This document shows, piece after piece, positions 1-64,000 of a stretch of DNA of 64,000 nucleotides. The notes under the pieces were generated by a model. The model was not told the DNA's origin. It did no database searches and saw nothing but the letters and a program-made list of their open reading frames with translations. Origin of the DNA: an uncultured Lachnospiraceae bacterium (lineage in GTDB: Bacteria; Bacillota; Clostridia; Lachnospirales; Lachnospiraceae); the NCBI GenBank assembly GCA_902779395.1, contig CACZBK010000003.1:91025-155024 (forward strand), in the 5' to 3' direction. Each line of letters opens with the position of its first letter. Position 1 is the stretch's first letter. The position numbers and the translations under genes are program-made.

Positions 1-150
1 CCATTTTGCATATTCATGGAGCTTGGTAAAGAATAATAAAAAGAGCACTATCTGGGCGATGATGGATAAGCCGGTAAGGATCAGCCGTTTGACGCCGTTT
101 TTTCTGCTCTTTCGGTATTCATAAGGTTTTTTCTGACGTTTCGGGGACAT
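1..150 (-). CDS. Cardiolipin synthase-like N-terminus (partial)
   Basis: The first 50 codons of a gene that runs off the left edge. The ATG is at 148-150 on the minus strand. The protein begins with a very basic stretch (MSPKRQKKPYEYRKSRK) followed by one hydrophobic segment ending FFTKLHEYAKW. A basic leader, a membrane helix and a final LxEY-type motif resemble the start of clostridial cardiolipin synthases of the phospholipase D family, which join two phosphatidylglycerols at the membrane. The catalytic HKD motifs lie outside the window, so the call rests only on the N-terminal membrane segment. It is transcribed divergently from the LytTR gene at 237. Another membrane protein with a similar leader is possible. 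Confidence 0.5.
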   Translation of the reverse strand, partial: MSPKRQKKPYEYRKSRKNGVKRLILTGLSIIAQIVLFLLFFTKLHEYAKW

Positions 151-173
151 AACAGAGTGGATTATAACATATA

Positions 174-202
174 TTGAAGGCAAAGTAAAAATCTATTATA
201 CT
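174..202 (+). promoter_or_regulatory. Predicted promoter for the LytTR/DUF3021 genes
   Basis: TTGAAG at 174-179 and TATACT at 197-202 are separated by 17 bases. It lies 35 bases upstream of the LytTR start at 237, in the short divergent gap after the cardiolipin synthase-like gene. This is a motif match only. Confidence 0.45.
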
Positions 203-236
203 TATTCGGAAGCAGATCAGAGAAACAAAGCGGGGA

Positions 237-692
237 ATGAGATTGAAGACGGATATCAGACAGATCGATACAGGGGAAGATGAGCTGATACTGAGGTACA
301 GGGAGCTTACACCGGACATAAAACGTATCATCGAGCTTGCAGGCGGCGGATCATCCAGGCTTGTCGGCAAAAAAGACGGCAACATGATCGTCATCGACAA
401 AGATGATATATATTATATCGAATCCGTAGATGATAAGACTTTTGCATATACTTCCGATGACGTTATCAGGCTGGATAATTCCCTGCAGGGAGTTATGGGG
501 ATACTGGATGATATACGCTTTTTCCGCTGCAGTAAATCCATGATAATAAATATAGACAGAGTAAGGGTTCTGAAGAGTCTTTCATCCAACAGGATAGATG
601 CGGCGCTTGAGAACGGGGAACATATCATCATCTCAAGAACTTATGCTACCGATTTCAGAAAACTATTGAGAGGAGGAAGCTCACGTGGATGA
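237..692 (+). CDS. LytTR-type DNA-binding regulator without a receiver domain
   Basis: A 151-aa protein. The C-terminal two thirds (about residues 45-148) match a LytTR DNA-binding domain: DDIYYIESVDDKTFAYT, then LDNSLQGVMGIL, then FFRCSKSMIINIDRV, the usual order in the family. The N-terminal 40 residues are short and there is no CheY-like receiver. It is therefore a stand-alone LytTR regulator of the type usually encoded beside a DUF3021 membrane protein, which is exactly its downstream neighbour (8-bp overlap). In known examples such pairs autoregulate or control a nearby ABC exporter; here an ABC exporter follows at 1255. Family call is firm; target genes are inference. Confidence 0.88.
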   Translation: MRLKTDIRQIDTGEDELILRYRELTPDIKRIIELAGGGSSRLVGKKDGNMIVIDKDDIYYIESVDDKTFAYTSDDVIRLDNSLQGVMGILDDIRFFRCSKSMIINIDRVRVLKSLSSNRIDAALENGEHIIISRTYATDFRKLLRGGSSRG

Positions 693-1158
693 CAGGAATA
701 AGCTGAAACTTTGGGAAAGATATCTTACCAAGGAGATCGGCATAGAGTTTAAAGCCTGCCTGTATTTTTTTGCCGTCCTTTTCTTTTACTGTGTATACAG
801 GCTGGTGAACGGAGTGCATGAGGCAGGTATACTCCACATGACGGAGATGATCTTCTCTTGCTATATAATAGGATACATTCAGGTTTATCTGTTCGATAAT
901 TTTGATGAGAGCGATTCTTTTAGGGCACGGCATTGGCTTGGGGTCGCGTGCTGCACGCTGGTATATACGCTTCTTTCATATTTCCTGGCCTGGTTTGATA
1001 AAAAGCTGTGGCTTTCTCTGGGCTTTGCAGCTTATATACTTCTTGTTTACTTCTGCGTTTTCCTGATATACCGTTCAAAGCGCAGGATAGATGACAAGAT
1101 CCTTAATGAAGAGCTTAAGCTGTTTCAAAAGGATCACAAAAACGGCGATCGAGAATAA
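685..1158 (+). CDS. DUF3021 family membrane protein
   Basis: A 157-aa protein with about four hydrophobic helices (near residues 23-43, 52-73, 87-108 and 113-132) and a charged C-terminal tail. The start is GTG at 685, chosen because AGGAGGAAG lies just upstream and no ATG fits; it overlaps the end of the LytTR gene by 8 bp, implying translational coupling. Size, topology and the LytTR partner match DUF3021 proteins, which are thought to act as membrane-bound partners (often inhibitors) of the adjacent LytTR regulator. The mechanism here is inferred from the family. Confidence 0.75.
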   Translation: MDDRNKLKLWERYLTKEIGIEFKACLYFFAVLFFYCVYRLVNGVHEAGILHMTEMIFSCYIIGYIQVYLFDNFDESDSFRARHWLGVACCTLVYTLLSYFLAWFDKKLWLSLGFAAYILLVYFCVFLIYRSKRRIDDKILNEELKLFQKDHKNGDRE

Positions 1159-1192
1159 TAAAGTGCAGTTTACGGACGGATAAGTGCAGCAT

Positions 1193-1221
1193 ACGGGAGC
1201 AGCTATTGCTCCCGTTTTTTA
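1193..1221 (+). terminator. Rho-independent terminator after DUF3021
   Basis: A perfect 9-bp stem (ACGGGAGCA, loop GCTAT, TGCTCCCGT) is followed by TTTTTATTT. It separates the LytTR/DUF3021 pair from the ABC exporter genes. Read-through or a second promoter would be needed to express the exporter from upstream. Confidence 0.85.
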
Positions 1222-1254
1222 TTTGTGTTAGAAGAAGATAAGGAGGTGGACGAA

Positions 1255-2088
1255 ATGAGTGAAGTTATCAGAATAGAGAAACTTACGAAAACATACGGAA
1301 AGAAGCGAGGAGTTACGGAGCTTGATCTGCACGTGAACGAAAAAGAGATATACGGTTTTATAGGACCGAACGGTGCAGGCAAGTCTACGACCATACGCTC
1401 GATACTCGGCTTTCTGAATTTTGACAGCGGCCGCATCGAAGTGTTCGGAAAGGACAGTATCAAAGAGCATACCGCGATACTGAGAGAGATAGGCTACATG
1501 CCTTCAGAGGCTTTGTTCTATCCGGCCATGAAAGTGTCGGAAGTCATAAAGTTTGCGGCGGATGTAAGAGGGCTGGACTGCAGGAAGGAAGCAGACATGC
1601 TCTGTGAGAGACTTAAGCTCGATACCGGCAAAAGGATAAAGGAACTCTCACTGGGTAACAGAAAGAAAGTGAGCATCGTATGTGCGATGCAGCATAAGCC
1701 CAGGCTCTTTATATTTGATGAACCCTCATCCGGGCTGGACCCGCTGATGCAGAATACCTTTTTTACGCTGATAAAAGAATATGTTGATGCAGGAGCTACC
1801 TGTTTCCTTTCAACACATGTGCTTTCAGAGGTGAGCAGATATTGTGACAGGGCGGCTGTCATGCGGGAAGGCCGTCTGATAAAGGAAGACAGCGTGGAAA
1901 ATCTGATCGAGAGCAGTGCAAAGAACATCAAGATCACGATGAACGGTAAGAGTGAAGAATATATATACAACGGTGATATCAACAAACTGATCAGAGAGCT
2001 TGCGGAAAAGAAGCTCGATAACCTTTATATAGAAGAGCCGTCGCTGGAAGATATGTTCATGCATTTCTATGACGGTGAAAAGGCCTGA
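1255..2088 (+). CDS. ABC transporter ATP-binding protein (ABC-2 exporter type)
   Basis: A 277-aa nucleotide-binding subunit that energises the permease encoded next. Visible motifs: Walker A GPNGAGKST at residues 37-45, signature LSLGN, Walker B LFIFDEPSSGLDP, and switch His in STHVLSEV. The C-terminal 70 residues are the extra domain typical of single-subunit exporter ATPases. The start ATG at 1255 follows AAGGAGG; an in-frame GTG 30 bases upstream has no comparable site and overlaps the terminator region. The substrate cannot be read from sequence; the LytTR/DUF3021 neighbours hint at an envelope-stress or peptide-resistance role. Confidence 0.9.
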   Translation: MSEVIRIEKLTKTYGKKRGVTELDLHVNEKEIYGFIGPNGAGKSTTIRSILGFLNFDSGRIEVFGKDSIKEHTAILREIGYMPSEALFYPAMKVSEVIKFAADVRGLDCRKEADMLCERLKLDTGKRIKELSLGNRKKVSIVCAMQHKPRLFIFDEPSSGLDPLMQNTFFTLIKEYVDAGATCFLSTHVLSEVSRYCDRAAVMREGRLIKEDSVENLIESSAKNIKITMNGKSEEYIYNGDINKLIRELAEKKLDNLYIEEPSLEDMFMHFYDGEKA

Positions 2089-2126
2089 TATCAAACGCCG
2101 GAGAGTTTTTAGAAAGGAGAAGAGTT

Positions 2127-2918
2127 ATGACAGCTGTATTTAAACATGAATTAAAGCTTAATCTTAAGAGTCTGCTGATATGGGCGCTTAGTGTGGGAGG
2201 CATGGGTTTTGCCTGCATTTTATTGTATACGAGCATGGAGGGGGAGATGGCTGAGATGGCCGATACCTTTTCAAATATGGGGGCGTTTTCCGATGCCTTC
2301 GGGATGAGTACCTTAAGTATCGCTACTTTAAGCGGTTTTTTTGCAACTGAGGTCGGAACGGTACATGGACTTGGAAGTGCAATGTTTGCGGCTATCATGG
2401 CAACGGTACTTCTGTCAAAGGAAGAAGAGGCGCATACCGGTGAGTTCTTGTATTCACTGCCGCTGTCGCGGGGGAAGACAGTTCTGGCCAAGGGCCTTTC
2501 CCTCCTTGCGGAGCTTGTGATCTTTACAGCGATATGCGGCGCATTGTATGTACTGGGGTTTGTAATGCTTAAGGAAGATATACCGTATAAAGAGACAGGT
2601 ATTTTTCTTATGAGAATGCTTCTTATGAACATAGAGATCGCCTCGGTAGCTCTTATAATATCGGCCTGCTCGGCAAAGAACCGTATAGGCCTTGGACTGG
2701 GGATGGCACTGGTATTTTATGCATATGATCTGATAGGAAGGGTGGTTCCTGATATGAAGGATTATCTTTTCTTCGGGCCGTTCTCGATCGCAAACGCATC
2801 GGAGATATTTACGGGAAAGGAAATGCCGGTACCCGCCCTCGTAACCACGGTGGTGATCATAAGCTTATCACTGACTGCGGCATATCTTACATACATAAAA
2901 AAGGATCTTGCAAGCTGA
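2127..2918 (+). CDS. ABC-2 type transporter permease
   Basis: A 263-aa integral membrane protein with about six predicted helices and a cytoplasmic N-terminus. It contains the EEEAHTGEFLYSLPLSRGK segment typical of ABC-2 permeases, where the coupling region meets the ATPase. It follows the ATPase gene after 38 bases with its own AAAGGAG site and forms the transporter with it. One permease gene with one ATPase gene suggests a homodimeric membrane part. The transported substrate is unknown. Confidence 0.85.
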   Translation: MTAVFKHELKLNLKSLLIWALSVGGMGFACILLYTSMEGEMAEMADTFSNMGAFSDAFGMSTLSIATLSGFFATEVGTVHGLGSAMFAAIMATVLLSKEEEAHTGEFLYSLPLSRGKTVLAKGLSLLAELVIFTAICGALYVLGFVMLKEDIPYKETGIFLMRMLLMNIEIASVALIISACSAKNRIGLGLGMALVFYAYDLIGRVVPDMKDYLFFGPFSIANASEIFTGKEMPVPALVTTVVIISLSLTAAYLTYIKKDLAS

Positions 2919-3033
2919 CCGGCCGATAAAGCTGTCAGTGATAAGAGATGGAAATAATATTGTTCCTGTGTTATCATATATTCGTTTAGTTTAGTGACAT
3001 AAGGTAAATGCAGCGGAGTGAGAACACAAGATC

Positions 3034-3921
3034 ATGGATGAGGAAAGGATCGTTAAAAAACTGTCTAATGTAGGAATTCTGGGAAATGTTGCATTGGCAG
3101 CATTTAAGCTTATTGCCGGTATTGTGGGAAGTTCAGGTGCTATGGTATCCGATGCGGTGCATTCGCTTTCTGATGTGCTGGCTACACTTATCGCTGTCAT
3201 AGGAGTGAACCTCTCAAGGCAGAAAGAAGATGAGAAACATCCATACGGCCATGAAAGATTTGAATGTGTTGCATCGCTTATGCTGGGGCTAATACTGGCT
3301 GCAACCGGTATAGGTATAGGATATGGCGGGATCAACAGCCTTATGCACCGTGAGGAGATAAAGATACCTACCGTTCTCCCGCTTATAGCAGCCGTGGTGT
3401 CTATTGTTGTTAAAGAAGCGATGTTCCGGTATACAATGCATTATGCTAAAAAGCTGGATTCCGCTGCTTTCAGGGCAGATGCATGGCACCACCGTTCCGA
3501 TGCGATATCTTCGGTAGGTTCATTTATAGGAATAGGTATGGCTAAGCTTGGGTTCCCGTTTATGGATCCTGTTGCAAGCCTTTTGATATGTCTGCTGATC
3601 CTTAAAGTAGCATATGATATCGCTAAAGATGCGATCAACAAGATGCTGGACACATCCTGCGATAATGCCTTTGAGAATAAGATAAGGGGGTTTATCGAAG
3701 CACAGCCCGGAGTGGTACGTATCGATCTTCTGCGTACCAGACAGTTTAGCAATAAGATCTATGTGGATCTGGAAATAGCCGTAAAAGGAGATATGTCCCT
3801 TATAGATGCCCATAATATCGCAGAGGATGTCCATGCCGGAGTTGAAAGGGAATTTCCTGATATCAAACATGTTATGATACATGTTAACCCAGATACCGAT
3901 CAGAGGAACGACCGGAAATGA
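3034..3921 (+). CDS. Cation diffusion facilitator family transporter
   Basis: A 295-aa divalent-metal/proton antiporter of the inner membrane. The CDF signature is near residue 40 (SDAVHSLSDVLAT), and the paired metal site on helix 5 is in the ADAWHHRSDA segment, giving the HxxxD/DxxxD pattern of Zn/Fe/Mn CDF proteins. Six helices are followed by a soluble C-terminal domain with VHVEREFPDIKHVMIHVNP-like spacing of histidines. The metal cannot be decided from these motifs alone. The stop overlaps the start of the dihydrouridine synthase gene (ATGA), an unusual functional pairing. Confidence 0.92.
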   Translation: MDEERIVKKLSNVGILGNVALAAFKLIAGIVGSSGAMVSDAVHSLSDVLATLIAVIGVNLSRQKEDEKHPYGHERFECVASLMLGLILAATGIGIGYGGINSLMHREEIKIPTVLPLIAAVVSIVVKEAMFRYTMHYAKKLDSAAFRADAWHHRSDAISSVGSFIGIGMAKLGFPFMDPVASLLICLLILKVAYDIAKDAINKMLDTSCDNAFENKIRGFIEAQPGVVRIDLLRTRQFSNKIYVDLEIAVKGDMSLIDAHNIAEDVHAGVEREFPDIKHVMIHVNPDTDQRNDRK

Positions 3922-4835
3922 CGCGTATCATGCTGGCCCCTATGGAAGGGATAACCAATTTTATATTCAGAAGGACCTATCTAAAGCATTTTGAGGGGGT
4001 GGATGAATCATTTACGCCTTTTATCACTGCCAATCAGACACACAGTTTTAAGAAAAAGGAAAAACTGGAACTGAGTCCTTATGATGAGACAAGGATACCG
4101 CAGCTCCTTACCAATGATGCACAGGCATTCATATGGGCGCTTAAGGCGATAAAGGATATGGGGTATAAGGAAGTGAACCTGAATCTGGGCTGTCCTTCAC
4201 CTACGGTAACATCCCGGGGAAGGGGAGCGGGGATGCTCGCCGATAAGGAAAAACTCAGGGCCTTTTTTGATGAAACGTTTTCTGCCGCTGATCTTCCCGA
4301 TGTATCCGTGAAGAGCAGAGCAGGTACGGAGGACCCTGCGGAGGCAGGGCAGCTTGCTGCTGTTTATGCAGCGTATCCTTTTAAAAGGATCATACTTCAT
4401 CCGAGGCTGCTTAAGGATCTGTATAAGGGAAGCGTGAGAACGGATTGTTTTAGGAAATTCTATGAGCTGATACCGCATGACAGGCTTGTTTTCAACGGAG
4501 ACATAAATACTTTGGAAGATGCGCAAAATGTTGAAAAGCTTTTCCCGGGGCTTTACGGGATAATGCTGGGCCGTGGGATCCTGCGGGATCCTTTTCTGCC
4601 GGAAAAGATAAAAGGTATCGGAACATCTGATGATAAACGTATAGCTGATTTTCTGGATGATCTCTGGGATGATTATGAGGAATACTTATCAGGTGAGAAG
4701 GATGTGCTTTATAAGATGAAGGAGATATGGAGCTATCTGTATACATATTTTCCCGATGGAGACAGGATACTTAAAGATATAAGAAAGTCACAGACGAAGG
4801 CGGCTTACAGAGCGGCGATCGGTGCTTTGCGCTGA
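3918..4835 (+). CDS. dus: tRNA-dihydrouridine synthase family protein
   Basis: A 305-aa FMN enzyme that reduces uridines in the tRNA D-loop. Visible family features: the N-terminal LAPMEGITNFIFRR segment, the LNLGCPSP motif containing the catalytic Cys, KSRAGTEDP, and the late flavin-phosphate site FNGDI...GIMLGRGILRDP. The length fits the Dus family. ATG at 3918 overlaps the CDF stop codon, so translation is coupled to the transporter gene. Which tRNA position it modifies cannot be assigned. Confidence 0.9.
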   Translation: MTRIMLAPMEGITNFIFRRTYLKHFEGVDESFTPFITANQTHSFKKKEKLELSPYDETRIPQLLTNDAQAFIWALKAIKDMGYKEVNLNLGCPSPTVTSRGRGAGMLADKEKLRAFFDETFSAADLPDVSVKSRAGTEDPAEAGQLAAVYAAYPFKRIILHPRLLKDLYKGSVRTDCFRKFYELIPHDRLVFNGDINTLEDAQNVEKLFPGLYGIMLGRGILRDPFLPEKIKGIGTSDDKRIADFLDDLWDDYEEYLSGEKDVLYKMKEIWSYLYTYFPDGDRILKDIRKSQTKAAYRAAIGALR

Positions 4836-4975
4836 TCATCTTCCTTATCTTAAGCCTATACCGGACAGAAAATTCCTACGACAAAAAATGATATGATGCT
4901 GCCCGAATAATAAGAAGCAGTTAAAAAAATCGGGTGATACTATTTTGTAAAGCGGTCGCGGTTGGATTTTTCTGT

Positions 4976-5004
4976 TTGCATCTGTATCCGGTTTAGGGTA
5001 TAAT
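4976..5004 (+). promoter_or_regulatory. Predicted promoter for the small-membrane-protein cassette
   Basis: TTGCAT at 4976-4981 and TATAAT at 4999-5004 with a 17-base spacer, 63 bases upstream of the ATG at 5067. The rest of the 4836-5066 gap shows no gene. Confidence 0.6.
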
Positions 5005-5066
5005 ACGAAAAGGAAAATGACTTCCGGTGTATTGCATATATAATACAATAATAGGAGGTAGTGGTT

Positions 5067-5462
5067 ATGGCATGTTTTACGGCTACGGTTGCAGAGGCAG
5101 TAGTAGTTAAGGTCATTGAGAAGGTTGAAGCTAATAAAGAGATCAGGTTGGCGGAAAGCGGAAAGCATGTTGAAGAGAGTGAGAAGATCCCTATGAGCAG
5201 AAAGCTTAAATGGCTCACTTCTTTATTGATAGGCGGGTCATTCCTGCTTGCTTTTGAGCATGTATGGCACGGAGAGGTAGTTCCCTGGTTTCCGTTCCTG
5301 ACAGCGATGAACAATCCCGAAGATGCGGCGGAGATGTTCCGGGAGATAGCTACCGTTGGTGTATCTATGGCGGTACTGGTAACAGTTGTATGGGTTGGCA
5401 TGTGTATAGCAGCCGATGCCATAGTTAAAAGAGCATCAAAGAATGAGGAGGCAGACGCATGA
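5067..5462 (+). CDS. Small membrane protein of unknown function (cassette gene 1)
   Basis: A 131-aa protein I cannot assign to a named function. It starts MACFTATVAEAVVVKVIEK, has a charged stretch, then two probable membrane helices (about residues 46-66 and 97-118). The first helix ends in the striking FEHVWHGEVVPWFPF motif, rich in His, Trp and Glu near the membrane face. ATG at 5067 is preferred over GTG at 5061 because AGGAGG at 5053-5058 is correctly spaced for it. The stop overlaps the start of the next gene, and a third tiny membrane gene follows, so the three probably make one complex. Confidence 0.75.
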   Translation: MACFTATVAEAVVVKVIEKVEANKEIRLAESGKHVEESEKIPMSRKLKWLTSLLIGGSFLLAFEHVWHGEVVPWFPFLTAMNNPEDAAEMFREIATVGVSMAVLVTVVWVGMCIAADAIVKRASKNEEADA

Positions 5463-5776
5463 CTTTACTGATCACGGTTTTTGCGGCAGTGATCACCACG
5501 GTATTGTGGTATACGCGTAAGAGTGATAAACTTGGACTTGGCTTTTTATGCCTGATGTTCTGGGGAGCATCCCTTATGTGGTTTGTCGATGCGGTATTCG
5601 AATATATAGAGCTAAAAGAAGAGTATTTCACACCTGCCCTTGAGGATATGATCAATGATACATTCCTTGGACTGAGCGTAGTGGCACTTGCTCTGGTAGT
5701 ATGGGTGGTAAGGCTTCTTATAACCGATCCGCGCGGAGTAGTAAAGCGCAGCCTGCAGAGCAGGGCAGCAAGGTGA
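5459..5776 (+). CDS. Small membrane protein of unknown function (cassette gene 2)
   Basis: A 105-aa protein with an N-terminal helix (residues 2-17), a second (about 26-45, GLGFLCLMFWGASLMWFVDAV) and a third (about 70-90), ending in a basic tail. It contains acidic residues between helices (EYIELKEEYF, ALEDMIND). It overlaps the preceding gene by 4 bp (ATGA), indicating coupled translation. No catalytic motif is visible. Function unknown; the association with genes at 5067 and 5802 is the main clue. Confidence 0.75.
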   Translation: MTLLITVFAAVITTVLWYTRKSDKLGLGFLCLMFWGASLMWFVDAVFEYIELKEEYFTPALEDMINDTFLGLSVVALALVVWVVRLLITDPRGVVKRSLQSRAAR

Positions 5777-5801
5777 TATATAGTATACAGAGGAGATAAA
5801 G

Positions 5802-5945
5802 ATGGAGCTTACATTGTTTTTAAACACATTTCTTTCATATGGTCTGGTATTCGTTGTTTTTGCGGCTGCCATAGTGATAGCCTTTCTTCTGGGCTTTGGA
5901 CTGAGGAAGAATAAGAATAAAAAGGAATCGGCTGAAAAACAATAA
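5802..5945 (+). CDS. 47-aa single-helix membrane protein (cassette gene 3)
   Basis: A short gene with a clear ribosome site (AGGAG at 5791-5795) before ATG 5802. The 47-residue product is one hydrophobic helix (FLSYGLVFVVFAAAIVIAF) followed by a lysine-rich tail (LRKNKNKKESAEK), so the C-terminus is predicted cytoplasmic. It lies 25 bases after cassette gene 2 and before the nrdD promoter. A tiny tail-charged helix after two small membrane proteins suggests a subunit or assembly factor. Function unknown. Confidence 0.7.
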   Translation: MELTLFLNTFLSYGLVFVVFAAAIVIAFLLGFGLRKNKNKKESAEKQ

Positions 5946-5965
5946 GGTTTCCATAATAATCTTTA

Positions 5966-5994
5966 TTGACATTAACAGCGTATATGAATATAAT
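5966..5994 (+). promoter_or_regulatory. Consensus promoter of the nrdD-nrdG-dut operon
   Basis: TTGACA at 5966-5971 and TATAAT at 5989-5994, both perfect consensus, with a 17-base spacer. Such a strong promoter is expected to need repression; two NrdR-like boxes lie immediately downstream. Confidence 0.85.
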
Positions 5995-6000
5995 GATAAG

Positions 6001-6047
6001 GCACAATATATTGTGCCTTATTTATTTATTGCAACAATATAAAGTAT
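6001..6047. promoter_or_regulatory. Tandem NrdR-like operator boxes
   Basis: Box 1 (6001-6016) reads GCACAATATATTGTGC, a near-perfect palindrome agreeing with the known NrdR consensus ACACWATATATWGTGT at 14 of 16 positions. Box 2 (6032-6047) reads CAACAATATAAAGTAT and agrees at 12 of 16. They are separated by 15 bases, i.e. 31 bases start to start, the same-face spacing described for NrdR sites upstream of ribonucleotide reductase genes. They cover the predicted transcription start, so binding should repress nrdD when dATP/ATP-bound NrdR accumulates. Box 1 with its flanks could also form a weak hairpin. Confidence 0.8.
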
Positions 6048-6069
6048 CTTCTGCGATGGAGGAAAACAA

Positions 6070-8232
6070 ATGTCAGAAGTGGATTACAGTATAAGGTATA
6101 CACCGAAAAGAAGCGTAAAGGTTATCAAGAAAGACAATACCAGAGAGGAATTCAATGTCCAGAAGGTGATCAATGCCGTGGGCAAGTCTGCTTACAGGGC
6201 GCTTACTGATTTTACCGAGGAAGAGAAATGCCGTATCTGCCAGTTTGTGGTGGATAAGGTGGATTCCATGGATGTGGATGAGATCCCTATCCCGGTCATG
6301 CATAACATCGTGGAGAGCGCGCTTGAAGAAGTTAAGCCCATAGTAGCTAAAAGCTACAGGGATTACCGTAATTACAAACAGGACTTTGTACGCATGCTGG
6401 ATGATGTGTATAAGAAGAGCCAGTCGATCATGTATATAGGTGATAAGGAGAATGCCAATACGGATTCTGCCCTTGTTTCAACAAAGCGCTCATTGATATT
6501 TAATCAGCTTAATAAAGAACTTTACCAGAAATTCTTCCTTACTACGGAGGAACTGCAGGCATGCCGTGACGGTTATATCTATGTTCATGACATGAGTGCC
6601 AGACGTGATACCATGAACTGCTGCCTTTTTGACGTGAAGAACGTTCTGGAAGGCGGATTTGAGATGGGAAATATCTGGTATAACGAGCCCAAGAGCCTTG
6701 ATGTGGCGTTTGACGTGATCGGGGATATAGTATTAAGTGCAGCCTCTCAGCAGTATGGCGGTTTTACCGTACCTGAAGTGGATAAGATACTTGAGCCCTA
6801 TGCGGAAAAATCTTATGAAAAATATATAAAGAAGTATACCCAGCTTGGAGTTGACAAAGCCGGTGCGGAAGCGGAGGCATGGAAGGATGTGGTCAGAGAT
6901 TTCGAGCAGGGCTTCCAGGGGTGGGAATATAAGTTCAATACAGTCGCATCAAGCCGCGGGGATTATCCTTTCATCACTGTGACGGCAGGTATAGGTACAG
7001 GGCGTTTTGCACGCCAGGCTACCATAAGCATGCTCAATGTACGCAGGAAGGGACAGGGCAAGGAAGGGCATAAAAAGCCTGTGCTCTTTCCCAAGATAGT
7101 ATTTTTGTATGATGAAAAGCTTCACGGTCCGGGAGGCGAGCTGGAGGATGTGTTTGAGGCCGGGGTTGAATGTTCGGCAAAGACAATGTACCCGGACTGG
7201 CTATCGCTTACCGGTAAAGGCTATATAGCAAGCATGTATAAACAGTATGGCAAGGTTATCTCTCCTATGGGATGCAGGGCATTTCTTTCGCCCTGGTATG
7301 TAAGGGGAGGTATGCATCCGGCAGATGATAAGGATGAGCCTGTATTTGTAGGACGTTTCAATATAGGAGCAGTCTCTTTGCATCTTCCGATGATACTGGC
7401 CAAGTCACGCCAGGAGAGCAGGGACTTTTATGAGGTGCTGGATTACTATCTCAATCTTATAAGACAGCTTCATATCCGTACCTATGCTTATCTGGGAGAG
7501 ATGCGTGCTTCCACAAATCCTCTGGCTTATTGTGAAGGCGGATTTCTTGAAGGACATCTTGGGCTTCATGATAAGATCAAACCTCTGCTTAAATATGCTA
7601 CGGCGTCCTTCGGTATCACGGCGCTTAATGAGCTGCAGATGCTCTACAACGGAAAGTCCCTGGTTGAGGACGGACAGTTTGCGCTTGAGGTTATGGAACA
7701 TATCAATAAGCGTATAACGGAATTTAAGGAAGAAGACGGAAATCTTTACGCTATCTACGGTACTCCGGCAGAGAGCCTCTGCGGGCTGCAGGTACAGCAG
7801 TTCCGCAAGAAATACGGTATCATAGAGGGGGTAAGCGACAGGGAATATGTAAGTAATTCATTCCACTGTCATGTTACAGAAGCGATCACCCCCATACAGA
7901 AGCAGGATCTGGAAGACCGTTTCTGGGAGCTTTTAAACGGAGGAAAGATACAGTATGTAAAATACCCCGTATCTTATAATACCGGTGCTGTACGTACGCT
8001 GGTGCGCAGAGCTATGGAAATGGGCTTCTATGAAGGAGTAAATCTGAGCCTTGCATATTGCGATGATTGCGGACATGAAGAGCTTGAAATGGACGTATGT
8101 CCTGTGTGCGGAAGCCGTAACCTTACCAAGATAGACCGCATGAACGGATACCTGTCCTATTCCAGAGTGCATGGGGATTCTCGTCTGAATGATGCCAAGA
8201 TGGCAGAGATCGCGGAAAGGAAATCAATGTAA
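6070..8232 (+). CDS. nrdD: Anaerobic ribonucleoside-triphosphate reductase
   Basis: A 720-aa class III ribonucleotide reductase, which makes dNTPs from NTPs with a glycyl radical and is inactivated by oxygen. An ATP-cone regulatory domain occupies about residues 14-105 (VKVIKKDNTREEFNVQKV). The large barrel follows. The C-terminal zinc site has four Cys in two CxxC pairs (664, 667, 677, 680), and the radical Gly is predicted at residue 693 in the MNGYLS segment. It heads an operon with its activase nrdG (stop and start overlap) and dut. Expression is probably controlled by NrdR through the boxes at 6001-6047. Confidence 0.97.
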   Translation: MSEVDYSIRYTPKRSVKVIKKDNTREEFNVQKVINAVGKSAYRALTDFTEEEKCRICQFVVDKVDSMDVDEIPIPVMHNIVESALEEVKPIVAKSYRDYRNYKQDFVRMLDDVYKKSQSIMYIGDKENANTDSALVSTKRSLIFNQLNKELYQKFFLTTEELQACRDGYIYVHDMSARRDTMNCCLFDVKNVLEGGFEMGNIWYNEPKSLDVAFDVIGDIVLSAASQQYGGFTVPEVDKILEPYAEKSYEKYIKKYTQLGVDKAGAEAEAWKDVVRDFEQGFQGWEYKFNTVASSRGDYPFITVTAGIGTGRFARQATISMLNVRRKGQGKEGHKKPVLFPKIVFLYDEKLHGPGGELEDVFEAGVECSAKTMYPDWLSLTGKGYIASMYKQYGKVISPMGCRAFLSPWYVRGGMHPADDKDEPVFVGRFNIGAVSLHLPMILAKSRQESRDFYEVLDYYLNLIRQLHIRTYAYLGEMRASTNPLAYCEGGFLEGHLGLHDKIKPLLKYATASFGITALNELQMLYNGKSLVEDGQFALEVMEHINKRITEFKEEDGNLYAIYGTPAESLCGLQVQQFRKKYGIIEGVSDREYVSNSFHCHVTEAITPIQKQDLEDRFWELLNGGKIQYVKYPVSYNTGAVRTLVRRAMEMGFYEGVNLSLAYCDDCGHEELEMDVCPVCGSRNLTKIDRMNGYLSYSRVHGDSRLNDAKMAEIAERKSM

Positions 8233-8744
8233 TGCGCTACCATAATATTACCCACGATGATATGTTAAACGGCGACGGCCTGAGGGTAGTGCTGTGGGTT
8301 TCCGGCTGTGAGCATTGCTGTCCGGGCTGTCATAATCCCATAACCTGGGATCCTCAGGGGGGGCTTCCTTTCGATGATGCAGCTAAGCAGGAGATATTTG
8401 CCCAGCTGGATAAGAGCTATATCAGCGGTCTGACTTTTTCCGGAGGAGATCCCCTGTTTGCAGCCAACAGGCTGGATGTCAGGAATTTTGCGGAAGAAGT
8501 CAAGAAGAAATATCCGGATAAGAACATATGGCTGTACACGGGCTATGACTGGGAAGAGATCCATCATTATCCCATAATGCAGTTTATTGATGTGGTGGTA
8601 GACGGGGAGTTTAAACAGGAACTTAAGGATGTAAATCTTCAGTGGAAGGGCAGCAGCAATCAGCGTGTGATCGATGTGAAAGCCAGCCTTAAACAGACAG
8701 ACCCGACAAAACCTGTGCTTTACTGCGCGGATTATAAGGAGTGA
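8232..8744 (+). CDS. nrdG: Anaerobic ribonucleotide reductase activating protein
   Basis: A 170-aa radical SAM enzyme that generates the glycyl radical on NrdD. The [4Fe-4S] cluster ligands are Cys26, Cys30 and Cys33 in [12 protein letters not shown], the CxxxCxxC pattern of the family, followed by the SGGDPLF segment that contacts SAM. The ATG overlaps the last base of the nrdD stop codon (TAATG), the usual coupled arrangement. The length is typical. Confidence 0.97.
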
Positions 8745-8746
8745 AA

Positions 8747-9181
8747 ATGCCTAAGATAAAGATCAAATATTTCAGTGATAAAATTGAGAAGCTGCGTTAT
8801 ATAGAAGGAAAATCCGACTGGATCGACCTGCGCAGCGCTGAGGATATAAGCCTTAAGAAAGGAGAGTTTAAACTGGTGCCGCTTGGAGTGGGGATGCAGC
8901 TTCCGGAAGGATATGAAGCACATGTAGTACCCAGAAGCTCGACTTTTAAAAACTTCGGGATAATTCAGACAAATCACTGCGGGGTGATCGATGAGAGCTA
9001 CAGCGGTGATAACGATCAGTGGTTTATGCCGGTACTTGCGATAAGAGATACCGAGATACACGTAAACGACCGTATATGCCAGTTCCGTATAATGGAACAT
9101 CAGCCTGTAGTGGAATTTGAGGAAACAGAACACCTTGCAGGTACAGACAGGGGAGGATTCGGGTCTACCGGTAAGGCATAG
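8747..9181 (+). CDS. dut: dUTP diphosphatase (dUTPase)
   Basis: A 144-aa trimeric dUTPase that hydrolyses dUTP to dUMP and pyrophosphate, keeping uracil out of DNA and feeding dTMP synthesis. Motifs in order: WIDLRSAED (motif I region), PRSS (motif II), [12 protein letters not shown] (motif III, with the catalytic Asp), DRICQFRI (motif IV) and RGGFGSTG (motif V). The start at ATG 8747 follows AAGGAG; GTG at 8741 lies inside that ribosome site. Placement directly after nrdG joins dNTP production to dUTP clean-up. Confidence 0.95.
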
Positions 9182-9202
9182 GTGCATGCTGTACAGGTGA
9201 AC

Positions 9203-9250
9203 ATAAGAGGAGCATTATAAGCAAAAAACGCTTTTAATGCTCTTATTTTT
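9203..9250 (+). terminator. Terminator of the nrdD operon
   Basis: An imperfect stem of about 12 bp (ATAAGAG plus CATTA on the left, TAATGCTCTTAT on the right, with a 3-base bulge) encloses an A-rich loop and ends in TTTTT. Confidence 0.7.
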
Positions 9251-9272
9251 GTGGTAATATATTGATATATAT

Positions 9273-9291
9273 GTGCTGATTTGATCGGCAC
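9273..9291 (+). promoter_or_regulatory. Leader hairpin upstream of the GSY/GSF repeat gene
   Basis: GTGCTGAT, loop TTG, ATCGGCAC: an 8-bp stem with one G-T pair, ending four bases before the GAAAGG ribosome site of the gene at 9305. Its position suggests an influence on translation start or mRNA stability. No known riboswitch class is recognised. Confidence 0.4.
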
Positions 9292-9304
9292 TTCGAAAGG
9301 CGTT

Positions 9305-10312
9305 ATGGCTGGAAGATTTTCGTGGCTTGACAGGAGTGAGGGGGAGTCTGTCGCTGCATACGACAAAAGGATAAATGAACTGGAGGCATTCCATAGCGGA
9401 TATGCCTTTTTGTCGTATGAGAATTATTGCCCGGAATTTGCCGCTTTTGCAGTATATACCGTCTGGAATGATGAATTTAACAAAAAGCTTACGGATCCCT
9501 TGCCTGAAGGCGGGTTCATGATACATTGCGATGAAAAACGCGCTATTGAGATGTGTACATCGGGGCATGGCTTTCCTGTATTCGTAAAGCTGCTGTCAAG
9601 GCTTGGAAGACTTTATGTGGAAAGCTATGTAATGGCTGATAAGGAAGTCCTTTTTGATCTGTATTTTAACGGATGTGAAGTAAAGAAGCCCGAGGGTCTC
9701 GTGTTTATGGAGACAGAGCTGCCAAAGTCTGTTTCGCTGTTAAGAACAGAAGATGACACGCTCAGAAGCCAGAGCACGGGCAGCTGTGGCCGCAGTTCAT
9801 ATATAAGCGGCAGCTTTTTGCGGGGAAGCTTCTTAAGAGGCAGTTACATAAAAGGAAGTTTCATAAAAGGCAGCTACCTGCGCAGCAGCTATCTGCGCGG
9901 AAGCTATTCAAAAGGCAGTTTTTTGGCAGGCTTTTATACATCGGGGCTGTCAGGCAGTTATCTTACATGGTTCTTTGGCGGGAGCAGTTACTTAAAACAG
10001 CTTTTCGGGGCGGGCAGTTATCGTAATGTGATATTTTCGGGCGGTAGTTTCCGGGCCGGAAGTTTCATTCGGGGCAGTTATATGAGCGGAAGTTATACGG
10101 GCAGGTATTTTCTGACCGGCAGTTTTTACAGCGGAAGCTATCATTCAGGAAGTTTTATTTACGGAGGCTTCTCGGATGTTATGACTGTTTCTTATAAGCC
10201 GGGCAAAGACGGAGAAGCTGCATGGGAACATGAGCCGAACAGAAACAGACAGGAGGGGGCTGTTGTACGGCGGCTTATAGAAGAACTGGGATACGGACTG
10301 GATCTTATCTGA
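9305..10312 (+). CDS. GSY/GSF aromatic pentapeptide-repeat protein, function unknown
   Basis: A 335-aa protein in three parts. Residues 1-163 are globular with no signal peptide. Residues 164-291 consist of about 25 five-residue units of the form G-S-F/Y-x-x (e.g. GSFLRGSFLRGSYIKGSF) with one three-residue break near GLS. Residues 292-335 are a charged tail. The five-residue period with a large central side chain is the geometry of pentapeptide-repeat beta-helices, but here the centre is Phe/Tyr rather than Leu/Phe and the preceding residue is Ser rather than Asn/Asp. ATG 9305 was chosen (GAAAGG upstream); an in-frame TTG at 9281 falls inside the hairpin. It is coupled to the DUF6734-like gene with one base between them. 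No function is assigned. Confidence 0.8.
   Translation: MAGRFSWLDRSEGESVAAYDKRINELEAFHSGYAFLSYENYCPEFAAFAVYTVWNDEFNKKLTDPLPEGGFMIHCDEKRAIEMCTSGHGFPVFVKLLSRLGRLYVESYVMADKEVLFDLYFNGCEVKKPEGLVFMETELPKSVSLLRTEDDTLRSQSTGSCGRSSYISGSFLRGSFLRGSYIKGSFIKGSYLRSSYLRGSYSKGSFLAGFYTSGLSGSYLTWFFGGSSYLKQLFGAGSYRNVIFSGGSFRAGSFIRGSYMSGSYTGRYFLTGSFYSGSYHSGSFIYGGFSDVMTVSYKPGKDGEAAWEHEPNRNRQEGAVVRRLIEELGYGLDLI
9794..10177 (+). repeat. Coding 15-bp degenerate tandem repeat (GS[FY]xx units)
   Basis: About 25 units of roughly 15 bases, reading GGN-AGY-TWY-NNN-NNN, run through the gene at 9305. Base-level copies differ (ggaagctac, ggcagtttt and so on) while the amino-acid pattern is kept. This points to selection on the protein rather than recent slippage. 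Confidence 0.8.
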
Positions 10313-10313
10313 T

Positions 10314-11156
10314 ATGAACGGCTTTTATTCGTTATGGACAAGGCCTTCGGGAGAAGGTGAGGATAAGGACTTTGCAATGCAGGATTATGAGCTTGCATGT
10401 CTTTTACTGTCGGTGGCTTCTTACGAGCGGTATAACGGCAGGACAAGGCTTTATGCCGATAAAAGAGCCGGCGCTTTTTTTATGGAAAGAGGCCTGGAGG
10501 AGGTTTTTTCCCGGGGGATATGCGAATTTACGGTACCGGATGATATAGATCCGAAGGTGTTCTGGGCGGGAGGCAAGCTGTATGCGCTCAGTCTTGAGGA
10601 GATGCCTTCCGTTATGGTGGATACGGATCTGATAATCTGGAAGAGCCTGGGCAGGCAGCTTAAGGATAAATCAGTAGCGGTGATACACAGAGAGGAATTA
10701 AATCCTGCGATATATCCCGATCCCGGAAGTTTTCGGATGAAACAGGGATATGCATTCCCGGGCTCCTGGGATTTTAACATAAGGCCGGCAAATACTGCGA
10801 TGCTTTATATAAAAGATAATGATTTCCGGGACTGTTATGTGGAAGAAGCTGTAAGGTTTATGCGCAGTATCGAACACACGGAGGATAATCTCTGCCCCAT
10901 GGTATTTGCGGAACAGAGGATACTTCCGATGTGCGCGGCACAGAGAGGCTTAAGCATCTATTCCTTCTGTGACAGGCTGGAAGGATTGAGGGAACAGGAT
11001 ATGTTCACGCATCTGTGGGGGCATAAGAATGTTTTTAAATTCAACATGGATGAAAGAAGAAGCTTCATCCGGCGCTGCCTGTTAAGGCTTGAGAGGGATT
11101 TTCCGCAGATGTACAAAAAAGCGGCAGAGGTTGCCGAGCTTAAAGCTTATGCATAA
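10314..11156 (+). CDS. DUF6734-like, probable glycosyltransferase-fold protein
   Basis: A 280-aa soluble protein. From memory it resembles DUF6734 proteins: an early LWTRP segment, then GGKLYALSLEEMPSVMVDTDLI around residues 86-107 with a DTD at 103-105, a later NTAMLYIKDNDFRDCYVEEA segment, and a late FTHLWGHKN. A DxD after a predicted beta strand is typical of GT-A nucleotide-sugar transferases, so a glycosyltransferase fold is plausible but unproven. It starts one base after the repeat-protein stop, so the two are translated together. The repeat protein may be its substrate; that is inference. Confidence 0.6.
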   Translation: MNGFYSLWTRPSGEGEDKDFAMQDYELACLLLSVASYERYNGRTRLYADKRAGAFFMERGLEEVFSRGICEFTVPDDIDPKVFWAGGKLYALSLEEMPSVMVDTDLIIWKSLGRQLKDKSVAVIHREELNPAIYPDPGSFRMKQGYAFPGSWDFNIRPANTAMLYIKDNDFRDCYVEEAVRFMRSIEHTEDNLCPMVFAEQRILPMCAAQRGLSIYSFCDRLEGLREQDMFTHLWGHKNVFKFNMDERRSFIRRCLLRLERDFPQMYKKAAEVAELKAYA

Positions 11157-11184
11157 GAATATACGTAAAATGAGGTAATATCAG

Positions 11185-12153
11185 GTGTTAAAAGTTGATA
11201 AACTTTATAAGGCCTACGGTGGCCGTGAGATAGTGAATAACATATCCTTCGAAGCCGTAAAAGGTAAGATATACGGGTTTCTGGGACCTAACGGTGTGGG
11301 AAAATCCACTACGATGAACATGATCAGCGGATATCTTGCACCCGGTGGCGGAGAGATACTCATTAATGATATCTCAATGATCAAAAATCCCGTAAAGGCG
11401 AAGAGACACATCGGTTATCTCCCGGAAGTGCCTCCGCTTTATCCGGATATGACTGTATCGGAATATCTGGGCTTTGCGGCGGAACTTAAGGGCTTAAGCG
11501 GAAAGCAGAAGCGCATGGAGGTTGAAAGGGTAGAGGAGCTGCTGGCGCTGGGCTATGTAAAGCAGCACCTGATAAAGCAGATATCAAAGGGCTATAAACA
11601 AAGGGTAGGGCTGGCACAGGCTATAACCGGGAATCCGGAACTTATCATACTTGATGAGCCTTCATCTGGTCTGGATCCCAGACAGATAGTGGAGATGCGT
11701 GAACTGATACGGCGTCTTAAGGATGAACATACAGTGATCTTTTCCACACATATACTGGGCGAAGTGAGCAGCCTTTGCGATCATGTTATGATCCTATCCG
11801 GAGGCAGGCTGGTAGCAGATGCCACGCCGGAGGATCTGGTAAGGGATTATAATGAAAAACAGAGGCTTACCCTTGTGCTGAAGGGGTCCGCATCTGCAGC
11901 CGAACAGGCAATGGACCGTATCGAGGATATAGAGAGCCACAAGGTGTGCAAGGAAGAAACAGATTCATGTACGATAGAAGTTACTGCAAAAAAAGGGAAG
12001 GATGTCAGGGAAGTGTTATCTAAAGCCTGTATAGGCGCGGGCTATACCATACTTGAAATGACGGGGCGGCAGGTTACCCTGGAGGAGGTTTATCTTGAAT
12101 TGACCTTCATACGGCCCATGAAGGAGGAAACAGAAGATGTGGGCAGTATTTAA
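11185..12153 (+). CDS. ABC transporter ATP-binding protein (GldA-like)
   Basis: A 322-aa ATPase with Walker A GPNGVGKST at residues 34-42, signature ISKGYKQRVG, Walker B LIILDEPSSGLDP and switch His in STHILGEV. The start is GTG 11185, with TGAGGT eight bases upstream. A long C-terminal domain (from about residue 215) is usual for exporter-type subunits. Its last 17 bases overlap the next gene, a GldF/GldG-type membrane protein, so the pair forms a Gld-like ABC system. It lies 28 bases after the DUF6734-like gene and may share its transcript. Confidence 0.9.
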   Translation: MLKVDKLYKAYGGREIVNNISFEAVKGKIYGFLGPNGVGKSTTMNMISGYLAPGGGEILINDISMIKNPVKAKRHIGYLPEVPPLYPDMTVSEYLGFAAELKGLSGKQKRMEVERVEELLALGYVKQHLIKQISKGYKQRVGLAQAITGNPELIILDEPSSGLDPRQIVEMRELIRRLKDEHTVIFSTHILGEVSSLCDHVMILSGGRLVADATPEDLVRDYNEKQRLTLVLKGSASAAEQAMDRIEDIESHKVCKEETDSCTIEVTAKKGKDVREVLSKACIGAGYTILEMTGRQVTLEEVYLELTFIRPMKEETEDVGSI

Positions 12154-14251
12154 AAAGGAGTGGCTGGGCAACTTCAGAAATCTCAGCGGATGGTTGTTCC
12201 TTTCCGTTACCCTGTTTTTTATGGGATGGTATTTCAGGTATTACGGACTTACTAACGGTATGCCCTATATCTCATATGTACTGGATGCAGTGCTTTTTAT
12301 CTTCCTCTTTACCATGCCGCTTATAACGATGAGGAGTTTTGCGGAGGAGAAGAGGCACAGAACTGACCAGCTTCTTTTCACATCACCTGTAAAACTTTGG
12401 CAGATAGTTCTTGGTAAATATCTGGCGGCTGTATCGGTGTTTTTACCGGTATTCCCCGTGATGATCATATATCCTCTTATAATGAGGATATACGGGGATG
12501 TTCCTTTTAATGAAAATGTTCTGGCAGTGGTAGGCTTCTTCTTTTTCGGCCTTGCAGCGCTGGGCATAGGTGTGTTCATTTCATCTCTTACGGAAAACCA
12601 GATGATCGCTGCAGTCCTTAGCTTCTTTGTGCTGCTGTTAAGTGCAATGATCAAGGCTATAAGCGCAATGATCAGTGTCAAGGGGAATGCGCTTACGACA
12701 CTGCTTTCTGTATTTGATCTGACGGGGCCTTTTGACAACAGCCTGTACGGAGTTTTATACTGGCCGGATTATGTATATTATCTGTCGATAGCATTCCTTA
12801 CTCTTTTCTATACCGAGCAGATACTTACGGCAAGGCGTTTTTCAGTGCGCACACACGGTATCCCCTGGGCACTGGTAAATACTTTAAAGATCGTTCTGGT
12901 CACAGGTGTGATCATAGGTATAAACATCGGTGTAAGGGCGCTGCCATATGAGAAAAAGAGTATGGATCTTACCTATAACGGTATACGTTCGATAACGGAT
13001 GAGAGCCGTTCGGCGCTGGCAGCTCTTGACCGGCCGGTACAGATATACATTCTTTCTTCTGATGATGATAAGGATGAGACGCTTGAGGCAACCCTTCAGA
13101 GGATGGAAGAAGCCAGCGGTTATGTTAAAGTGGATCATATCGATCCGAAGGAACAGCCTTACTTCTATCTGGATTATACGGATATAGAGCCGCTTGCAAA
13201 CAGTATGATAGTGACATCCGGAACAAAGAGCCGGGTGGTCAATTATTATGACTGCTATCAGGTGAGCTATGATTATGCATATGATGTCAGTTCCGGAGGC
13301 TATGTGACCACTGATTATCATGTGTCGGGATATGACGGAGAGGGCCGTATCATGAGCGCCATACGCTACGTTATAAACGATCATGTTCCTAAGATATACT
13401 GTATCAATGGGCATGACGAGTTTGAACCCGACGAGGAGCTGGTGAGCAGGATAAGCAATGCCGGCTTTGATATGGAATCAGTGAACCTGCTTTTGCATGA
13501 AGACATACCTGATGACGGGGATATTATTTTTATACTGGCGCCTGTAAAAGATATGAATAATGATGATATCGCCAAGATAAGACGGTTTATGGAAAAAGGC
13601 AAGAGTGCGGTACTCATCACCGGATATACCGAAGGAGCGGAGCTTGATAATTTCTACAGCCTGCTTTCAGATTTTGGAATGGAAGTACTTCCGGGAGTTG
13701 TGAGTGAGACGGATCCTGCTTATTATAACGGCACCGCCGAATTCCTTCTTCCTGAGATAATTGAGGGTGAGCTTACCAGAGCCGTTTATACCACGGGCCG
13801 TACAAGATTCATATATATGCCGTTTTCAAGGGGCATTAGGCTTAAAGAAACTGCGGATGTAAGCGGTTCGACTTTCCTGCGTACTACGGAAGGGGCTTAT
13901 GTGAAGGTCGGGCGTGATATAGAGAAAGGTCCCTTTTCGCTGGGAATCTATACGGAACGTTACGGAGAGGGCGGAGTCAGCCGGGTCATTACCTTTACTA
14001 CTGATTACTTTCTGTATAAAGATATAAACATGGCTGTTAACGGAAGCAATTATGAGCTTTTTATGCGCAGCCTGTTAAAGATATCCGAAACGGAAGAAGA
14101 AGCTGATGTGCCGGTCAAGCCTTACAGCTACGATCCTATCTTGGTTGGGCCCACGTCAAGAGGCGTTCTGTCATTCATACTGACAGGGGTGCTCCCGGGA
14201 GCGGTATTGCTTGTGGGGATAGGAATATGGTATTACAGACGCAGAAACTGA
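12137..14251 (+). CDS. Fused ABC permease and GldG-like auxiliary domain
   Basis: A 704-aa membrane protein. Residues 1 to about 265 form six or seven helices of an ABC-2 permease like GldF (RSFAEEKRHRTDQLLFTSPV is the cytoplasmic loop after helix 2). Residues about 285-640 are a large soluble domain resembling GldG/ABC_transp_aux (YCINGHDEFEP; GDIIFILAPVKDMNNDD), and one helix with a basic tail ends the protein. In Bacteroidetes the two parts are separate gliding proteins; fused forms occur in Clostridia and are not linked to gliding there. AAGGAGG precedes ATG 12137. The substrate is unknown; export of an envelope component is a guess. Confidence 0.85.
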   Translation: MWAVFKKEWLGNFRNLSGWLFLSVTLFFMGWYFRYYGLTNGMPYISYVLDAVLFIFLFTMPLITMRSFAEEKRHRTDQLLFTSPVKLWQIVLGKYLAAVSVFLPVFPVMIIYPLIMRIYGDVPFNENVLAVVGFFFFGLAALGIGVFISSLTENQMIAAVLSFFVLLLSAMIKAISAMISVKGNALTTLLSVFDLTGPFDNSLYGVLYWPDYVYYLSIAFLTLFYTEQILTARRFSVRTHGIPWALVNTLKIVLVTGVIIGINIGVRALPYEKKSMDLTYNGIRSITDESRSALAALDRPVQIYILSSDDDKDETLEATLQRMEEASGYVKVDHIDPKEQPYFYLDYTDIEPLANSMIVTSGTKSRVVNYYDCYQVSYDYAYDVSSGGYVTTDYHVSGYDGEGRIMSAIRYVINDHVPKIYCINGHDEFEPDEELVSRISNAGFDMESVNLLLHEDIPDDGDIIFILAPVKDMNNDDIAKIRRFMEKGKSAVLITGYTEGAELDNFYSLLSDFGMEVLPGVVSETDPAYYNGTAEFLLPEIIEGELTRAVYTTGRTRFIYMPFSRGIRLKETADVSGSTFLRTTEGAYVKVGRDIEKGPFSLGIYTERYGEGGVSRVITFTTDYFLYKDINMAVNGSNYELFMRSLLKISETEEEADVPVKPYSYDPILVGPTSRGVLSFILTGVLPGAVLLVGIGIWYYRRRN

Positions 14252-14297
14252 AATGAAAAGTTCTGCGGGGATCTATATTTAAAAGGAGGAGTAACAA

Positions 14298-15764
14298 ATG
14301 ACAAAAATACGTACACGGTATGCACCAAGCCCTACAGGAAAGATGCATGTCGGAAATTTAAGGACTGCGCTCTATGAGTTCCTTATCGCGAAACATGAGG
14401 GCGGCGATTTTATGCTGCGCATAGAGGACACCGATCAGGAACGCTTTGTGGAAGGCGCTATAGATATCATCAATCGTACTCTTGAAAAGACCGGGCTTTA
14501 TCATGATGAAGGTCCCGACAAGGATGGCGGTTACGGGCCTTATGTGCAGAGTGAACGTGTAAAGACCGGCATATACATGAAATATGCGAAGGAGCTGATC
14601 GAAAAGGGAGAGGCATATTACTGCTTCTGCGATAAGGAAAGGCTGGCGACGCTTAAAACAGAGGTGGTTGAAGGGAAAGAGATAAGTATTTATGATAAGC
14701 ACTGCCTGTCTCTTTCAAAGGAAGAAGTAGAAGCTAATCTGGCTGCAGGCAAGCCTTATGTTATACGTCAGAACATCCCTAATGAGGGAACCACCACATT
14801 TTCCGATGAGCTGTACGGAGATATAACGGTGGATAATTCGGAGCTGGATGATATGATACTGATCAAATCCGATGGCTATCCGACCTACAACTTTGCAAAT
14901 GTGGTTGATGATCATACGATGAACATCACACATGTTGTAAGGGGAAATGAGTATATCTCATCTTCACCCAAATATCAGAGGCTTTATGATGCATTCGGCT
15001 GGGAGAGTCCGGTTTATATACATCTGCCTCTTATAACGGATGAGAATCATAAGAAGCTTTCCAAAAGAAGCGGGCATTCTTCGTTTGAGGATCTTCTGGA
15101 TCAGGGATTTGTGACCGAAGCCATAGTGAATTTCATAGCGCTTTTGGGCTGGAGTCCGGAGGATAACAGGGAGATATTTTCGCTTGATGAGCTGATAAAG
15201 GAATTCGACTATCACAGGATAAGCAAGTCGCCTGCGGTTTTTGATATAGTCAAGCTTCGCTGGATGAATGGTGAGTATTTAAAGGCGATGGATTTTGATA
15301 CCTTCTATGAGATGGCTGAGCCTTATCTTAAGCAGGTTATCAGGAAGGATCTTGACCTTAAGAAGATCGCCAATATGGTGAAGACCAGGATAGAAGTGTT
15401 CCCGGATATAGCAGAGCATGTTGATTTCTTTGAGGCTCTTCCGGAATATGATATAGCCATGTATACCCATAAGAAGATGAAGACTGATTCGGCATCGTCA
15501 CTTCAGGTATTAAAAGATATCCTTCCGGTACTGGAAGCGCAGGATGATTATTCGAACGATGCCCTTTATCAGACCCTTCTTAAGTATGTTGAGGAAAAAG
15601 GCGTTAAGAACGGCTATGTTATGTGGCCTATCCGTACGGCGGTATCCGGTAAGCAGATGACACCTGCGGGAGCAACCGAGATCATGGAAGTACTTGGTAA
15701 AGAAGAAAGCATAGCACGTATCAGGAAAGGCATTGAGCTGCTTGACAGCGCAGCAGGCGTATAG
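14298..15764 (+). CDS. gltX: Glutamate--tRNA ligase
   Basis: A 488-aa class I aminoacyl-tRNA synthetase that charges tRNA-Glu. The HIGH-type motif is in [11 protein letters not shown] (residues 10-20) and the KMSKS-type motif is [17 protein letters not shown] and [12 protein letters not shown] are also characteristic. A cysteine-containing zinc-like insertion ([10 protein letters not shown]) is present. AAAAGGAGGAG precedes ATG 14298. The upstream gap is only 46 bases, so no T-box leader is possible here. A tRNA-Glu gene lies at the other end of the window (61261). Confidence 0.96.
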
Positions 15765-15833
15765 TATCATCTCTATACTCTGAGAAGGCATACAAGCGTG
15801 CGGAAGAGAAGGCCGCATTTAAGAGGTATGCCG

Positions 15834-17672
15834 ATGAAATCTGATATTTTTTCCGGTCTTAGTCCCGAGCAGGATAAGGCGGTACGTCATAAGGATGGAC
15901 CTATGATGGTGCTGGCCGGCCCCGGTTCGGGCAAGACCTTTGTTATCACAAGACGGATAGCATATATGGTAATGGAGCAGGGGATAGACCCCGGCCATAT
16001 TTTAGTGATCACCTTTACAAAAGCTGCCGCACTGGAGATGGAACAGAGATTTTTATCCCTGTGCGGGGAAAACGTCAGTGATGTAAATTTCGGTACTTTC
16101 CATGCCGTTTTTCTGGGGATCTTAAAGGAAAGTTTTCATTATAACAGATCTAATATTCTTGATGAGGCTTCCAAATGGCGTTATCTGAAAGAGGTTCTGG
16201 GGGGATATCCTTCCGTGGAGGATGATGATGTCACTATAGAAGAGCTCTTAAATACTTTTTCGAGACTGAAAAATGACGGTCTGCCACCGGAAAGCTATGA
16301 TGGATCACGGGGAGTTATCGATAAAGATTGTTTCTGCAGCATATATAATGAATATCACAGCGTATTAAAGGCCGAGCATAAGCTGGATTTCGATGATATG
16401 GTGCTGGATACATATAAGCTTTTCAATGACAGAGCGGAAATACTGATGGCCTGGCAGAAAAGATACCGCTACATCCTGATAGATGAATTTCAGGATATAA
16501 ATCCCATGCAGTATAAAGTGGTAAGGATGCTTGCGGAGCCCTTAAATAATCTTTTTATCGTCGGGGATGATGATCAGTCTATATATGGTTTTCGAAGTGC
16601 AGATCCGCGGATAATGCTGGGTTTCCCGGAGGATTATCCGAATGCACGGAAAGTGGTCTTAAAAGAGAATTTCAGATCGACTCCGCCTATCGTGGGTGCC
16701 GCGCTTAAGCTGGTAGGAAAAAACAAAGAACGTTTTTTTAAAAAGCTTAAGGCTAAGCGTGACGGGCAGAAGGCCATATTCGTTAACGGATTTGACGAGC
16801 GTACACAGGAGGCAGAGGCTGTATGCAGTCTCATAACTCAGGCAAAAGCACATATGCCTTATAAAGATATTGCGCTGCTGTTTCGGACTCACAGCGGCCA
16901 GGAGTATTATTCCAGGGCTCTTTTTGCAGCAGGTATCCCTTTTTATGTAAAGGAAAAGACAGTCAGTATATTCTCAAAAGCAGCTGCACAGGATATGATG
17001 GCCATGCTTTCGTATGCTCACGGAGATAAAAGACGGAAGCATTTTCTGCGTTTTATGAATAAACCGCTGCGTTATATAAGGAGAGCGGCACTTATCAAAG
17101 AGACGGTAGAGCTGGATGAACTGCTTAATGACGGCGGTTTAAGGCCTGCGGTGGCTGCCGGGATCAGAAAACTTAAATACCAGCTTCAGAGCCTTGGAGA
17201 AATGCCGACTTATGCAGCGCTTATGTATATAAGAAAAGGTATGGGTTATGAAGCCTGGGCCAGGGCGGATGCAGCGGAAAAGGGAAATGACATCCCGGAG
17301 CTGGAAGAGGAGCTTGACTTTATCTGCGACTCGGCAAAGGAATATGATTCATACAGTGAATGGCTTGAAAGTATTGCTGCATATGAGAAGAACCTTGAAG
17401 AAAGCGGCAGGGATAAAGACAGGGATGCTGTTCAGCTGATGACAATGCACGGTTCTAAAGGGCTTGAATACAGCACGGTCATACTGCCGGATGTAAACGA
17501 AGGCCTTATCCCGCAGAAAAAAGCGAAAGATGATAAGGATATAGAAGAGGAAAGACGGATATTTTACGTAGCCATGACAAGGGCAAGGGATAAGCTTTTT
17601 ATCTTTTATCAAAAAAAATCTGCCGGGGGGAATATAAAACCCAGCAGATTTATAAGGGAGGCAGGGCTGTGA
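15834..17672 (+). CDS. UvrD/PcrA-like superfamily I DNA helicase
   Basis: A 612-aa ATP-dependent 3'-5' helicase. Motif I is GPGSGKT (residues 29-35), motif Ia ITFTKAAALEM, motif II DEFQD, motif III GDDDQSIYGFR, motif IV LKENFRS-type, motif V MTMHGSKGLEY and motif VI VAMTRARD. It is shorter than PcrA (about 740 aa), so it is a compact UvrD-family member, probably in repair or recombination. ATG 15834 was chosen because AGAGG is 7 bases upstream; in-frame GTG 15798 (AGAAGG upstream) would add 12 residues. The stop codon abuts that of the convergent DUF1292 gene. Confidence 0.88.
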   Translation: MKSDIFSGLSPEQDKAVRHKDGPMMVLAGPGSGKTFVITRRIAYMVMEQGIDPGHILVITFTKAAALEMEQRFLSLCGENVSDVNFGTFHAVFLGILKESFHYNRSNILDEASKWRYLKEVLGGYPSVEDDDVTIEELLNTFSRLKNDGLPPESYDGSRGVIDKDCFCSIYNEYHSVLKAEHKLDFDDMVLDTYKLFNDRAEILMAWQKRYRYILIDEFQDINPMQYKVVRMLAEPLNNLFIVGDDDQSIYGFRSADPRIMLGFPEDYPNARKVVLKENFRSTPPIVGAALKLVGKNKERFFKKLKAKRDGQKAIFVNGFDERTQEAEAVCSLITQAKAHMPYKDIALLFRTHSGQEYYSRALFAAGIPFYVKEKTVSIFSKAAAQDMMAMLSYAHGDKRRKHFLRFMNKPLRYIRRAALIKETVELDELLNDGGLRPAVAAGIRKLKYQLQSLGEMPTYAALMYIRKGMGYEAWARADAAEKGNDIPELEEELDFICDSAKEYDSYSEWLESIAAYEKNLEESGRDKDRDAVQLMTMHGSKGLEYSTVILPDVNEGLIPQKKAKDDKDIEEERRIFYVAMTRARDKLFIFYQKKSAGGNIKPSRFIREAGL

Positions 17673-17993
17673 TCAGCCCTCCTCATCATCCTCGTCGATA
17701 AGCTCGTCGAATTCAACGCTGTCTAAGTATTCATCAAAAGCATCGGATGCGGCTTCATATTCCTCCTCGTCATCGATATAACGCAGAGAGGGGTTGCCTT
17801 CTGCATCCTCTTCATGACCGTAGATCCATACTTCGCCATCTTCGTTTTCACCGTCTTCATCAAGCGGCAGTAAGGCGATGTAGTCCCTGCCGTTGCACTC
17901 AAAGATGGCAACTATCGAACAGTCTACGGTTCCTTCTTCAAGATCGAGCTGCACATACATCTCGTCATCGTCTGAATTGTCTTTCTTACCCAT
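17673..17993 (-). CDS. DUF1292 domain protein (YrzB-like)
   Basis: A 106-aa very acidic protein (many Asp/Glu, C-terminus DELIDEDDEEG). The central part, GTVDCSIVAIFECNGRDYIALLPLDEDGENEDGEVWIYG split over residues about 20-60, is the DUF1292 pattern. The function of this widespread Firmicutes family is not established; in many genomes it sits near yrrK/alaS. It is transcribed toward the helicase, and the two stop codons touch with no intergenic base. Confidence 0.9.
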   Translation of the reverse strand: MGKKDNSDDDEMYVQLDLEEGTVDCSIVAIFECNGRDYIALLPLDEDGENEDGEVWIYGHEEDAEGNPSLRYIDDEEEYEAASDAFDEYLDSVEFDELIDEDDEEG

Positions 17994-18015
17994 ATCGTTT
18001 ACCTACCTCCGAAAT

Positions 18016-18074
18016 AAAGATTCTTCGCTGTCACGGTCATCTGAATGTCATCCTGAGCGATGCTGAGGATCTTT
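18016..18074. repeat. REP-like imperfect palindrome (CTGAGCG type)
   Basis: A sequence beginning AAAGATTCTTCGC and ending GCTGAGGATCTTT forms an imperfect hairpin. Its right half, GTCATCCTGAGCGATGCTGA, closely matches the sequence at 22278-22304. Such GTCATTCTGAGCG...AGAATCT units are dispersed intergenic repeats in many bacterial genomes. It lies between the DUF1292 gene and the DUF5662 gene. Confidence 0.6.
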
Positions 18075-18152
18075 CTGTATTATAAAAAATTATTACTTTA
18101 AATACAAGCTTATTTATGGTATCATATCATTTTATGAGAAAGGGAAACTGTT

Positions 18153-18698
18153 ATGAAAGCATGGGAACATTTTAAGACGATAACGCAGCACCGGATAGAG
18201 GTGATGAAAGGCTGTTTTAAGGTTGGGCTGTATGTGCAGGGCCTTACGCACGATCTTTCAAAGTATTCACTTACTGAGTTTATACCGGGAGCAAAGTATT
18301 ACCAGGGATTCAGAAGTCCCAATGTGGCAGAGCGTGAAGAGACAGGTTATTCATCCGCCTGGCTCCACCATAAGGGAAGGAATAAGCATCACTTTGAATA
18401 CTGGATCGATTATCCAATAAGGGATAAGGATACAGGGGAGATAAAAGCGATCCCTGCCCGTATGCCCAACCGTTATATAGTAGAGATGTTCATGGATCGC
18501 CTTGCAGCCTGCAAGACCTATCAGAAAGAAGCATATACGGATGCCTCGCCGCTTGAGTATTACCGTAAAGGCGATATCAGCCGCTTCCTGCATCCCGTGA
18601 CCCAGGCTATACTGGAGAGGCTTCTTAAGATGAATGCAAAGTATGGAGAGGAATATACCTTTCAGTATATAAGAGCAAAATTATTACGAAGGAGATAG
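18153..18698 (+). CDS. DUF5662 family protein
   Basis: A 181-aa soluble protein. It contains an HDLSKYS motif near residue 34, YYQGFRSP, WLHHKGRNKHHFEYW around residues 70-84, and MFMDRLAACKTYQKEAY. The ordered His/Asp residues (HD, HH, HH, D) look like a metal site with an HD-domain-like flavour. I recognise the pattern as DUF5662, common in Clostridia, without a known reaction. It starts 4 bases before trpS in the same direction, so the two are likely co-transcribed. Confidence 0.8.
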   Translation: MKAWEHFKTITQHRIEVMKGCFKVGLYVQGLTHDLSKYSLTEFIPGAKYYQGFRSPNVAEREETGYSSAWLHHKGRNKHHFEYWIDYPIRDKDTGEIKAIPARMPNRYIVEMFMDRLAACKTYQKEAYTDASPLEYYRKGDISRFLHPVTQAILERLLKMNAKYGEEYTFQYIRAKLLRRR

Positions 18699-18702
18699 TG
18701 AT

Positions 18703-19809
18703 ATGTCAGAGAAAAAGATAATATTAACCGGAGACAGACCTACAGGCCGTCTTCATCTGGGGCATTATGTAGGATCGCTTAAGCGCAGGGTAGAGCTGCA
18801 GAATTCCGGGGAATATGATGAGATCAATATACTTATAGCCGATGACCAGGCACTTACCGATAATGTGGAGAATCCCGGTAAGATCAGATCGAACATTGTA
18901 AATGTTGTGCTTGATTATCTTTCTGTAGGCATCGATCCTTCGAAAACAACCATTTGTGTGCAGTCGGCTCTGCCTGCATTGCATGCACTCACGTTTTATT
19001 ATATGAATCTGGTGACTACCGCAAGACTTTCCAGAAACCCTACTGTCAAGGCGGAAATCCAGATGAGGGGCTTTGCGGATGAGGGACTGCCGGCAGGTTT
19101 CTTCTGTTACCCCGTATCGCAGGCTGCTGATATTACTGCTTTTGATGCGACAGTGGTCCCTGTGGGAGAGGACCAGCTTCCCATGCTTGAGCAGTGCAGG
19201 GAGATAGTAGAAAAGTTTAACAGGATCTACGGAGATACACTGGTACTGCCTAAGGCAATGATACCGGAGAATGAGATGCAGCGCCGTCTGCCCGGAGTGG
19301 ACGGAAAGGCAAAGATGAGCAAATCCCTTGGAAACTGCATCTACCTTTCAGACTCTGCATCGACTATCAAAAAGCAGGTGAACGGAAAGATGTTCACCGA
19401 TCCACAGCATCTTAAGATAGAGGATCCGGGACATCTTGAAGGAAATGTGGTATTTACTTATCTTACAGCGCTCTGTAAGGATGAGCATTTTGAAAGATAT
19501 CTGCCTGATTATAAGAATCTGGATGAGATGAAGGAGCATTACTGCCGCGGCGGACTGGGTGACGGCACGTGTAAGAAGCTTCTTATAAATGTTCTTGAAG
19601 AAACGCTCGAACCCATCCGTAAGGAAAGGGCAAAGTGGGAGGCTGATATCGATTCTGTTTATGATATCCTCGCAGAAGGGACCGCGAAGGCACGTGAAAA
19701 GACCAATGCCACTCTTGAGAGAGTCCGTGCGGCGATGAGGATCGATTATTTTAAGGACCGCTCCATAATCAAAGAGTGGGATAAGATACTTAAAGAAACG
19801 GATAAATAA
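18703..19809 (+). CDS. trpS: Tryptophan--tRNA ligase
   Basis: A 368-aa class I synthetase charging tRNA-Trp. The HIGH-like motif is in GDRPTGRLHLGHYVGS (residues 10-25) and the KMSKS motif is intact (KAKMSKSLGNCIYLSD). VGEDQLPMLEQCREI is also typical. It is slightly longer than the usual 330 aa, as in the clostridial type. AAGGAG precedes ATG 18703. There is no room for a T-box leader in the 4-base gap after the DUF5662 gene. Confidence 0.95.
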   Translation: MSEKKIILTGDRPTGRLHLGHYVGSLKRRVELQNSGEYDEINILIADDQALTDNVENPGKIRSNIVNVVLDYLSVGIDPSKTTICVQSALPALHALTFYYMNLVTTARLSRNPTVKAEIQMRGFADEGLPAGFFCYPVSQAADITAFDATVVPVGEDQLPMLEQCREIVEKFNRIYGDTLVLPKAMIPENEMQRRLPGVDGKAKMSKSLGNCIYLSDSASTIKKQVNGKMFTDPQHLKIEDPGHLEGNVVFTYLTALCKDEHFERYLPDYKNLDEMKEHYCRGGLGDGTCKKLLINVLEETLEPIRKERAKWEADIDSVYDILAEGTAKAREKTNATLERVRAAMRIDYFKDRSIIKEWDKILKETDK

Positions 19810-19829
19810 GAAACACAGAGGTATAAGTG

Positions 19830-21203
19830 ATGTATCAGAATTCAATGATGGAATTAAGCGAGGACCGTAACGAGCTTTTTAATGAACTGGTGGAATACTG
19901 CATGGCATCGGGAGAGATAGACCAGAGCCTGTATTCCGAATATGATGTGAAGCGCGGCCTTCGTGATTCAAACGGAAAGGGCGTTCTTACCGGGCTGACC
20001 GAGATATCGGATGTTAACGGCAGTAAGGTGGTGGATGGAGTTAAAGTACCTGCTGAAGGCGAGCTCTTTTATCAGGGGATCAATGTAAATGACCTGATCG
20101 CAGGGAACAAAGATAAGCGTTATGCTTTTGAAGAGATAACCTATCTGCTCCTTTTCGGGGATCTTCCCACAAAAAAGCAATTTGAGAGCTTTAAGGCTAT
20201 ACTTACCGATCTGCAGGAGCTTTCGGGTGATTTTGTAAGGGATGTCATCCTTCATAATCCCAGTATTAATATCATGAATTCATTACAGAAGGCCATCCTG
20301 AGTTTATACTCCTTCGATGCGAGCCCGGAGGACACATCCGTACCCAATGTTCTGCGCCAGTGTCTGCAGATGATAGGAAAGACTCCGCTCATATCGGTAT
20401 ATGCTTATCACGGCTACAGGCATTTTGATCTTAATAAGAATCTGGTTATAAAGACTCCGAAGAAGGAATATTCCACTGCAGAGAACATCCTTCATATGCT
20501 TCGTCTTGATGGACAGTTTACACCGCTTGAGGCTTCTGTGCTTGATACTGCGCTTGTGCTTCATGCAGAGCATGGCGGCGGTAACAATTCCACCTTTACG
20601 ACCCATGTGGTGACATCTTCGGGAACAGATACTTATTCTGCGATAGCTGCTGCCATAGCTTCACTTAAGGGGCCCAAACACGGCGGCGCCAATCTTAAGG
20701 TCCAGCAGATGTTCCGTGACATGAAAGAGCATATCAGCGATTATTCGGATGAGGCGGCTATAGCGGATTATCTGGAGAGAGTACTTAAGAAGGAAGCTTT
20801 TGATAAGAGCGGACTTATCTACGGGATGGGACATGCCATCTATACTCTGTCCGATCCCAGAAAGGTCATCCTTAAGGAGTGCACGAGGAAGCTGGCTGAA
20901 GAGAAGGGACGTATGGCGGAATTTGAACTCTATGATGCGGTAGAGCGTATCGCTGCGGAACTTATCACAAAGAGCAGAAGAGTGTTTAAGCCCGTATGTG
21001 CCAATGTGGACTTCTACAGCGGCTTTATGTACAATATGCTTGGTATCCCGGAGGAACTGTTTACACCTATGTTTGCCATAGCGAGGATATCGGGCTGGAG
21101 TGCGCACAGGCTTGAGGAACTGGTAAATAAGGGCAAGATAATCCGCCCTGCATATAAATATGTCGGAAAACACAGGGAATATACAGCCTTAGAAAAGAGG
21201 TAG
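19830..21203 (+). CDS. gltA: Citrate synthase family protein
   Basis: A 457-aa enzyme condensing acetyl-CoA (or propionyl-CoA) with oxaloacetate. Visible citrate synthase features: the LHAEHGGGNNSTF segment with a catalytic His, LKGPKHGGAN with the second catalytic His, and GMGHAIYTLSDPR with a further substrate His. A C-terminal SGWSAHRLEE holds the conserved region near the substrate Arg. In an anaerobe this probably feeds 2-oxoglutarate/glutamate synthesis rather than a full cycle. ATG 19830 is preferred over the overlapping GTG at 19827. No aconitase or isocitrate dehydrogenase gene lies in this window. Confidence 0.92.
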   Translation: MYQNSMMELSEDRNELFNELVEYCMASGEIDQSLYSEYDVKRGLRDSNGKGVLTGLTEISDVNGSKVVDGVKVPAEGELFYQGINVNDLIAGNKDKRYAFEEITYLLLFGDLPTKKQFESFKAILTDLQELSGDFVRDVILHNPSINIMNSLQKAILSLYSFDASPEDTSVPNVLRQCLQMIGKTPLISVYAYHGYRHFDLNKNLVIKTPKKEYSTAENILHMLRLDGQFTPLEASVLDTALVLHAEHGGGNNSTFTTHVVTSSGTDTYSAIAAAIASLKGPKHGGANLKVQQMFRDMKEHISDYSDEAAIADYLERVLKKEAFDKSGLIYGMGHAIYTLSDPRKVILKECTRKLAEEKGRMAEFELYDAVERIAAELITKSRRVFKPVCANVDFYSGFMYNMLGIPEELFTPMFAIARISGWSAHRLEELVNKGKIIRPAYKYVGKHREYTALEKR

Positions 21204-21208
21204 AAAAC

Positions 21209-22258
21209 ATGGCGGGAAAATATGTCGCATATGTATCCTGTTATACCCAGGGAAGCAAGGTGGGTATACGTGTTTATGATGTGGATATGGAAGCGGGAAA
21301 ATTCACGGAGAAGGATCAGGTTGAAATAAGCAATTCTTCATATGTGACCATATCACATAACCGTAAAGTACTTTATTCGATCACAGATCAGGGCGTGGAA
21401 GCCTACCGTATCAACAAAGACGGTACCCTCGATACAATATCGGTCGCATCTATAAACGGGATGAGAGGCTGTTATCTCTCAACCGATTACAAGGACAGGT
21501 TTCTTTTTGTGGCAGGTTATCATGACGGAAAGATCACTGTTTTAAGACTCAATGAAGACGGCAGCATAGGTGAGATAACCGATGAGATATACCACAAAGG
21601 TATGGGCTCGGTAGCTGACAAGAATTTCCGCCCCCATGTAAACTGTGTGAAGATGACCCGGGATAACAAGTACCTTCTGGCTGCGGATCTTGGGCTTGAC
21701 CATACCAAGGTTTATCAGCTTAATCATGATACCGGAAAGCTTAAGATGGTTGATATCATACATGCAGAGCAGTATTCGGGACCCAGGCACATAAAGATAT
21801 CAAAGGACGGAAAGTTCATTTATATCATTCACGAGGCCAGTAATGCCATTTCAGTATATCGTTATTATGAGATAGGTGATAATCCCGAGTTTGAAAAAAT
21901 ACAGTCGGTACCCACCTTAAACGATTATCATGCCGGAAACTCAGCGGCTTCGGCACTTAACCTGTCAAATGATTTTAAGTATCTGGTATGTTCGAGTGCC
22001 GGCGATAACAGTGTGAGCATATTCAGTATCGACCAGAAGGAAGGGCTTTTAAGCAAGCTGCTTACCCTGCCGATCAGCGGGGATTATCCGAAGGATGCAG
22101 CATTGTTTCCGGATAACAGGCATCTGGTATCGTTAAATCATGAGAACAATACCATGACATTCTTTGCGGTGGATCTTGAAAAGAAAACACTTGTGATGAA
22201 CACTAAGGAGATAAAAATACAGCAGCCCAACTGTGTCGTGTTCCACAAGCTGGGCTGA
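21209..22258 (+). CDS. Lactonase-family beta-propeller protein (6-phosphogluconolactonase-like)
   Basis: A 349-aa soluble protein of the PgL/YkgB seven-bladed propeller family. Repeating blade-like segments are seen, e.g. YVTISHNRKVLYSI, FRPHVNCVKMTRDNKYLL, SGPRHIKISKDGKFIYII and LSNDFKYLVCSSAGDNSVSIF; the HVNCV, GPRHI and final PNCVVF positions are characteristic of this family. The reaction may be hydrolysis of 6-phosphogluconolactone, but the family includes other lactones and carboxymuconate-type enzymes. It lies 5 bases after citrate synthase and is likely co-transcribed. Confidence 0.85.
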   Translation: MAGKYVAYVSCYTQGSKVGIRVYDVDMEAGKFTEKDQVEISNSSYVTISHNRKVLYSITDQGVEAYRINKDGTLDTISVASINGMRGCYLSTDYKDRFLFVAGYHDGKITVLRLNEDGSIGEITDEIYHKGMGSVADKNFRPHVNCVKMTRDNKYLLAADLGLDHTKVYQLNHDTGKLKMVDIIHAEQYSGPRHIKISKDGKFIYIIHEASNAISVYRYYEIGDNPEFEKIQSVPTLNDYHAGNSAASALNLSNDFKYLVCSSAGDNSVSIFSIDQKEGLLSKLLTLPISGDYPKDAALFPDNRHLVSLNHENNTMTFFAVDLEKKTLVMNTKEIKIQQPNCVVFHKLG

Positions 22259-22277
22259 CATTCTGTTTATTTGGTCT

Positions 22278-22304
22278 GTCATTCTGAGCGGAGCGAAGAA
22301 TCTT
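22278..22304. repeat. Dispersed CTGAGCG repeat unit
   Basis: GTCATTCTGAGCGGAGCGAA continuing into GAATCTT sits between the convergent lactonase and aroC genes. It is the same family as the repeat at 18016-18074. With flanking CTGA...TCAG it can fold into a short hairpin and may help terminate both transcripts. Confidence 0.6.
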
Positions 22305-22320
22305 CAGGGCTTGTATTTTA

Positions 22321-23412
22321 TCATAACCTTGAATTCCGGTTCTGCAGTAAAAGATCCAGCACGGTAATGGCGCACATCGATTCAACGACCACTACAGCTC
22401 TGGGGACTACCACGGGATCGTGGCGGCCCTTTATGGTGAGGCTTACGTCCTCACCTTTTTCATTTACGGTATCCTGTGGCTGATAGATGGAAGGAGTGGG
22501 TTTAAAGTATGCGCGGGCTATAATGGGAGCGCCTGTAGACATGCCGCCCAGTATACCGCCGGCGTGGTTGGTATCGAAACTGACGCTGCCTTCCCTCATA
22601 TGCATCTTATCGTTGTTCTCGCTTCCCTTTGCTGCAGCGGCTTTTATGCCGTCGCCTATCTCCACAGCCTTAACTGCACCTATGGAGAATAGAGCGTGCC
22701 CCAGCATTGCATCAAGCTTATCAAAAACAGGCTCACCTATACCGGCAGGAACTCCTTCTATGCGGCATTCAACTATACCGCCTAAAGAGTCGCATTCTGC
22801 CCTGGCATTTTCCACGGCCCTGAGTGCTTCGGCTGCCATAGCCTCATCGGGCATGCAGGCTGCATTACTGCAGGAAGAAGCTATCCGATCAAGGCTTAAG
22901 CTGTCCGCAAAGCCCTCACTAAGCTTTACCGGACCGATGGCAGTGGTGTAAGCTCTAAGCTTAATGCCGTATTCTTTCAGTATGAGAGCAGCTACAGCAC
23001 CTGCGGCTACCCTTGCAGCTGTTTCCCTGCCGGAACTGCGTCCGCCCCCGCGGTAATCCCTGTGGCCATACTTGGAATAAAAACCATAGTCGGCATGTCC
23101 CGGGCGGAAAGTATCAGCCAGATTGCCGTAATCCTTTGATATCTGCGAAGTGTTTTCTATCATAAGTGAGATGGGAGTACCGGTAGTTTTTCCTTCAAAA
23201 ACGCCGGATAAGATCTTTACCTTATCAGCCTCGCTCCTTGCCGTAGTCATGGCTGAGGTGCCGGGTTTGCGGCGGTCAAGGTAGGGCTGGATAAGCTCTT
23301 CATTAAGTGTAAGACCGGCCGGACAGCCGTCTATAACGCAGCCCAGTGCCGGGCCGTGTGATTCACCCCAGGTGCTCACTCTGTATAATGTTCCGAAAGT
23401 TGAACCTGCCAT
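22321..23412 (-). CDS. aroC: Chorismate synthase
   Basis: A 363-aa FMN-dependent enzyme for the last shikimate step, turning EPSP into chorismate. Signatures seen: GTLYRVSTWGESHG at the start, RPGHADYGFYSKYGHRDYRGG, the GRSSGRETAARVAAG flavin/phosphate motif, and a late GRHDPVVVPRAVVVVESM. The length is typical. GAGGAG lies upstream of the ATG. It is transcribed toward the lactonase gene and probably follows the 23424 gene in one transcript; no other shikimate gene is in the window. Confidence 0.97.
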   Translation of the reverse strand: MAGSTFGTLYRVSTWGESHGPALGCVIDGCPAGLTLNEELIQPYLDRRKPGTSAMTTARSEADKVKILSGVFEGKTTGTPISLMIENTSQISKDYGNLADTFRPGHADYGFYSKYGHRDYRGGGRSSGRETAARVAAGAVAALILKEYGIKLRAYTTAIGPVKLSEGFADSLSLDRIASSCSNAACMPDEAMAAEALRAVENARAECDSLGGIVECRIEGVPAGIGEPVFDKLDAMLGHALFSIGAVKAVEIGDGIKAAAAKGSENNDKMHMREGSVSFDTNHAGGILGGMSTGAPIIARAYFKPTPSIYQPQDTVNEKGEDVSLTIKGRHDPVVVPRAVVVVESMCAITVLDLLLQNRNSRL

Positions 23413-23423
23413 ATATTTTCTCC

Positions 23424-23846
23424 TCAGGCGAGTTTTTTGAATTCGTGGATATACATTTCCTTGTCGTATTTCATCTGACAGGGGATCATATCAAGGGCTT
23501 TATAGCCTTTTGCTTTAAGCTCATCTGAAGACATTTTTGCGGTCTGGTCATAAAACTCATCGCGAGGCTGGTTATAAAAGATGAGATGAAGTTTTACCTT
23601 GCCTTCGTTATCATCTATGGCAGCTGCTATCCCGCGGGTAGTGAACATAACGCCCTTATTATCCATAGGCTGATATGGCTCACTCTTTAAGGCCTCCTTC
23701 ATCTCATCGGGGATTGCAGCAAGCATTGCCTCAAGATTGGCATTGTCTTTTTTTGAAATCCTGAATGCAACGATACAAAAGATACCTATGACCACCAGTG
23801 CGACCAGGATACCCGGGATCATATCCCCTAAACTCATGTTCCACAT
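23424..23846 (-). CDS. Single-helix membrane protein of unknown function
   Basis: A 140-aa protein with one N-terminal helix (GILVALVVIGIFCIVAF, about residues 12-28) and a cytoplasmic-looking soluble part of about 110 residues with FYNQPRDEFYDQTAKMSSDEL and a lysine-rich end. GGGAGG precedes the ATG. It ends 11 bases before aroC starts, so the two are probably one transcript. I do not recognise the family. Confidence 0.65.
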   Translation of the reverse strand: MWNMSLGDMIPGILVALVVIGIFCIVAFRISKKDNANLEAMLAAIPDEMKEALKSEPYQPMDNKGVMFTTRGIAAAIDDNEGKVKLHLIFYNQPRDEFYDQTAKMSSDELKAKGYKALDMIPCQMKYDKEMYIHEFKKLA

Positions 23847-23942
23847 AATATTATTTCCTCCCTAAAATAAAAAATCCTGATTATCCTATCACTTATAAGG
23901 AGGATAGTCAATCGGAAGGAAGAGCAGGGATGTATAAATCCC

Positions 23943-23975
23943 AAAAGAGGCCGATTATACCAATCAGCCTCTTTT
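23943..23975 (-). terminator. Terminator after the secreted protein gene (bidirectional stem)
   Basis: AAAAGAGGC (23943-23951) pairs with GCCTCTTTT (23967-23975) around a 15-base loop. Read on the minus strand it follows the gene ending at 24008. Confidence 0.65.
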
Positions 23976-24007
23976 GCAAAATGTCATATTTTATAAAACA
24001 ACAGTTT

Positions 24008-25078
24008 TTACATTGAAGCACCGAATGTAACCTTTACAGGTGATCCGGTAAAATTTCTTCCCTTAGGGGTGATAAGATAAGTTCTTGCTTCGCCTTTAAC
24101 TTTCTCAATTGTAAAATCCTTTTTAGAAAGTTTGGTCCATTTTTTCCAATAATCTTTTGAACTTTTATAAGCAGGCTGATCTACATCAAGCCTTGCACGT
24201 AATTCCCTGAAGCTTTTAAAGGTTAAAAAAATCCACCCACTGTAATTTCCAATAGCAGTCATATTATTTGTAGCCCATAAATAATCAGCATTTATTTGCA
24301 GTATAGAGAAAGGAAGATGCTGTTTTTTAGCAACCTTATTAAACTGCTTAACAGCCTTCTTTAACTTGGAAAGAGACTTTCCCTTTATACCTAATTTTTT
24401 AGCGACCTTACTGTTTACAGATGCTTTTACGGTGATATACGAATCCTCAGTACAATCTTTATTCTTTTTCGCAGAATACTTTAAGGTAATAATGTCATCG
24501 CTGTATACGCCTTTTGTTGTAAATTTCTCTGCCAAATCGTATATCTGGAATTTTTTTGTCATTGTAGGGTAAAGCTCGTCAGCTTTTATCTTTCTACCGC
24601 GATAACTTATTATATTATAATAACTAATTTCTGCTGATAAATTATAATCAACACCATCAATATTGATCGTGCCTGCATCAATAAGAGCGGCTTGATATTG
24701 ACCTACACCGATATGATCATTGATGGGAGTTGAAGCGCCAACAATCTCGTTGTAGTTTGTTTCAAGATTGATAGAGGGATCATTAAAAGCCTCAACATTG
24801 GAGAAATTATAATCTACTAATTCTGCAGTGCCAAATTCCTCGAGCTCGCCTTCGACGGGAATGCTGTCTGTTATATCATTGTCAACTTCAGCCTCAACAG
24901 CTTCTGTTTCAACGCTTTCATCCTCTGCAGTCTCTTCAGCAGCTTCTTCAGCGCTCTCCTCAACAACAGTTTCGTTTTCGCTTACTGCCACATCAGCGTC
25001 GTCAGCTGCGACTACTGGCAGTACTTGTCCTGCAAGCATTGTGAAAGATAAAATACCTGCTAACAGTTTTTTCTTCAT
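24008..25078 (-). CDS. Secreted protein with acidic linker, function unknown
   Basis: A 356-aa protein with a classic signal peptide (MKKKLLAGILSFTMLAGQVL, cleavage expected after VVAA near residue 25). A 50-residue Glu/Ala/Val-rich acidic linker containing AVSENET follows. The rest (residues about 80-356) is a basic, Lys- and Tyr-rich extracellular domain I do not recognise (KKFQIYDLAEKFTTKGVYSDD; KVAKKLGIKGKSLSKLKKAV). The coding sequence of this C-terminal part is visibly more A/T-rich than neighbouring genes, which may mean recent acquisition. GGAGG lies upstream of the ATG. No wall-sorting motif is seen, so it is probably released or held by charge. Confidence 0.75.
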   Translation of the reverse strand: MKKKLLAGILSFTMLAGQVLPVVAADDADVAVSENETVVEESAEEAAEETAEDESVETEAVEAEVDNDITDSIPVEGELEEFGTAELVDYNFSNVEAFNDPSINLETNYNEIVGASTPINDHIGVGQYQAALIDAGTINIDGVDYNLSAEISYYNIISYRGRKIKADELYPTMTKKFQIYDLAEKFTTKGVYSDDIITLKYSAKKNKDCTEDSYITVKASVNSKVAKKLGIKGKSLSKLKKAVKQFNKVAKKQHLPFSILQINADYLWATNNMTAIGNYSGWIFLTFKSFRELRARLDVDQPAYKSSKDYWKKWTKLSKKDFTIEKVKGEARTYLITPKGRNFTGSPVKVTFGASM

Positions 25079-25138
25079 TAGTTGTATCCTCCATTATTTT
25101 TTTTCGGGAACTTAGTTCCTTGCCATTAAACCGATAAA

Positions 25139-25168
25139 ATGATAGCATGAATTATGTACACATTTCAA
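25139..25168 (-). promoter_or_regulatory. Predicted promoter for the secreted protein gene
   Basis: On the minus strand, TTGAAA (25168-25163) and TATCAT (25144-25139) are separated by 18 bases, 60 bases upstream of the ATG. The inverted GGAAC...GTTCC just downstream could form a small 5' hairpin. Confidence 0.5.
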
Positions 25169-25218
25169 TCTGTATTTTGACGGAAATACCCACGTTTTTT
25201 CCTGCTTCTGATGTGATA

Positions 25219-25247
25219 TTGACGATAAACAGGCTGTTTAATATAAT
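25219..25247 (+). promoter_or_regulatory. Predicted promoter for the lipoprotein gene
   Basis: TTGACG at 25219-25224 and TATAAT at 25242-25247 with a 17-base spacer, 46 bases before ATG 25294. It is divergent from the promoter at 25139, and together they fill the 215-base gap between the two genes. Confidence 0.7.
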
Positions 25248-25293
25248 GAAGCGTTGTAAGCAGGCCCTTTAGGGAAAAGAGGAGGAGATTGTT

Positions 25294-26667
25294 ATGAAGA
25301 AGGTAAGCCTGATCGCTGCAGCGGTATTGAGCCTGGCTATGCTGGCCGGATGTACGGATGACAGCGGCTCAAGCCGGGGAGGCTATGATGAAAACACGGC
25401 TGACACAAAAGATGAGGTGAAGGATCCTACCCCGACAGAGGCAGAACCTGAGCCGGTAAGCGTGGAAGTTACTCCCACACCCACACCGGAAGCGGAGTCT
25501 GAATTTACGAAAGCATATCATGCTTCAAAGGAAGAGATAGCAGGTTATCTGGACGGAACATGGCTTTTGCATGAGGGTGACAATAAGATACAGCCGGTGG
25601 ATCTTCTGAACGATACGCTTACTTTTGATGCATCTGATATGAGCGCAACTTATCATATGGCTTATGCTGCAGAAGAGGCATATTACAGCTTCGAACTGTT
25701 ATCCCCGTATGATGCCGTACCACAGCAGTACTGTATGCTGCGCTTTACCGGAAAGGGATCGACCGACGGTTTTCCGTTCAATAATAATGGAGGAAGTATT
25801 GACTATCTGATAATGCTGGCTAATGATGAAGGCTGTGACAGACTCTTTATCCAGGAGATGGGAAACGGGATATCCGAGCTTGGACACAGCATCATGGGAG
25901 AAGACCGCCAGGTAAGTTTCGGGTGCTGGTTATTTGAAAGGGACTGGGAAGAAAGCCCGAAGATGGGAGAGCGCGGCTTTAATATGGGAGGTGTTAAAAG
26001 ACCCAATGACAGTTTCTTTGCACTGCAGTTCTCCGAATACGGTGACAGCTGCACGCTGCAGGAAGTGGTGCCGGTATTTGAAGAGTTTGATCTGGAAGGC
26101 AGTATTACGGCAAGGGCAGCAGGCTATGCATTTTGTGATAACGGATATCCGTTCAATGCAGTAGTATACGAATATGCGGACATGGAGCAGTGGGCGCATT
26201 CCGGATGCTATTCGCCCGGGCTGGTTGAGGTATATACTAACGGTGACGGTGAGATAAGCAATATCATACATTATCCCTACTATGCGTACGGTTATTTTAA
26301 TCAGGTGGCCACCGGGGCGCCGGATGTATCCAGGGATCCCGCGGTATACGGGGATATGGATAAGGAATTCCTGGGCAGCTGGATAAGTAAGGATGACGGG
26401 ATAAGTACTCTGGATATATCTCAGGCCGATCCCCAGACGGGCGGGTATCATCTGGTGTTTGAAGTATACCGGCTCTGCGGGATAGAGGCTTATGCCAATA
26501 TAGATATGAGTGGCGATAAGTTAAGCATAAACCAGGGTTATGTTAATGATATACAGCGCATCAGCGCCACTCTTGAGCGTAAGGGTGGTGAACTCATAGT
26601 TACCGTTACCGAGTCCGAGTTTGAATATCTGCCGGTGGGAACGGTCATGGCATATACAGCGCAGTAA
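25294..26667 (+). CDS. Lipoprotein of unknown function
   Basis: A 457-aa lipoprotein. The signal sequence MKKVSLIAAAVLSLAMLAGC has a good lipobox (LAGC), so Cys20 should be lipidated and the protein held on the outer face of the membrane. A Pro/Thr/Glu-rich spacer (TPTEAEPEPVSVEVTPTPTP) follows, then a globular domain from about residue 70 with beta-rich, Gly/Tyr-rich segments and repeated GSWISKDDG / GTWLLHEGD motifs, which suggest two related lipocalin-like halves. AGAGGAGGAG precedes the ATG. No enzyme motif recognised. Confidence 0.85.
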   Translation: MKKVSLIAAAVLSLAMLAGCTDDSGSSRGGYDENTADTKDEVKDPTPTEAEPEPVSVEVTPTPTPEAESEFTKAYHASKEEIAGYLDGTWLLHEGDNKIQPVDLLNDTLTFDASDMSATYHMAYAAEEAYYSFELLSPYDAVPQQYCMLRFTGKGSTDGFPFNNNGGSIDYLIMLANDEGCDRLFIQEMGNGISELGHSIMGEDRQVSFGCWLFERDWEESPKMGERGFNMGGVKRPNDSFFALQFSEYGDSCTLQEVVPVFEEFDLEGSITARAAGYAFCDNGYPFNAVVYEYADMEQWAHSGCYSPGLVEVYTNGDGEISNIIHYPYYAYGYFNQVATGAPDVSRDPAVYGDMDKEFLGSWISKDDGISTLDISQADPQTGGYHLVFEVYRLCGIEAYANIDMSGDKLSINQGYVNDIQRISATLERKGGELIVTVTESEFEYLPVGTVMAYTAQ

Positions 26668-26682
26668 GTTTTTAATGATAAG

Positions 26683-27024
26683 TCACAGCGGACGGAGCTT
26701 TTGGGATCTTCCCTGAAGCTCCGTTTCTGCTTTTTCAATTACAAAGCTGCTGCAGCTGCCGCACAGAAGCTGATCGTCGCCTATCGGTTTCTCGCGTTTT
26801 TTCATGATGATTATCATCAGGTTGAAAGTATAAGCGATGCAGAGCGACATAAGTGCGTTTGCGGCGACCTTTGTTACGGGAGAGCTTTCTTCTTCTGCTT
26901 CGGCCGCAGCCTCTGTCCCGAAGGGGACAGCTCCGGTTTTTATTTCGGTATCTATCAGCAGATAGAGCATCAGAAAACTCAGTACGGATATCAGTAAATA
27001 GATCTTAATCCCACGCATCGTCAT
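26683..27024 (-). CDS. Small two-helix membrane protein of unknown function
   Basis: A 113-aa protein with helices at about residues 4-22 (GIKIYLLISVLSFLMLYLL) and 54-72 (ALMSLCIAYTFNLMIIIM), an acidic Glu/Ala loop between them, and a C-terminal CGSC motif. The start is the ATG at 27022-27024, which follows AAAGGAGG directly; a longer reading frame would begin inside that site. It overlaps the end of the zinc-ribbon gene at 27005 by 20 bases, so the two are translationally coupled and probably function together in the membrane. Confidence 0.7.
   Translation of the reverse strand: MTMRGIKIYLLISVLSFLMLYLLIDTEIKTGAVPFGTEAAAEAEEESSPVTKVAANALMSLCIAYTFNLMIIIMKKREKPIGDDQLLCGSCSSFVIEKAETELQGRSQKLRPL
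26692..26729. terminator. Bidirectional terminator between convergent genes
   Basis: ACGGAGCTT (26692-26700) and AAGCTCCGT (26716-26724) form a 9-bp stem with a 15-base loop. It lies 25 bases past the lipoprotein stop and inside the last codons of the minus-strand gene ending at 26683. Confidence 0.6.
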
Positions 27025-28636
27025 TTCCTCCTTTTCGATCAAGCTGTTTTAACGGACGTGTTGTCAGGATGTTGTATTGTGAAAGTACTGTATGCTGAGC
27101 CATCAGATTTCCTGCCATCTGGCATGAGAATATGGCGTAATATGCAAAGGTGCTGCCTGCATGCTTTATACCTGTTATGTATCCCAGAATGGATGACAGC
27201 AGTATAAGGAATAAAGAACCTGACAGCACCCATCTGCTCTTTCCGGCCATATGAAATACCTGGCTTATGCACCACATTGTAGTGATGGAAAGGATAACTG
27301 TCATGAAACCTGACAGGACCAGTGCATTCAGCATCTCAAGAGTGGCAAGTGATTTTAAAAACAGCGGCAGGGCTATGGCGGCACCTGTGATCGCTATCCA
27401 CAGCCTGCCTTCACTGCCCTTTTTCTTCCATTCCTCGTCAGCCTCCATTTTAAGGATATACTTATAATCCAGACGGTTATGCTTGCTGAGATAGCCTTTA
27501 TCATAGACGCGGTATTTGCGTATGAAGACTTCCTTTGTCATGTAGTAGAGCATGAAGACGGAGGACAATGAAAATATATCTCCGGTCACCATCATGGCAT
27601 TAAGCGATATTGAAGGCAACAGGCACATCAGTATGAATATGGGGATGGATATAAGCAGCCCCGAAAGGATAAATTTCTTTTTATCCACGGGCATGTCGCT
27701 TACTATACGGCCGGTCTGGCCGTTTACCACCGCATAGGCTACTCTGTCGTTCTTCCTGTACGATAAGAACCAGACGGGAAAGAAGGCGGTATAAGGCATA
27801 TGCGAGCTGGCATCCAGGCTTTTTGTGAATCGATCTATCTGGGATCCGTCAAAATGCAATGAAGGAAAATACTTTTGCAGGTGGACGGAGCGGAAGGCGT
27901 TTTCCTTGCAGATGTAAAGTGCATTGTCTACGTAGACCGTATCAGCCAGGTCGGGCATATCCGCATAAAATCCGCTCAGATAGGAAGGATTGAATTCAAC
28001 CAGCGAGTTATAGTCAAAGGGAGCCAGCCTTTCGCTGTAGTGATCCTCAAAGGAAGAGGAAGCATCATAGAAGACGCCTTTGTATTCTGTTGTGAGCCAG
28101 CCCCTGCATTTATATTTATCAATGTCGATATATAAGCCGTTACGGGTCTGCTTTTCACCGTCGAGCGAGATAAAGCCGCTTACTTCGACATCGTACCCCC
28201 AGTAAGTCATGTATATTCCGCGGAAGCGGTCAAGATATTCCGGATCTTTAAGTTCCTTAGGGGTGAAGAAGGAATTCTTTATATGGTTAAGGTATTTCTG
28301 CTTGCAGGCAGCTTTGTCGATCTTAAAGGGAGCGATAAAGCGCGGGTACCGCATCTTTGACATGCGGGAAGAAAGCATCACGTTAGATCCGCAATAACTG
28401 CAGAAGCCGTTTACGGACTCATCGGTCGAATAGATGCTCCCGCCGCACTGAGGGCAGCTGTATAATATGATATCCATTTCCGAAGCGCTGCCGGCAGCGT
28501 ATTTTTCTTCATCTGCGGATACGCCTGAGGAAGCAAGTTCCCCGGGGGCGTGTGATACTCCGCAATAGGGGCATAAAAGCTTCTGGGTGGTGATATCAAA
28601 ATGTAATTCGGCTCCGCATTCAGGACATGCTGTCAA
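27005..28636 (-). CDS. Zinc-ribbon membrane protein, TTG start
   Basis: A 543-aa protein. Residues 1-25 and about 60-85 each hold a CxxC pair arrangement (TACPECG...CPYCG and YSCPQCGG...FCSYCG), two zinc ribbons. A cytoplasmic domain with YPRFIAPFKIDKAACKQKYLNH follows, then from about residue 320 six hydrophobic helices. TTG at 28634-28636 is the likely start because GGAGGT is seven bases upstream and the first ribbon then begins at residue 3; no ATG fits. The ribbon-plus-helices plan is seen in uncharacterised Clostridia proteins; I cannot name a function. It is coupled to the small membrane gene at 26683. Confidence 0.78.
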   Translation of the reverse strand: MTACPECGAELHFDITTQKLLCPYCGVSHAPGELASSGVSADEEKYAAGSASEMDIILYSCPQCGGSIYSTDESVNGFCSYCGSNVMLSSRMSKMRYPRFIAPFKIDKAACKQKYLNHIKNSFFTPKELKDPEYLDRFRGIYMTYWGYDVEVSGFISLDGEKQTRNGLYIDIDKYKCRGWLTTEYKGVFYDASSSFEDHYSERLAPFDYNSLVEFNPSYLSGFYADMPDLADTVYVDNALYICKENAFRSVHLQKYFPSLHFDGSQIDRFTKSLDASSHMPYTAFFPVWFLSYRKNDRVAYAVVNGQTGRIVSDMPVDKKKFILSGLLISIPIFILMCLLPSISLNAMMVTGDIFSLSSVFMLYYMTKEVFIRKYRVYDKGYLSKHNRLDYKYILKMEADEEWKKKGSEGRLWIAITGAAIALPLFLKSLATLEMLNALVLSGFMTVILSITTMWCISQVFHMAGKSRWVLSGSLFLILLSSILGYITGIKHAGSTFAYYAIFSCQMAGNLMAQHTVLSQYNILTTRPLKQLDRKGGNDDAWD

Positions 28637-28767
28637 AATAAATACCTCCAAAAAAATCCGATCGTGCATATTATATATTAAGTATGCTCCGTTTACTATC
28701 ATGTTCCGGTTGCTTTTTTGATAATCAGCAGAGACAGCGTAGATTTACGAAGCTGTTTGTGATATGC

Positions 28768-28823
28768 TTATGATGCTTGAATTGCGGTAGTGCGAAGCAC
28801 AAAGCGATCCGTAAGCATCATAA
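28768..28823. repeat. 56-bp nested hairpin element upstream of tgt
   Basis: TTATGATGCTT (28768-28778) pairs perfectly with AAGCATCATAA (28813-28823). Inside are ATTGC/GCGAT (one wobble) and GTGC-GAA-GCAC, giving a single long interrupted stem. There is no run of T after it, so it is not a simple terminator. It lies in the 208-base gap before tgt and may be a REP/MITE-type element or a 5' leader structure of tgt. Nothing else is seen in this gap. Confidence 0.5.
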
Positions 28824-28844
28824 AGTGATTTCGGAAGGATTGAT

Positions 28845-29984
28845 ATGGAGAAAATGAGATATCAGGTCCTCTCAACAGAGGGCAGGGCGAAACGTGCAGT
28901 CATGGAAACTGTACATGGTACTATACAGACGCCTGTATTTATGAATGTAGGCACTGTCGGCGCCATAAAGGGTGCGGTTTCCACAGAGGATCTTGAGCGC
29001 ATAGGCACTCAGGTGGAGCTGTCCAATACCTATCATCTGCATGTGCGGCCCGGAGATGAAGTGGTCAAAGCAATGGGCGGGCTGCATAAGTTTATGAGCT
29101 GGGAACGTCCGATACTTACAGACTCCGGCGGGTTTCAGGTGTTTTCTCTTGCAGGTTTGAGAAAAATAAAGGAAGAAGGTGTTACCTTCCAGTCGCATAT
29201 AGACGGACATAAGATATTCATGGGACCGGAGGAGAGCATGCAGATCCAGTCCAATCTGGGATCTACGATAGCGATGGCTTTTGATGAGTGCCCTCCGGCG
29301 CTTGCGGAGCGTGCTTATGTGCAGCCGTCGGTGGACAGGACGACCAGATGGCTTGAGCGCTGTATCACAAAAATGAAAGAACTTAATGCACGTGAGGATA
29401 CGGTCAATCCCGATCAGCTGCTTTTCGGGATAAATCAGGGAGCCGTATTTGCCGACATACGTATTGAGCATGCAAAGCGTATCACGGAGCTTGATCTGCC
29501 TGGCTATGCAATAGGAGGTCTTGCAGTGGGAGAGAGTCATGAACAGATGTATTACATACTTGATGAGACCGTGCCTTATCTTCCAAAGGATAAACCTGTG
29601 TACCTGATGGGAGTGGGAACACCCGCAAACATACTCGAAGCGGTAGATCGCGGCGTGGATTTCTTTGACTGCGTATATCCGACCAGAAACGGCAGACATG
29701 CGCATATGTATACGGGACACGGAAAGATAAATCTGATGAATGCACAGTATGAGAGGGATGACAGGCCGATAGAAGAAGGGTGTAAGTGTCCGGCGTGTCA
29801 GAGGTATTCGCGCGCCTATATCAGACATCTGCTGAAAGCAAAGGAAATGCTGGGCATGCGTCTGGGCGTACTCCATAATCTGTATTTTTATAATCATCTT
29901 ATGGAAGAGATACGGGATGCGCTTGATCAGGGCCGCTTTGCGGCATATAAAAAAGAAAAGCTCGCTGCTATGCAGGGGGATTAA
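28845..29984 (+). CDS. tgt: tRNA-guanine(34) transglycosylase
   Basis: A 379-aa zinc enzyme that swaps guanine for preQ1 at the wobble base of tRNAs for Asp, Asn, His and Tyr. It shows LTDSGGFQVFSL (nucleophile/base Asp region), FDCVYPTRNGRHAHMYT (second catalytic Asp and active-site segment), and the zinc site CKCPACQRYSRAYIRHL with a later His. Typical length. GGAAGG precedes ATG 28845. It is followed by yajC, an arrangement widespread in bacteria. No queA or preQ1 synthesis gene is in the window. Confidence 0.97.
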   Translation: MEKMRYQVLSTEGRAKRAVMETVHGTIQTPVFMNVGTVGAIKGAVSTEDLERIGTQVELSNTYHLHVRPGDEVVKAMGGLHKFMSWERPILTDSGGFQVFSLAGLRKIKEEGVTFQSHIDGHKIFMGPEESMQIQSNLGSTIAMAFDECPPALAERAYVQPSVDRTTRWLERCITKMKELNAREDTVNPDQLLFGINQGAVFADIRIEHAKRITELDLPGYAIGGLAVGESHEQMYYILDETVPYLPKDKPVYLMGVGTPANILEAVDRGVDFFDCVYPTRNGRHAHMYTGHGKINLMNAQYERDDRPIEEGCKCPACQRYSRAYIRHLLKAKEMLGMRLGVLHNLYFYNHLMEEIRDALDQGRFAAYKKEKLAAMQGD

Positions 29985-30059
29985 AATTCCTCTTGCGGCA
30001 GGGCTTTATTTTGTGTAAAATTAGGAACAGTGTTTTAAATTCAAAACAGGGAGGACCAT

Positions 30060-30413
30060 ATGATGAATATCTTATCAATGTTATTGAGCGGGGACGGTGC
30101 TGCGGCAGCAGGAGGGTCGGCGGCAGCCGGAGCAGCAGGAGGACTTGGCCTGTCTTATATCATTTCCATAGTGGCGATGATCGCTATCTTTTATTTTTTC
30201 CTGCTCCGTCCGCAGAAAAAGGAGCAGAAAAAGCTGCAGGAGATGCTGCAGGAGATGGAAGTGGGCGATGTGGTCGTTACCACCAGCGGATTTTACGGTG
30301 TACTTATAGATATAACCGAAGATGATGTTATAGTTGAGTTCGGAAGTAATAAAAACTGCCGTATCCCCATGAGAAAGAGTGCTATCGCTCAGGTTGAAAA
30401 GGCAGAGAAATAA
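30060..30413 (+). CDS. yajC: Preprotein translocase subunit YajC
   Basis: A 117-aa Sec accessory protein that associates with SecDF at the membrane. An Ala/Gly-rich N-terminus (GDGAAAAGGSAAAG) precedes one helix (LSYIISIVAMIAIFYFFLL, about residues 33-51), the signature RPQKKEQKKLQEML, then GDVVVTTSGFYGVLIDI and a C-terminal VEKAEK. GGGAGG is upstream; ATG 30060 or 30063 both fit. SecD/SecF are not in the window. The region after the stop holds a repeat that looks like a lost acidic/basic tail (see 30433). Confidence 0.92.
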   Translation: MMNILSMLLSGDGAAAAGGSAAAGAAGGLGLSYIISIVAMIAIFYFFLLRPQKKEQKKLQEMLQEMEVGDVVVTTSGFYGVLIDITEDDVIVEFGSNKNCRIPMRKSAIAQVEKAEK

Positions 30414-30432
30414 GTAGAGTACTTAATGAGGA

Positions 30433-30512
30433 CAAGCCGAAGGCGCAGACTGAATTTAGTACGAACTTACCCGATGAGCTTGATGAAGTCAAGCCGAAGG
30501 CGCAGACTGAAT
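30433..30512 (+). repeat. Pair of 23-bp direct repeats between yajC and leuB
   Basis: The same 23 bases (CAAGCCGAAGGCGCAGACTG plus AAT) occur at 30433-30455 and 30490-30512, 57 bases apart. In the -1 frame relative to yajC the segment 30413-30559 is open and reads KPKAQTE twice and then VKAEK, echoing the YajC C-terminus (VEKAEK). This suggests a former C-terminal extension of YajC, lost by a frame change. No start or ribosome site makes it a gene of its own. Confidence 0.55.
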
Positions 30513-30558
30513 CCAGCGGGATCGGGTCTGTAAAGGCAGAGAAAAGGAGCATAAAAAC

Positions 30559-31644
30559 ATGAAACTCAATATCACCTGTATACCCGGTGACGGCATTGGC
30601 CCCGAGATAGTGGCCCAGGCTAAAAGGGTACTTGAAAAAGTGGCCGGGGTATACGGCCACGAGATGAAATTTACAGATATTTTAATGGGAGGAGCATCCA
30701 TCGATGCCTGCGGCGAGCCGCTGACAGATGAGGCTATTGCTACCGCAAAGGCAGCGGATGCCGTACTGATGGGTTCTATCGGCGGCGATACAAATACATC
30801 GCCCTGGTACAAACTGCCTCCGGAGAAGAGACCCGAGGCCGGCCTCCTTAAGATAAGAAAGGCGCTCAATCTGTTTGCAAATCTCCGCCCCGCAGTGCTT
30901 TATCCCGAGCTGCGCGGAGCCTGCCCTTTAAAGGAAGAGATCTCCGTCAAGGGCTTTGATATGCTGATAATGCGCGAGCTTACCGGCGGTCTGTATTTCG
31001 GTGAGAGAAAGACTGTTGAAGAGAACGGCATGAAGAAAGCCATCGATACCCTTACCTATACTGAAGCCGAGATACGCCGCATAGCGATAAAGGGCTTTGA
31101 GATAGCGATGAAGCGCCGTAAGAAGGTGACCAGCGTTGATAAGGCAAACGTGCTGGATTCCTCCAGACTCTGGAGAGCAGTTGTCAACGAAGTGGCAAAG
31201 AACTATCCGGAAGTTACGGTTGAGCATATGCTGGTGGACAACTGCGCAATGCAGCTGGTTCGTGACCCTTCACAGTTTGATGTGATCCTTACCGAGAACA
31301 TGTTCGGCGATATCTTATCGGATGAGGCCAGTATGGTAACCGGTTCGATAGGAATGCTTGCCAGTGCATCGCTTAATGATACGAAGTTCGGACTCTATGA
31401 GCCCAGCCACGGGTCGGCGCCCGATATAGCAGGCATGGATATTGCCAATCCTATTGCAACTATCCTTTCCGCATCAATGATGCTGCGTTATTCCTTTGAT
31501 CTGGATAAGGAAGCCGATGCCATCGATGCAGCAGTAGATAAGGTGCTCAAGGAAGGCTTCCGCACCGGAGATATCTTCAGCGAAGGCTGTACTAAGGTGG
31601 GCTGCACGGAGATGGGCAGTCTGATAGCAGAGCGTATAGGCTGA
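30559..31644 (+). CDS. leuB: 3-isopropylmalate dehydrogenase
   Basis: A 361-aa NAD-dependent decarboxylating dehydrogenase of leucine synthesis. Recognised segments: [10 protein letters not shown] at the start, [20 protein letters not shown] (substrate contact region), [15 protein letters not shown], the metal site [32 protein letters not shown], and [12 protein letters not shown] for NAD binding. AAGGAGC precedes ATG 30559. It starts an operon with a 37-aa microprotein, ilvD and ilvB. leuA and leuCD are not present here. Confidence 0.96.
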
Positions 31645-31757
31645 TGAAGCAGTTTCTTCTGGACGCAAAATGGGATCTGCTGAAGCTTTTATTGCTATGT
31701 ATTGCCATTATCATAGGCATAAAGAAAGATAAGAAGAAAAGGAGACGGTTAAAATGA
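31644..31757 (+). CDS. 37-aa membrane microprotein between leuB and ilvD
   Basis: An open frame too short for ordinary gene callers. ATG 31644 overlaps the leuB stop (TGATG), and its own TGA (31755-31757) overlaps the ilvD ATG at 31754 (ATGA). The product, 37 residues, starts [19 protein letters not shown], continues with a hydrophobic IAIIIGI and ends in a strongly basic [11 protein letters not shown] tail: a single helix with a cytoplasmic positive tail. Exact overlap with both neighbours makes coupled translation likely. An alternative is that it only hands ribosomes from leuB to ilvD. Confidence 0.6.
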
Positions 31758-33424
31758 GAAGCGACAGTGTTAAATGCGGAACCGCGCAGGCGCCTCACAG
31801 GAGTCTGTTCAATGCTTTAGGTTTTACAAAGGAAGAGAGACAGCGCCCCATGATAGGTATCGTATCTTCCTTTAATGAGATAGTACCCGGCCATATGAAC
31901 CTGGATAAGATCACAGAGGCTGTGAAGATGGGTGTGGCTATGGCAGGCGGCATGCCTGTTGTATTCCCCGCTATTGCTGTCTGTGACGGTATCGCGATGG
32001 GACATATAGGAATGAAGTATTCACTGGTGACCCGTGATCTGATTGCTGATTCTACAGAGTGTATGGCTATGGCACACGGTTTTGACGGTCTGGTGATGAT
32101 CCCCAACTGTGATAAGAACGTGCCGGGCCTGTTAATGGCTGCTGCACGTGTGAATATCCCTACGATCTTTGTAAGCGGCGGCCCCATGCTGGCCGGCCAT
32201 GTAAAGGGACGCAAGCGCAGCTTATCATCAATGTTCGAAGCTGTAGGTGAGCTGGCTGCGGGAAAGATCACGGAAGAGGATCTTGAAGAGTTTGAAGAGA
32301 AGGTGTGTCCTTCCTGCGGATCCTGTTCGGGCATGTATACCGCCAATTCAATGAACTGCCTGACAGAGGCTCTTGGTATGGGACTTAAAGGCAACGGTAC
32401 GATACCTGCCGTTTATTCCGAGCGTATCCGTCTGGCAAAGCATGCCGGAATGAAGATAATGGAACTGGTAGAGAAGAATATCAGACCCCGCGATATCATG
32501 ACGGAAAAGGCATTCATGAATGCTCTTACCGTAGATATGGCGCTGGGCTGCTCCACCAATTCGATGCTGCATCTGCCCGCTATAGCACATGAGGCAGGCG
32601 TGGATCTTAACCTTGATATAGCAAATGAGCTTTCCGCAAAGACTCCAAACCTGTGCCATCTGGCACCTGCAGGCCCTACATATATGGAGGATCTGAACGA
32701 GGCAGGCGGCGTATATGCGGTTATGAATGAGCTTTGCAAGAAAGACCTCTTATATACCGATCTGATCACCGTAAGCGGCAAGACCGTTGCGGAGAATATA
32801 AAGGGTTGCGTGAATCTGGATCCCGAAGTCATCAGACCCGTAGAGAATCCGTACAGCCCTACCGGCGGTATCGCCGTGCTCAAGGGCAATCTGGCTCCGG
32901 ATTCCGGCGTGGTAAAGAGGAGCGCTGTAGTGCCCGAGATGATGGTTCATGAAGGACCTGCAAGGGTATTTGACTGCGAAGAAGATGCTATCGCAGCCAT
33001 AAAGGGCGGTAAGATAGTAGAAGGTGATGTGGTTGTCATCCGTTACGAAGGCCCTAAGGGAGGCCCCGGCATGAGAGAGATGCTCAATCCTACATCAGCA
33101 ATAGCAGGTATGGGACTCGGCTCATCCGTAGCACTTATAACCGACGGACGTTTCTCAGGTGCAAGCCGCGGCGCATCCATCGGTCATGTATCTCCTGAGG
33201 CAGCAGTGGGCGGACCTATCGCTCTGGTTGAAGAAGGAGATATCATCTGCATCGATATACCCAATAACAAACTTGATATGAAGGTTTCCGATGAGGAACT
33301 GGCAGCAAGGCGTGCAAAGTGGCAGCCTAAGGAACAGCATCTTACCGGTTATCTGGCACGCTACCGCGAGCTGGTAACATCCGGTAATCAGGGCGCTATA
33401 CTTAAGGTTCCCGGTAAAGACTGA
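31754..33424 (+). CDS. ilvD: Dihydroxy-acid dehydratase
   Basis: A 556-aa iron-sulfur enzyme for the third common step of valine/isoleucine synthesis. Cysteine ligands are in [10 protein letters not shown] and [19 protein letters not shown]. Other family segments: [19 protein letters not shown] near the start and [21 protein letters not shown] near the end. Typical length. Its ATG overlaps the microprotein stop. Product flows to branched-chain aminotransferase; ilvB follows and ilvC is not seen. Confidence 0.96.
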
Positions 33425-33442
33425 TCAGGTGGAAAGGTGCTT

Positions 33443-33493
33443 ATGGAAGAAGACAGGATAGAAGCCATACATAAGCATCTTGATAGGGAATAA
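33443..33493 (+). pseudogene. 16-codon remnant of a paralogue of the 35425 gene
   Basis: ATG 33443 opens a 16-codon frame reading MEEDRIEAIHKHLDRE and then a stop. It aligns with the start of the protein at 35425 (MAEDERIESILAHLDKE), both in protein and in bases (GGATAGAA, CCATA, GCATCT and GATA blocks match), with a 3-base gap. It therefore looks like the 5' end of a duplicated copy whose remainder is gone. GGAAAGG precedes the ATG, so a short peptide could still be made between ilvD and ilvB. Confidence 0.65.
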
Positions 33494-33520
33494 TTTAACT
33501 TTAAGAAGGAGAGCAGACTC

Positions 33521-35242
33521 ATGGCAGCAAAAAAGACTAAGACTGCTTCAGCAGCAGTTCAGGAGCTTTCGGGCTCACAGATAGTAATAGAGTGTCTTAA
33601 GGAACAGGGAGTGGATACCGTATTCGGTTATCCGGGAGGCACGATACTTAATATCTATGACGAGCTGTATCGTCATGCGGATGAGATCAATCATGTGCTG
33701 ACAAGTCATGAACAGGGAGCAGCCCATGCTGCCGACGGTTATGCAAGAGCTACCGGCAAGGTGGGCGTATGCATGGCAACTTCAGGCCCCGGAGCTACCA
33801 ATCTGGTGACCGGTATAGCAACTGCTCATATGGACAGTGTACCCTTAGTGGCCATTACCTGTAATGTTACACTCCCCTGGCTGGGCAAGGATACTTTCCA
33901 GGAAGTGGATATAGCAGGTGTTACCATGCCTATCACCAAGCACAGTTTTATGGTAAAGGATGTTACCAAGCTGGCTGATACTATACGTAAGGCTTTTGCC
34001 ATTGCAAGAAGCGGCCGTCCCGGGCCTGTGCTTGTGGATATTACCAAGGATGTGACTGCAGCCAAGTGTGAGTATAAGAAAGCAAAGCCCTCTGTGCTTA
34101 AAAGTCAAAAGAACTATACCGATGAGGATATAGATAAAGCCATTGAGCTTATCAAAGCTTCAGAACGTCCCTTTATATATGTGGGAGGCGGTGCGATAAT
34201 CTCCGGAGCCACTAAGGAAGTGGCAGAGTTTGCAAAGAAGCTGGATGCTCCCGTATGCGACAGCCTTATGGGCAAGGGCGCGTATGACGGCACGGCGGCA
34301 AATTACACCGGCATGATAGGAATGCATGGCACCAAGACCACCAATTTAGGTGTGAGCAAGTGTGATCTTCTTATAGCACTTGGTGCACGTTTTTCCGACC
34401 GTGTGGTATCCAATCCCAAGACCTTTGCGCCTAAGGCTAAGATACTGCATATCGATATTGATGCGGCTGAGATAAACAAGAATGTACGCACTGCAGCTTC
34501 GGTTGTGGGTGATCTGAAGGAAGTACTTACCATCATTAATAAGAAGCTGGGCAAACAGGATCATAAGGAATGGATGGATAAGATAAAAGAAATGAAGGAG
34601 AAGATGCCTCTTACTTATCCTCATTCACGCCTTACCTGTCCTTATGTTATAGAGACACTTTATGATGTGACAAAGGGCAAGGCTGTGATAACTACCGATG
34701 TAGGCCAGCATCAGATATGGGCTGCGCAGTTCTATAAATATACCGAGCCCAGAACTTTCCTTTCAAGCGGCGGACTTGGAACCATGGGATATGGTCTGGG
34801 AGCCTGCATAGGTGCCAAGTACGGACGCCCCGATAAGATCTGTGTCAACATCGCAGGTGACGGATGCTTCAGGATGAATATGCAGGAACTGGCAACGGCA
34901 TCACGTTACAATGTGCCTATAATAGAGATAATAATAAATAATCACGTGCTTGGCATGGTGCGTCAGTGGCAGAACCTCTTCTACGGGCAGCGCTATTCGC
35001 AGACCGTTCTGGAAGATAAGGTTGATTACGTAAAGGTTGCGGAGGCTCTGGGCTGCACGGCTTACCGTGTGACACAGAAGGAAGAACTTGAAGACGTGCT
35101 TAAGAAAGCTGTAAAGGCTAAGGGGCCCGTAGTTATCGACTGCGTCATCAAAGAAGACGATAAGGTTTATCCCATGGTTCCCGGCGGACAGCCTCTTGAA
35201 GCCGTATTCGATGCCGACGACCTGAAGGCAAAGCAGGGGTGA
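33521..35242 (+). CDS. ilvB: Acetolactate synthase large subunit
   Basis: A 573-aa ThDP-dependent enzyme that condenses pyruvate with pyruvate or 2-oxobutyrate. The catalytic Glu is in LTSHEQGAAHAADGYARA; PGGTILNIYDELY lies just before it. The FAD/PP domain spans the middle, and the ThDP site is GDGCFRMNMQELATASRYNVPIIEIIINN split over residues about 446-475. AGAAGGAGAG precedes ATG 33521. It ends the leuB-ilvD-ilvB unit. No ilvN regulatory subunit follows, so feedback by valine would need a subunit encoded elsewhere. Confidence 0.95.
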   Translation: MAAKKTKTASAAVQELSGSQIVIECLKEQGVDTVFGYPGGTILNIYDELYRHADEINHVLTSHEQGAAHAADGYARATGKVGVCMATSGPGATNLVTGIATAHMDSVPLVAITCNVTLPWLGKDTFQEVDIAGVTMPITKHSFMVKDVTKLADTIRKAFAIARSGRPGPVLVDITKDVTAAKCEYKKAKPSVLKSQKNYTDEDIDKAIELIKASERPFIYVGGGAIISGATKEVAEFAKKLDAPVCDSLMGKGAYDGTAANYTGMIGMHGTKTTNLGVSKCDLLIALGARFSDRVVSNPKTFAPKAKILHIDIDAAEINKNVRTAASVVGDLKEVLTIINKKLGKQDHKEWMDKIKEMKEKMPLTYPHSRLTCPYVIETLYDVTKGKAVITTDVGQHQIWAAQFYKYTEPRTFLSSGGLGTMGYGLGACIGAKYGRPDKICVNIAGDGCFRMNMQELATASRYNVPIIEIIINNHVLGMVRQWQNLFYGQRYSQTVLEDKVDYVKVAEALGCTAYRVTQKEELEDVLKKAVKAKGPVVIDCVIKEDDKVYPMVPGGQPLEAVFDADDLKAKQG

Positions 35243-35265
35243 TAAAATTCATAGATACGCTAAAC

Positions 35266-35293
35266 GATGCCCGGCAGTTATGCGGGCATCGCT
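35266..35293 (+). terminator. Hairpin after ilvB (probable terminator)
   Basis: GATGCCCG (35266-35273) pairs with CGGGCATC (35283-35290) around a 9-base loop, followed by a weak GCTTTGT tail. It lies 24 bases after the ilvB stop. Confidence 0.5.
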
Positions 35294-35373
35294 TTGTATG
35301 CACAGGGCTGCCGTGAGGAATATGCTGTCTGAAGGCAACCGGCGGCCCGCGCGCGAGCAGGGTGCGATTTCAT

Positions 35374-35408
35374 CTTCCCTGCCCGATCAGAGAAAAAAAG
35401 CAGGGAAG
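35374..35408 (+). promoter_or_regulatory. Hairpin overlapping the ribosome site of the 35425 gene
   Basis: CTTCCCTGC (35374-35382) pairs perfectly with GCAGGGAAG (35400-35408). The right arm covers the AAGGAG at 35406-35411. Folding could limit translation of the 73-aa protein and, through overlap, of nth. No ligand class is recognised. Confidence 0.4.
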
Positions 35409-35424
35409 GAGTGTGAGACAGGGG

Positions 35425-35646
35425 ATGGCAGAAGATGAGAGGATAGAATCCATATTGGCGCATCTGGATAAAGAGGTGGCCTCCGGTACCATCCGCATGA
35501 GCGTAGAGGTGGATGAGCAGCGCGAAGGAGAACCGCTGGTATCGCACAGGGGCAGCAGGATCTACGGTGATGACGCAAGCCGTATCGTGGCCAAGCTCGA
35601 CATGTACTCCGATATTACGCTCAAGAAGGATGTTGAAGAAACATGA
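35425..35646 (+). CDS. 73-aa acidic protein coupled to nth, function unknown
   Basis: A small soluble protein (MAEDERIESILAHLDKE..., then VEVDEQREGEPLVSHRG and a C-terminal KKDVEET). It has no membrane segment or cysteine. ATG 35425 was chosen because the N-terminus matches the remnant at 33443; AAGGAG lies 13 bases upstream, longer than usual. Its stop overlaps the nth start (ATGA). Linkage to nth and the presence of a decayed second copy suggest a real gene, but I cannot give a role. Confidence 0.7.
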   Translation: MAEDERIESILAHLDKEVASGTIRMSVEVDEQREGEPLVSHRGSRIYGDDASRIVAKLDMYSDITLKKDVEET

Positions 35647-36263
35647 TAAAAGTTAAAGAACTGCTTAAACGTCTTGATAAGGAATACGGAACAGACCTCT
35701 TCTGCTATCTGGAGCATGAAGAGGCCTGGCAGCTTTTGATAGCGACCATTTTAAGCGCGCAGTGTACCGATGCAAGAGTCAATCTGGTCACCAAAGACCT
35801 GTTTAAAAAATATCCGTCTGTGGAGGCATTCGCTCAGGCGGATCTTAAAGAGCTGGAAGAGGATATACACGCTACCGGCTTTTATCATAACAAAGCAAAG
35901 AATATCATTGCCTGCTGCAAAAAGCTTATAGCAGAATATGACGGGGAAGTGCCTTCGGATATAGACAAGCTGGTAGCGCTTCCGGGAGTGGGAAGAAAGA
36001 CGGCCAATGTGATACGCGGAAATATCTACCGTATCCCCAGTATCGTTGTAGATACCCATGTGGGCCGCCTGGCCAGACGCTTCGGTTTGAGCGAAAATAC
36101 CGATCCGGAAAAGGTAGAGTACGATCTGATGAAGAAACTGCCAAAAAGCCACTGGATATTATGCAATATCCAGTTCATAGCACTGGGCCGCAGCTTTTGC
36201 ACTGCAAGGTCCCCCAAATGCGGGGAGTGCTTTCTGAAAGATATATGTCCTTCTAAAGAATGA
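35643..36263 (+). CDS. nth: Endonuclease III
   Basis: A 206-aa DNA glycosylase/AP lyase that removes oxidised pyrimidines. The helix-hairpin-helix is LPGVGRKTANV, preceded by LSAQCTDARVN with the Gln/Cys wall and containing the catalytic Lys region; the catalytic Asp is in VDTHVGRLARR. The C-terminal [4Fe-4S] ligands follow CxxxxxxCxxCxxxxxC (CTARSPKCGECFLKDIC). The last 11 bases overlap the convergent tmcAL gene. Confidence 0.96.
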   Translation: MIKVKELLKRLDKEYGTDLFCYLEHEEAWQLLIATILSAQCTDARVNLVTKDLFKKYPSVEAFAQADLKELEEDIHATGFYHNKAKNIIACCKKLIAEYDGEVPSDIDKLVALPGVGRKTANVIRGNIYRIPSIVVDTHVGRLARRFGLSENTDPEKVEYDLMKKLPKSHWILCNIQFIALGRSFCTARSPKCGECFLKDICPSKE

Positions 36264-37467
36264 CTATCCCACGGCGGTATTCGGAAACGAAGCCGCTTTT
36301 TTTATCGGAATGATAGCTGTATAATTCCGATGCAGAGATGTCAGAAGTCAGAACAGGCAACAGAGTGCTGTCCAATAGTTTATCCGAATCTGCCAGTTTG
36401 GAAAGCAGCGGGCGCCCAGCTGAGCGTTTGATCATGCCCATGACGGCCGAGTCTTTTTTTAACCCCAGTATCCTCAGCCAGGGGCAATAACCGCAGTTTT
36501 GCGACAATAGACCGACATCGCTTTTTTTTATGCCCAGCAGGATATGTAAAAGCGCGCGGCTTAAATGGCTGTAGCTGATATCCTTTGATTTCAGGCTTTT
36601 TATAAAGGCTGTGAAGGAGGAGTATTCTTCAAGCTTTGATATTATCTTATCGGACAGATCTTCAAAAACATCGAAATACCCGGCATATCCTGCGGCCCTG
36701 TTTTGAAGCAGCCTGATAAAGAGGGCATCCGAATAGGCATCCGCAGTTAAAAACTGCTTGTCAGATATATACCCGGAAAGGATATCACAGGCGTATTCCG
36801 GTATGTAAGCGGAGAGCGTATTGCCGGCGGAGTCTGCACCGCCGGTGGAGAGTATCTGCCTCAGAGCGCTTGCAGAAGCATAGGTATCACTTGCCGATGT
36901 ATCGTTGTGCGGAGTTCCTATCCTTGGAATAGTCAACGGGATAATATCGGACCCGAAATAGTCAAGAGCCTTAAGATATTCAACAGCCAGCAGATCATTG
37001 GGGGACAGGCGCAGGTCTTTAGGTGTAAAGCGCCCGTCATGGTTCCCGGAGGGTGAGCTGCAGCCGGATACAGTTTCATCTGACACGGCTTCATCTGCAG
37101 CTGTATTCCCGGAGGCCAGCTCCTTCAGGATATCTATCCGGCCACACTCACTGCCGAATAAAAGTGCATCGACACAGGTGCAGTTGATAAGAGCGGACAC
37201 AGCCCCCCGTGCAAAATACTGCGCGCTGCCGGTAGCAAAAATCACCGGCAGTTCCAGCACCAGATCGGCACCTGCATACAGTGCGGCCTTAGCCCGGGCA
37301 TACTTATCGATAATGGCGGGCTCACCGCGCTGTACATGATCACCGCTCATGACCACAACAACCTGATCCGCACCGTATACTTCGCGCGCGGCTTTTAAGA
37401 TGTGCTCATGTCCTTTATGGAAAGGGTTGAATTCAGCTATTATCCCGATGGTCTTAATATTATCCAT
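36253..37467 (-). CDS. tmcAL: tRNA(Met) cytidine acetate ligase-like nucleotidyltransferase
   Basis: A 404-aa protein of the TmcAL (YlbM) family, which in Bacillus makes N4-acetylcytidine at the wobble position of elongator tRNA-Met using acetate and ATP. The nucleotidyltransferase motif is GIIAEFNPFHKGHEHIL (residues 7-23) and MSGDHVQRGEPAIIDKYARA follows near 53-72, both typical. ATG at 37467 is chosen since the conserved domain begins within six residues; no strong ribosome site is seen. Its end overlaps nth on the opposite strand by 11 bp. Confidence 0.88.
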   Translation of the reverse strand: MDNIKTIGIIAEFNPFHKGHEHILKAAREVYGADQVVVVMSGDHVQRGEPAIIDKYARAKAALYAGADLVLELPVIFATGSAQYFARGAVSALINCTCVDALLFGSECGRIDILKELASGNTAADEAVSDETVSGCSSPSGNHDGRFTPKDLRLSPNDLLAVEYLKALDYFGSDIIPLTIPRIGTPHNDTSASDTYASASALRQILSTGGADSAGNTLSAYIPEYACDILSGYISDKQFLTADAYSDALFIRLLQNRAAGYAGYFDVFEDLSDKIISKLEEYSSFTAFIKSLKSKDISYSHLSRALLHILLGIKKSDVGLLSQNCGYCPWLRILGLKKDSAVMGMIKRSAGRPLLSKLADSDKLLDSTLLPVLTSDISASELYSYHSDKKSGFVSEYRRGIVIL

Positions 37468-37663
37468 GTTGAATATTTTACTTGAAAGAACAGTGATTTT
37501 CAATGGCAGAGGATATCTGAATATTGTTATAAACGTATGGTTTATTTTCTGTGGCATCTTTCACGGGAATGTGTTATCATGCTTTTTGGAAGGCATATGT
37601 ATGTGGGGGAATAGCATAAGCTGATGAGTGGGGACCGTAGAGTATTATTTATATGGATCAAAA

Positions 37664-37703
37664 CAGCCGCCACGGAGGGTATAAGTATCCTCTGTGACGG
37701 CTG
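37664..37703 (+). promoter_or_regulatory. Leader hairpin before the 37747 gene
   Basis: CAGCCG-c-CAC-g-GAGG pairs with CCTC-t-GTG-a-CGGCTG, a long interrupted stem with a 9-base loop and no T-run. It lies in the 279-base gap after tmcAL, 43 bases before the next ATG. The rest of the gap shows no gene. Confidence 0.45.
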
Positions 37704-37746
37704 ATTTATGATACAGACAATCATTAAAAAAGAAAGGTGGTAAAAA

Positions 37747-38112
37747 ATGAGCAAGGGGATGTTTTCTGATGTACACGACATGCTGCAGGGGGATACATGG
37801 ACTTATGACAGTGGTTTTTATGCAAATGACGGAAAAAGCGATCTGTTTATCTGCTTCTTTTATTCTGATGACGATGAGCAGATAGCTTATCTGAATAACG
37901 GCCACGAGGAAGCAATCGCAGATTACGAGGTTACCGAGGATGAGCTTGATGATGGGACACCCCTTATGCTGATCAGGGTAGGCGAGCTGGTATTGGGATA
38001 TATGAATGATGGTGAGGACTGGTACATCATTGACAAAGATGGTAATGTGGCTGTGGCAGCAGAGCTTACCGAGGAAGAGGCAGAAGTGATATTTGATGCT
38101 GTAACGGATTAA
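37747..38112 (+). CDS. Acidic soluble protein of unknown function
   Basis: A 121-aa Asp/Glu-rich protein with no helix or signal. Aromatic-rich beta-like segments (DTWTYDSGFYANDGKSDLFICFFYSD split in the first third) and a C-terminal LTEEEAEVIFDAVTD are seen. AAAGGTGG precedes ATG 37747. I do not recognise a family. It is followed 105 bases later by a zinc-ribbon gene in the same direction; that gap has no other feature. Confidence 0.65.
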   Translation: MSKGMFSDVHDMLQGDTWTYDSGFYANDGKSDLFICFFYSDDDEQIAYLNNGHEEAIADYEVTEDELDDGTPLMLIRVGELVLGYMNDGEDWYIIDKDGNVAVAAELTEEEAEVIFDAVTD

Positions 38113-38217
38113 GGCTGTGTGTTGTGAGGGGCAGTTTGGATCTGCTGAGCCCGGACTGCGTAAGCGGCCTGGTGATCAGCGGATGATGCAGATCTTATAA
38201 ACTGACGGAGGTGGAAG

Positions 38218-38904
38218 ATGCTGAACAATGTGTGCGGTAACTGCGGAGGTATCATGGAGTGGAGCGCAGACCGCAGGAAAATGAAATGTCCGTTCTGCTC
38301 GACAGAGTTTATTGTAGAGGAGCGGGAAGAAGATTCTTTTGATAAGGCAAATGTTATCGATCCGCTGTTATTCAGATCTTCTTGGGATATCGAAAGCCTG
38401 AGGGGAATGAGGAACGGTTCGGATTTTATCAACGAATTTATCTACAGTGTTAATGAGGCGGTTACGGCGGAGAAAGTGCTGGACAGTCTGTTTAAAATAC
38501 TGGCAAAGAGCGATAACAGCGATCTGGCAACGGCAAAGATCCATCCGGATCTTTTCAATACGGCCAAGGCTAAGGTCTCTCCGGTACTGGATCCCGGAGA
38601 AGAGGTACTTTTATATCAGAATTCCGGCTTGTTTTCAAAAGGCAAAGAGGGCAGCGTGATCACGGATAAGAGGACCATTACCTTCGATGCGAAGAAGAAT
38701 AATTATGAACTGCATAAGGATATCCGTTCGATCAAGCTGGGGATCGGCGGTGATTGCCCCACTGTTCAGGTGAATGAGCAGTTTGCAGTGCGCTTCTCCA
38801 TGCTGGGGAGCGGCTATAAGGGGACAGGCGCCGGAGCGGCGCTGATATGCTTATATGCATTTAAGCAGAATCCGGATCTTAAACAGATATCGCTGGTCAT
38901 GTAA
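38218..38904 (+). CDS. Zinc-ribbon protein with PH-like domain
   Basis: A 228-aa protein. An N-terminal zinc ribbon (CGNCGG near residue 6 and CPFCS near residue 25) is followed by a helical stretch and, from about residue 125, a segment resembling a bacterial PH domain (EEVLLYQNSGLFSKGKEG; VITDKRTITFD; then a Gly/Ala-rich stretch). GGAGGTGG precedes the ATG. Such proteins in Firmicutes are uncharacterised. A strong terminator follows at 38918, so it ends a transcript. Confidence 0.7.
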   Translation: MLNNVCGNCGGIMEWSADRRKMKCPFCSTEFIVEEREEDSFDKANVIDPLLFRSSWDIESLRGMRNGSDFINEFIYSVNEAVTAEKVLDSLFKILAKSDNSDLATAKIHPDLFNTAKAKVSPVLDPGEEVLLYQNSGLFSKGKEGSVITDKRTITFDAKKNNYELHKDIRSIKLGIGGDCPTVQVNEQFAVRFSMLGSGYKGTGAGAALICLYAFKQNPDLKQISLVM

Positions 38905-38917
38905 ATGATCGTGACAG

Positions 38918-38943
38918 AGGCGCTGCGAGAGCAGCGCCTTTTA
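38918..38943 (+). terminator. Rho-independent terminator after the 38218 gene
   Basis: AGGCGCTGC, loop GAGA, GCAGCGCCT then TTTT: a strong GC-rich stem 14 bases after the stop codon. Confidence 0.9.
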
Positions 38944-39007
38944 AATATCACAGAGCAGCTTTATTACTTTTTAACGGAGAAAGCTGTTACAAGACGGAAA
39001 AAAGTCA

Positions 39008-39036
39008 TTGACGCGGTAGGAAAAGGGGTATATTAT
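39008..39036 (+). promoter_or_regulatory. Predicted promoter of serC-serA
   Basis: TTGACG at 39008-39013 and TATTAT at 39031-39036 with a 17-base spacer, 51 bases before the serC start. Confidence 0.7.
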
Positions 39037-39086
39037 CTTATTTATCTGTTTTCAGCAATAAGTAAATATTTATGGAGGAAAAAGAA

Positions 39087-40169
39087 ATGAGCAGAGTTTA
39101 CAATTTCTCGGCAGGGCCGGCAGTGCTTCCCGAAGAGGTACTTAAGGAAGCAGCAGATGAGATGATGGACTATCGCGGATGCGGTATGTCAGTCATGGAG
39201 ATGAGTCATCGATCTAAGGTTTACGATGATATCATCAAGACTGCGGAGGCAGACCTGCGATCCCTCCTTTCAATACCCGATGATTATGAGGTTATGTTCC
39301 TGCAGGGCGGTGCGAGCCAGCAGTTCGCAATGATCCCCATGAACCTCATGAAGAACAAGGTAGCAGATTATATCGTTACCGGTCAGTGGGCAAAGAAAGC
39401 ATATCAGGAGGCGCAGATCTACGGTAAGGCTAACAAGATCGCTTCCTCAGAGGATAAGACTTTCTCTTACATCCCTGATTGCTCCGATCTGCCTATCAGC
39501 CCCGATGCAGACTATGTTTATATCTGCGAGAACAATACCATCTACGGTACCAAGTTTAAGAAGCTTCCCAACACCAAGGGCAAGACTCTGGTATCTGACG
39601 TAAGCTCCTGCTTCTTAAGTGAGCCTATGGATGTGACCAGATACGGTCTGGTATATGGCGGCGTTCAGAAGAACATCGGACCTGCAGGCGTGGTTATCGT
39701 TATCATGAAGAAAGAGCTGATCACCGAGGATGTACTTCCCGGAACACCTACCATGTTAAGATACAAGATCCACGCTGACGCAAAGTCACTTTACAATACC
39801 CCTCCCGCATACGGCATCTATATCTGCGGTAAGGTATTCAAGTGGATCCAGAAGATGGGCGGACTTGAGGCAATGAAGCAGCGCAACGAGGAGAAGGCTA
39901 AGATCCTTTATGATTTCCTGGATGAGAGCAGCCTCTTCAAGGGCACAGTTGTTAAGGAAGACCGTTCACTCATGAACGTTCCTTTCATCACCGGCAACGA
40001 AGAGCTGGATGCCAAGTTTGTTAAGGAATCCAAAGCGGCCGGATTTGAAAACCTTAAGGGCCACAGAAGCGTGGGCGGCATGAGAGCTTCCATCTACAAT
40101 GCTATGCCTATCGAGGGCGTTAAGGCTCTGGTTGAGTTCATGAAGAAGTTTGAAGTTGAGAATAAGTAA
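39087..40169 (+). CDS. serC: Phosphoserine aminotransferase
   Basis: A 360-aa PLP enzyme turning 3-phosphohydroxypyruvate into phosphoserine. It begins VYNFSAGPAVLPEEVL, the standard SerC start; FLQGGASQQFAMIP binds cofactor phosphate; SDVSSCFLSEPMDV and YGGVQKNIGPAG hold the PLP Lys region; GGMRASIYNAMP is near the end. The ATG at 39087 follows GGAGG; an in-frame ATG 15 bases earlier is inside that site. Codon choice is noticeably narrow (AAG, CTG/CTT, ATC), as in highly expressed genes. serA follows after 16 bases. Confidence 0.97.
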   Translation: MSRVYNFSAGPAVLPEEVLKEAADEMMDYRGCGMSVMEMSHRSKVYDDIIKTAEADLRSLLSIPDDYEVMFLQGGASQQFAMIPMNLMKNKVADYIVTGQWAKKAYQEAQIYGKANKIASSEDKTFSYIPDCSDLPISPDADYVYICENNTIYGTKFKKLPNTKGKTLVSDVSSCFLSEPMDVTRYGLVYGGVQKNIGPAGVVIVIMKKELITEDVLPGTPTMLRYKIHADAKSLYNTPPAYGIYICGKVFKWIQKMGGLEAMKQRNEEKAKILYDFLDESSLFKGTVVKEDRSLMNVPFITGNEELDAKFVKESKAAGFENLKGHRSVGGMRASIYNAMPIEGVKALVEFMKKFEVENK

Positions 40170-40185
40170 AGGAGAGTGACTTAAA

Positions 40186-41352
40186 ATGGCTTATAAGTAT
40201 CATTGCTTAAATCCTATCGCTGCATGCGGTCTGGATAATTATACAGCTGATTATACAAAGACAGATGATGTTAACGAAGCTGACGCCATACTGGTAAGAA
40301 GCGCCGTAATGCATGAGATGGAGCTGCCCGCAGCTCTTAAGGCTGTAGCGCGCGCAGGCGCAGGCGTTAACAATATCCCTCTTGATAAGTGCGCTGAAAA
40401 AGGTATCGTAGTATTCAATACTCCCGGCGCAAATGCAAACGCAGTTAAGGAGCTGGTATTTGCAGGCATGCTCCTGGCTGCACGTGATATCGTAGGCGGT
40501 ATCGAGTGGGCAAAGAGCGATGCTTCGGATGAGAACATCGCAAAGACTGCCGAGAAAGAGAAGAAGAAATTCGCAGGAACCGAGATCGCAGGCAAGAAGC
40601 TTGGTATCATCGGTCTGGGCGCTATCGGCGTTCTGGTTGCAAATGCTGCAAAGCACATGGGCATGGAAGTATACGGTTACGATCCTTATCTGTCCATCAA
40701 CGCAGCATGGAACTTAAGCCGCGATGTTAAGCATGTTACCGATGTTAACGATATCTATCGCGAGTGCGATTACATCACCATTCATGTGCCCCTGCTTGAC
40801 AGCACTAAGGGCATGATCGGTAAGGATGCGATCGCTCTGATGAAGGACGGCGTTATCATAATCAACCTTGCACGTGATCTTCTGTGCGACGAGCCTGCTA
40901 TCCTTGAGGGCATCAAGGCCGGCAAGATCCGCAAGTATGTATCCGACTTTGCCAACCCTACCACCGCAGGTCAGGAAGGCGTTATCCTTATGCCTCACCT
41001 GGGCGCTTCCACAGAGGAGGCAGAGGACAACTGTGCTGTTATGGCAGTACAGGAAGTACGTGATTTCCTCGAGAACGGTAACATCAGGAATTCCGTAAAC
41101 TATCCCAATGCCGATATGGGTGTATGCCAGACTGCAGGCCGTGTGGCTATCTGCCATAAGAATGTGGCTAACATGATCACCAAGTTCACAGGTGTTTTCG
41201 GTGAGGTAGGCATCAATATCGATAACATGACCAATAAGTCAAAGGGCGATTATGCGTATACCATGATAGATACCGATTCTGCGATCACCGATGAGCTCCT
41301 TAAGAAGCTTGAGGCTATCGAAGGCGTTATCAGAGTAAGAGTGGTGAAATAA
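40186..41352 (+). CDS. serA: D-3-phosphoglycerate dehydrogenase (short, ACT-containing)
   Basis: A 388-aa NAD enzyme for the first step of serine synthesis. The Rossmann motif is GLGAIG (residues about 144-149), catalytic Arg is in INLARDLL and catalytic His in MPHLGAST. The C-terminal 70 residues (ITKFTGVFGEVGINIDNM) form an ACT domain, the usual serine sensor. The catalytic Glu that classical enzymes carry in a DVFxxEP segment has no visible counterpart; the aligned part reads SDFANPT. That is also how I remember other short clostridial/Bacteroides SerA proteins. It pairs with serC, and serB is not seen here. Confidence 0.93.
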   Translation: MAYKYHCLNPIAACGLDNYTADYTKTDDVNEADAILVRSAVMHEMELPAALKAVARAGAGVNNIPLDKCAEKGIVVFNTPGANANAVKELVFAGMLLAARDIVGGIEWAKSDASDENIAKTAEKEKKKFAGTEIAGKKLGIIGLGAIGVLVANAAKHMGMEVYGYDPYLSINAAWNLSRDVKHVTDVNDIYRECDYITIHVPLLDSTKGMIGKDAIALMKDGVIIINLARDLLCDEPAILEGIKAGKIRKYVSDFANPTTAGQEGVILMPHLGASTEEAEDNCAVMAVQEVRDFLENGNIRNSVNYPNADMGVCQTAGRVAICHKNVANMITKFTGVFGEVGINIDNMTNKSKGDYAYTMIDTDSAITDELLKKLEAIEGVIRVRVVK

Positions 41353-41353
41353 A

Positions 41354-41623
41354 ATGACTAAAGAAGATGCGGCTTTTTTAGAGCGCATAAACAATTATGC
41401 GGATGAGGTGCTGGACGGCATAGATCCTCAGAAGACACAGGTTGGATTCATGCTTGAGAAGCTTAAGCCTGTAATGGAGGAGATAGCCTCTGAAAGCGGA
41501 GAGAGCGTGGAGAGTGTGTTTATCCGCTATATGGATCTGGCCAGTGAGCGCAGCGTAGAGCTTGAGAGAAAGTTTCAGAGTACCATGGGAAACATGAATT
41601 CCTATGGCGATATAATGAGCTGA
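41354..41623 (+). CDS. Small helical protein downstream of serA, function unknown
   Basis: An 89-aa acidic, probably all-helical protein (LERINNYADEVLDGI; VGFMLEKLKPVMEEIA; FIRYMDLASERSVELERKF) with no cysteine or membrane segment. It starts one base after the serA stop, so it is co-translated with serine synthesis genes, and a terminator follows. No family recognised. Confidence 0.7.
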   Translation: MTKEDAAFLERINNYADEVLDGIDPQKTQVGFMLEKLKPVMEEIASESGESVESVFIRYMDLASERSVELERKFQSTMGNMNSYGDIMS

Positions 41624-41646
41624 GAATACCGCTCAAAGCATAATAT

Positions 41647-41698
41647 ATCCTGTGCATGGGGACGTGATAAATGTTATCCTGTGCACAGGATTTTTTTA
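41647..41698 (+). terminator. Terminator with alternative stems after the serC-serA unit
   Basis: ATCCTGTGCA (41647-41656) can pair with TGCACAGGAT (41682-41691), directly before TTTTTTT. A second copy of ATCCTGTGCA at 41676 forms with the same right arm a perfect 16-bp palindrome. The two pairings exclude each other. Confidence 0.7.
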
Positions 41699-41727
41699 TT
41701 GATTATTCTTTTCTTTTGTAGTATCAT
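41699..41727 (+). promoter_or_regulatory. Predicted promoter of the phosphatase/kinase pair
   Basis: TTGATT at 41699-41704 and TATCAT at 41722-41727, 17-base spacer. Before the gene start at 41812, a CTTTTCC/GGGAAAG stem covers part of the AAAGGAG ribosome site. Confidence 0.45.
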
Positions 41728-41811
41728 TCGCTCAACACAAAAGCACATAAAACACATAAGTTTGGGAAGTACCGTTGAAAGAGCTTTTCCTGTCGGGGAA
41801 AGGAGTTTTTT

Positions 41812-42516
41812 ATGGTACTTTTTTATTCTTTGCTTTATGAAAGGGGAGCGCGCAGCATCAATCAGGATTCGATAGCACTTCACAGGGTCATGACCAGATC
41901 CGGTGAAGTTATCATGGCTCTTATATGTGACGGGATGGGCGGTGAAGACAGGGGAGAGCTTGCCAGCGGGTACCTGACGGAGCGTTTAAGCGTATGGTTT
42001 TATGATAAGCTCCCGGCTGTTTTATACAGAGGATTTGACAGAAAACGTATACAGCGCTGTCTTCAAAGAGAGCTATTTACAGTGCATGAAAAACTGCGTA
42101 CTTACGGAGTGGATAATCATCTGCGCTGCGGGACAACCATGACAATGCTGCTAATGGTAGAGAAGAATTATATATTGTTTCAGAGCGGTGACTCCATGGC
42201 GTGTTCCATAGGCCGTGATATCAGAGCCCTTGTGCCGGGGCATAAAAATGCCAGAGGTGTAGAACGCTGTATAGGCATAGGCAGCTTTAAAGCACCATAT
42301 ATAAACCATGGCAGTCTGTTTGGGCGGAAAGCTTTTTTACTGTACAGTGACGGATTCGGCGACCGCGTGAGCCGGGACGATATATGGGGAGCTTTAGGCG
42401 GCAAACGCATCAGTAAGCGTGAGGATGCCGACAGGGCGCTTAAGACACTGGCAAATGCAGGATTAAGGCGGGGATGCCGTGATAATATGTCGGCATTGTA
42501 CCTTAAATGCAGATGA
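41812..42516 (+). CDS. PP2C-family protein serine/threonine phosphatase
   Basis: A 234-aa metal-dependent phosphatase. Motifs: ARSINQDS near residue 13, CDGMGG with two metal Asp-type ligands, CGTTMT, QSGDS, YSDGFGD and a C-terminal CRDNMSALYL. It is close to the minimal catalytic domain and has no membrane segment. AAAGGAG precedes ATG 41812. The kinase gene follows 31 bases later; such PP2C/STK pairs act as reversible phospho-switches on shared targets. Confidence 0.9.
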   Translation: MVLFYSLLYERGARSINQDSIALHRVMTRSGEVIMALICDGMGGEDRGELASGYLTERLSVWFYDKLPAVLYRGFDRKRIQRCLQRELFTVHEKLRTYGVDNHLRCGTTMTMLLMVEKNYILFQSGDSMACSIGRDIRALVPGHKNARGVERCIGIGSFKAPYINHGSLFGRKAFLLYSDGFGDRVSRDDIWGALGGKRISKREDADRALKTLANAGLRRGCRDNMSALYLKCR

Positions 42517-42547
42517 TCCGGAAATTATATGAAAAAGGAGAAGAAAG

Positions 42548-43606
42548 ATGCTGAATAATAATGATAATGTTGAGGCTGCCGGAAGGTATCGTATGCTGAA
42601 AAAGCTTGGGGAAGGAGGCATGGGGGAGGTATGGCTGGCTGAACACAGCAGTCTGCATGCGCTTTTTGCGGTAAAAAAGGCATATGGAGAAAAGGATGGT
42701 ATAGCCAGAAGATGTCTCCGCTGCGAGGCGGAACGTATGAAAGGCCTGAACAACAGGCATATACCGTACCCTGTTGATATTCTGGAGGAGGATAACAGTA
42801 CTTTGCTTGTAATGGAATATGTTGAGGGGATCACGCTGGAAGAGTATATCAGGAAGAACGCACCCCTTGACGAAGATGAAGCTCTTGCGATCCTCAGGCA
42901 GATATGCGGGATACTGGCATATCTGCACTCAGAAAGCCCGCAGATAGTATATCGTGATATAAAGCCTTCAAATCTCATGATAAGCCCCGACGGGGAGATA
43001 AGGCTGCTTGATTTCGGGGCTGCCGTTATTGCAGACGGAAAGAGTGTTGAAGATGCTTTCGGTACAGAAGGGTATGCTGCACCGGAACAGCTTAACGGCG
43101 GGATCATACGTTGCGAAACGGATGTATATTCGGCTGCAGCAGTGTTTTCATACATGCTGAGTGCCGCGGACCCTTCACGGCCTCCTTTTCATCCCGTAAA
43201 AGGAAAGGAACTGGGGCGTTTTATAAGCAGGTCATCAATAAAGCTTATCGACAGCTGTCTGGAAGAAGATCCGGATCGGAGGCCGGCAAACGGCGGGGCG
43301 CTCCTTGAGCTGGTTTCAGGGATAAAACCCGGGAGAGAACGTATATGTGAACAGTTCAAAGGGCATCTCTACAGGCTGTTTATGTGGATGCTGGTGGCAG
43401 CCGGCTGCATAATGCTGATGTTACGCTATGGGGGTGATCCCAGGCCTGTACTGGAAATATCGGTTATCATCATGTCTCTTGCAGCGCTTGTGTGGGGGAT
43501 CATAAGAGATGAGTTTTTTGATGAAAACGGTTTTATATTGCAGCGCAGCTGGAATATAATGATCACGGAAAAAAAGGGCCGGGGGATAGGAGAGGATCAA
43601 AGCTGA
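42548..43606 (+). CDS. Membrane-anchored serine/threonine protein kinase
   Basis: A 352-aa Hanks-type kinase. Gly-rich loop GEGGMGEVW near residue 20, Lys in FAVKKA, catalytic loop YRDIKPSN (Tyr replaces the usual His of HRD), DFGAA, and activation-segment end GTEGYAAPEQ. The C-terminal 75 residues hold two helices (LFMWMLVAAGCIMLML and ISVIIMSLAALVWGII) with a short loop and no extracellular PASTA repeats, unlike PrkC. It thus lacks the usual muropeptide sensor. It probably works with the phosphatase encoded just upstream. Confidence 0.92.
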   Translation: MLNNNDNVEAAGRYRMLKKLGEGGMGEVWLAEHSSLHALFAVKKAYGEKDGIARRCLRCEAERMKGLNNRHIPYPVDILEEDNSTLLVMEYVEGITLEEYIRKNAPLDEDEALAILRQICGILAYLHSESPQIVYRDIKPSNLMISPDGEIRLLDFGAAVIADGKSVEDAFGTEGYAAPEQLNGGIIRCETDVYSAAAVFSYMLSAADPSRPPFHPVKGKELGRFISRSSIKLIDSCLEEDPDRRPANGGALLELVSGIKPGRERICEQFKGHLYRLFMWMLVAAGCIMLMLRYGGDPRPVLEISVIIMSLAALVWGIIRDEFFDENGFILQRSWNIMITEKKGRGIGEDQS

Positions 43607-43639
43607 ACTTGTCAATATCTTTTTTTTGTAAAGTGTATG

Positions 43640-43648
43640 TGGTATAAT
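43640..43648 (+). promoter_or_regulatory. Extended -10 promoter element before ispG
   Basis: TGG followed by TATAAT (43643-43648), 39 bases before the ispG start. The region 17 bases upstream is only a T-run, so an extended -10 type promoter is likely. Confidence 0.45.
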
Positions 43649-43687
43649 ACCCCAAATGCGCTTTTTTGAAATATGAGGAGAAAAACC

Positions 43688-44761
43688 ATGGCTTACCGTG
43701 ATGAAACAAAGAAGATAAAGATAGGCGATCGTGTCATAGGCGGCGGAAATCCGATATTGATCCAGTCAATGACAAATACCCCGACAGAGGATGCCGGGGC
43801 GACCATAGCACAGATCCTTAAGCTTGAGGAAGAAGGCTGTGAGATAATCCGGTGTACGGTACCGACGATAGCAGCCGCAGAAGCTCTGGATAAGATCAGG
43901 AGCGCTATACATATACCGCTTGTAGCGGATATCCATTTTGATCATAAGTGTGCGCTGGCAGCCATTGAGCACGGCGCAGATAAGATACGTATAAATCCCG
44001 GCAATATCGGCGGCGAGGAGAAACTTAAAGAGGTTGTAAAGGCTGCTAAGGCTAAGGATATCCCCATAAGAGTGGGGGTTAACTCAGGATCACTGGAAGC
44101 GGCTCTGGTAGATAAATATCATGGAGTTACCGCACAGGGAATAGTGGAGAGCGCCCTTGATAAGGTGCGTATGATAGAGGCATGCGATTACGGTAATATA
44201 GTCATCAGCATAAAATCGTCAAATGTGCGGATGAGCATAGCGGCACATGAGGAACTGGCAGGGAAGACGCCGTATCCTTTGCATGTGGGGATCACCGAGG
44301 CGGGGACGCTTATTTCAGGGAATATCAAGAGTGCACTGGGAATAGGCATAATACTTGAAAAGGGGATCGGCGATACTATAAGAGTATCCCTTACCGGAGA
44401 TCCTGTAGAGGAAGTGAGATCGGCAAAACTGATACTTAAGAGCCTTGGACTCAGAAGCGGAGGCATAGAAGTAGTAAGCTGCCCCACCTGCGGCAGGACG
44501 AAGATAGATCTGATAGGACTTGCAAACAGGGTGGAGGATATGGTAAGGACCATTAAACTGCCTAAACAGAAAAGCATTAAAGTGGCCGTGATGGGCTGTG
44601 CGGTGAACGGTCCGGGTGAGGCCAGGGAAGCGGATATAGGCATAGCCGGAGGAAACGGCGAGGGCCTCTTGATCAAAAAGGGTGAGATAATAAAGAAAAT
44701 GCCGGAATCGGAGCTGCTGGCTGCGCTTAAGAGCGAGCTGGAGCAGATGGTCAGGGAGTAA
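43688..44761 (+). CDS. ispG: 4-hydroxy-3-methylbut-2-en-1-yl diphosphate synthase (flavodoxin)
   Basis: A 357-aa iron-sulfur enzyme of the MEP isoprenoid pathway. Visible: IQSMTNTPTEDAGAT near the start, VADIHFDHKCALAAIEHGADKIRINPGNIG split near residue 78-105, the cluster Cys pair in SCPTCGRTKIDL and the third in GCAVNGPGEAREADIG. ATG 43688 follows GAGGAG; an ATG 15 bases earlier lies upstream of that site. In many Firmicutes ispG is followed by polC, as here. Confidence 0.96.
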   Translation: MAYRDETKKIKIGDRVIGGGNPILIQSMTNTPTEDAGATIAQILKLEEEGCEIIRCTVPTIAAAEALDKIRSAIHIPLVADIHFDHKCALAAIEHGADKIRINPGNIGGEEKLKEVVKAAKAKDIPIRVGVNSGSLEAALVDKYHGVTAQGIVESALDKVRMIEACDYGNIVISIKSSNVRMSIAAHEELAGKTPYPLHVGITEAGTLISGNIKSALGIGIILEKGIGDTIRVSLTGDPVEEVRSAKLILKSLGLRSGGIEVVSCPTCGRTKIDLIGLANRVEDMVRTIKLPKQKSIKVAVMGCAVNGPGEAREADIGIAGGNGEGLLIKKGEIIKKMPESELLAALKSELEQMVRE

Positions 44762-44772
44762 GCAGTAAGGTT

Positions 44773-47700
44773 ATGGGAAAACTATTCAGTGAGCACTTCG
44801 GTGCAACCCCGATCAGGGAAGATTTAAAGCGTCTGTTTGAGGATGTGACTGTTGACCGTATGGTCATCAAGCAGGACGAAAAGAAAGTAAAATTATATAT
44901 ATCCTACGATAAACTCATAACCAAAGATCATGTATTTGCGTTAGAGCAGGAGCTGGATGATGCTATATTTGCCGATAAGGGACTTCATACCTGCATTTTG
45001 GAGGATTATCACTTAACATCCCAGTATGATGCGGAATATGTGGCAGAGCATTATTATGACAGCATTTTAAGCGAGATCTCAAATAAGGACAGGATTATGT
45101 ATACCGTCCTTCGAGGTACGAAGCCGAAGGTCAGGGATGGAGAGCTTATCGTCAGCATTCCGGACAGCTTTGTTGCCAGGCAGAAGGAAGAAGAGATCAT
45201 AGCGGTATTTGACAGGATATTTCAGGACCGCTTTCATCTTGGGCTGACAACGAAGGTCGAATATACCGAGAAGAAGTCCAGCCGTTACAGGGAAGAGAGC
45301 GAGCTGCGCAGCCGTCATATGGTTGAGAGTATACTTCAGGAGAGCATCGAGCGTATGAGTACGCGGGAAGCTGCCGCATCGGGCGTTCACGAGGAAATAC
45401 TGGGCGGACAGCCGGAAATGGCAGTAAATGAAGATAAGGTTTCCGAACCCGTGACAGCGTCAAAAGAGAGTAAAGAACATAGCGCGGACAGTAAAGCTGC
45501 CGGCGGATCGGATGCAGCCGGAGGAAGCGGAGCCAAGCCTCCGAAGAGCGGTTTCAAAGGAAAGAGCAGTAAGACCGAAAAGGGAGGGAGCTTTGCGGGA
45601 GCAGTCAAAAAGCTTAAGATGAGCGATGATCCCGATCTTATTTACGGCAGAAGCTTTGACGGAGAGGCAGAGGAGATAGCATCGATAGAGGATGAGATAG
45701 GTGCTGTGGTACTGAGGGGCCAGGTAATGGCCTTTGATGAGATATGCCTTAAAAAGACCGGTAATTATATTTTTAAATATACCATTTCGGACTATTCGGA
45801 TTCCATAAGATTAAAGATCTTTCTTACCCCCGAACTGGCCGATGAGATGCGTCCTGCCATCAAAACAGGTGATTTCATCAAGGTTAAGGGTATGCCCAAG
45901 TATGATGATTTCGATCATGAGCAGGAGATCATCAATATCATAGGCATAAAGAAGATCCCGGATTTCCGTTCAAAAAGGGAAGACTTTGCCGCAAGAAAAA
46001 GAGTGGAGCTTCATTGCCATACAAAGATGAGCGATATGGATGCCTGCGGCGATGCGGAAGATATCATCAAGACGGCAAAGCATTTCGGGCATACCTCCAT
46101 AGCGATCACGGATCACGGAAATGTACAGGGCTTTACTTTTGCCAGCCATGCACTTGGTAAGGGTGATGACTTTAAGATACTCTACGGTATCGAAGCGTAC
46201 ATGGTGGATGATCTGAAGCAGATAGTAGTGAATGATAAAGGGCAGTCTCTTGATGCTTCCTACGTTGTTTTTGACCTTGAGACCACAGGTTTTGTTCCCG
46301 GTCACAGCCGTATTATAGAGATAGGTGCGGTAAAGGTGGAAGGCGGTGTCATAACAGATCGTTTTTCGGAATTCATTAACCCGGGTGTTCCGATCCCGCT
46401 GGAGATAGAAAAGCTGACAAGTATAAGCGACAGTATGGTAAAGGATGCTCCCGGAGTGGAGGTGATACTGCCGCGTTTTCTCCAGTTCTGTGACGGCTGC
46501 GTGCTTGTGGCCCACAATGCGGGATTCGATACATCCTTTATAAGACATTTTTCAGAAGAGCTTGGGCTTAACTATGATTTTACACATACTGATACCATAG
46601 ATCTGGCAAGGCTTCTTTTGCACCGCCTGGGCAAATATACTCTGGATCATCTGGCTAAGGAGCTTAATATCCCGGCTTTTCATCACCACAGGGCAGTGGA
46701 TGACGCAGAGGCAACGGCGCATATCTTTCTTAAATTCCTGGAGATGCTTAAGGAAAGGAAGGTAACAGATCTGACCGAGCTCAATGCTGCCGGTCAGCTG
46801 TCAGAAGATAAGATCGCGGATCTGCATCCTGATCATGCGGTGATCATAGCTAAAAACGAGGTGGGCAGGCGCAATCTTTACAGGCTTGTCAGCCTCTCCA
46901 ATCTCAAATATTTCGGACGCAATGCCCGTTGGCCATATCCCCGTATTCCCAAGTCTGAACTGATAAAGTACAGGGAAGGGCTTATAGTAGGCAGCGGCTG
47001 TTCCAACGGAGAGCTTTATCAGGCTATAATCAACGGCCGCACGGATGCGGAGATCGCCGGTATAATCGATTTTTACGATTACCTGGAGATACAGCCTGTC
47101 GGCAATAACGAGTTTCTGCTTGAGCGTTCAAAGCTTCCTACTCTTCAGACAAGAGAAGATCTTATCGCTGTGAATAAGCGTATAGTAGAGCTTGGAGAAA
47201 TATATAATAAACCGGTGTGCGCTACCGGAGATGTGCATTTTATCGAACCCGAAGATGCGATCTACCGTACAATAATCCTTGCGGGAAAACGCGGTGCGGA
47301 TAAGGCGCATAATGATTCGGCATCCATGTATTATCATACTACGGAGGAGATGCTTAAGGAATTTGATTATCTCGGTTTCGACAAGGCAGAGGAAGTAGTC
47401 ATCACCAATACCAATCTGATAGCCGATATGTGTGACCGTATAAGTCCTGTGCGGCCTGATAAGTGTCCGCCTGTGATAGAGGATTCCGATAAGACGCTCA
47501 GAAAGATCTGCTACGATAAAGCTCACGAGATGTACGGTGATCCTCTGCCGAAGATAGTTGAAGACAGGCTGGAGAGGGAGCTTACATCCATCATAGGTAA
47601 CGGCTTTGCTGTTATGTATATAATAGCACAGAAGCTGGTGTGGAAATCGGTGGAAGACGGTTACCTGGTAGGTTCACGTGGCTCAGTAGGTTCATCTTTT

Positions 47701-49401
47701 GTCGCAACCATGGCAGGTATCACGGAGGTAAACCCGCTTTCACCGCATTATTATTGCTTAAACTGCCATTACAGTGACTTTGATTCGCCTGAAGTAAAGG
47801 CTTATGCCGGTACTGCAGGCTGTGATATGCCCGCAAAGATCTGCCCCAGATGCGGCGCGGATCTGAAAAAAGACGGTTTCGATATACCCTTCGAGACCTT
47901 CCTTGGATTCAAGGGCGATAAGGAGCCGGATATAGACCTTAACTTTTCAGGTGAGTATCAGTCGAAGGCGCATAAGTATACCGAAGTTATCTTCGGAGCC
48001 GGGCAGACATACCGTGCGGGAACTATAGGAACCGTGGCGGAAAAGACGGCTTTCGGTTATATCAAGAACTATTTCCGGGAGAACGGTATCGTTAAGCGTG
48101 ATGCCGAAGTCGACCGTATGGTACCCAATATAGTAGGTATAAGGCGTACCACAGGCCAGCATCCGGGCGGTATAGTGGTGCTTCCGGTGGGGGAAGATAT
48201 CAATTCCTTTACACCCATACAGCATCCGGCCAATGATCTTGAAACGGACATAGTGACCACACATTTTGATTACCATTCGATAGATCACAACCTGTTAAAG
48301 CTTGATATACTTGGGCATGATGATCCCACAATGATACGAATGCTGCAGGATCTTACGGGCATAGATCCCACGACGATACCGCTGGATGATAAAGGGGTGA
48401 TGAGTCTGTTTCAGAATACTTCGGCCCTGGGGATCACTCCGGAGGATATAGGAGGTACCAGGCTGGGAGCACTGGGCATACCGGAGTTCGGTACGGATTT
48501 TGCCATGCAGATGCTTATTGATGCACAGCCCAAGAGCTTTTCGGATCTTGTACGTATATCAGGTCTTTCCCATGGTACCGATGTATGGCTGGGCAATGCA
48601 AAGGATCTGATATTAAGCGGTGTAGCGACCATAGCGACTGCTGTGTGCACGCGTGACGATATAATGACATACCTGATACTTAAGGGCGTGGAAAGCTCCA
48701 TGGCTTTCAATATAATGGAGGGCGTGCGTAAAGGAAATGTTGCAAAGCATAAGATCGATGATAAGTGGGCCGTATGGAAAGAGGAGATGATAAAACATGA
48801 TGTGCCGGAATGGTATATCGGCTCCTGCGAGAAGATAAAATACATGTTCCCCAAGGCTCATGCAGCTGCTTACGTTATGATGGCATGGCGTATAGCATAT
48901 TGTAAGATCAATTATCCGCTTGCTTATTATTGCGCTTATTTTTCCATAAGGGCTTCGGCGTTCAATTATGAGCTTATGTGCCTTGGAAAGGCAAGACTTG
49001 AAGAGCACATGGCTATAATAAAGGCTATGATAAACGATAAGACAGCGCAGCCTAAAGATAAGGAAACCTATGATGATATGCGCATCGTACAGGAGATGTA
49101 TGCGAGAGGATTCGAGTTCACGACGATCGATCTGTATAAAGCAAAAGCATCCTACTTCCAGATAGTGGACGGAAAGATAATGCCTTCATTTACTTCCATA
49201 GACGGAGTGGGGGATAAGAACGCCGAGCTGATAGAAGATGCAGCCGCCAGAGGGGAATTCCTTTCAAAGGATGACTTCATGCAAAGGACCAAGACAAGCC
49301 AGACCGTAATGCAGAAGATGGATGAGCTTGGTATTCTTGGCAATATGACCAGCTCCAATCAGATATCGCTGTTTGATCTGATGGGCGGTCCGGAATCGTA
49401 A
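44773..49401 (+). CDS. polC: DNA polymerase III alpha subunit, PolC type
   Basis: A 1542-aa replicative polymerase of Gram-positive bacteria. Order: an N-terminal domain, a variable Ser/Gly/Lys linker at about 215-275, an OB-fold (VVLRGQVMAFDEI, from about 305), a PHP domain (RVELHCHTKMSD, about 410), an inserted DEDD proofreading exonuclease (VVFDLETTGF with Asp501/Glu503), a four-Cys zinc motif (CLNCHYSDF...ICPRCG, about 995-1030), and catalytic Asp residues in PDIDLNFSGE near 1053. Typical length for the family. It starts 11 bases after ispG. Confidence 0.97.
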   Translation: MGKLFSEHFGATPIREDLKRLFEDVTVDRMVIKQDEKKVKLYISYDKLITKDHVFALEQELDDAIFADKGLHTCILEDYHLTSQYDAEYVAEHYYDSILSEISNKDRIMYTVLRGTKPKVRDGELIVSIPDSFVARQKEEEIIAVFDRIFQDRFHLGLTTKVEYTEKKSSRYREESELRSRHMVESILQESIERMSTREAAASGVHEEILGGQPEMAVNEDKVSEPVTASKESKEHSADSKAAGGSDAAGGSGAKPPKSGFKGKSSKTEKGGSFAGAVKKLKMSDDPDLIYGRSFDGEAEEIASIEDEIGAVVLRGQVMAFDEICLKKTGNYIFKYTISDYSDSIRLKIFLTPELADEMRPAIKTGDFIKVKGMPKYDDFDHEQEIINIIGIKKIPDFRSKREDFAARKRVELHCHTKMSDMDACGDAEDIIKTAKHFGHTSIAITDHGNVQGFTFASHALGKGDDFKILYGIEAYMVDDLKQIVVNDKGQSLDASYVVFDLETTGFVPGHSRIIEIGAVKVEGGVITDRFSEFINPGVPIPLEIEKLTSISDSMVKDAPGVEVILPRFLQFCDGCVLVAHNAGFDTSFIRHFSEELGLNYDFTHTDTIDLARLLLHRLGKYTLDHLAKELNIPAFHHHRAVDDAEATAHIFLKFLEMLKERKVTDLTELNAAGQLSEDKIADLHPDHAVIIAKNEVGRRNLYRLVSLSNLKYFGRNARWPYPRIPKSELIKYREGLIVGSGCSNGELYQAIINGRTDAEIAGIIDFYDYLEIQPVGNNEFLLERSKLPTLQTREDLIAVNKRIVELGEIYNKPVCATGDVHFIEPEDAIYRTIILAGKRGADKAHNDSASMYYHTTEEMLKEFDYLGFDKAEEVVITNTNLIADMCDRISPVRPDKCPPVIEDSDKTLRKICYDKAHEMYGDPLPKIVEDRLERELTSIIGNGFAVMYIIAQKLVWKSVEDGYLVGSRGSVGSSFVATMAGITEVNPLSPHYYCLNCHYSDFDSPEVKAYAGTAGCDMPAKICPRCGADLKKDGFDIPFETFLGFKGDKEPDIDLNFSGEYQSKAHKYTEVIFGAGQTYRAGTIGTVAEKTAFGYIKNYFRENGIVKRDAEVDRMVPNIVGIRRTTGQHPGGIVVLPVGEDINSFTPIQHPANDLETDIVTTHFDYHSIDHNLLKLDILGHDDPTMIRMLQDLTGIDPTTIPLDDKGVMSLFQNTSALGITPEDIGGTRLGALGIPEFGTDFAMQMLIDAQPKSFSDLVRISGLSHGTDVWLGNAKDLILSGVATIATAVCTRDDIMTYLILKGVESSMAFNIMEGVRKGNVAKHKIDDKWAVWKEEMIKHDVPEWYIGSCEKIKYMFPKAHAAAYVMMAWRIAYCKINYPLAYYCAYFSIRASAFNYELMCLGKARLEEHMAIIKAMINDKTAQPKDKETYDDMRIVQEMYARGFEFTTIDLYKAKASYFQIVDGKIMPSFTSIDGVGDKNAELIEDAAARGEFLSKDDFMQRTKTSQTVMQKMDELGILGNMTSSNQISLFDLMGGPES

Positions 49402-49457
49402 AGCATGTGCATAAAAGCATGTTTTAATAGATGAAAAAGTTTTAAGGAGGAAAGGAA

Positions 49458-52400
49458 ATGAAACGATTAAAAAACATCATCAGCTGGATCCTGATCCTTA
49501 CGTTATGCTGTGGAGAATTTACCCCGCAGTATATGGTGTATGCGGCAGGAGAAGAGATCGATACACAGTTTGATGACGAAACATCAGGCGGTGATACTTT
49601 AGTATCTGCTGATACTGCTGTATCCGAAGATGAGGCTGCAACTGACGAGGATGCAGTGTCGGAAGATGAGACAAAGGAAGAGGCAGTTTCAGAAGATGAA
49701 ACTAAAGAGGATGCGGTTTCGGAGGATGCTGCTGAAGAAGCTGCTGCTTCCGATGAGGAAGATGAAAACGGTATTGAACAGGGTGAAGTATACGATGATG
49801 GCCGTATAAGTGATGATGTGGATGCAGGTGAAGAAGAGATCGTATCCGCAGATTCTTATGTTACGGTGAGCTTCACCATGAATGTAGATGAAAAAGAAGC
49901 AAGAAAAGTTACGGCTTCTGTCAATAAACTGAGGCAGGATAATAAGAAAAACAACCTGACTTACGATTACGGCCTTGAGGAAAAGGCTATGAGACGTGCT
50001 GCAGAGATCGCGGTCTACTATTCGGCAGATGTACGCCCCGATGGTCTGGCTTCTTCATCCATATTGGGAGAGAATGTCAGAAATAAGGCCAGAAGAGAGA
50101 TGATCATCCGTGAAGGAAATGATGCAGCTGCAGCAGCTGCTCTGTTCAGGGGTATATCCGCTAACGAACTGATCAATTCCGAATACGGATACATGGCAGT
50201 AGGGCATGTAAAATTCCAGGGTAAGCATTACTGGGTATTGGAGCTTACCGCTGCTGCTACCAACCTCAATGAGACCAAGGAGAAGGTAGGCGATGAAGTA
50301 TTCAGGATGGATGTACTTGAAAAATTCATATCTAAAGCAGGTGTGGATCCCAGCCTGAAGGAAGATACCAAGATAAAGGTAGACAAGGACAAAGCCAAAG
50401 ATCTGCCTACATTTTCAGGGTATATAGTCAGTAAAGAGCACAAGCCTGATAATGAGCAGCTTAAGGTGGTAACATCAGCCGCATCCTGGACGATAAATAA
50501 GGATTACGGAACCATTAAGAACAATAAGCTCACTGCCACAGCTGCAGAAGGAACCGAATTCAAGATAAGCGCTAAGGTAGATCATGCTAAGAAGGAGTAC
50601 AGTTTCAATTATAACGTAAGGGTAATAGTTCATGTAAAGGATATTAAGATCCACATGGATAAAGATGCTGTTATCAGCGGAAATGCCGTTGTAATAGGTC
50701 TGGACAGGACCGTAGGAGCTACAGTGGAAGTACTTCCTGCTGATGCAGATGACAAGACTTTTGAATTTAAGTCTGATAATGAAAAAATAGTACGTGTGAA
50801 AAAGCCGGCCAAAGAAGGTGACGGTGCGGTTTATACCCTTGAAGGTGCGGGAGCAGGCGATACAAAAGTATGGGCTATCCCTAATGATGATTATAATAAG
50901 AACGTAAAAGCATATCAGGATGTGAAGGTCGACGGCGAGGATGAGATGTGCGAGGTTTATGCTACTCCCGGCGACTGCATTATAACAAAAGATACCAGGG
51001 TAAGACTTACCTGCGGTACTATAGGAGCAGAGATCTATTATCTGATATATTCATATCAGGTCAGCCGTGATAAAGATGGTTACGAGACCTGGATATACAG
51101 TGCGGAAGACGAAAAGAAGAGAGATGCAGTTTATAAACCCGGAGAAGACTGGGCGGATAACAAATATTTTATAAAATATACGAACCCCATTACCGTACCG
51201 GGTAACTGTTTTATCCGTACCGTTGCCGTGAAGCAGGCGTTTGATAAAGACGGGAAAGCGGTATACAGAGTGAGTGATCATCTTGACTGGCTGTATCGGC
51301 TGGATAAAAATGACTGGGGTGATGTTATCGTACTTGACAGACAGGAATACGAAACTCCCGATGATCTTCCTAAAGGACTCTGGGTAGCCGAAGCGTCCAT
51401 GCCTGAGCTTTCTTATACAGGTAAAGCGCAGAAGCCTGACAGCTTCAGAGTATACTATAACAAAAAGAGACTTTATAACAAAAAAGATTATACGATCAAG
51501 TACAGTAATAATGTAAATGCGACCACAGAAACTTCAAAGGCTAATGCAAGCTTTACTTTTAAGGGAAATATTGATGCTAAGCTGGATAAGCAGTTTTCCA
51601 TCGGAAGAGCCGACATTTCCATAGCGAAGCTGTCAAAAGCCGGCGCTGTATATACCGGTTCACCTGTTACCGTTAAGCTGAAGGTGACCATGGGCGGAAA
51701 GACTCTTAAGGAAAATGTGGATTATACCATAGATACACTGGGAGCCGAGCTTAAGGATATCGGAGAATATACCATCAATATCTGCGGTAAGGGAAATTAT
51801 GACGGAGTACTTTCTCACAAGTTTAAGATAGCCGGAAATAAGAAAGAGCTTCCGGCAGCAGAGAAGCTCATCAATTTTAAAAAGGACGTTACCATCAGAC
51901 TTGATGTGACAGAGTATGAATATATGCCTGAAGGCTGTTATCCTACGGTAAGCGTCAATACCAAAACAGGAGCTGTACTTAGTCAGGGTGTTGATTATAT
52001 CGTGACTTATAAGAACGCAGAGAAAGCAGGTAAGGCTACTGTAGTTGTAACAGGGCTTGAGAGCGCAGGATATAAAGGCAGCGCATCCAAGAAGTACACT
52101 ATCAATAAAGTGGATATATCCAGGGGATCTGTAATAGTTTCGCCCGATATAATGTCTGTTTACGAAAAAGGCGGAGCTAAGATGGATATGAGCGTGATCA
52201 GAAAACTTGGCAAGGAAGAGAACATAGAGTTAAGAGAGGGTATAGATTATACGGTCAAGTATAAGAATAATAAGAAAGTAGCCAGAGAAAACGGCAAGAA
52301 GGGACCTTATTTTACCGTTGAAGGAAAAGGCGGATATAAGGGGAAACTTGGGCCTTATTATTTCAATATCCTGCCTATGACAATTGGAAATCTTGATGGA

Positions 52401-52976
52401 TCGGCTGCAGATGTTGAATATTCAAGTAAAACTAATTCTTATAAGACTAAGTTTGAAATCTATGACCACAACGGTAAGAAGCTTAAGGCAGGTACCGATT
52501 ACGATAAAAATGATATTGCGTACCGCTATGATGAGAACTGCTATGTGAATGTATCAGGAAAGAGTGCAACGGAATTCCGTATGGCCGGAGAACCTGTAGG
52601 AGATAAGGATATACCTCCCGCAGGAACCCTGCTTCAGGTAAGGATAAACGGAAAGGGAAATTATTCGGATTATATCCGTTTACGTTACAGGGTGGTAAAG
52701 AGCAGTATTTCAAAGGCAAAGGCGTTTATTTCGGATCAGACCTATACAGGTGAAGAGATCATACTCAATAAAGAAGATATCAGATTCAATAATGGCGTAA
52801 AGCCGGATGATTTTGAGATCGTAGGCTACAGTAATAACATTGAGGCCGGTACCGCAAAGGTTATCGTGCGCGGAGTGGGCAATTATGGCGGAAGCGCTAC
52901 ATTCTCATTCAAGATCACCAAAATGCGTAAAGATAACTGGCTTGCAAACTGGAGAGCAGCAGTATCCGAAGATTAA
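49458..52976 (+). CDS. Large secreted surface protein with CAP and repeated Ig-like domains
   Basis: A 1172-aa protein with a signal peptide (KNIISWILILTLCCGEF; cleavage expected after VYAA near residue 31). Residues about 45-110 are an acidic linker with three AVSEDETKE-type repeats. A CAP/SCP-like domain follows (VNKLRQDN; RRAAEIAVYYSADVRPDG; LGENV; YWVLELTA; about 145-275). Then come a Big2-like domain and, from about 640, four or more immunoglobulin-like units with the pattern YTGKAQKP, DYTIKYSNN, KGKGNY. The last residues are AAVSED, repeating the linker motif. No LPXTG is seen. It is probably an extracellular adhesin or matrix protein. Confidence 0.85.
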   Translation: MKRLKNIISWILILTLCCGEFTPQYMVYAAGEEIDTQFDDETSGGDTLVSADTAVSEDEAATDEDAVSEDETKEEAVSEDETKEDAVSEDAAEEAAASDEEDENGIEQGEVYDDGRISDDVDAGEEEIVSADSYVTVSFTMNVDEKEARKVTASVNKLRQDNKKNNLTYDYGLEEKAMRRAAEIAVYYSADVRPDGLASSSILGENVRNKARREMIIREGNDAAAAAALFRGISANELINSEYGYMAVGHVKFQGKHYWVLELTAAATNLNETKEKVGDEVFRMDVLEKFISKAGVDPSLKEDTKIKVDKDKAKDLPTFSGYIVSKEHKPDNEQLKVVTSAASWTINKDYGTIKNNKLTATAAEGTEFKISAKVDHAKKEYSFNYNVRVIVHVKDIKIHMDKDAVISGNAVVIGLDRTVGATVEVLPADADDKTFEFKSDNEKIVRVKKPAKEGDGAVYTLEGAGAGDTKVWAIPNDDYNKNVKAYQDVKVDGEDEMCEVYATPGDCIITKDTRVRLTCGTIGAEIYYLIYSYQVSRDKDGYETWIYSAEDEKKRDAVYKPGEDWADNKYFIKYTNPITVPGNCFIRTVAVKQAFDKDGKAVYRVSDHLDWLYRLDKNDWGDVIVLDRQEYETPDDLPKGLWVAEASMPELSYTGKAQKPDSFRVYYNKKRLYNKKDYTIKYSNNVNATTETSKANASFTFKGNIDAKLDKQFSIGRADISIAKLSKAGAVYTGSPVTVKLKVTMGGKTLKENVDYTIDTLGAELKDIGEYTINICGKGNYDGVLSHKFKIAGNKKELPAAEKLINFKKDVTIRLDVTEYEYMPEGCYPTVSVNTKTGAVLSQGVDYIVTYKNAEKAGKATVVVTGLESAGYKGSASKKYTINKVDISRGSVIVSPDIMSVYEKGGAKMDMSVIRKLGKEENIELREGIDYTVKYKNNKKVARENGKKGPYFTVEGKGGYKGKLGPYYFNILPMTIGNLDGSAADVEYSSKTNSYKTKFEIYDHNGKKLKAGTDYDKNDIAYRYDENCYVNVSGKSATEFRMAGEPVGDKDIPPAGTLLQVRINGKGNYSDYIRLRYRVVKSSISKAKAFISDQTYTGEEIILNKEDIRFNNGVKPDDFEIVGYSNNIEAGTAKVIVRGVGNYGGSATFSFKITKMRKDNWLANWRAAVSED

Positions 52977-53016
52977 GCAAAGTGCGTCATCAGTTAAATG
53001 AAGTGAAAGGATCGAT

Positions 53017-55248
53017 ATGAGTGACAGTATTCTGTATTACACCCACCCGGCAGAGGATTTCAATAATGCCCTGCCGGTTGGAAACGGCCGCATTGGCGGT
53101 ATGATATACGGCGGGACCGAAAAGGAACATATAGGTCTTAATGAGGATTCCATATGGTCCGGTGGTCTGCGCCACCGTATTAATCCTAATGCAAAAGAGG
53201 GAGTGGGCGAAGTCCGCTCCCTTCTTGCTGCCGGGAAGATCGCTGAAGCTGAGAAAACAGCAATGGATAAGATGGCCGGGATCCCGGAAGGCTGCAGGCA
53301 TTATATGCCTCTTGGTGATCTGGATATATACACCGGTCACAGTTTTAAAGATGCAGTATCTTACAGAAGATCCCTGGATCTTGAAAAGGCTTTGTCATGC
53401 GTGGAATATGAGTATGAAGGAGTTACATACAAAAGGGAAGTGTTCGTATCCGCACCGGATAATGTAATGGTCATTGGCCTGCACGCATCCGTTCCCGGAA
53501 AGATCTCTTTCCGGACAGCTTTGGGAGGCCGGGATGATTATTTTGATGACTGCCGTCCCGATGAAAATGGTAATATAGTTTATACAGGCGGCAGCGGATC
53601 AAAAGACGGTATTTCCTTTGCGGCTGTTTTAAAGGCTGTAAATAAAGGCGGCAGGCTCTGTACCATTGGTAACAGCATAAGAGTTGAAAATGCCGATGAA
53701 GTACTTCTTTTACTTTCGGTCCGTACGAGCTTTTATGAGAAGGAATATCAGGCATGCGCATTAAAAGATGTTGAAAAGGCTGCCGGCAAGAGTTATGAGA
53801 AATTAAAAGAGGATCACATCAGGGATTACAGGTTTTTGTATGAACGTGTTGAGCTCAAACTTGATGATAACAGTGACGGAAATTCAAAGCTTCCCACAGA
53901 TGAGAGGCTTATTAAGATAAAAGAACAGCCCGATAATAAGCTGATGGAGCTGTATTTTGATTTCGGGCGTTATCTGATGATAAGCGGAAGCCGCCCCGGC
54001 ACACAGCCACTTAATCTTCAGGGAATATGGAACGACAGTATGTGGCCGGCATGGGGAAGCAAGTTCACGGTGAACATCAATACCGAGATGAATTACTGGC
54101 CGGCAGAAAGCTGTAACCTTCCGGAGTGTCATGAGCCGCTTTTTGACCTGCTGGAGCGTGTTGCAAAGAACGGTCATGAAACGGCAAAGGAAATGTACGG
54201 TATAGACCGGGGGTATGTCTGCCACCATAATACCGATATCTGGGGAGACTGTGCACCTCAGGATAAATGGATACCGGCTACGATCTGGCCCATGAGCGGT
54301 GCATGGCTGGCTTTGCATGTATATGAACATTACCTCTACAGCCTTGATAAGGAATTTCTTAAAGAAAGATATCATCTGATAAAGGGGGCTGCGGAATTCT
54401 TTATAGATTTTCTGACAGAGGATAAAGAGGGAAGGCTGATCACCGGACCTTCTGTGTCGCCTGAGAATACCTACAGGCTTCCTGACGGGGCTGAAGGAAA
54501 GATGTGCATGGGTCCTTCAATGGATTCACAGATACTGCGCTGCCTTTTCACGGTATTTGAAGAGTGCAGCAGTATACTCGATACGGACCATGAACTCGCA
54601 GCACAGCTTAAGTCCATAAAGGAACGTCTGCCTGAACCCGAGATCGGAAAGTACGGTCAGATAAAGGAATGGGCGGAGGACTATGACGAAGTGGAGATAG
54701 GACACAGGCACATATCGCAGCTTTTTGCCCTGCATCCCGCAGAGCTCATAACACCGGACAAGACACCGGCTCTGGCCGAGGCGGCAAGGGCTACTCTGGA
54801 GAGACGTTTATCCCACGGAGGAGGACATACGGGCTGGAGCCGTGCATGGATCGCCAATATGTGGGCGCGTCTTCATGATGCGGATAAAGTATACGAAAAC
54901 CTTGAAAAACTCCTTGGCTTATCTACGAATCCCAATATGTTTGACAATCATCCGCCTTTTCAGATCGACGGTAATTTCGGAGGGACCTCAGCCATAGCGG
55001 AAGCACTGATGCAGTGCACGGATGGTGAGATAAAGCTCCTGCCGGCATTGCCAGTTCAGTGGAAAGAGGGGAGTATACGTGGTTTGAAGGCGAAAGGCGG
55101 TTTCACCGTCGATATGAGCTGGAAGGATGGTAAACTTGCTTCGGCATGTGTACATGCAGGCGTGGATGGTGAGTGCAGGGTAAGGTATGATCGGGACAGC
55201 TTTGAGGAGCTGAAACTAAGGGCCGGCGAAGAATACAGATTAAAGTGA
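53017..55248 (+). CDS. Glycoside hydrolase family 95 (alpha-L-fucosidase-like)
   Basis: A 743-aa GH95 enzyme, a family of inverting alpha-1,2-L-fucosidases and alpha-L-galactosidases. It begins [15 protein letters not shown] and SIWSGG as in the family. [14 protein letters not shown] (Asn353/Asn355) and SVSPEN (Glu483) and QIDGNFGG (Asp651) match the order of the catalytic Asn/Asn, Glu and Asp of the Bifidobacterium enzyme. There is no signal peptide, so it should act on imported oligosaccharides. GAAAGGA precedes ATG 53017. No sugar transporter is adjacent. Confidence 0.92.
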
Positions 55249-55278
55249 AATAAGGCTGTTTTCAGAAAGGATATTAAA

Positions 55279-56007
55279 ATGAAACTTATATTCATACGGC
55301 ACGGTGATCCGGATTATAAGGTCGACGGTCTTACAGAACAGGGTGTGATGGAAGCAAAGCTCCTTGCACCAAGGATGGAAAAGATAAAAGCAGATGAATA
55401 TTATATGTCACCTTTGGGCAGGGCCAGGCAGACCGCTCATCTGGCACTTTTAGGCAGCGGGATAGAGCCGGAGGAGTTATGGTGGCTGAGGGAGTTCAGT
55501 TATCCTGTGCGGCGGCCTGATAAGCCGGATTCGGATCATGTTCCATGGGACTGGATGCCTGCGGACTGGACAGTTCTGGATAAGATGTATGATGCGGAGC
55601 ACTGGTCGGAGCATCCGGTATTTACAAAGGCCGGGATCCCGGAATACTATGCAAAGACGACCGCTGCTTTGGATGAGTTTTTATTGCAGCACGGCTATAG
55701 AAGAGACGGACGTATGTACATAGCCGAAAAGTCTAACAATGATACGCTGGTCTTTTTCTGCCACTTCGGACTTACCTCGCTGGTGCTGGCACATCTGATA
55801 GGTATATCACCAATGATAATATGGCAGGGTTTTATCAGTGCGCCCACATCGGTTACAACTATAGTTACGGAAGAGAGACGCGAAGGTGAAGTCCAGTGGA
55901 GATGTACGGCTTTCGGTGATACATCACATCTGTATGCAGCGGATACCGAACCCGGATTTTCCGGAAGATTTTGTGAGTGTTTCAGTAACACTGATCAGAG
56001 GCATTAA
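55279..56007 (+). CDS. Histidine phosphatase family protein
   Basis: A 242-aa protein of the phosphoglycerate-mutase-like superfamily. The nucleophile His is in FIRHGDPDY near residue 7, SPLGRARQTA holds the second active-site Arg, and FCHFGLTSLV the second His. It may hydrolyse small phosphate esters; the substrate is not evident. GAAAGGA precedes ATG 55279, 30 bases after the GH95 gene. Its stop overlaps the next gene's start. Confidence 0.88.
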   Translation: MKLIFIRHGDPDYKVDGLTEQGVMEAKLLAPRMEKIKADEYYMSPLGRARQTAHLALLGSGIEPEELWWLREFSYPVRRPDKPDSDHVPWDWMPADWTVLDKMYDAEHWSEHPVFTKAGIPEYYAKTTAALDEFLLQHGYRRDGRMYIAEKSNNDTLVFFCHFGLTSLVLAHLIGISPMIIWQGFISAPTSVTTIVTEERREGEVQWRCTAFGDTSHLYAADTEPGFSGRFCECFSNTDQRH

Positions 56008-56786
56008 TGGAACAGAAGGAGAAACGCAGAAAGCTTACGCATGTCGGGATCTATCACTATATCAGGTTTATAGCGAGACTGCTGACTTTCCTGCTTTTGC
56101 TGTATTTTTATATAATGTACCGGCTTCGGGGCGGAGATAAGATCGAACAGATCGCTGAGAGCCATCCTATGGCTATACTGATCATCTGGGGAGTTTTTCT
56201 GATCGAGATGATATTGCGTTTTTTTCCGTCACCTATTGAGAGTCCGGGCTGCCAGAAACAGTTTGCCCGGAATTATATAAAGACCGGTAAGACAAATATA
56301 GAGATACAGGATAATAATGCAGTGGTGCTGGTGGCACTTATCTGGATCGCTTTTAACGGTGTTTTCGGAATGCTGCATATGAAAGGGATACTGGATGACG
56401 GTATCATGTTTTTGCTGTGTTCTTTTTATTCGGTGTGTGATATGATCTGCATTTTATTCTTCTGCCCTTTTCAGTCATGGCTGCTTAAGAACAAATGCTG
56501 CTGTACCTGCCGCATATATAACTGGGATTATGCCATGATGTTCACGCCTCTTTTTTTCATCCAGAAGGCGTATACCTGGAGCCTGCTGGTAGCCTCCGTG
56601 GCGCTTCTTGCCAGGTGGGAGATAACTTTTTATAAGTATCCGGAACGTTTTTCGGAAACCACGAACGGCTATCTTCATTGTCAGAACTGTACGGAAAAGC
56701 TCTGTGCACACAAGAAACAGCTCAACTCATTGTGGAAGAAGATAGCGGATTATACTCAGGAGAGGATAAAGAAATTAAAATTTTAA
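56007..56786 (+). CDS. Cysteine-rich polytopic membrane protein, function unknown
   Basis: A 259-aa protein with five or six helices (about 22-42, 52-70, 103-122, 130-152, 170-205). Two cysteine groups face the same side: KNKCCCTCRIYNWD near residue 163 and HCQNCTEKLCAHKK near 222-235. The pattern suggests a metal or iron-sulfur site at the membrane surface, but I recall no named function. ATG 56007 shares a base with the preceding stop, so translation is coupled to the phosphatase. Confidence 0.75.
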   Translation: MEQKEKRRKLTHVGIYHYIRFIARLLTFLLLLYFYIMYRLRGGDKIEQIAESHPMAILIIWGVFLIEMILRFFPSPIESPGCQKQFARNYIKTGKTNIEIQDNNAVVLVALIWIAFNGVFGMLHMKGILDDGIMFLLCSFYSVCDMICILFFCPFQSWLLKNKCCCTCRIYNWDYAMMFTPLFFIQKAYTWSLLVASVALLARWEITFYKYPERFSETTNGYLHCQNCTEKLCAHKKQLNSLWKKIADYTQERIKKLKF

Positions 56787-56794
56787 AATCCCCC

Positions 56795-56823
56795 TTGACA
56801 TATGTGGTACAGTGTACTATTAT
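56795..56823 (+). promoter_or_regulatory. Predicted promoter of the NAD salvage operon
   Basis: TTGACA at 56795-56800 and TATTAT at 56818-56823 with a 17-base spacer, right after the stop of the membrane protein gene and 34 bases before ATG 56857. Confidence 0.8.
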
Positions 56824-56843
56824 GCAGATAGTAAAAAGTACCA
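56805..56843. promoter_or_regulatory. Nested inverted repeat, candidate NrtR operator
   Basis: TGGTAC (56805-56810) mirrors GTACCA (56838-56843), and inside them TACTAT (56816-56821) mirrors ATAGTA (56828-56833). Both pairs share nearly one centre. The inner left arm lies on the -10 box, so a dimeric protein bound here would block the promoter. Location in front of an NrtR-like gene and three NAD genes suggests autoregulation. Confidence 0.55.
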
Positions 56844-56856
56844 TTCAGGAGGGGCG

Positions 56857-57633
56857 ATGACAGATTACAGGAAAAACTGTTCCAAAGAAGAACTGGAATT
56901 CTTAGAGTCTTATGATCCGGCAAGATATGAAAAACCTTCCGTAACAGCAGATATAGTTATCTTTACGATGGATGAAGATGATGAACTCTGTATCCTGCTG
57001 ATAAAAAGAGGAGGCTTTCCGTACAGAGATCATTGGGCTATCCCCGGAGGATTTCTGGAAGCGGGTAAGGAGTCATCTGAAGATGCTGCAAAAAGAGAGC
57101 TTTATGAGGAGACGGGACTTAAAGATATACCGCTTACTCAGCTATATACCTTCAGTGATCCGGACAGGGACCCGAGGATGCATGTTGTATCGGTCGTGTA
57201 TACCGCGCTGGTACCCAAAATGAAGCTTGAGTTCAAAGCGGGAGACGATGCTAAAGACGCAAAGCTGTTTAAGATCCGCTACGATATCGACGGTCTTAAC
57301 TTCGCGAGCGGCAGCGAGATCATAACAAAAGAAGATCTGGCTTTTGATCATTCCGAAATAATCAAGCTGGCTATAAGGAGACTTCGGAACCGCATAGACT
57401 ATGAACCGGATGCGTTTTCACTGTTAAAGGACAGCTCTTCATTTACCATCTATGAGCTTAAGCTTATATATGAAAGTATAAAGAATAAATCCCTGGATAC
57501 GGCTAATTTCAGGAAATCCTTTATGAGGAACTGGCTGTCGGAAGGCGTGGTGAGAGACAGGGGAGAAAAAAGTGAAGGTGCGGGACATAAGCCCGCAGAA
57601 TTATATGAATTTATGGGAAAGGGAGGTGACTGA
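56857..57633 (+). CDS. nrtR: Nudix-domain protein, probable NrtR-type NAD regulator
   Basis: A 258-aa protein. Residues about 27-160 form a Nudix fold with HWAIPGGFLEAGKESSEDAA and RELYEETGL. Compared with the canonical Gx5Ex7REUxEExGU box there is one extra residue (Gx6E), so hydrolase activity may be weakened. The C-terminal 75 residues (FTIYELKLIYESI; FRKSFMRNWLSEGVV) look like the winged-helix of NrtR regulators, which sense ADP-ribose and repress NAD genes. It heads the operon pncA-pncB-nadE. AGGAGG precedes ATG 56857. A plain ADP-ribose pyrophosphatase is the alternative. Confidence 0.72.
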   Translation: MTDYRKNCSKEELEFLESYDPARYEKPSVTADIVIFTMDEDDELCILLIKRGGFPYRDHWAIPGGFLEAGKESSEDAAKRELYEETGLKDIPLTQLYTFSDPDRDPRMHVVSVVYTALVPKMKLEFKAGDDAKDAKLFKIRYDIDGLNFASGSEIITKEDLAFDHSEIIKLAIRRLRNRIDYEPDAFSLLKDSSSFTIYELKLIYESIKNKSLDTANFRKSFMRNWLSEGVVRDRGEKSEGAGHKPAELYEFMGKGGD

Positions 57634-57634
57634 T

Positions 57635-58141
57635 ATGAAGAAGGCACTTATCATCGTGGATATGCAGAATGATTTTGTTACAGGTTGTCTTGGCACAAAA
57701 GAGGCACAGGAAGTAATACCGAAGATCAAAGAGTATGCGGATGATTTTGACGGGGATATCTATTTTACCATGGATACCCATAGTGAAGATTATCTTGATA
57801 CCCAGGAAGGAAAGAGACTTCCTGTGAAGCATTGCGTAAAGGACAGCGATGGCTGGGAGATAGTTGAGCAGCTCAGAGACATAAAAGCTGTTCAGACTTT
57901 TGAAAAGCCGGTCTTCGGATCAAGAGAGCTGGCTGAAAAGATCGCAGAGAAAGCATATGATGAAGTATATCTCTGCGGAGTGTGTACAGGCATATGTGTA
58001 CTGAGTAATGCGATACTGATCAAAGCGTTTGATGCAGATGTAAGAGTAGCGGTACTTAAAGAACTGTGTGCATGTGTAACACCTGATACCCATAAAACAG
58101 CGCTGGATGCAATGGCTACAGCGCAGATAGATATAATCTAA
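57635..58141 (+). CDS. pncA: Nicotinamidase
   Basis: A 168-aa cysteine hydrolase of the isochorismatase fold that turns nicotinamide into nicotinate. Catalytic triad candidates: Asp9 in IVDMQNDF, Lys91 in FEKPVFGS and Cys121 in VCTGICVLS. Metal ligands Asp/His are in TMDTH and PVKHC. GGGAGG precedes ATG 57635, which starts one base after the regulator stop. The product feeds pncB, next in the operon. Confidence 0.92.
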   Translation: MKKALIIVDMQNDFVTGCLGTKEAQEVIPKIKEYADDFDGDIYFTMDTHSEDYLDTQEGKRLPVKHCVKDSDGWEIVEQLRDIKAVQTFEKPVFGSRELAEKIAEKAYDEVYLCGVCTGICVLSNAILIKAFDADVRVAVLKELCACVTPDTHKTALDAMATAQIDII

Positions 58142-58152
58142 GGAGGATTAAA

Positions 58153-59382
58153 ATGAAACTTAAACCTATCATTGAAAGCTTATTGGAGACCGATCTTTAT
58201 AAGTTCAGCATGGGACAGGCTATATACCATCAGTTCCCGGATTACAAGACAACCTGGTCTTTTAAGTGCCGTAATACGGATATTAAATTCACTCATGAAA
58301 TGCGCGAGGAGATAAGGGACCAGATCAGGGCTTACTGCGATCTGCGCTTTGATGAAGAAGAACTGGCATACCTTGATTCGATAGAATGGTTCAAAGGTTC
58401 CTATGTGGATTTCCTTCGGTTATGGCATCCCAGATATGAGGACTTTGAGATAACCGGTGATGCGGAGTGCGGTCTTTCTATAGAGACCAAGGGAACCTGG
58501 CTTAATACGTCTATGTATGAGATACCTACACTTGCAATAGTAAATGAAGTGTATTTCCGAATGGCTCATGATTATGACAAGCTGATCGAAAGCTTTAAGA
58601 GACGTCTTGATGCCAAGTATGATATGCTTAAAGAAGGAAAATATCTCCTGGGTGTGTTCTCGGAATTCGGACTTCGCAGAAGGCTTTCCGCAGAGGCGCA
58701 GGAGCTTGCGGTAAAGAAGTTTGCAGAGCTTGGCAAGGAAAAGGATTGCAAGACTATCTTTGTTGGAACGTCAAATGTATTTCTGGCAAAGAAGTTTAAA
58801 GTGAAACCTGTCGGGACCATGGCACATGAATGGATCATGTGTGTGGGACAGGGTAATCATAAACACAATCCGGCATATTCCAACTGGTTTGCTCTGGAAG
58901 CATGGGTTAAGGAATACGGAGTATTGAATGGTACCGCGCTTACGGATGCAATAACTACCGATTGTTTCCTGCGTGATTTCCAGCTGACCTATTCGACGCT
59001 TTTCTCAGGTGTACGTCATGATTCCGGGGACCCTATCGAATGGGGTGAGAAAATGATAGCTCATTATGAGAAGCTGGGCATCGATGCAAAGACCAAGACA
59101 CTGCTCTTCTCGGATTCGCTTGATTTTGAGAGAGCGGATAAGATATTCAGACATTTCCAGGGACGTGCAAAGATCGCATTCGGTATCGGAACATATCTTG
59201 CAAATGACACCGATGTAGAGCCTCTTAATATAGTCATGAAGACTACAGCGTGCAACGGACAGGATGTGGCAAAGATATCCGATGTGGAAGGAAAGGGAAT
59301 GTGCAAGAATCCGGATTATGTGCATTATCTTAAACGATGCATTGACTGGAGAATGAAGTATGATCAGACTGTAGTGAGGTGA
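58153..59382 (+). CDS. pncB: Nicotinate phosphoribosyltransferase
   Basis: A 409-aa enzyme making NaMN from nicotinate and PRPP in the Preiss-Handler pathway. It shows LLETDLYKFSMGQAIYHQFP at the start (split: LLETDLYKF, MGQAIY), the histidine-bearing FSGVRHDSGDP loop and FGIGTYLANDT phosphate-binding region. Typical PncB length. AAGGAGG lies upstream, 11 bases after pncA. Confidence 0.95.
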   Translation: MKLKPIIESLLETDLYKFSMGQAIYHQFPDYKTTWSFKCRNTDIKFTHEMREEIRDQIRAYCDLRFDEEELAYLDSIEWFKGSYVDFLRLWHPRYEDFEITGDAECGLSIETKGTWLNTSMYEIPTLAIVNEVYFRMAHDYDKLIESFKRRLDAKYDMLKEGKYLLGVFSEFGLRRRLSAEAQELAVKKFAELGKEKDCKTIFVGTSNVFLAKKFKVKPVGTMAHEWIMCVGQGNHKHNPAYSNWFALEAWVKEYGVLNGTALTDAITTDCFLRDFQLTYSTLFSGVRHDSGDPIEWGEKMIAHYEKLGIDAKTKTLLFSDSLDFERADKIFRHFQGRAKIAFGIGTYLANDTDVEPLNIVMKTTACNGQDVAKISDVEGKGMCKNPDYVHYLKRCIDWRMKYDQTVVR

Positions 59383-59386
59383 TCTT

Positions 59387-60160
59387 ATGGAAAAAGAATT
59401 TGATGCCTTAAAAGAAAAAGACCGTATAGTAAAATGGATCAGGCAGTGGTTTGATAACAACGGACCTAAAGCCGGTGCTGTCATCGGTATTTCCGGAGGT
59501 AAGGATTCAACGATAGCTGCTGCTGTATTATGCGAAGCTCTGGGTGCTGAGCGTGTGTACGGTGTGCTCATGCCGGATGGGGAGCAGGCTGATATTGCCG
59601 ATTCTGTAAAGGTATGTGAATTCCTGAAGATAAATGCCCGCATTGTAAATATAAAGGCAGCTACGGATGGATTTAAGGCAGCCTTTGCAGCGGCCGTTGA
59701 TATTAATGGGGCGCCTGTCGCTCAGGAAATGGGGATTGATGCTAAGATCAACATGCCACCCAGGATACGTATGGCAACGCTATATGCTGTGGCACAGTCG
59801 CTTCCTTTCGGAGGAAGGGTCATCAATACCTGTAACCGTTCCGAGGATTATATAGGCTACAGCACCAAATACGGTGATGCTGCCGGGGATGTATCACTTT
59901 TTCAGAATTATACCGTTCGTGAAGTGCGTGCGATAGGAGAAGTACTCGGAGTTCCTCATGAACTGATCTATAAGACTCCTTCCGACGGCCTGTGCGGACT
60001 TAGTGATGAGGATAAGATAGGATTTACTTATGACATGCTGGATGATTACATCCTTAACGGTATATGTCCCGATGAGGAGATCAGGGCTAAGATCGACCGT
60101 ATGCATGTGATGAACCTTCATAAACTCCGTCTGATGGATACTGTGGAACGCGATCAATGA
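59387..60160 (+). CDS. nadE: NAD(+) synthase, ammonia-dependent
   Basis: A 257-aa enzyme that amidates NaAD to NAD. The PP-loop is GISGGKDSTIAA near residue 34; RIRMATLYAVAQ, NTCNRSEDYIGYSTKYGDAAGD and KTPSDGLCGLSDEDK are NadE features. There is no glutaminase domain, so ammonia is the nitrogen donor. It begins 5 bases after pncB. nadD, needed between pncB and nadE, is not in the window. Confidence 0.95.
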   Translation: MEKEFDALKEKDRIVKWIRQWFDNNGPKAGAVIGISGGKDSTIAAAVLCEALGAERVYGVLMPDGEQADIADSVKVCEFLKINARIVNIKAATDGFKAAFAAAVDINGAPVAQEMGIDAKINMPPRIRMATLYAVAQSLPFGGRVINTCNRSEDYIGYSTKYGDAAGDVSLFQNYTVREVRAIGEVLGVPHELIYKTPSDGLCGLSDEDKIGFTYDMLDDYILNGICPDEEIRAKIDRMHVMNLHKLRLMDTVERDQ

Positions 60161-60195
60161 TACGTATAGCGATATGTGATGATGAGCCTGCATAA
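60157..60195 (+). pseudogene. 12-codon remnant of a response-regulator gene
   Basis: ATG 60157 overlaps the nadE stop (ATGA) and opens a frame reading MIRIAICDDEPA, then a stop. This is the classical start of LytTR/AgrA-type response regulators (first beta strand and the DD of the acidic pocket). Nothing recognisable continues in any frame in the 70 bases before the next gene. It is therefore best read as the end left by a deletion. Confidence 0.55.
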
Positions 60196-60266
60196 ATACG
60201 CCGCTCTGTGTTTTGATATCCTGCGATCACCCTGCTGCCTGCGGCGCTTATAGGAACGATCATTTT

Positions 60267-61166
60267 ATGAACAGAAAAGCATATTATCATCTGCCGGGTT
60301 TATTTGAATTTTACGAATTATATAAACTGTTCCTGCCGCTTTTTTACAGGCGGCGGGAATACTTTTATGAATGGTGTGAGATAGCCACGATATATGGTGC
60401 TCCCCGGGACTGTTTATGGGGAGGAGGACGTGTCGGATCCGGTGAAGCAAAGCCGGAGGAAGTAGCAGCGCTTATGCGGGAATATGACATTTCTTCGAGA
60501 CTTGCCTTCAGCAATTCACTGCTTAAGGAGGAGCATCTTTCGGACAGAAAGTGCAACCGTCTGTGCCGGCTGTTTGAAAAAAACGGAAACAGTAAAAATG
60601 GCGTGATCATATATTCCGACCAGCTTCTTGAGTATATACGGAAAAAGTATCCGGGATTTTACTTTGTATCTTCGACCACGAAGGTGATCATGGATATAAA
60701 GGGGCTTGAGGAAGAATTGATGCGTGAGGAGTTCAGCTTTGTTGTTCCGGATTTCAGGCTTAATAAATCCTTATCTGCACTGAACGCTCTTTCGGATGAT
60801 CTGAAAGCCAAAATTGAGTTTTTATGTAACGAGTGCTGCAGTTTTGAGTGCCATGACCGTAAGAGCTGTTATGAAAACGTGAGCCGTAAATGTCTTGGAG
60901 AGGACTGCGGGGATCATGTCTGCGTGTCGCCCGATGCGGCAAAAGGCTACAGTTTTTCGGCAGCTATGAAAAATCCGGCTTTTATAGGAACGGAGGATAT
61001 ACTTAACGTTTATCTTCCGGCAGGCTATTCAAACTTTAAGATAGAAGGGCGCAGTCTTGGCAGCGCTGTGGTATTTGAGATGCTGCTTTATTACCTGACC
61101 AAACCGGAATACCGCCTTAATGTCAGGGAAGAAATATACTTAGACAGCATGCTGGACCTGTTTTAG
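60267..61166 (+). CDS. Cysteine-cluster protein, U32/TIM-barrel-like
   Basis: A 299-aa soluble protein. It has GAPRDCLWGGGR near residue 49, YSDQLLEYIRKKYPGFYFVSSTTKV near 112-137, and VVPDFRLNKSLSALNAL followed by KIEFLCNECCSFECHDRKSC and several more Cys (about residues 189-232), then FKIEGRSLG near 272. The ordering of a PDLN-like strand, an N-E-C motif, a Cys cluster and a KIEGR end resembles the TIM-barrel U32 peptidase group, in which Cys bind an iron-sulfur cluster. That similarity is from memory and not firm. ATG 60267 has a weak upstream site; a longer in-frame start at 60213 is possible. Confidence 0.6.
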   Translation: MNRKAYYHLPGLFEFYELYKLFLPLFYRRREYFYEWCEIATIYGAPRDCLWGGGRVGSGEAKPEEVAALMREYDISSRLAFSNSLLKEEHLSDRKCNRLCRLFEKNGNSKNGVIIYSDQLLEYIRKKYPGFYFVSSTTKVIMDIKGLEEELMREEFSFVVPDFRLNKSLSALNALSDDLKAKIEFLCNECCSFECHDRKSCYENVSRKCLGEDCGDHVCVSPDAAKGYSFSAAMKNPAFIGTEDILNVYLPAGYSNFKIEGRSLGSAVVFEMLLYYLTKPEYRLNVREEIYLDSMLDLF

Positions 61167-61217
61167 ACTGTGAATATCAGTTTTTACTGATTTTTTTCAT
61201 GTTTTTTAAAAAAGTAC

Positions 61218-61246
61218 TTGCCTTTTTACAGGATCTGTAGTATTAT
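61218..61246 (+). promoter_or_regulatory. Predicted promoter of the tRNA-Glu gene
   Basis: TTGCCT at 61218-61223 and TATTAT at 61241-61246 with a 17-base spacer, 15 bases before the tRNA. Confidence 0.7.
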
Positions 61247-61260
61247 ACCTAATGTTGTAC

Positions 61261-61332
61261 GGCTCGTTGGTCAAGCGGTTAAGACGCCGCCCTCTCACGG
61301 CGGAAACAGCGGTTCGATTCCGCTACGAGCTG
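61261..61332 (+). tRNA. tRNA-Glu (CTC anticodon)
   Basis: A full cloverleaf: acceptor GGCTCGT with ACGAGCT, anticodon stem CCGCC/GGCGG around loop CTCTCAC (anticodon CTC, codon GAG), and T-arm AGCGGTTCGATTCCGCT. No CCA is encoded. The last 20 bases form the left attachment site of the integrative element that follows, and the gene stays intact after insertion. Confidence 0.95.
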
Positions 61333-61337
61333 CGCTG
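61313..61337 (+). mobile_element. attL: 25-bp direct repeat in the tRNA-Glu 3' end
   Basis: The 25 bases 61313-61337 (T-arm and acceptor of tRNA-Glu plus GCGCTG) recur exactly at 63838-63862. Identical repeats at a tRNA 3' end on either side of an integrase gene define the attachment sites. Confidence 0.9.
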
Positions 61338-61343
61338 GAAATG

Positions 61344-61373
61344 CCCGTAAACATTGCGTTTGCGGGTTTTTTT
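61344..61373 (+). terminator. Terminator between tRNA-Glu and the integrase
   Basis: CCCGTAAAC, loop ATTGC, GTTTGCGGG (one G-T pair) and TTTTTTT. It lies inside the element next to attL and would end tRNA-Glu transcription. Confidence 0.85.
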
Positions 61374-61386
61374 ATGCCCTGAAAAA

Positions 61387-61404
61387 GTGGTCCGGGAGTG
61401 GTCC
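61387..61404. repeat. GTGGTCC direct repeats, candidate integrase arm sites (left)
   Basis: GTGGTCC occurs at 61387-61393 and 61398-61404, 11 bases apart (one helical turn). A similar pair lies near attR at 63759. Paired direct repeats at both ends fit arm-type binding sites of tyrosine integrases. Confidence 0.45.
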
Positions 61405-61430
61405 AGGCCTTTTTTGAGGCTGAAAAACCC

Positions 61431-62579
61431 TTAATTTAAGACGTTTACAAGCATTTCTTCGTGCTCTTTGGTGGCTGCAGCTACCTGAACATATTTCTCG
61501 GCAGTATCCCTGTCTTTCCAGCCAAAGGCTTTCTGCATAGCCGGTGTAGACATTCCGCAAAGGGCAGCCTGTGTTGCAGCATAACGCCTGCAATCATGGG
61601 TACTGAATTTCTTCTGGAAGCCAAGGGCTTTACAGGCAGCCTGGATGTTGTTGTTACATTCCTGGGTAAGTAAGAAATTACCTGTCTTACCAAGAAAAAC
61701 AAATCCATCCCTGAAATTGTATTTTTTTTCTTTGATGATCATAAGGATCTTTAAGGCTCTGGGGGAGATAGGCACATAATGACTGCCTTCATCATCGTGA
61801 TTTTTCGTGTAATCACAATATTTCCCGTCATGATCTACCATGTGGCTTACAAGGATCAGCCCGTCTTCGAGATATATGTCTGACCATTTCAGCGCCTTGA
61901 GCTCACTGACGCGCAGATTAAGACATTCCATAAGCGCACAGGCATAGCCGTAGACGGTATCCAGATCCAGATAGTAGGCTATCAGTTTTTCTCTTTCCTC
62001 CGGCGTCTTGACTGCCTTTGCCTTTTTGGGCTGAAATCTGTATTCCGATATCGAGAACTCTTTGGAATGATTAACTTCCACAAGGCCTTTTGCTTTACCG
62101 AACTCCCAGATCTTGTTAAGAGTCGTTTTTATCTCGTTTGCCCTGGACTTGGTGATATGCATGCCTTCACAGGTGCAGTAGAAGTCATCAAAATCATCAT
62201 GCCGTATGGTGCGGAAGATTTTAGCTCCAAATGCAGTCCCTTTTACAAGCGCCTCATAAGCTTCGATGTGCTTGGCCGCGGTATGCATGGATCTGTCTCT
62301 CTGCCTGGTTTTATCTATCATTGCAGGTTTCCTCAGCTCATACAGCTGGTCAAGAGTAATGCTCATCATCTGAACCTTATGGATATCGTCGAAAAGAGCA
62401 TTTATGATGTCTTCTTCTGATCTTGCCTTATATGCCGGTTTCAGATCGTACTTGTTTTTGATGGATACCGGGATCCTGAGTTTGTAACGTTCATCACTGG
62501 GACAATACGTAAACTTGAGCAGTTCCGGGCATCCGGCTTCCTTAAAGATCTTTTCCAGTTCTTTTTTTCGTCCATTCAT
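61431..62579 (-). CDS. int: Tyrosine-type site-specific integrase
   Basis: A 382-aa recombinase. The N-terminal 170 residues are the arm/core-binding part. The catalytic domain shows Arg in LNLRVSELKALKW, His-x-x-Arg in STHDCRRYAA, Trp in the usual His/Trp place (FGWKDRDTAEKYV) and the nucleophile Tyr in EKYVQV. It is read toward the tRNA-Glu attL, the typical placement. No ribosome site is obvious before the ATG at 62579. It catalyses insertion into and excision from tRNA-Glu. Confidence 0.95.
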   Translation of the reverse strand: MNGRKKELEKIFKEAGCPELLKFTYCPSDERYKLRIPVSIKNKYDLKPAYKARSEEDIINALFDDIHKVQMMSITLDQLYELRKPAMIDKTRQRDRSMHTAAKHIEAYEALVKGTAFGAKIFRTIRHDDFDDFYCTCEGMHITKSRANEIKTTLNKIWEFGKAKGLVEVNHSKEFSISEYRFQPKKAKAVKTPEEREKLIAYYLDLDTVYGYACALMECLNLRVSELKALKWSDIYLEDGLILVSHMVDHDGKYCDYTKNHDDEGSHYVPISPRALKILMIIKEKKYNFRDGFVFLGKTGNFLLTQECNNNIQAACKALGFQKKFSTHDCRRYAATQAALCGMSTPAMQKAFGWKDRDTAEKYVQVAAATKEHEEMLVNVLN

Positions 62580-62640
62580 TATTATATTCTGGACTTTATG
62601 GAATTTTAGCTTTTTACCCGACCATAGCCGTTTAATTCGA

Positions 62641-62669
62641 TTGTTATTTATCCGAAATAGCAGTATAAT
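62641..62669 (+). promoter_or_regulatory. Predicted promoter of the Rpn-like gene
   Basis: TTGTTA at 62641-62646 and TATAAT at 62664-62669 with a 17-base spacer, 30 bases before ATG 62700 and divergent from the integrase. Confidence 0.65.
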
Positions 62670-62699
62670 ATACTTAACAAAACAGCAAGGAGACAGTAA

Positions 62700-63677
62700 A
62701 TGGCGGGCAAAAAAGCTTCCGGCAAGGAAAAGCTAAAAAGGACAGAGAAAAAGACGGCTAAGCAGGCAAAAGAGGTGAATATAGAGTTTTCGCCTACGAT
62801 TTTTGATGATGTTTATCGTACACTCATAAGCCGCATGCCACAGTTTGTTATACCTGTTATAAATGATGCGTTTGGAACGAAGTATCGTATGGATACAGAG
62901 TTTGAACAGCTAAAGAATGAGTTTTACAGAAAAGACGGCAAGATAGTAACCGATAGTATTTTCCTGATCGAAGGGCATATTTATCATGTGGAATGCCAGT
63001 CAAATGAAGATAAAACAATGGCTATCCGGATGTTTGAATACGATTTTGAGATAGCCCTGGAGCATGCAAGGAAGAAAAAGGATTATCTTCATGTGGAACT
63101 GCCTGAATCAGCTGTTATTTACTTGAGACATGCGAAGAATACCCCAGATAAACTGACGGTGGAAGTAAGTGCACCAAACGGACAGAAGATGACCTATGAA
63201 TCAAAGGTAATTAAAGTCCAGAACTATACAAAGAGTGTAATATTCCGTAAGAAGCTTCTTCTATTCCTGCCGTTCTACGTTATGCGTTATGAAGAGGAGC
63301 TGGAGACATTAGATAAAGACGCTAAGAGGCTTGAAGCACTTATAAAAGAGTATCTTGATATTTACTCAAAGATGGAGAAGGTTCTCGAAGAAAACGGAGT
63401 ATCTGAATTATATGGAGATCTGTTGGGGTATATACTTGAGATAATGGACTATATGTTGCGATCACAGAAGAATGCAAGAAAGGAGATGGATAATATGGGT
63501 GGAAAAATCTTGGAATCGTATACTGAAAAAGCAGAGAAAAAAGGAGCACAAAAAGTAGTAGCTGCGGTAAAGGATATTGCCAGTGGTATGAAGATGTCCG
63601 AGTTAAAGAAGAAATACAGTGCTGAAACAATTAAGTCTGCCAAAGAAACGATAAAGGCAGCGAAAAGCATAGCCTGA
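62700..63677 (+). CDS. Rpn/PD-(D/E)XK nuclease-family protein
   Basis: A 325-aa protein. A very basic N-terminus (GKKASGKEKLKRTEKKTAKQ) precedes the domain SPTIFDDVYRTLISRMPQFV. The nuclease motif is visible as KIVTDSIFLIEG followed by HVECQSNEDKTMAIRMFEYD: Asp, then E-x-Q, as in Rpn (recombination-promoting nuclease, formerly transposase_31) proteins. The C-terminal 80 residues are helical and basic. It uses AGGAGA before ATG 62700. In this element it may aid recombination or act as a defence/selfish cargo; no direct evidence decides. Confidence 0.8.
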   Translation: MAGKKASGKEKLKRTEKKTAKQAKEVNIEFSPTIFDDVYRTLISRMPQFVIPVINDAFGTKYRMDTEFEQLKNEFYRKDGKIVTDSIFLIEGHIYHVECQSNEDKTMAIRMFEYDFEIALEHARKKKDYLHVELPESAVIYLRHAKNTPDKLTVEVSAPNGQKMTYESKVIKVQNYTKSVIFRKKLLLFLPFYVMRYEEELETLDKDAKRLEALIKEYLDIYSKMEKVLEENGVSELYGDLLGYILEIMDYMLRSQKNARKEMDNMGGKILESYTEKAEKKGAQKVVAAVKDIASGMKMSELKKKYSAETIKSAKETIKAAKSIA

Positions 63678-63703
63678 CAGATACATGGCGATATAGAATA
63701 GGC

Positions 63704-63733
63704 AAGAGCTGGTTTCTGTGACCGGCTCTTTTT
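63704..63733 (+). terminator. Terminator of the Rpn-like gene
   Basis: AAGAGCTGGT pairs with ACCGGCTCTT (one T-G pair) around TTCTGTG, followed by TTT. Confidence 0.85.
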
Positions 63734-63758
63734 GGACTTTATGATCAGATTCGTAGTT

Positions 63759-63777
63759 GTGGTCCCAAGGGTGGCCC
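63759..63777. repeat. GTGGTCC/GTGGCCC repeats, candidate integrase arm sites (right)
   Basis: GTGGTCC at 63759-63765 and GTGGCCC at 63771-63777 are 12 bases apart and resemble the pair near attL at 61387. They lie 61 bases from attR. Confidence 0.4.
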
Positions 63778-63837
63778 AGAGGATATGGACAGCCCTTTCC
63801 TCCTTGATTTTATTGGGTTTTTAAAGGGTGGGTCACC

Positions 63838-63862
63838 TTCGATTCCGCTACGAGCTGCGCTG
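63838..63862 (+). mobile_element. attR: 25-bp copy of the tRNA-Glu 3' end
   Basis: An exact copy of 61313-61337. It is not a tRNA gene, since the 5' part is missing. It marks the right end of the element. Confidence 0.9.
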
Positions 63863-63872
63863 ATGAAAAGCC

Positions 63873-63906
63873 CCGGAAGCCCGATAAATAAAGGCTTCCG
63901 GTTTTT
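63873..63906 (+). terminator. Displaced tRNA-Glu terminator
   Basis: CCGGAAGCC and GGCTTCCGG form a perfect 9-bp stem with an 11-base A-rich loop and TTTTT. It starts 10 bases after attR, so it was probably the original tRNA-Glu terminator before insertion. Confidence 0.8.
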
Positions 63907-63927
63907 GGATTAAAGATCCAATAAAAC

Positions 63928-63988
63928 CACCTGCTATGCAGGTGTGTTCCCAGTGAGCTTTAGCTTCAAGAAGAAAACCTCCTGAGGT
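63928..63988 (+). mobile_element. Possible left end of an IS200/IS605-type element
   Basis: CACCTGC-TAT-GCAGGTG (63928-63944) is a perfect 7-bp hairpin, and ACCTCCTGAGGT (63977-63988) is a second palindrome leading into TATAATG. Subterminal hairpins like these mark IS200/IS605 ends, but the transposase would be outside the window. Confidence 0.3.
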
Positions 63989-64000
63989 ATAATGAGTGCA

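Follow-up and report, generated by a model that had tools for sequence, protein, structure and literature searches.

The window (i.e. the whole 64,000-nucleotide stretch of Lachnospiraceae DNA analysed here) carries on its forward strand two adjacent genes, A and B. Gene A (9305..10312, +) opens with an ATG that has GAAAGG, by eye resembling a ribosome-binding site, a short way before it, and encodes a putative carrier protein of 335 aa. The protein is composed of a globular head (approximately residues 1–132; 9305..9700, +), a low-complexity linker of GS[F/Y]xx units (approximately residues 158–290; 9776..10174, +) and a C-terminal tag, GYGLDLI (residues 329–335; 10289..10309, +), and its C-terminus reads RRLIEELGYGLDLI. 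Gene B (10314..11156, +) encodes a glycosyltransferase-like protein of 280 aa with a DxD motif, D103-T104-D105 (10620..10628, +). The stop codon of A occupies 10310–10312 and the ATG of B begins at 10314, leaving a gap of one base. This layout agrees with a first-pass annotation of the same DNA, which had divided A into a globular head, repeated GS[F/Y] units and a charged tail, and had described a one-base spacing, a 280-aa protein B with the D-T-D motif and resemblance to Pfam DUF6734 (found here above the curated cut-off), and ABC genes 28 bases further on (B ends at 11156 and the ABC ORF starts at 11185).

Between a dUTPase-like gene and A lies an inverted repeat of 18 nt, 83% complementary, followed by a T-run (9205..9247, +). 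The hairpin was absent from the terminator-scan listing; together with its T-run it suggests that A and B begin a transcription unit, possibly one of their own. Elsewhere in the window, a 704-aa protein (12137–14251) fuses ABC2 membrane regions to an ABC_transp_aux domain, and a 30-bp unit is repeated in tandem 2.5 times at 49653–49728.

Distribution and gene neighbourhood

Of 35 genomes of the Lachnospiraceae genus, 32 contain a homologue of A and 33 a homologue of B. Among the genus genomes with a completeness of 90% or more and a contamination of no more than 5%, both genes are present in 23/23; completeness is 72% and 81% for the two genomes that have neither gene. In a wider draw from the family (299 genomes, 298 genera) A was matched in 16 genomes. 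Two of these are members of the genus; the matches in the remaining 14 were weak, began no earlier than residue 113 and covered mainly the repeat. B-like proteins occurred in 10 of these 299 genomes. Records recovered by the B scan included Lachnospiraceae NK4A179, XPB1003, AB2028 and NC2008 along with metagenome-assembled genomes, many of them from the rumen or omasum of goat, sheep, deer and buffalo. No B relatives were found in viral contigs or phages, and plasmids yielded a single distant DUF6734 protein (22.5% identity) from Hymenobacter, with no small gene just before it in the gene table, which is incomplete for plasmids.

The two genes were adjacent in all 29 genus contigs that contain both (window included), in line with the coupling proposed by the first-pass annotation; three further genus contigs end before B. 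The common gene order in the genus is nrdD-like, nrdG-like, dUTPase-like, A, B, ABC ATPase, ABC permease and gltX. A role for the ABC genes in exporting or acting on the product had also been suggested, and this was not supported: they are absent beside the pair in L062, L063, L064, L066 and L111, where a gltX-like gene lies directly 3′ of B. Given these five genus pairs, the ABC transporter was judged unlikely to belong to the system. Outside the genus, gene families were shared inside close groups (rabbit-gut Clostridia; L135 with L164), ABC-ATPase-cluster genes occurred near a few pairs, and at L156 some 30 bases separate the carrier ORF from the end of an ABC-transporter-like ORF upstream of it. 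BLAST clustering (E 1e-8) of the ORFs that lie within 5.5 kb and encode 70 aa or more revealed no gene family, protease and transporter families included, that recurs at the pair from one carrier type to another.

The two proteins

The repeat of A comprises 16 strict GS[F/Y] units, or 19 when counted as [GSA]S[F/Y], fewer than the approximately 25 first annotated. Over 10,000 shuffles of A residues 151–300 the mean was 1.4 units and the maximum 7, so that the repeat is far above chance. The 18 spacings between units were 5 residues in 13 cases, 10 in four and 13 in one. In the structure model, ten-residue pLDDT means were 88–96 across residues 11–130 and fell thereafter, which shortens the confidently folded head from the 163 aa once proposed to ∼130 aa, whereas residues 136–310 and 312–335 had pLDDT below 50 (30–42 in the repeat) and no strands. 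The head found no match among PDB folds (best Foldseek E 0.16), and window A matched no Pfam or NCBIfam model at E up to 1, nor any Pfam model when the limit was raised to 10.

Unit spacing varies between orthologues. Five was the commonest spacing in 16 of 27 genus orthologues, and in two others the most frequent value was 10 or was shared equally by 5 and 10; elsewhere the dominant spacing was 7 (L070–L072), 6 (L068), 13 then 26 (L067) or 14 (L076), and L064, L066 and L075 were mixed. The linkers of L064 and L066 also contain runs of 8 and 10 asparagines. Judging from these sequences, what is kept across the genus is the composition of the linker (Gly, Ser and an aromatic residue) and not a five-residue geometry. 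The right-handed beta-helix that had been proposed, presenting a regular ladder of hydroxyls, is therefore not supported as a general fold, given the strandless, low-confidence model and the variable period, although a model at pLDDT below 50 could still miss a helix in A. Three of the 29 aligned genus carriers match Pentapeptide_2 (PF01469; best E 3.3e-37) and three of the 29 match LbR_Ice_bind, a beta-roll model (best E 9.6e-9), so some linkers may be ordered; A itself differs from Pentapeptide_2 proteins in lacking both the Pfam match and a predicted beta-helix.

Protein B matched DUF6734 (PF20508) with 39.1 bits against a curated cut-off of 27, and all 30 aligned genus B proteins matched the same model at E up to 10 (best 2.4e-19). 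No NCBIfam model was matched, and no paper on the function of DUF6734 was found in the open-licence literature searched. A model of B built from 30 sequences had a mean pLDDT of 93.7 and a pTM of 0.91. Among the Foldseek matches listed, the best were human glycogenin-2, UGGT, glycogenin-1 and YeGT, with LARGE1 lower (probability 1.00, best E 1.4e-6); we take these targets to be of GT-A fold. This supports the annotation of B as glycosyltransferase-like, although on the model the superposition on known folds is loose, with TM scores by query of 0.33–0.48 and rmsd of 5.8 to 18 Å over the 50 matches listed. D103 and D105 were invariant in 68/68 full-length B proteins (61 tagged and 7 untagged; the fragments L065 and L149 were omitted), and N160, E200, Q201 and H233 were also invariant in the 61 tagged proteins. 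The DxD of B would probably bind a metal. Glycogenin, a eukaryotic GT8 enzyme and the best-scoring solved fold for B among the matches listed, likewise has a DxD motif.

Membership of GT8 was not recovered at the sequence level. Glyco_transf_8 was not among the 11 families matched by any of the 30 B proteins at E up to 10, and hhalign comparison of B (30 or 68 sequences) with 14 GT8 proteins from relatives gave probabilities of 0.7–0.85%, against 0.9–1.0% for reversed controls. The weak alignments do place D-x-D, N and Q in the same order, but they are non-significant and the reversed controls did equally well. A search of the B profile against the sequences of solved structures returned two antibody chains only (best E 0.029). 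GT8 membership by sequence was therefore dropped, and B is described here as a glycosyltransferase-like protein whose fold resembles that of GT8, without being assigned to that family.

A C-terminal tag on carriers of several types

Collapsing 100 B loci gave 69 distinct B proteins, the window not counted, and in 61 of these an ORF ending, or nearly ending, in a GYG[LI]xxI tag lies directly upstream. (In L134, L135 and L136 the regular expression matched a preceding GSG, and the tail GYGL(E/N/K)(L/I)I is present in the sequence.) The eight without a tag are seven more distant DUF6734 members (L147 and L148, both Verrucomicrobiota, and L159, L160, L161, L162 and L163) together with L149, where only a 115-aa piece of B remains at the end of the contig. 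A tag within the last 20 residues occurred in 0 of 6,891 other ORFs of the same loci, a comparison set of mechanical six-frame ORFs of at least 30 aa, many of them spurious.

With the window included, 62 tags were available. G, Y, G and the last I were each present in 62/62; position 4 was L in 49 and I in 13, position 5 was D in 35, E in 9, N in 8, H in 7 and other residues in 3, and position 6 was L in 56. The same positions were invariant in the 29 tags from outside the genus. The tag forms the very C-terminus in 49 of the 62 proteins, and between 1 and 12 further residues follow it in the remainder. The tag tyrosine was never replaced by phenylalanine, whereas the linkers contain Tyr and Phe at 660:716. 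No interpretable co-variation was seen between tag position 5 (His or acid) and the columns of B. Judged by this conservation, the most informative element of A is its C-terminal GYGLDLI tail, which the first-pass annotation had overlooked.

The survey began from B, and it was within the 35 genomes of the genus that tags distant from B were sought. At the DNA level, a loosely defined tag pattern matched the window genome once, at A, with one match also in the backward control. A tighter pattern gave 34 matches in 32 of the 35 genomes (backward control 0), including a single match in the window genome, again at A. The genomes with no match to the tighter pattern were G015, which has the tag GYGLGLI, and G021 and G022, which have neither A nor B. 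All 34 matches fell at known A-B loci or contig fragments of such loci, no additional tagged protein was found elsewhere in the 35 genomes, and only G013 had more than one match, owing to a local duplication. At that locus (L053, 1889–2094) ∼60 bp of the 3′ end of the carrier gene, including tag and stop, is tandemly duplicated; four copies lie between A and B, one of them altered (GYGPDLI), and the last abuts the start of B.

Outside the genus, the ORF just 5′ of B often has another head with the same C-terminal motif. The genus head was found in L118 (E 4e-32) and L127 (E 5e-30). Carriers of the Selenomonadaceae type (L134, L135, L136, L138, L140 and L164; E 5e-12 to 5e-6, hhalign probability 92.7%) have it as well, preceded by two other regions; all these E-values refer to the 61 carriers searched. 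A short head of GxLxxWL type, assigned by eye and for five carriers also by a BLAST cluster, precedes GSF units or SG repeats in L137, L139, L141, L142, L143 and L158. The rabbit-gut Clostridia carriers have a further small head with (SG)n, and L155, L156 and L165 are each the single example of a type; the carriers of L130 and L146 run off their contigs, which places their heads outside this typing. Carrier length spans 42 to about 470 aa, with short examples of 42 aa (L131, Cellulosilyticum ruminicola), 62 aa (L144) and 92 aa (L157), and the linkers are of GSF/GSY, SGSGSG, GSQ or TSYL type or hardly present at all. For ten carriers of other types, no Pfam model scored above its cut-off.

In a tree of B (47 rows, the genus thinned to 11) four tagged groups contain no untagged row, L161–L163 form long branches, the short or unique carriers are scattered over several places, and the genus head appears in two separate groups. 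Tree placement and carrier typing together indicate that heads and linkers vary while tag and enzyme remain together.

Several proteins related to carriers or to B were observed in other settings. A search with the Selenomonadaceae-type carriers through the family of G708 (17 genomes) returned two matches, one of them the carrier already known; the second (L190, 3712–4725, in G751) is a carrier-related, untagged protein of GxLxxWL type behind genes that by eye are AAA-ATPase-like, and this head may thus have a wider life beyond carriers. The untagged B relatives L159 (G208) and L160 (G100) both stand behind one gene family, RCC1-repeat-like by eye, and would represent an untagged branch with another partner. 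L163 (G640) is a Pfam-typical DUF6734 protein (204 bits) following a 723-aa protein that, by eye, may be a tail-fibre-like structural protein.

Candidate functions of the pair

We propose, with a probability only a little above one half (roughly 0.55), that A and B form a two-gene protein-glycosylation module in which B docks on the tag and glycosylates the tail tyrosine and/or linker serines. B would be a cytoplasmic glycosyltransferase of GT-A fold, as its model suggests, probably dependent on DxD and a metal. A would be its dedicated carrier, made up of a head, a flexible Gly/Ser-rich linker and the GYG[LI]xxI tag. By docking on this tag, B would transfer a sugar from a nucleotide-sugar onto the tag Tyr, the linker Ser or both; the purpose could be a glycan-primed scaffold, a primer for storage polysaccharide or a sugar label directed by the head. 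What is observed is that the two genes are neighbours, that the tag is conserved, that the model of B resembles known folds and that B has the DxD motif. The persistence of tag and enzyme across varying heads and linkers speaks for the module, whereas L159, a B relative of similar score (245.6 bits) with no tagged neighbour, speaks against it.

The acceptor could be sought in either part of the carrier. It is possible, as a tentative reading, that the linker serines are the acceptor, that B acts as a serial O-glycosyltransferase of Gly-Ser repeats and that the tag merely docks it. Serine is common to the GSF/GSY, GSQ, TSYL and SGSGSG linkers, the residue after linker GS is Y in 248 cases, F in 169, G in 103, S in 24 and Q in 16, and weak compositional Pfam matches, far below cut-off, link L133 to Serglycin and L127 to Nucleoporin_FG; however, the minimal carriers are poor in serine (4 per whole peptide in L131 and 5 in L144), and G/S stretches also make ordinary flexible linkers. 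The first-pass reading, in which the GSF/GSY units fold as a beta-helix of pentapeptide repeats and B modifies its hydroxyl ladder, appears unlikely: the period of 5 in the window and in many orthologues and the few Pentapeptide_2 and LbR_Ice_bind matches agree with it, but the model is strandless at pLDDT below 50 and some orthologues are spaced at 7, 6, 13 or 14. On the sequence evidence, the conserved signal is more likely to be the GYG[LI]xxI tag, with linker Ser and/or tag Tyr as the acceptor, than a regular hydroxyl ladder. We consider it doubtful that the pair is a split glycogenin, in which B glycosylates the tag Tyr and may extend the chain on a carrier that serves as protein primer for an intracellular glucan. 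The tyrosine found in every tag, set against linkers with nearly equal Tyr and Phe, and the top rank of glycogenins, which glucosylate Tyr, among the solved folds listed for B would fit such a role; against it, sequence comparison did not show GT8 homology for B, and an invariant Tyr could serve binding. The glycogen synthase domain PF08323 occurs in 35/35 genus genomes, but it is also found in 12 of 14 control genomes and in both genus genomes with neither A nor B, so that it says little and the glycogen link is only permissive.

Other explanations place the tag in a different pathway. The tag could instead be a degron or localisation signal; that it serves such another partner, with adjacency to B reflecting an indirect pathway link, seems improbable, since in the survey that began from B the tag stands beside B across unrelated carriers and lineages and no other family was seen to recur there from one carrier type to another. 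Least probable in our view is a RiPP-like system in which the C-terminal heptapeptide is a core peptide, glycosylated by B, then cleaved and exported. A short conserved C-terminus beside a single tailoring-type enzyme, carriers as small as 42 aa, the ABC genes found after the pair in most genus loci and the ABC-transporter-like ORF before the carrier of L156 are consistent with this, but five genus pairs have no ABC genes beside them, no protease or transporter was seen to recur across carrier types in the ORF clustering, some carriers are as long as about 470 aa, such a core peptide would hardly vary, and up to 12 residues follow some tags.

The proposed glycosylation module can be compared with several known systems. 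Serine-rich-repeat adhesins are secreted proteins whose repetitive, serine-containing acceptor region is modified by dedicated glycosyltransferases. The A-B pair would share with them a serine-containing acceptor repeat and a dedicated enzyme, but inspection of A shows no signal peptide, and we know of no GYG[LI]xxI-like C-terminal tag in these adhesins. Glycogenin primes glucan on protein (PMC11046441), and a protein Tyr is likewise a candidate acceptor in A; unlike glycogenin, which modifies its own chain, the enzyme B and the candidate acceptor A are encoded by separate genes, and the sequence similarity of B to GT8 is non-significant. PDR1/MDR1 of organelle-dividing rings are glycogenin-like proteins of GT8 type thought to make polyglucan filaments; they are eukaryotic, and no tag-carrier partner is described for them in the available part of the source (PMC6424925). 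According to the available part of a 2024 review, genomes of glycogen-accumulating bacteria failed to reveal glycogenin homologues, and in Agrobacterium glycogen synthase is able to produce the primer that it needs (PMC11046441). This argues against the need for a protein primer but makes the present pair a candidate worth testing. That the pair is a split, tag-addressed bacterial counterpart of glycogenin, with B placing the first sugar on the tag Tyr of unrelated carriers and the tag making a protein a glycan-primed cytoplasmic scaffold, is a speculative and rather unlikely extension of the module.

A glycosyltransferase with a dedicated protein acceptor is an already known kind of system. 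As far as the open-licence literature was searched, by title and abstract start, no description was found of a tagged-carrier/glycosyltransferase pair, and a shared C-terminal tag that addresses unrelated carriers to one enzyme family is, within that search, undescribed. If the tag works on another protein, it would offer a small tool for site-directed glycosylation. A seven-residue tag on proteins with unrelated heads and linkers, each encoded beside the same glycosyltransferase-like gene, looks like a so far undescribed substrate-addressing rule for protein modification in gut bacteria, and the A-B pair is a concrete candidate for asking whether some bacteria prime glycans on protein.
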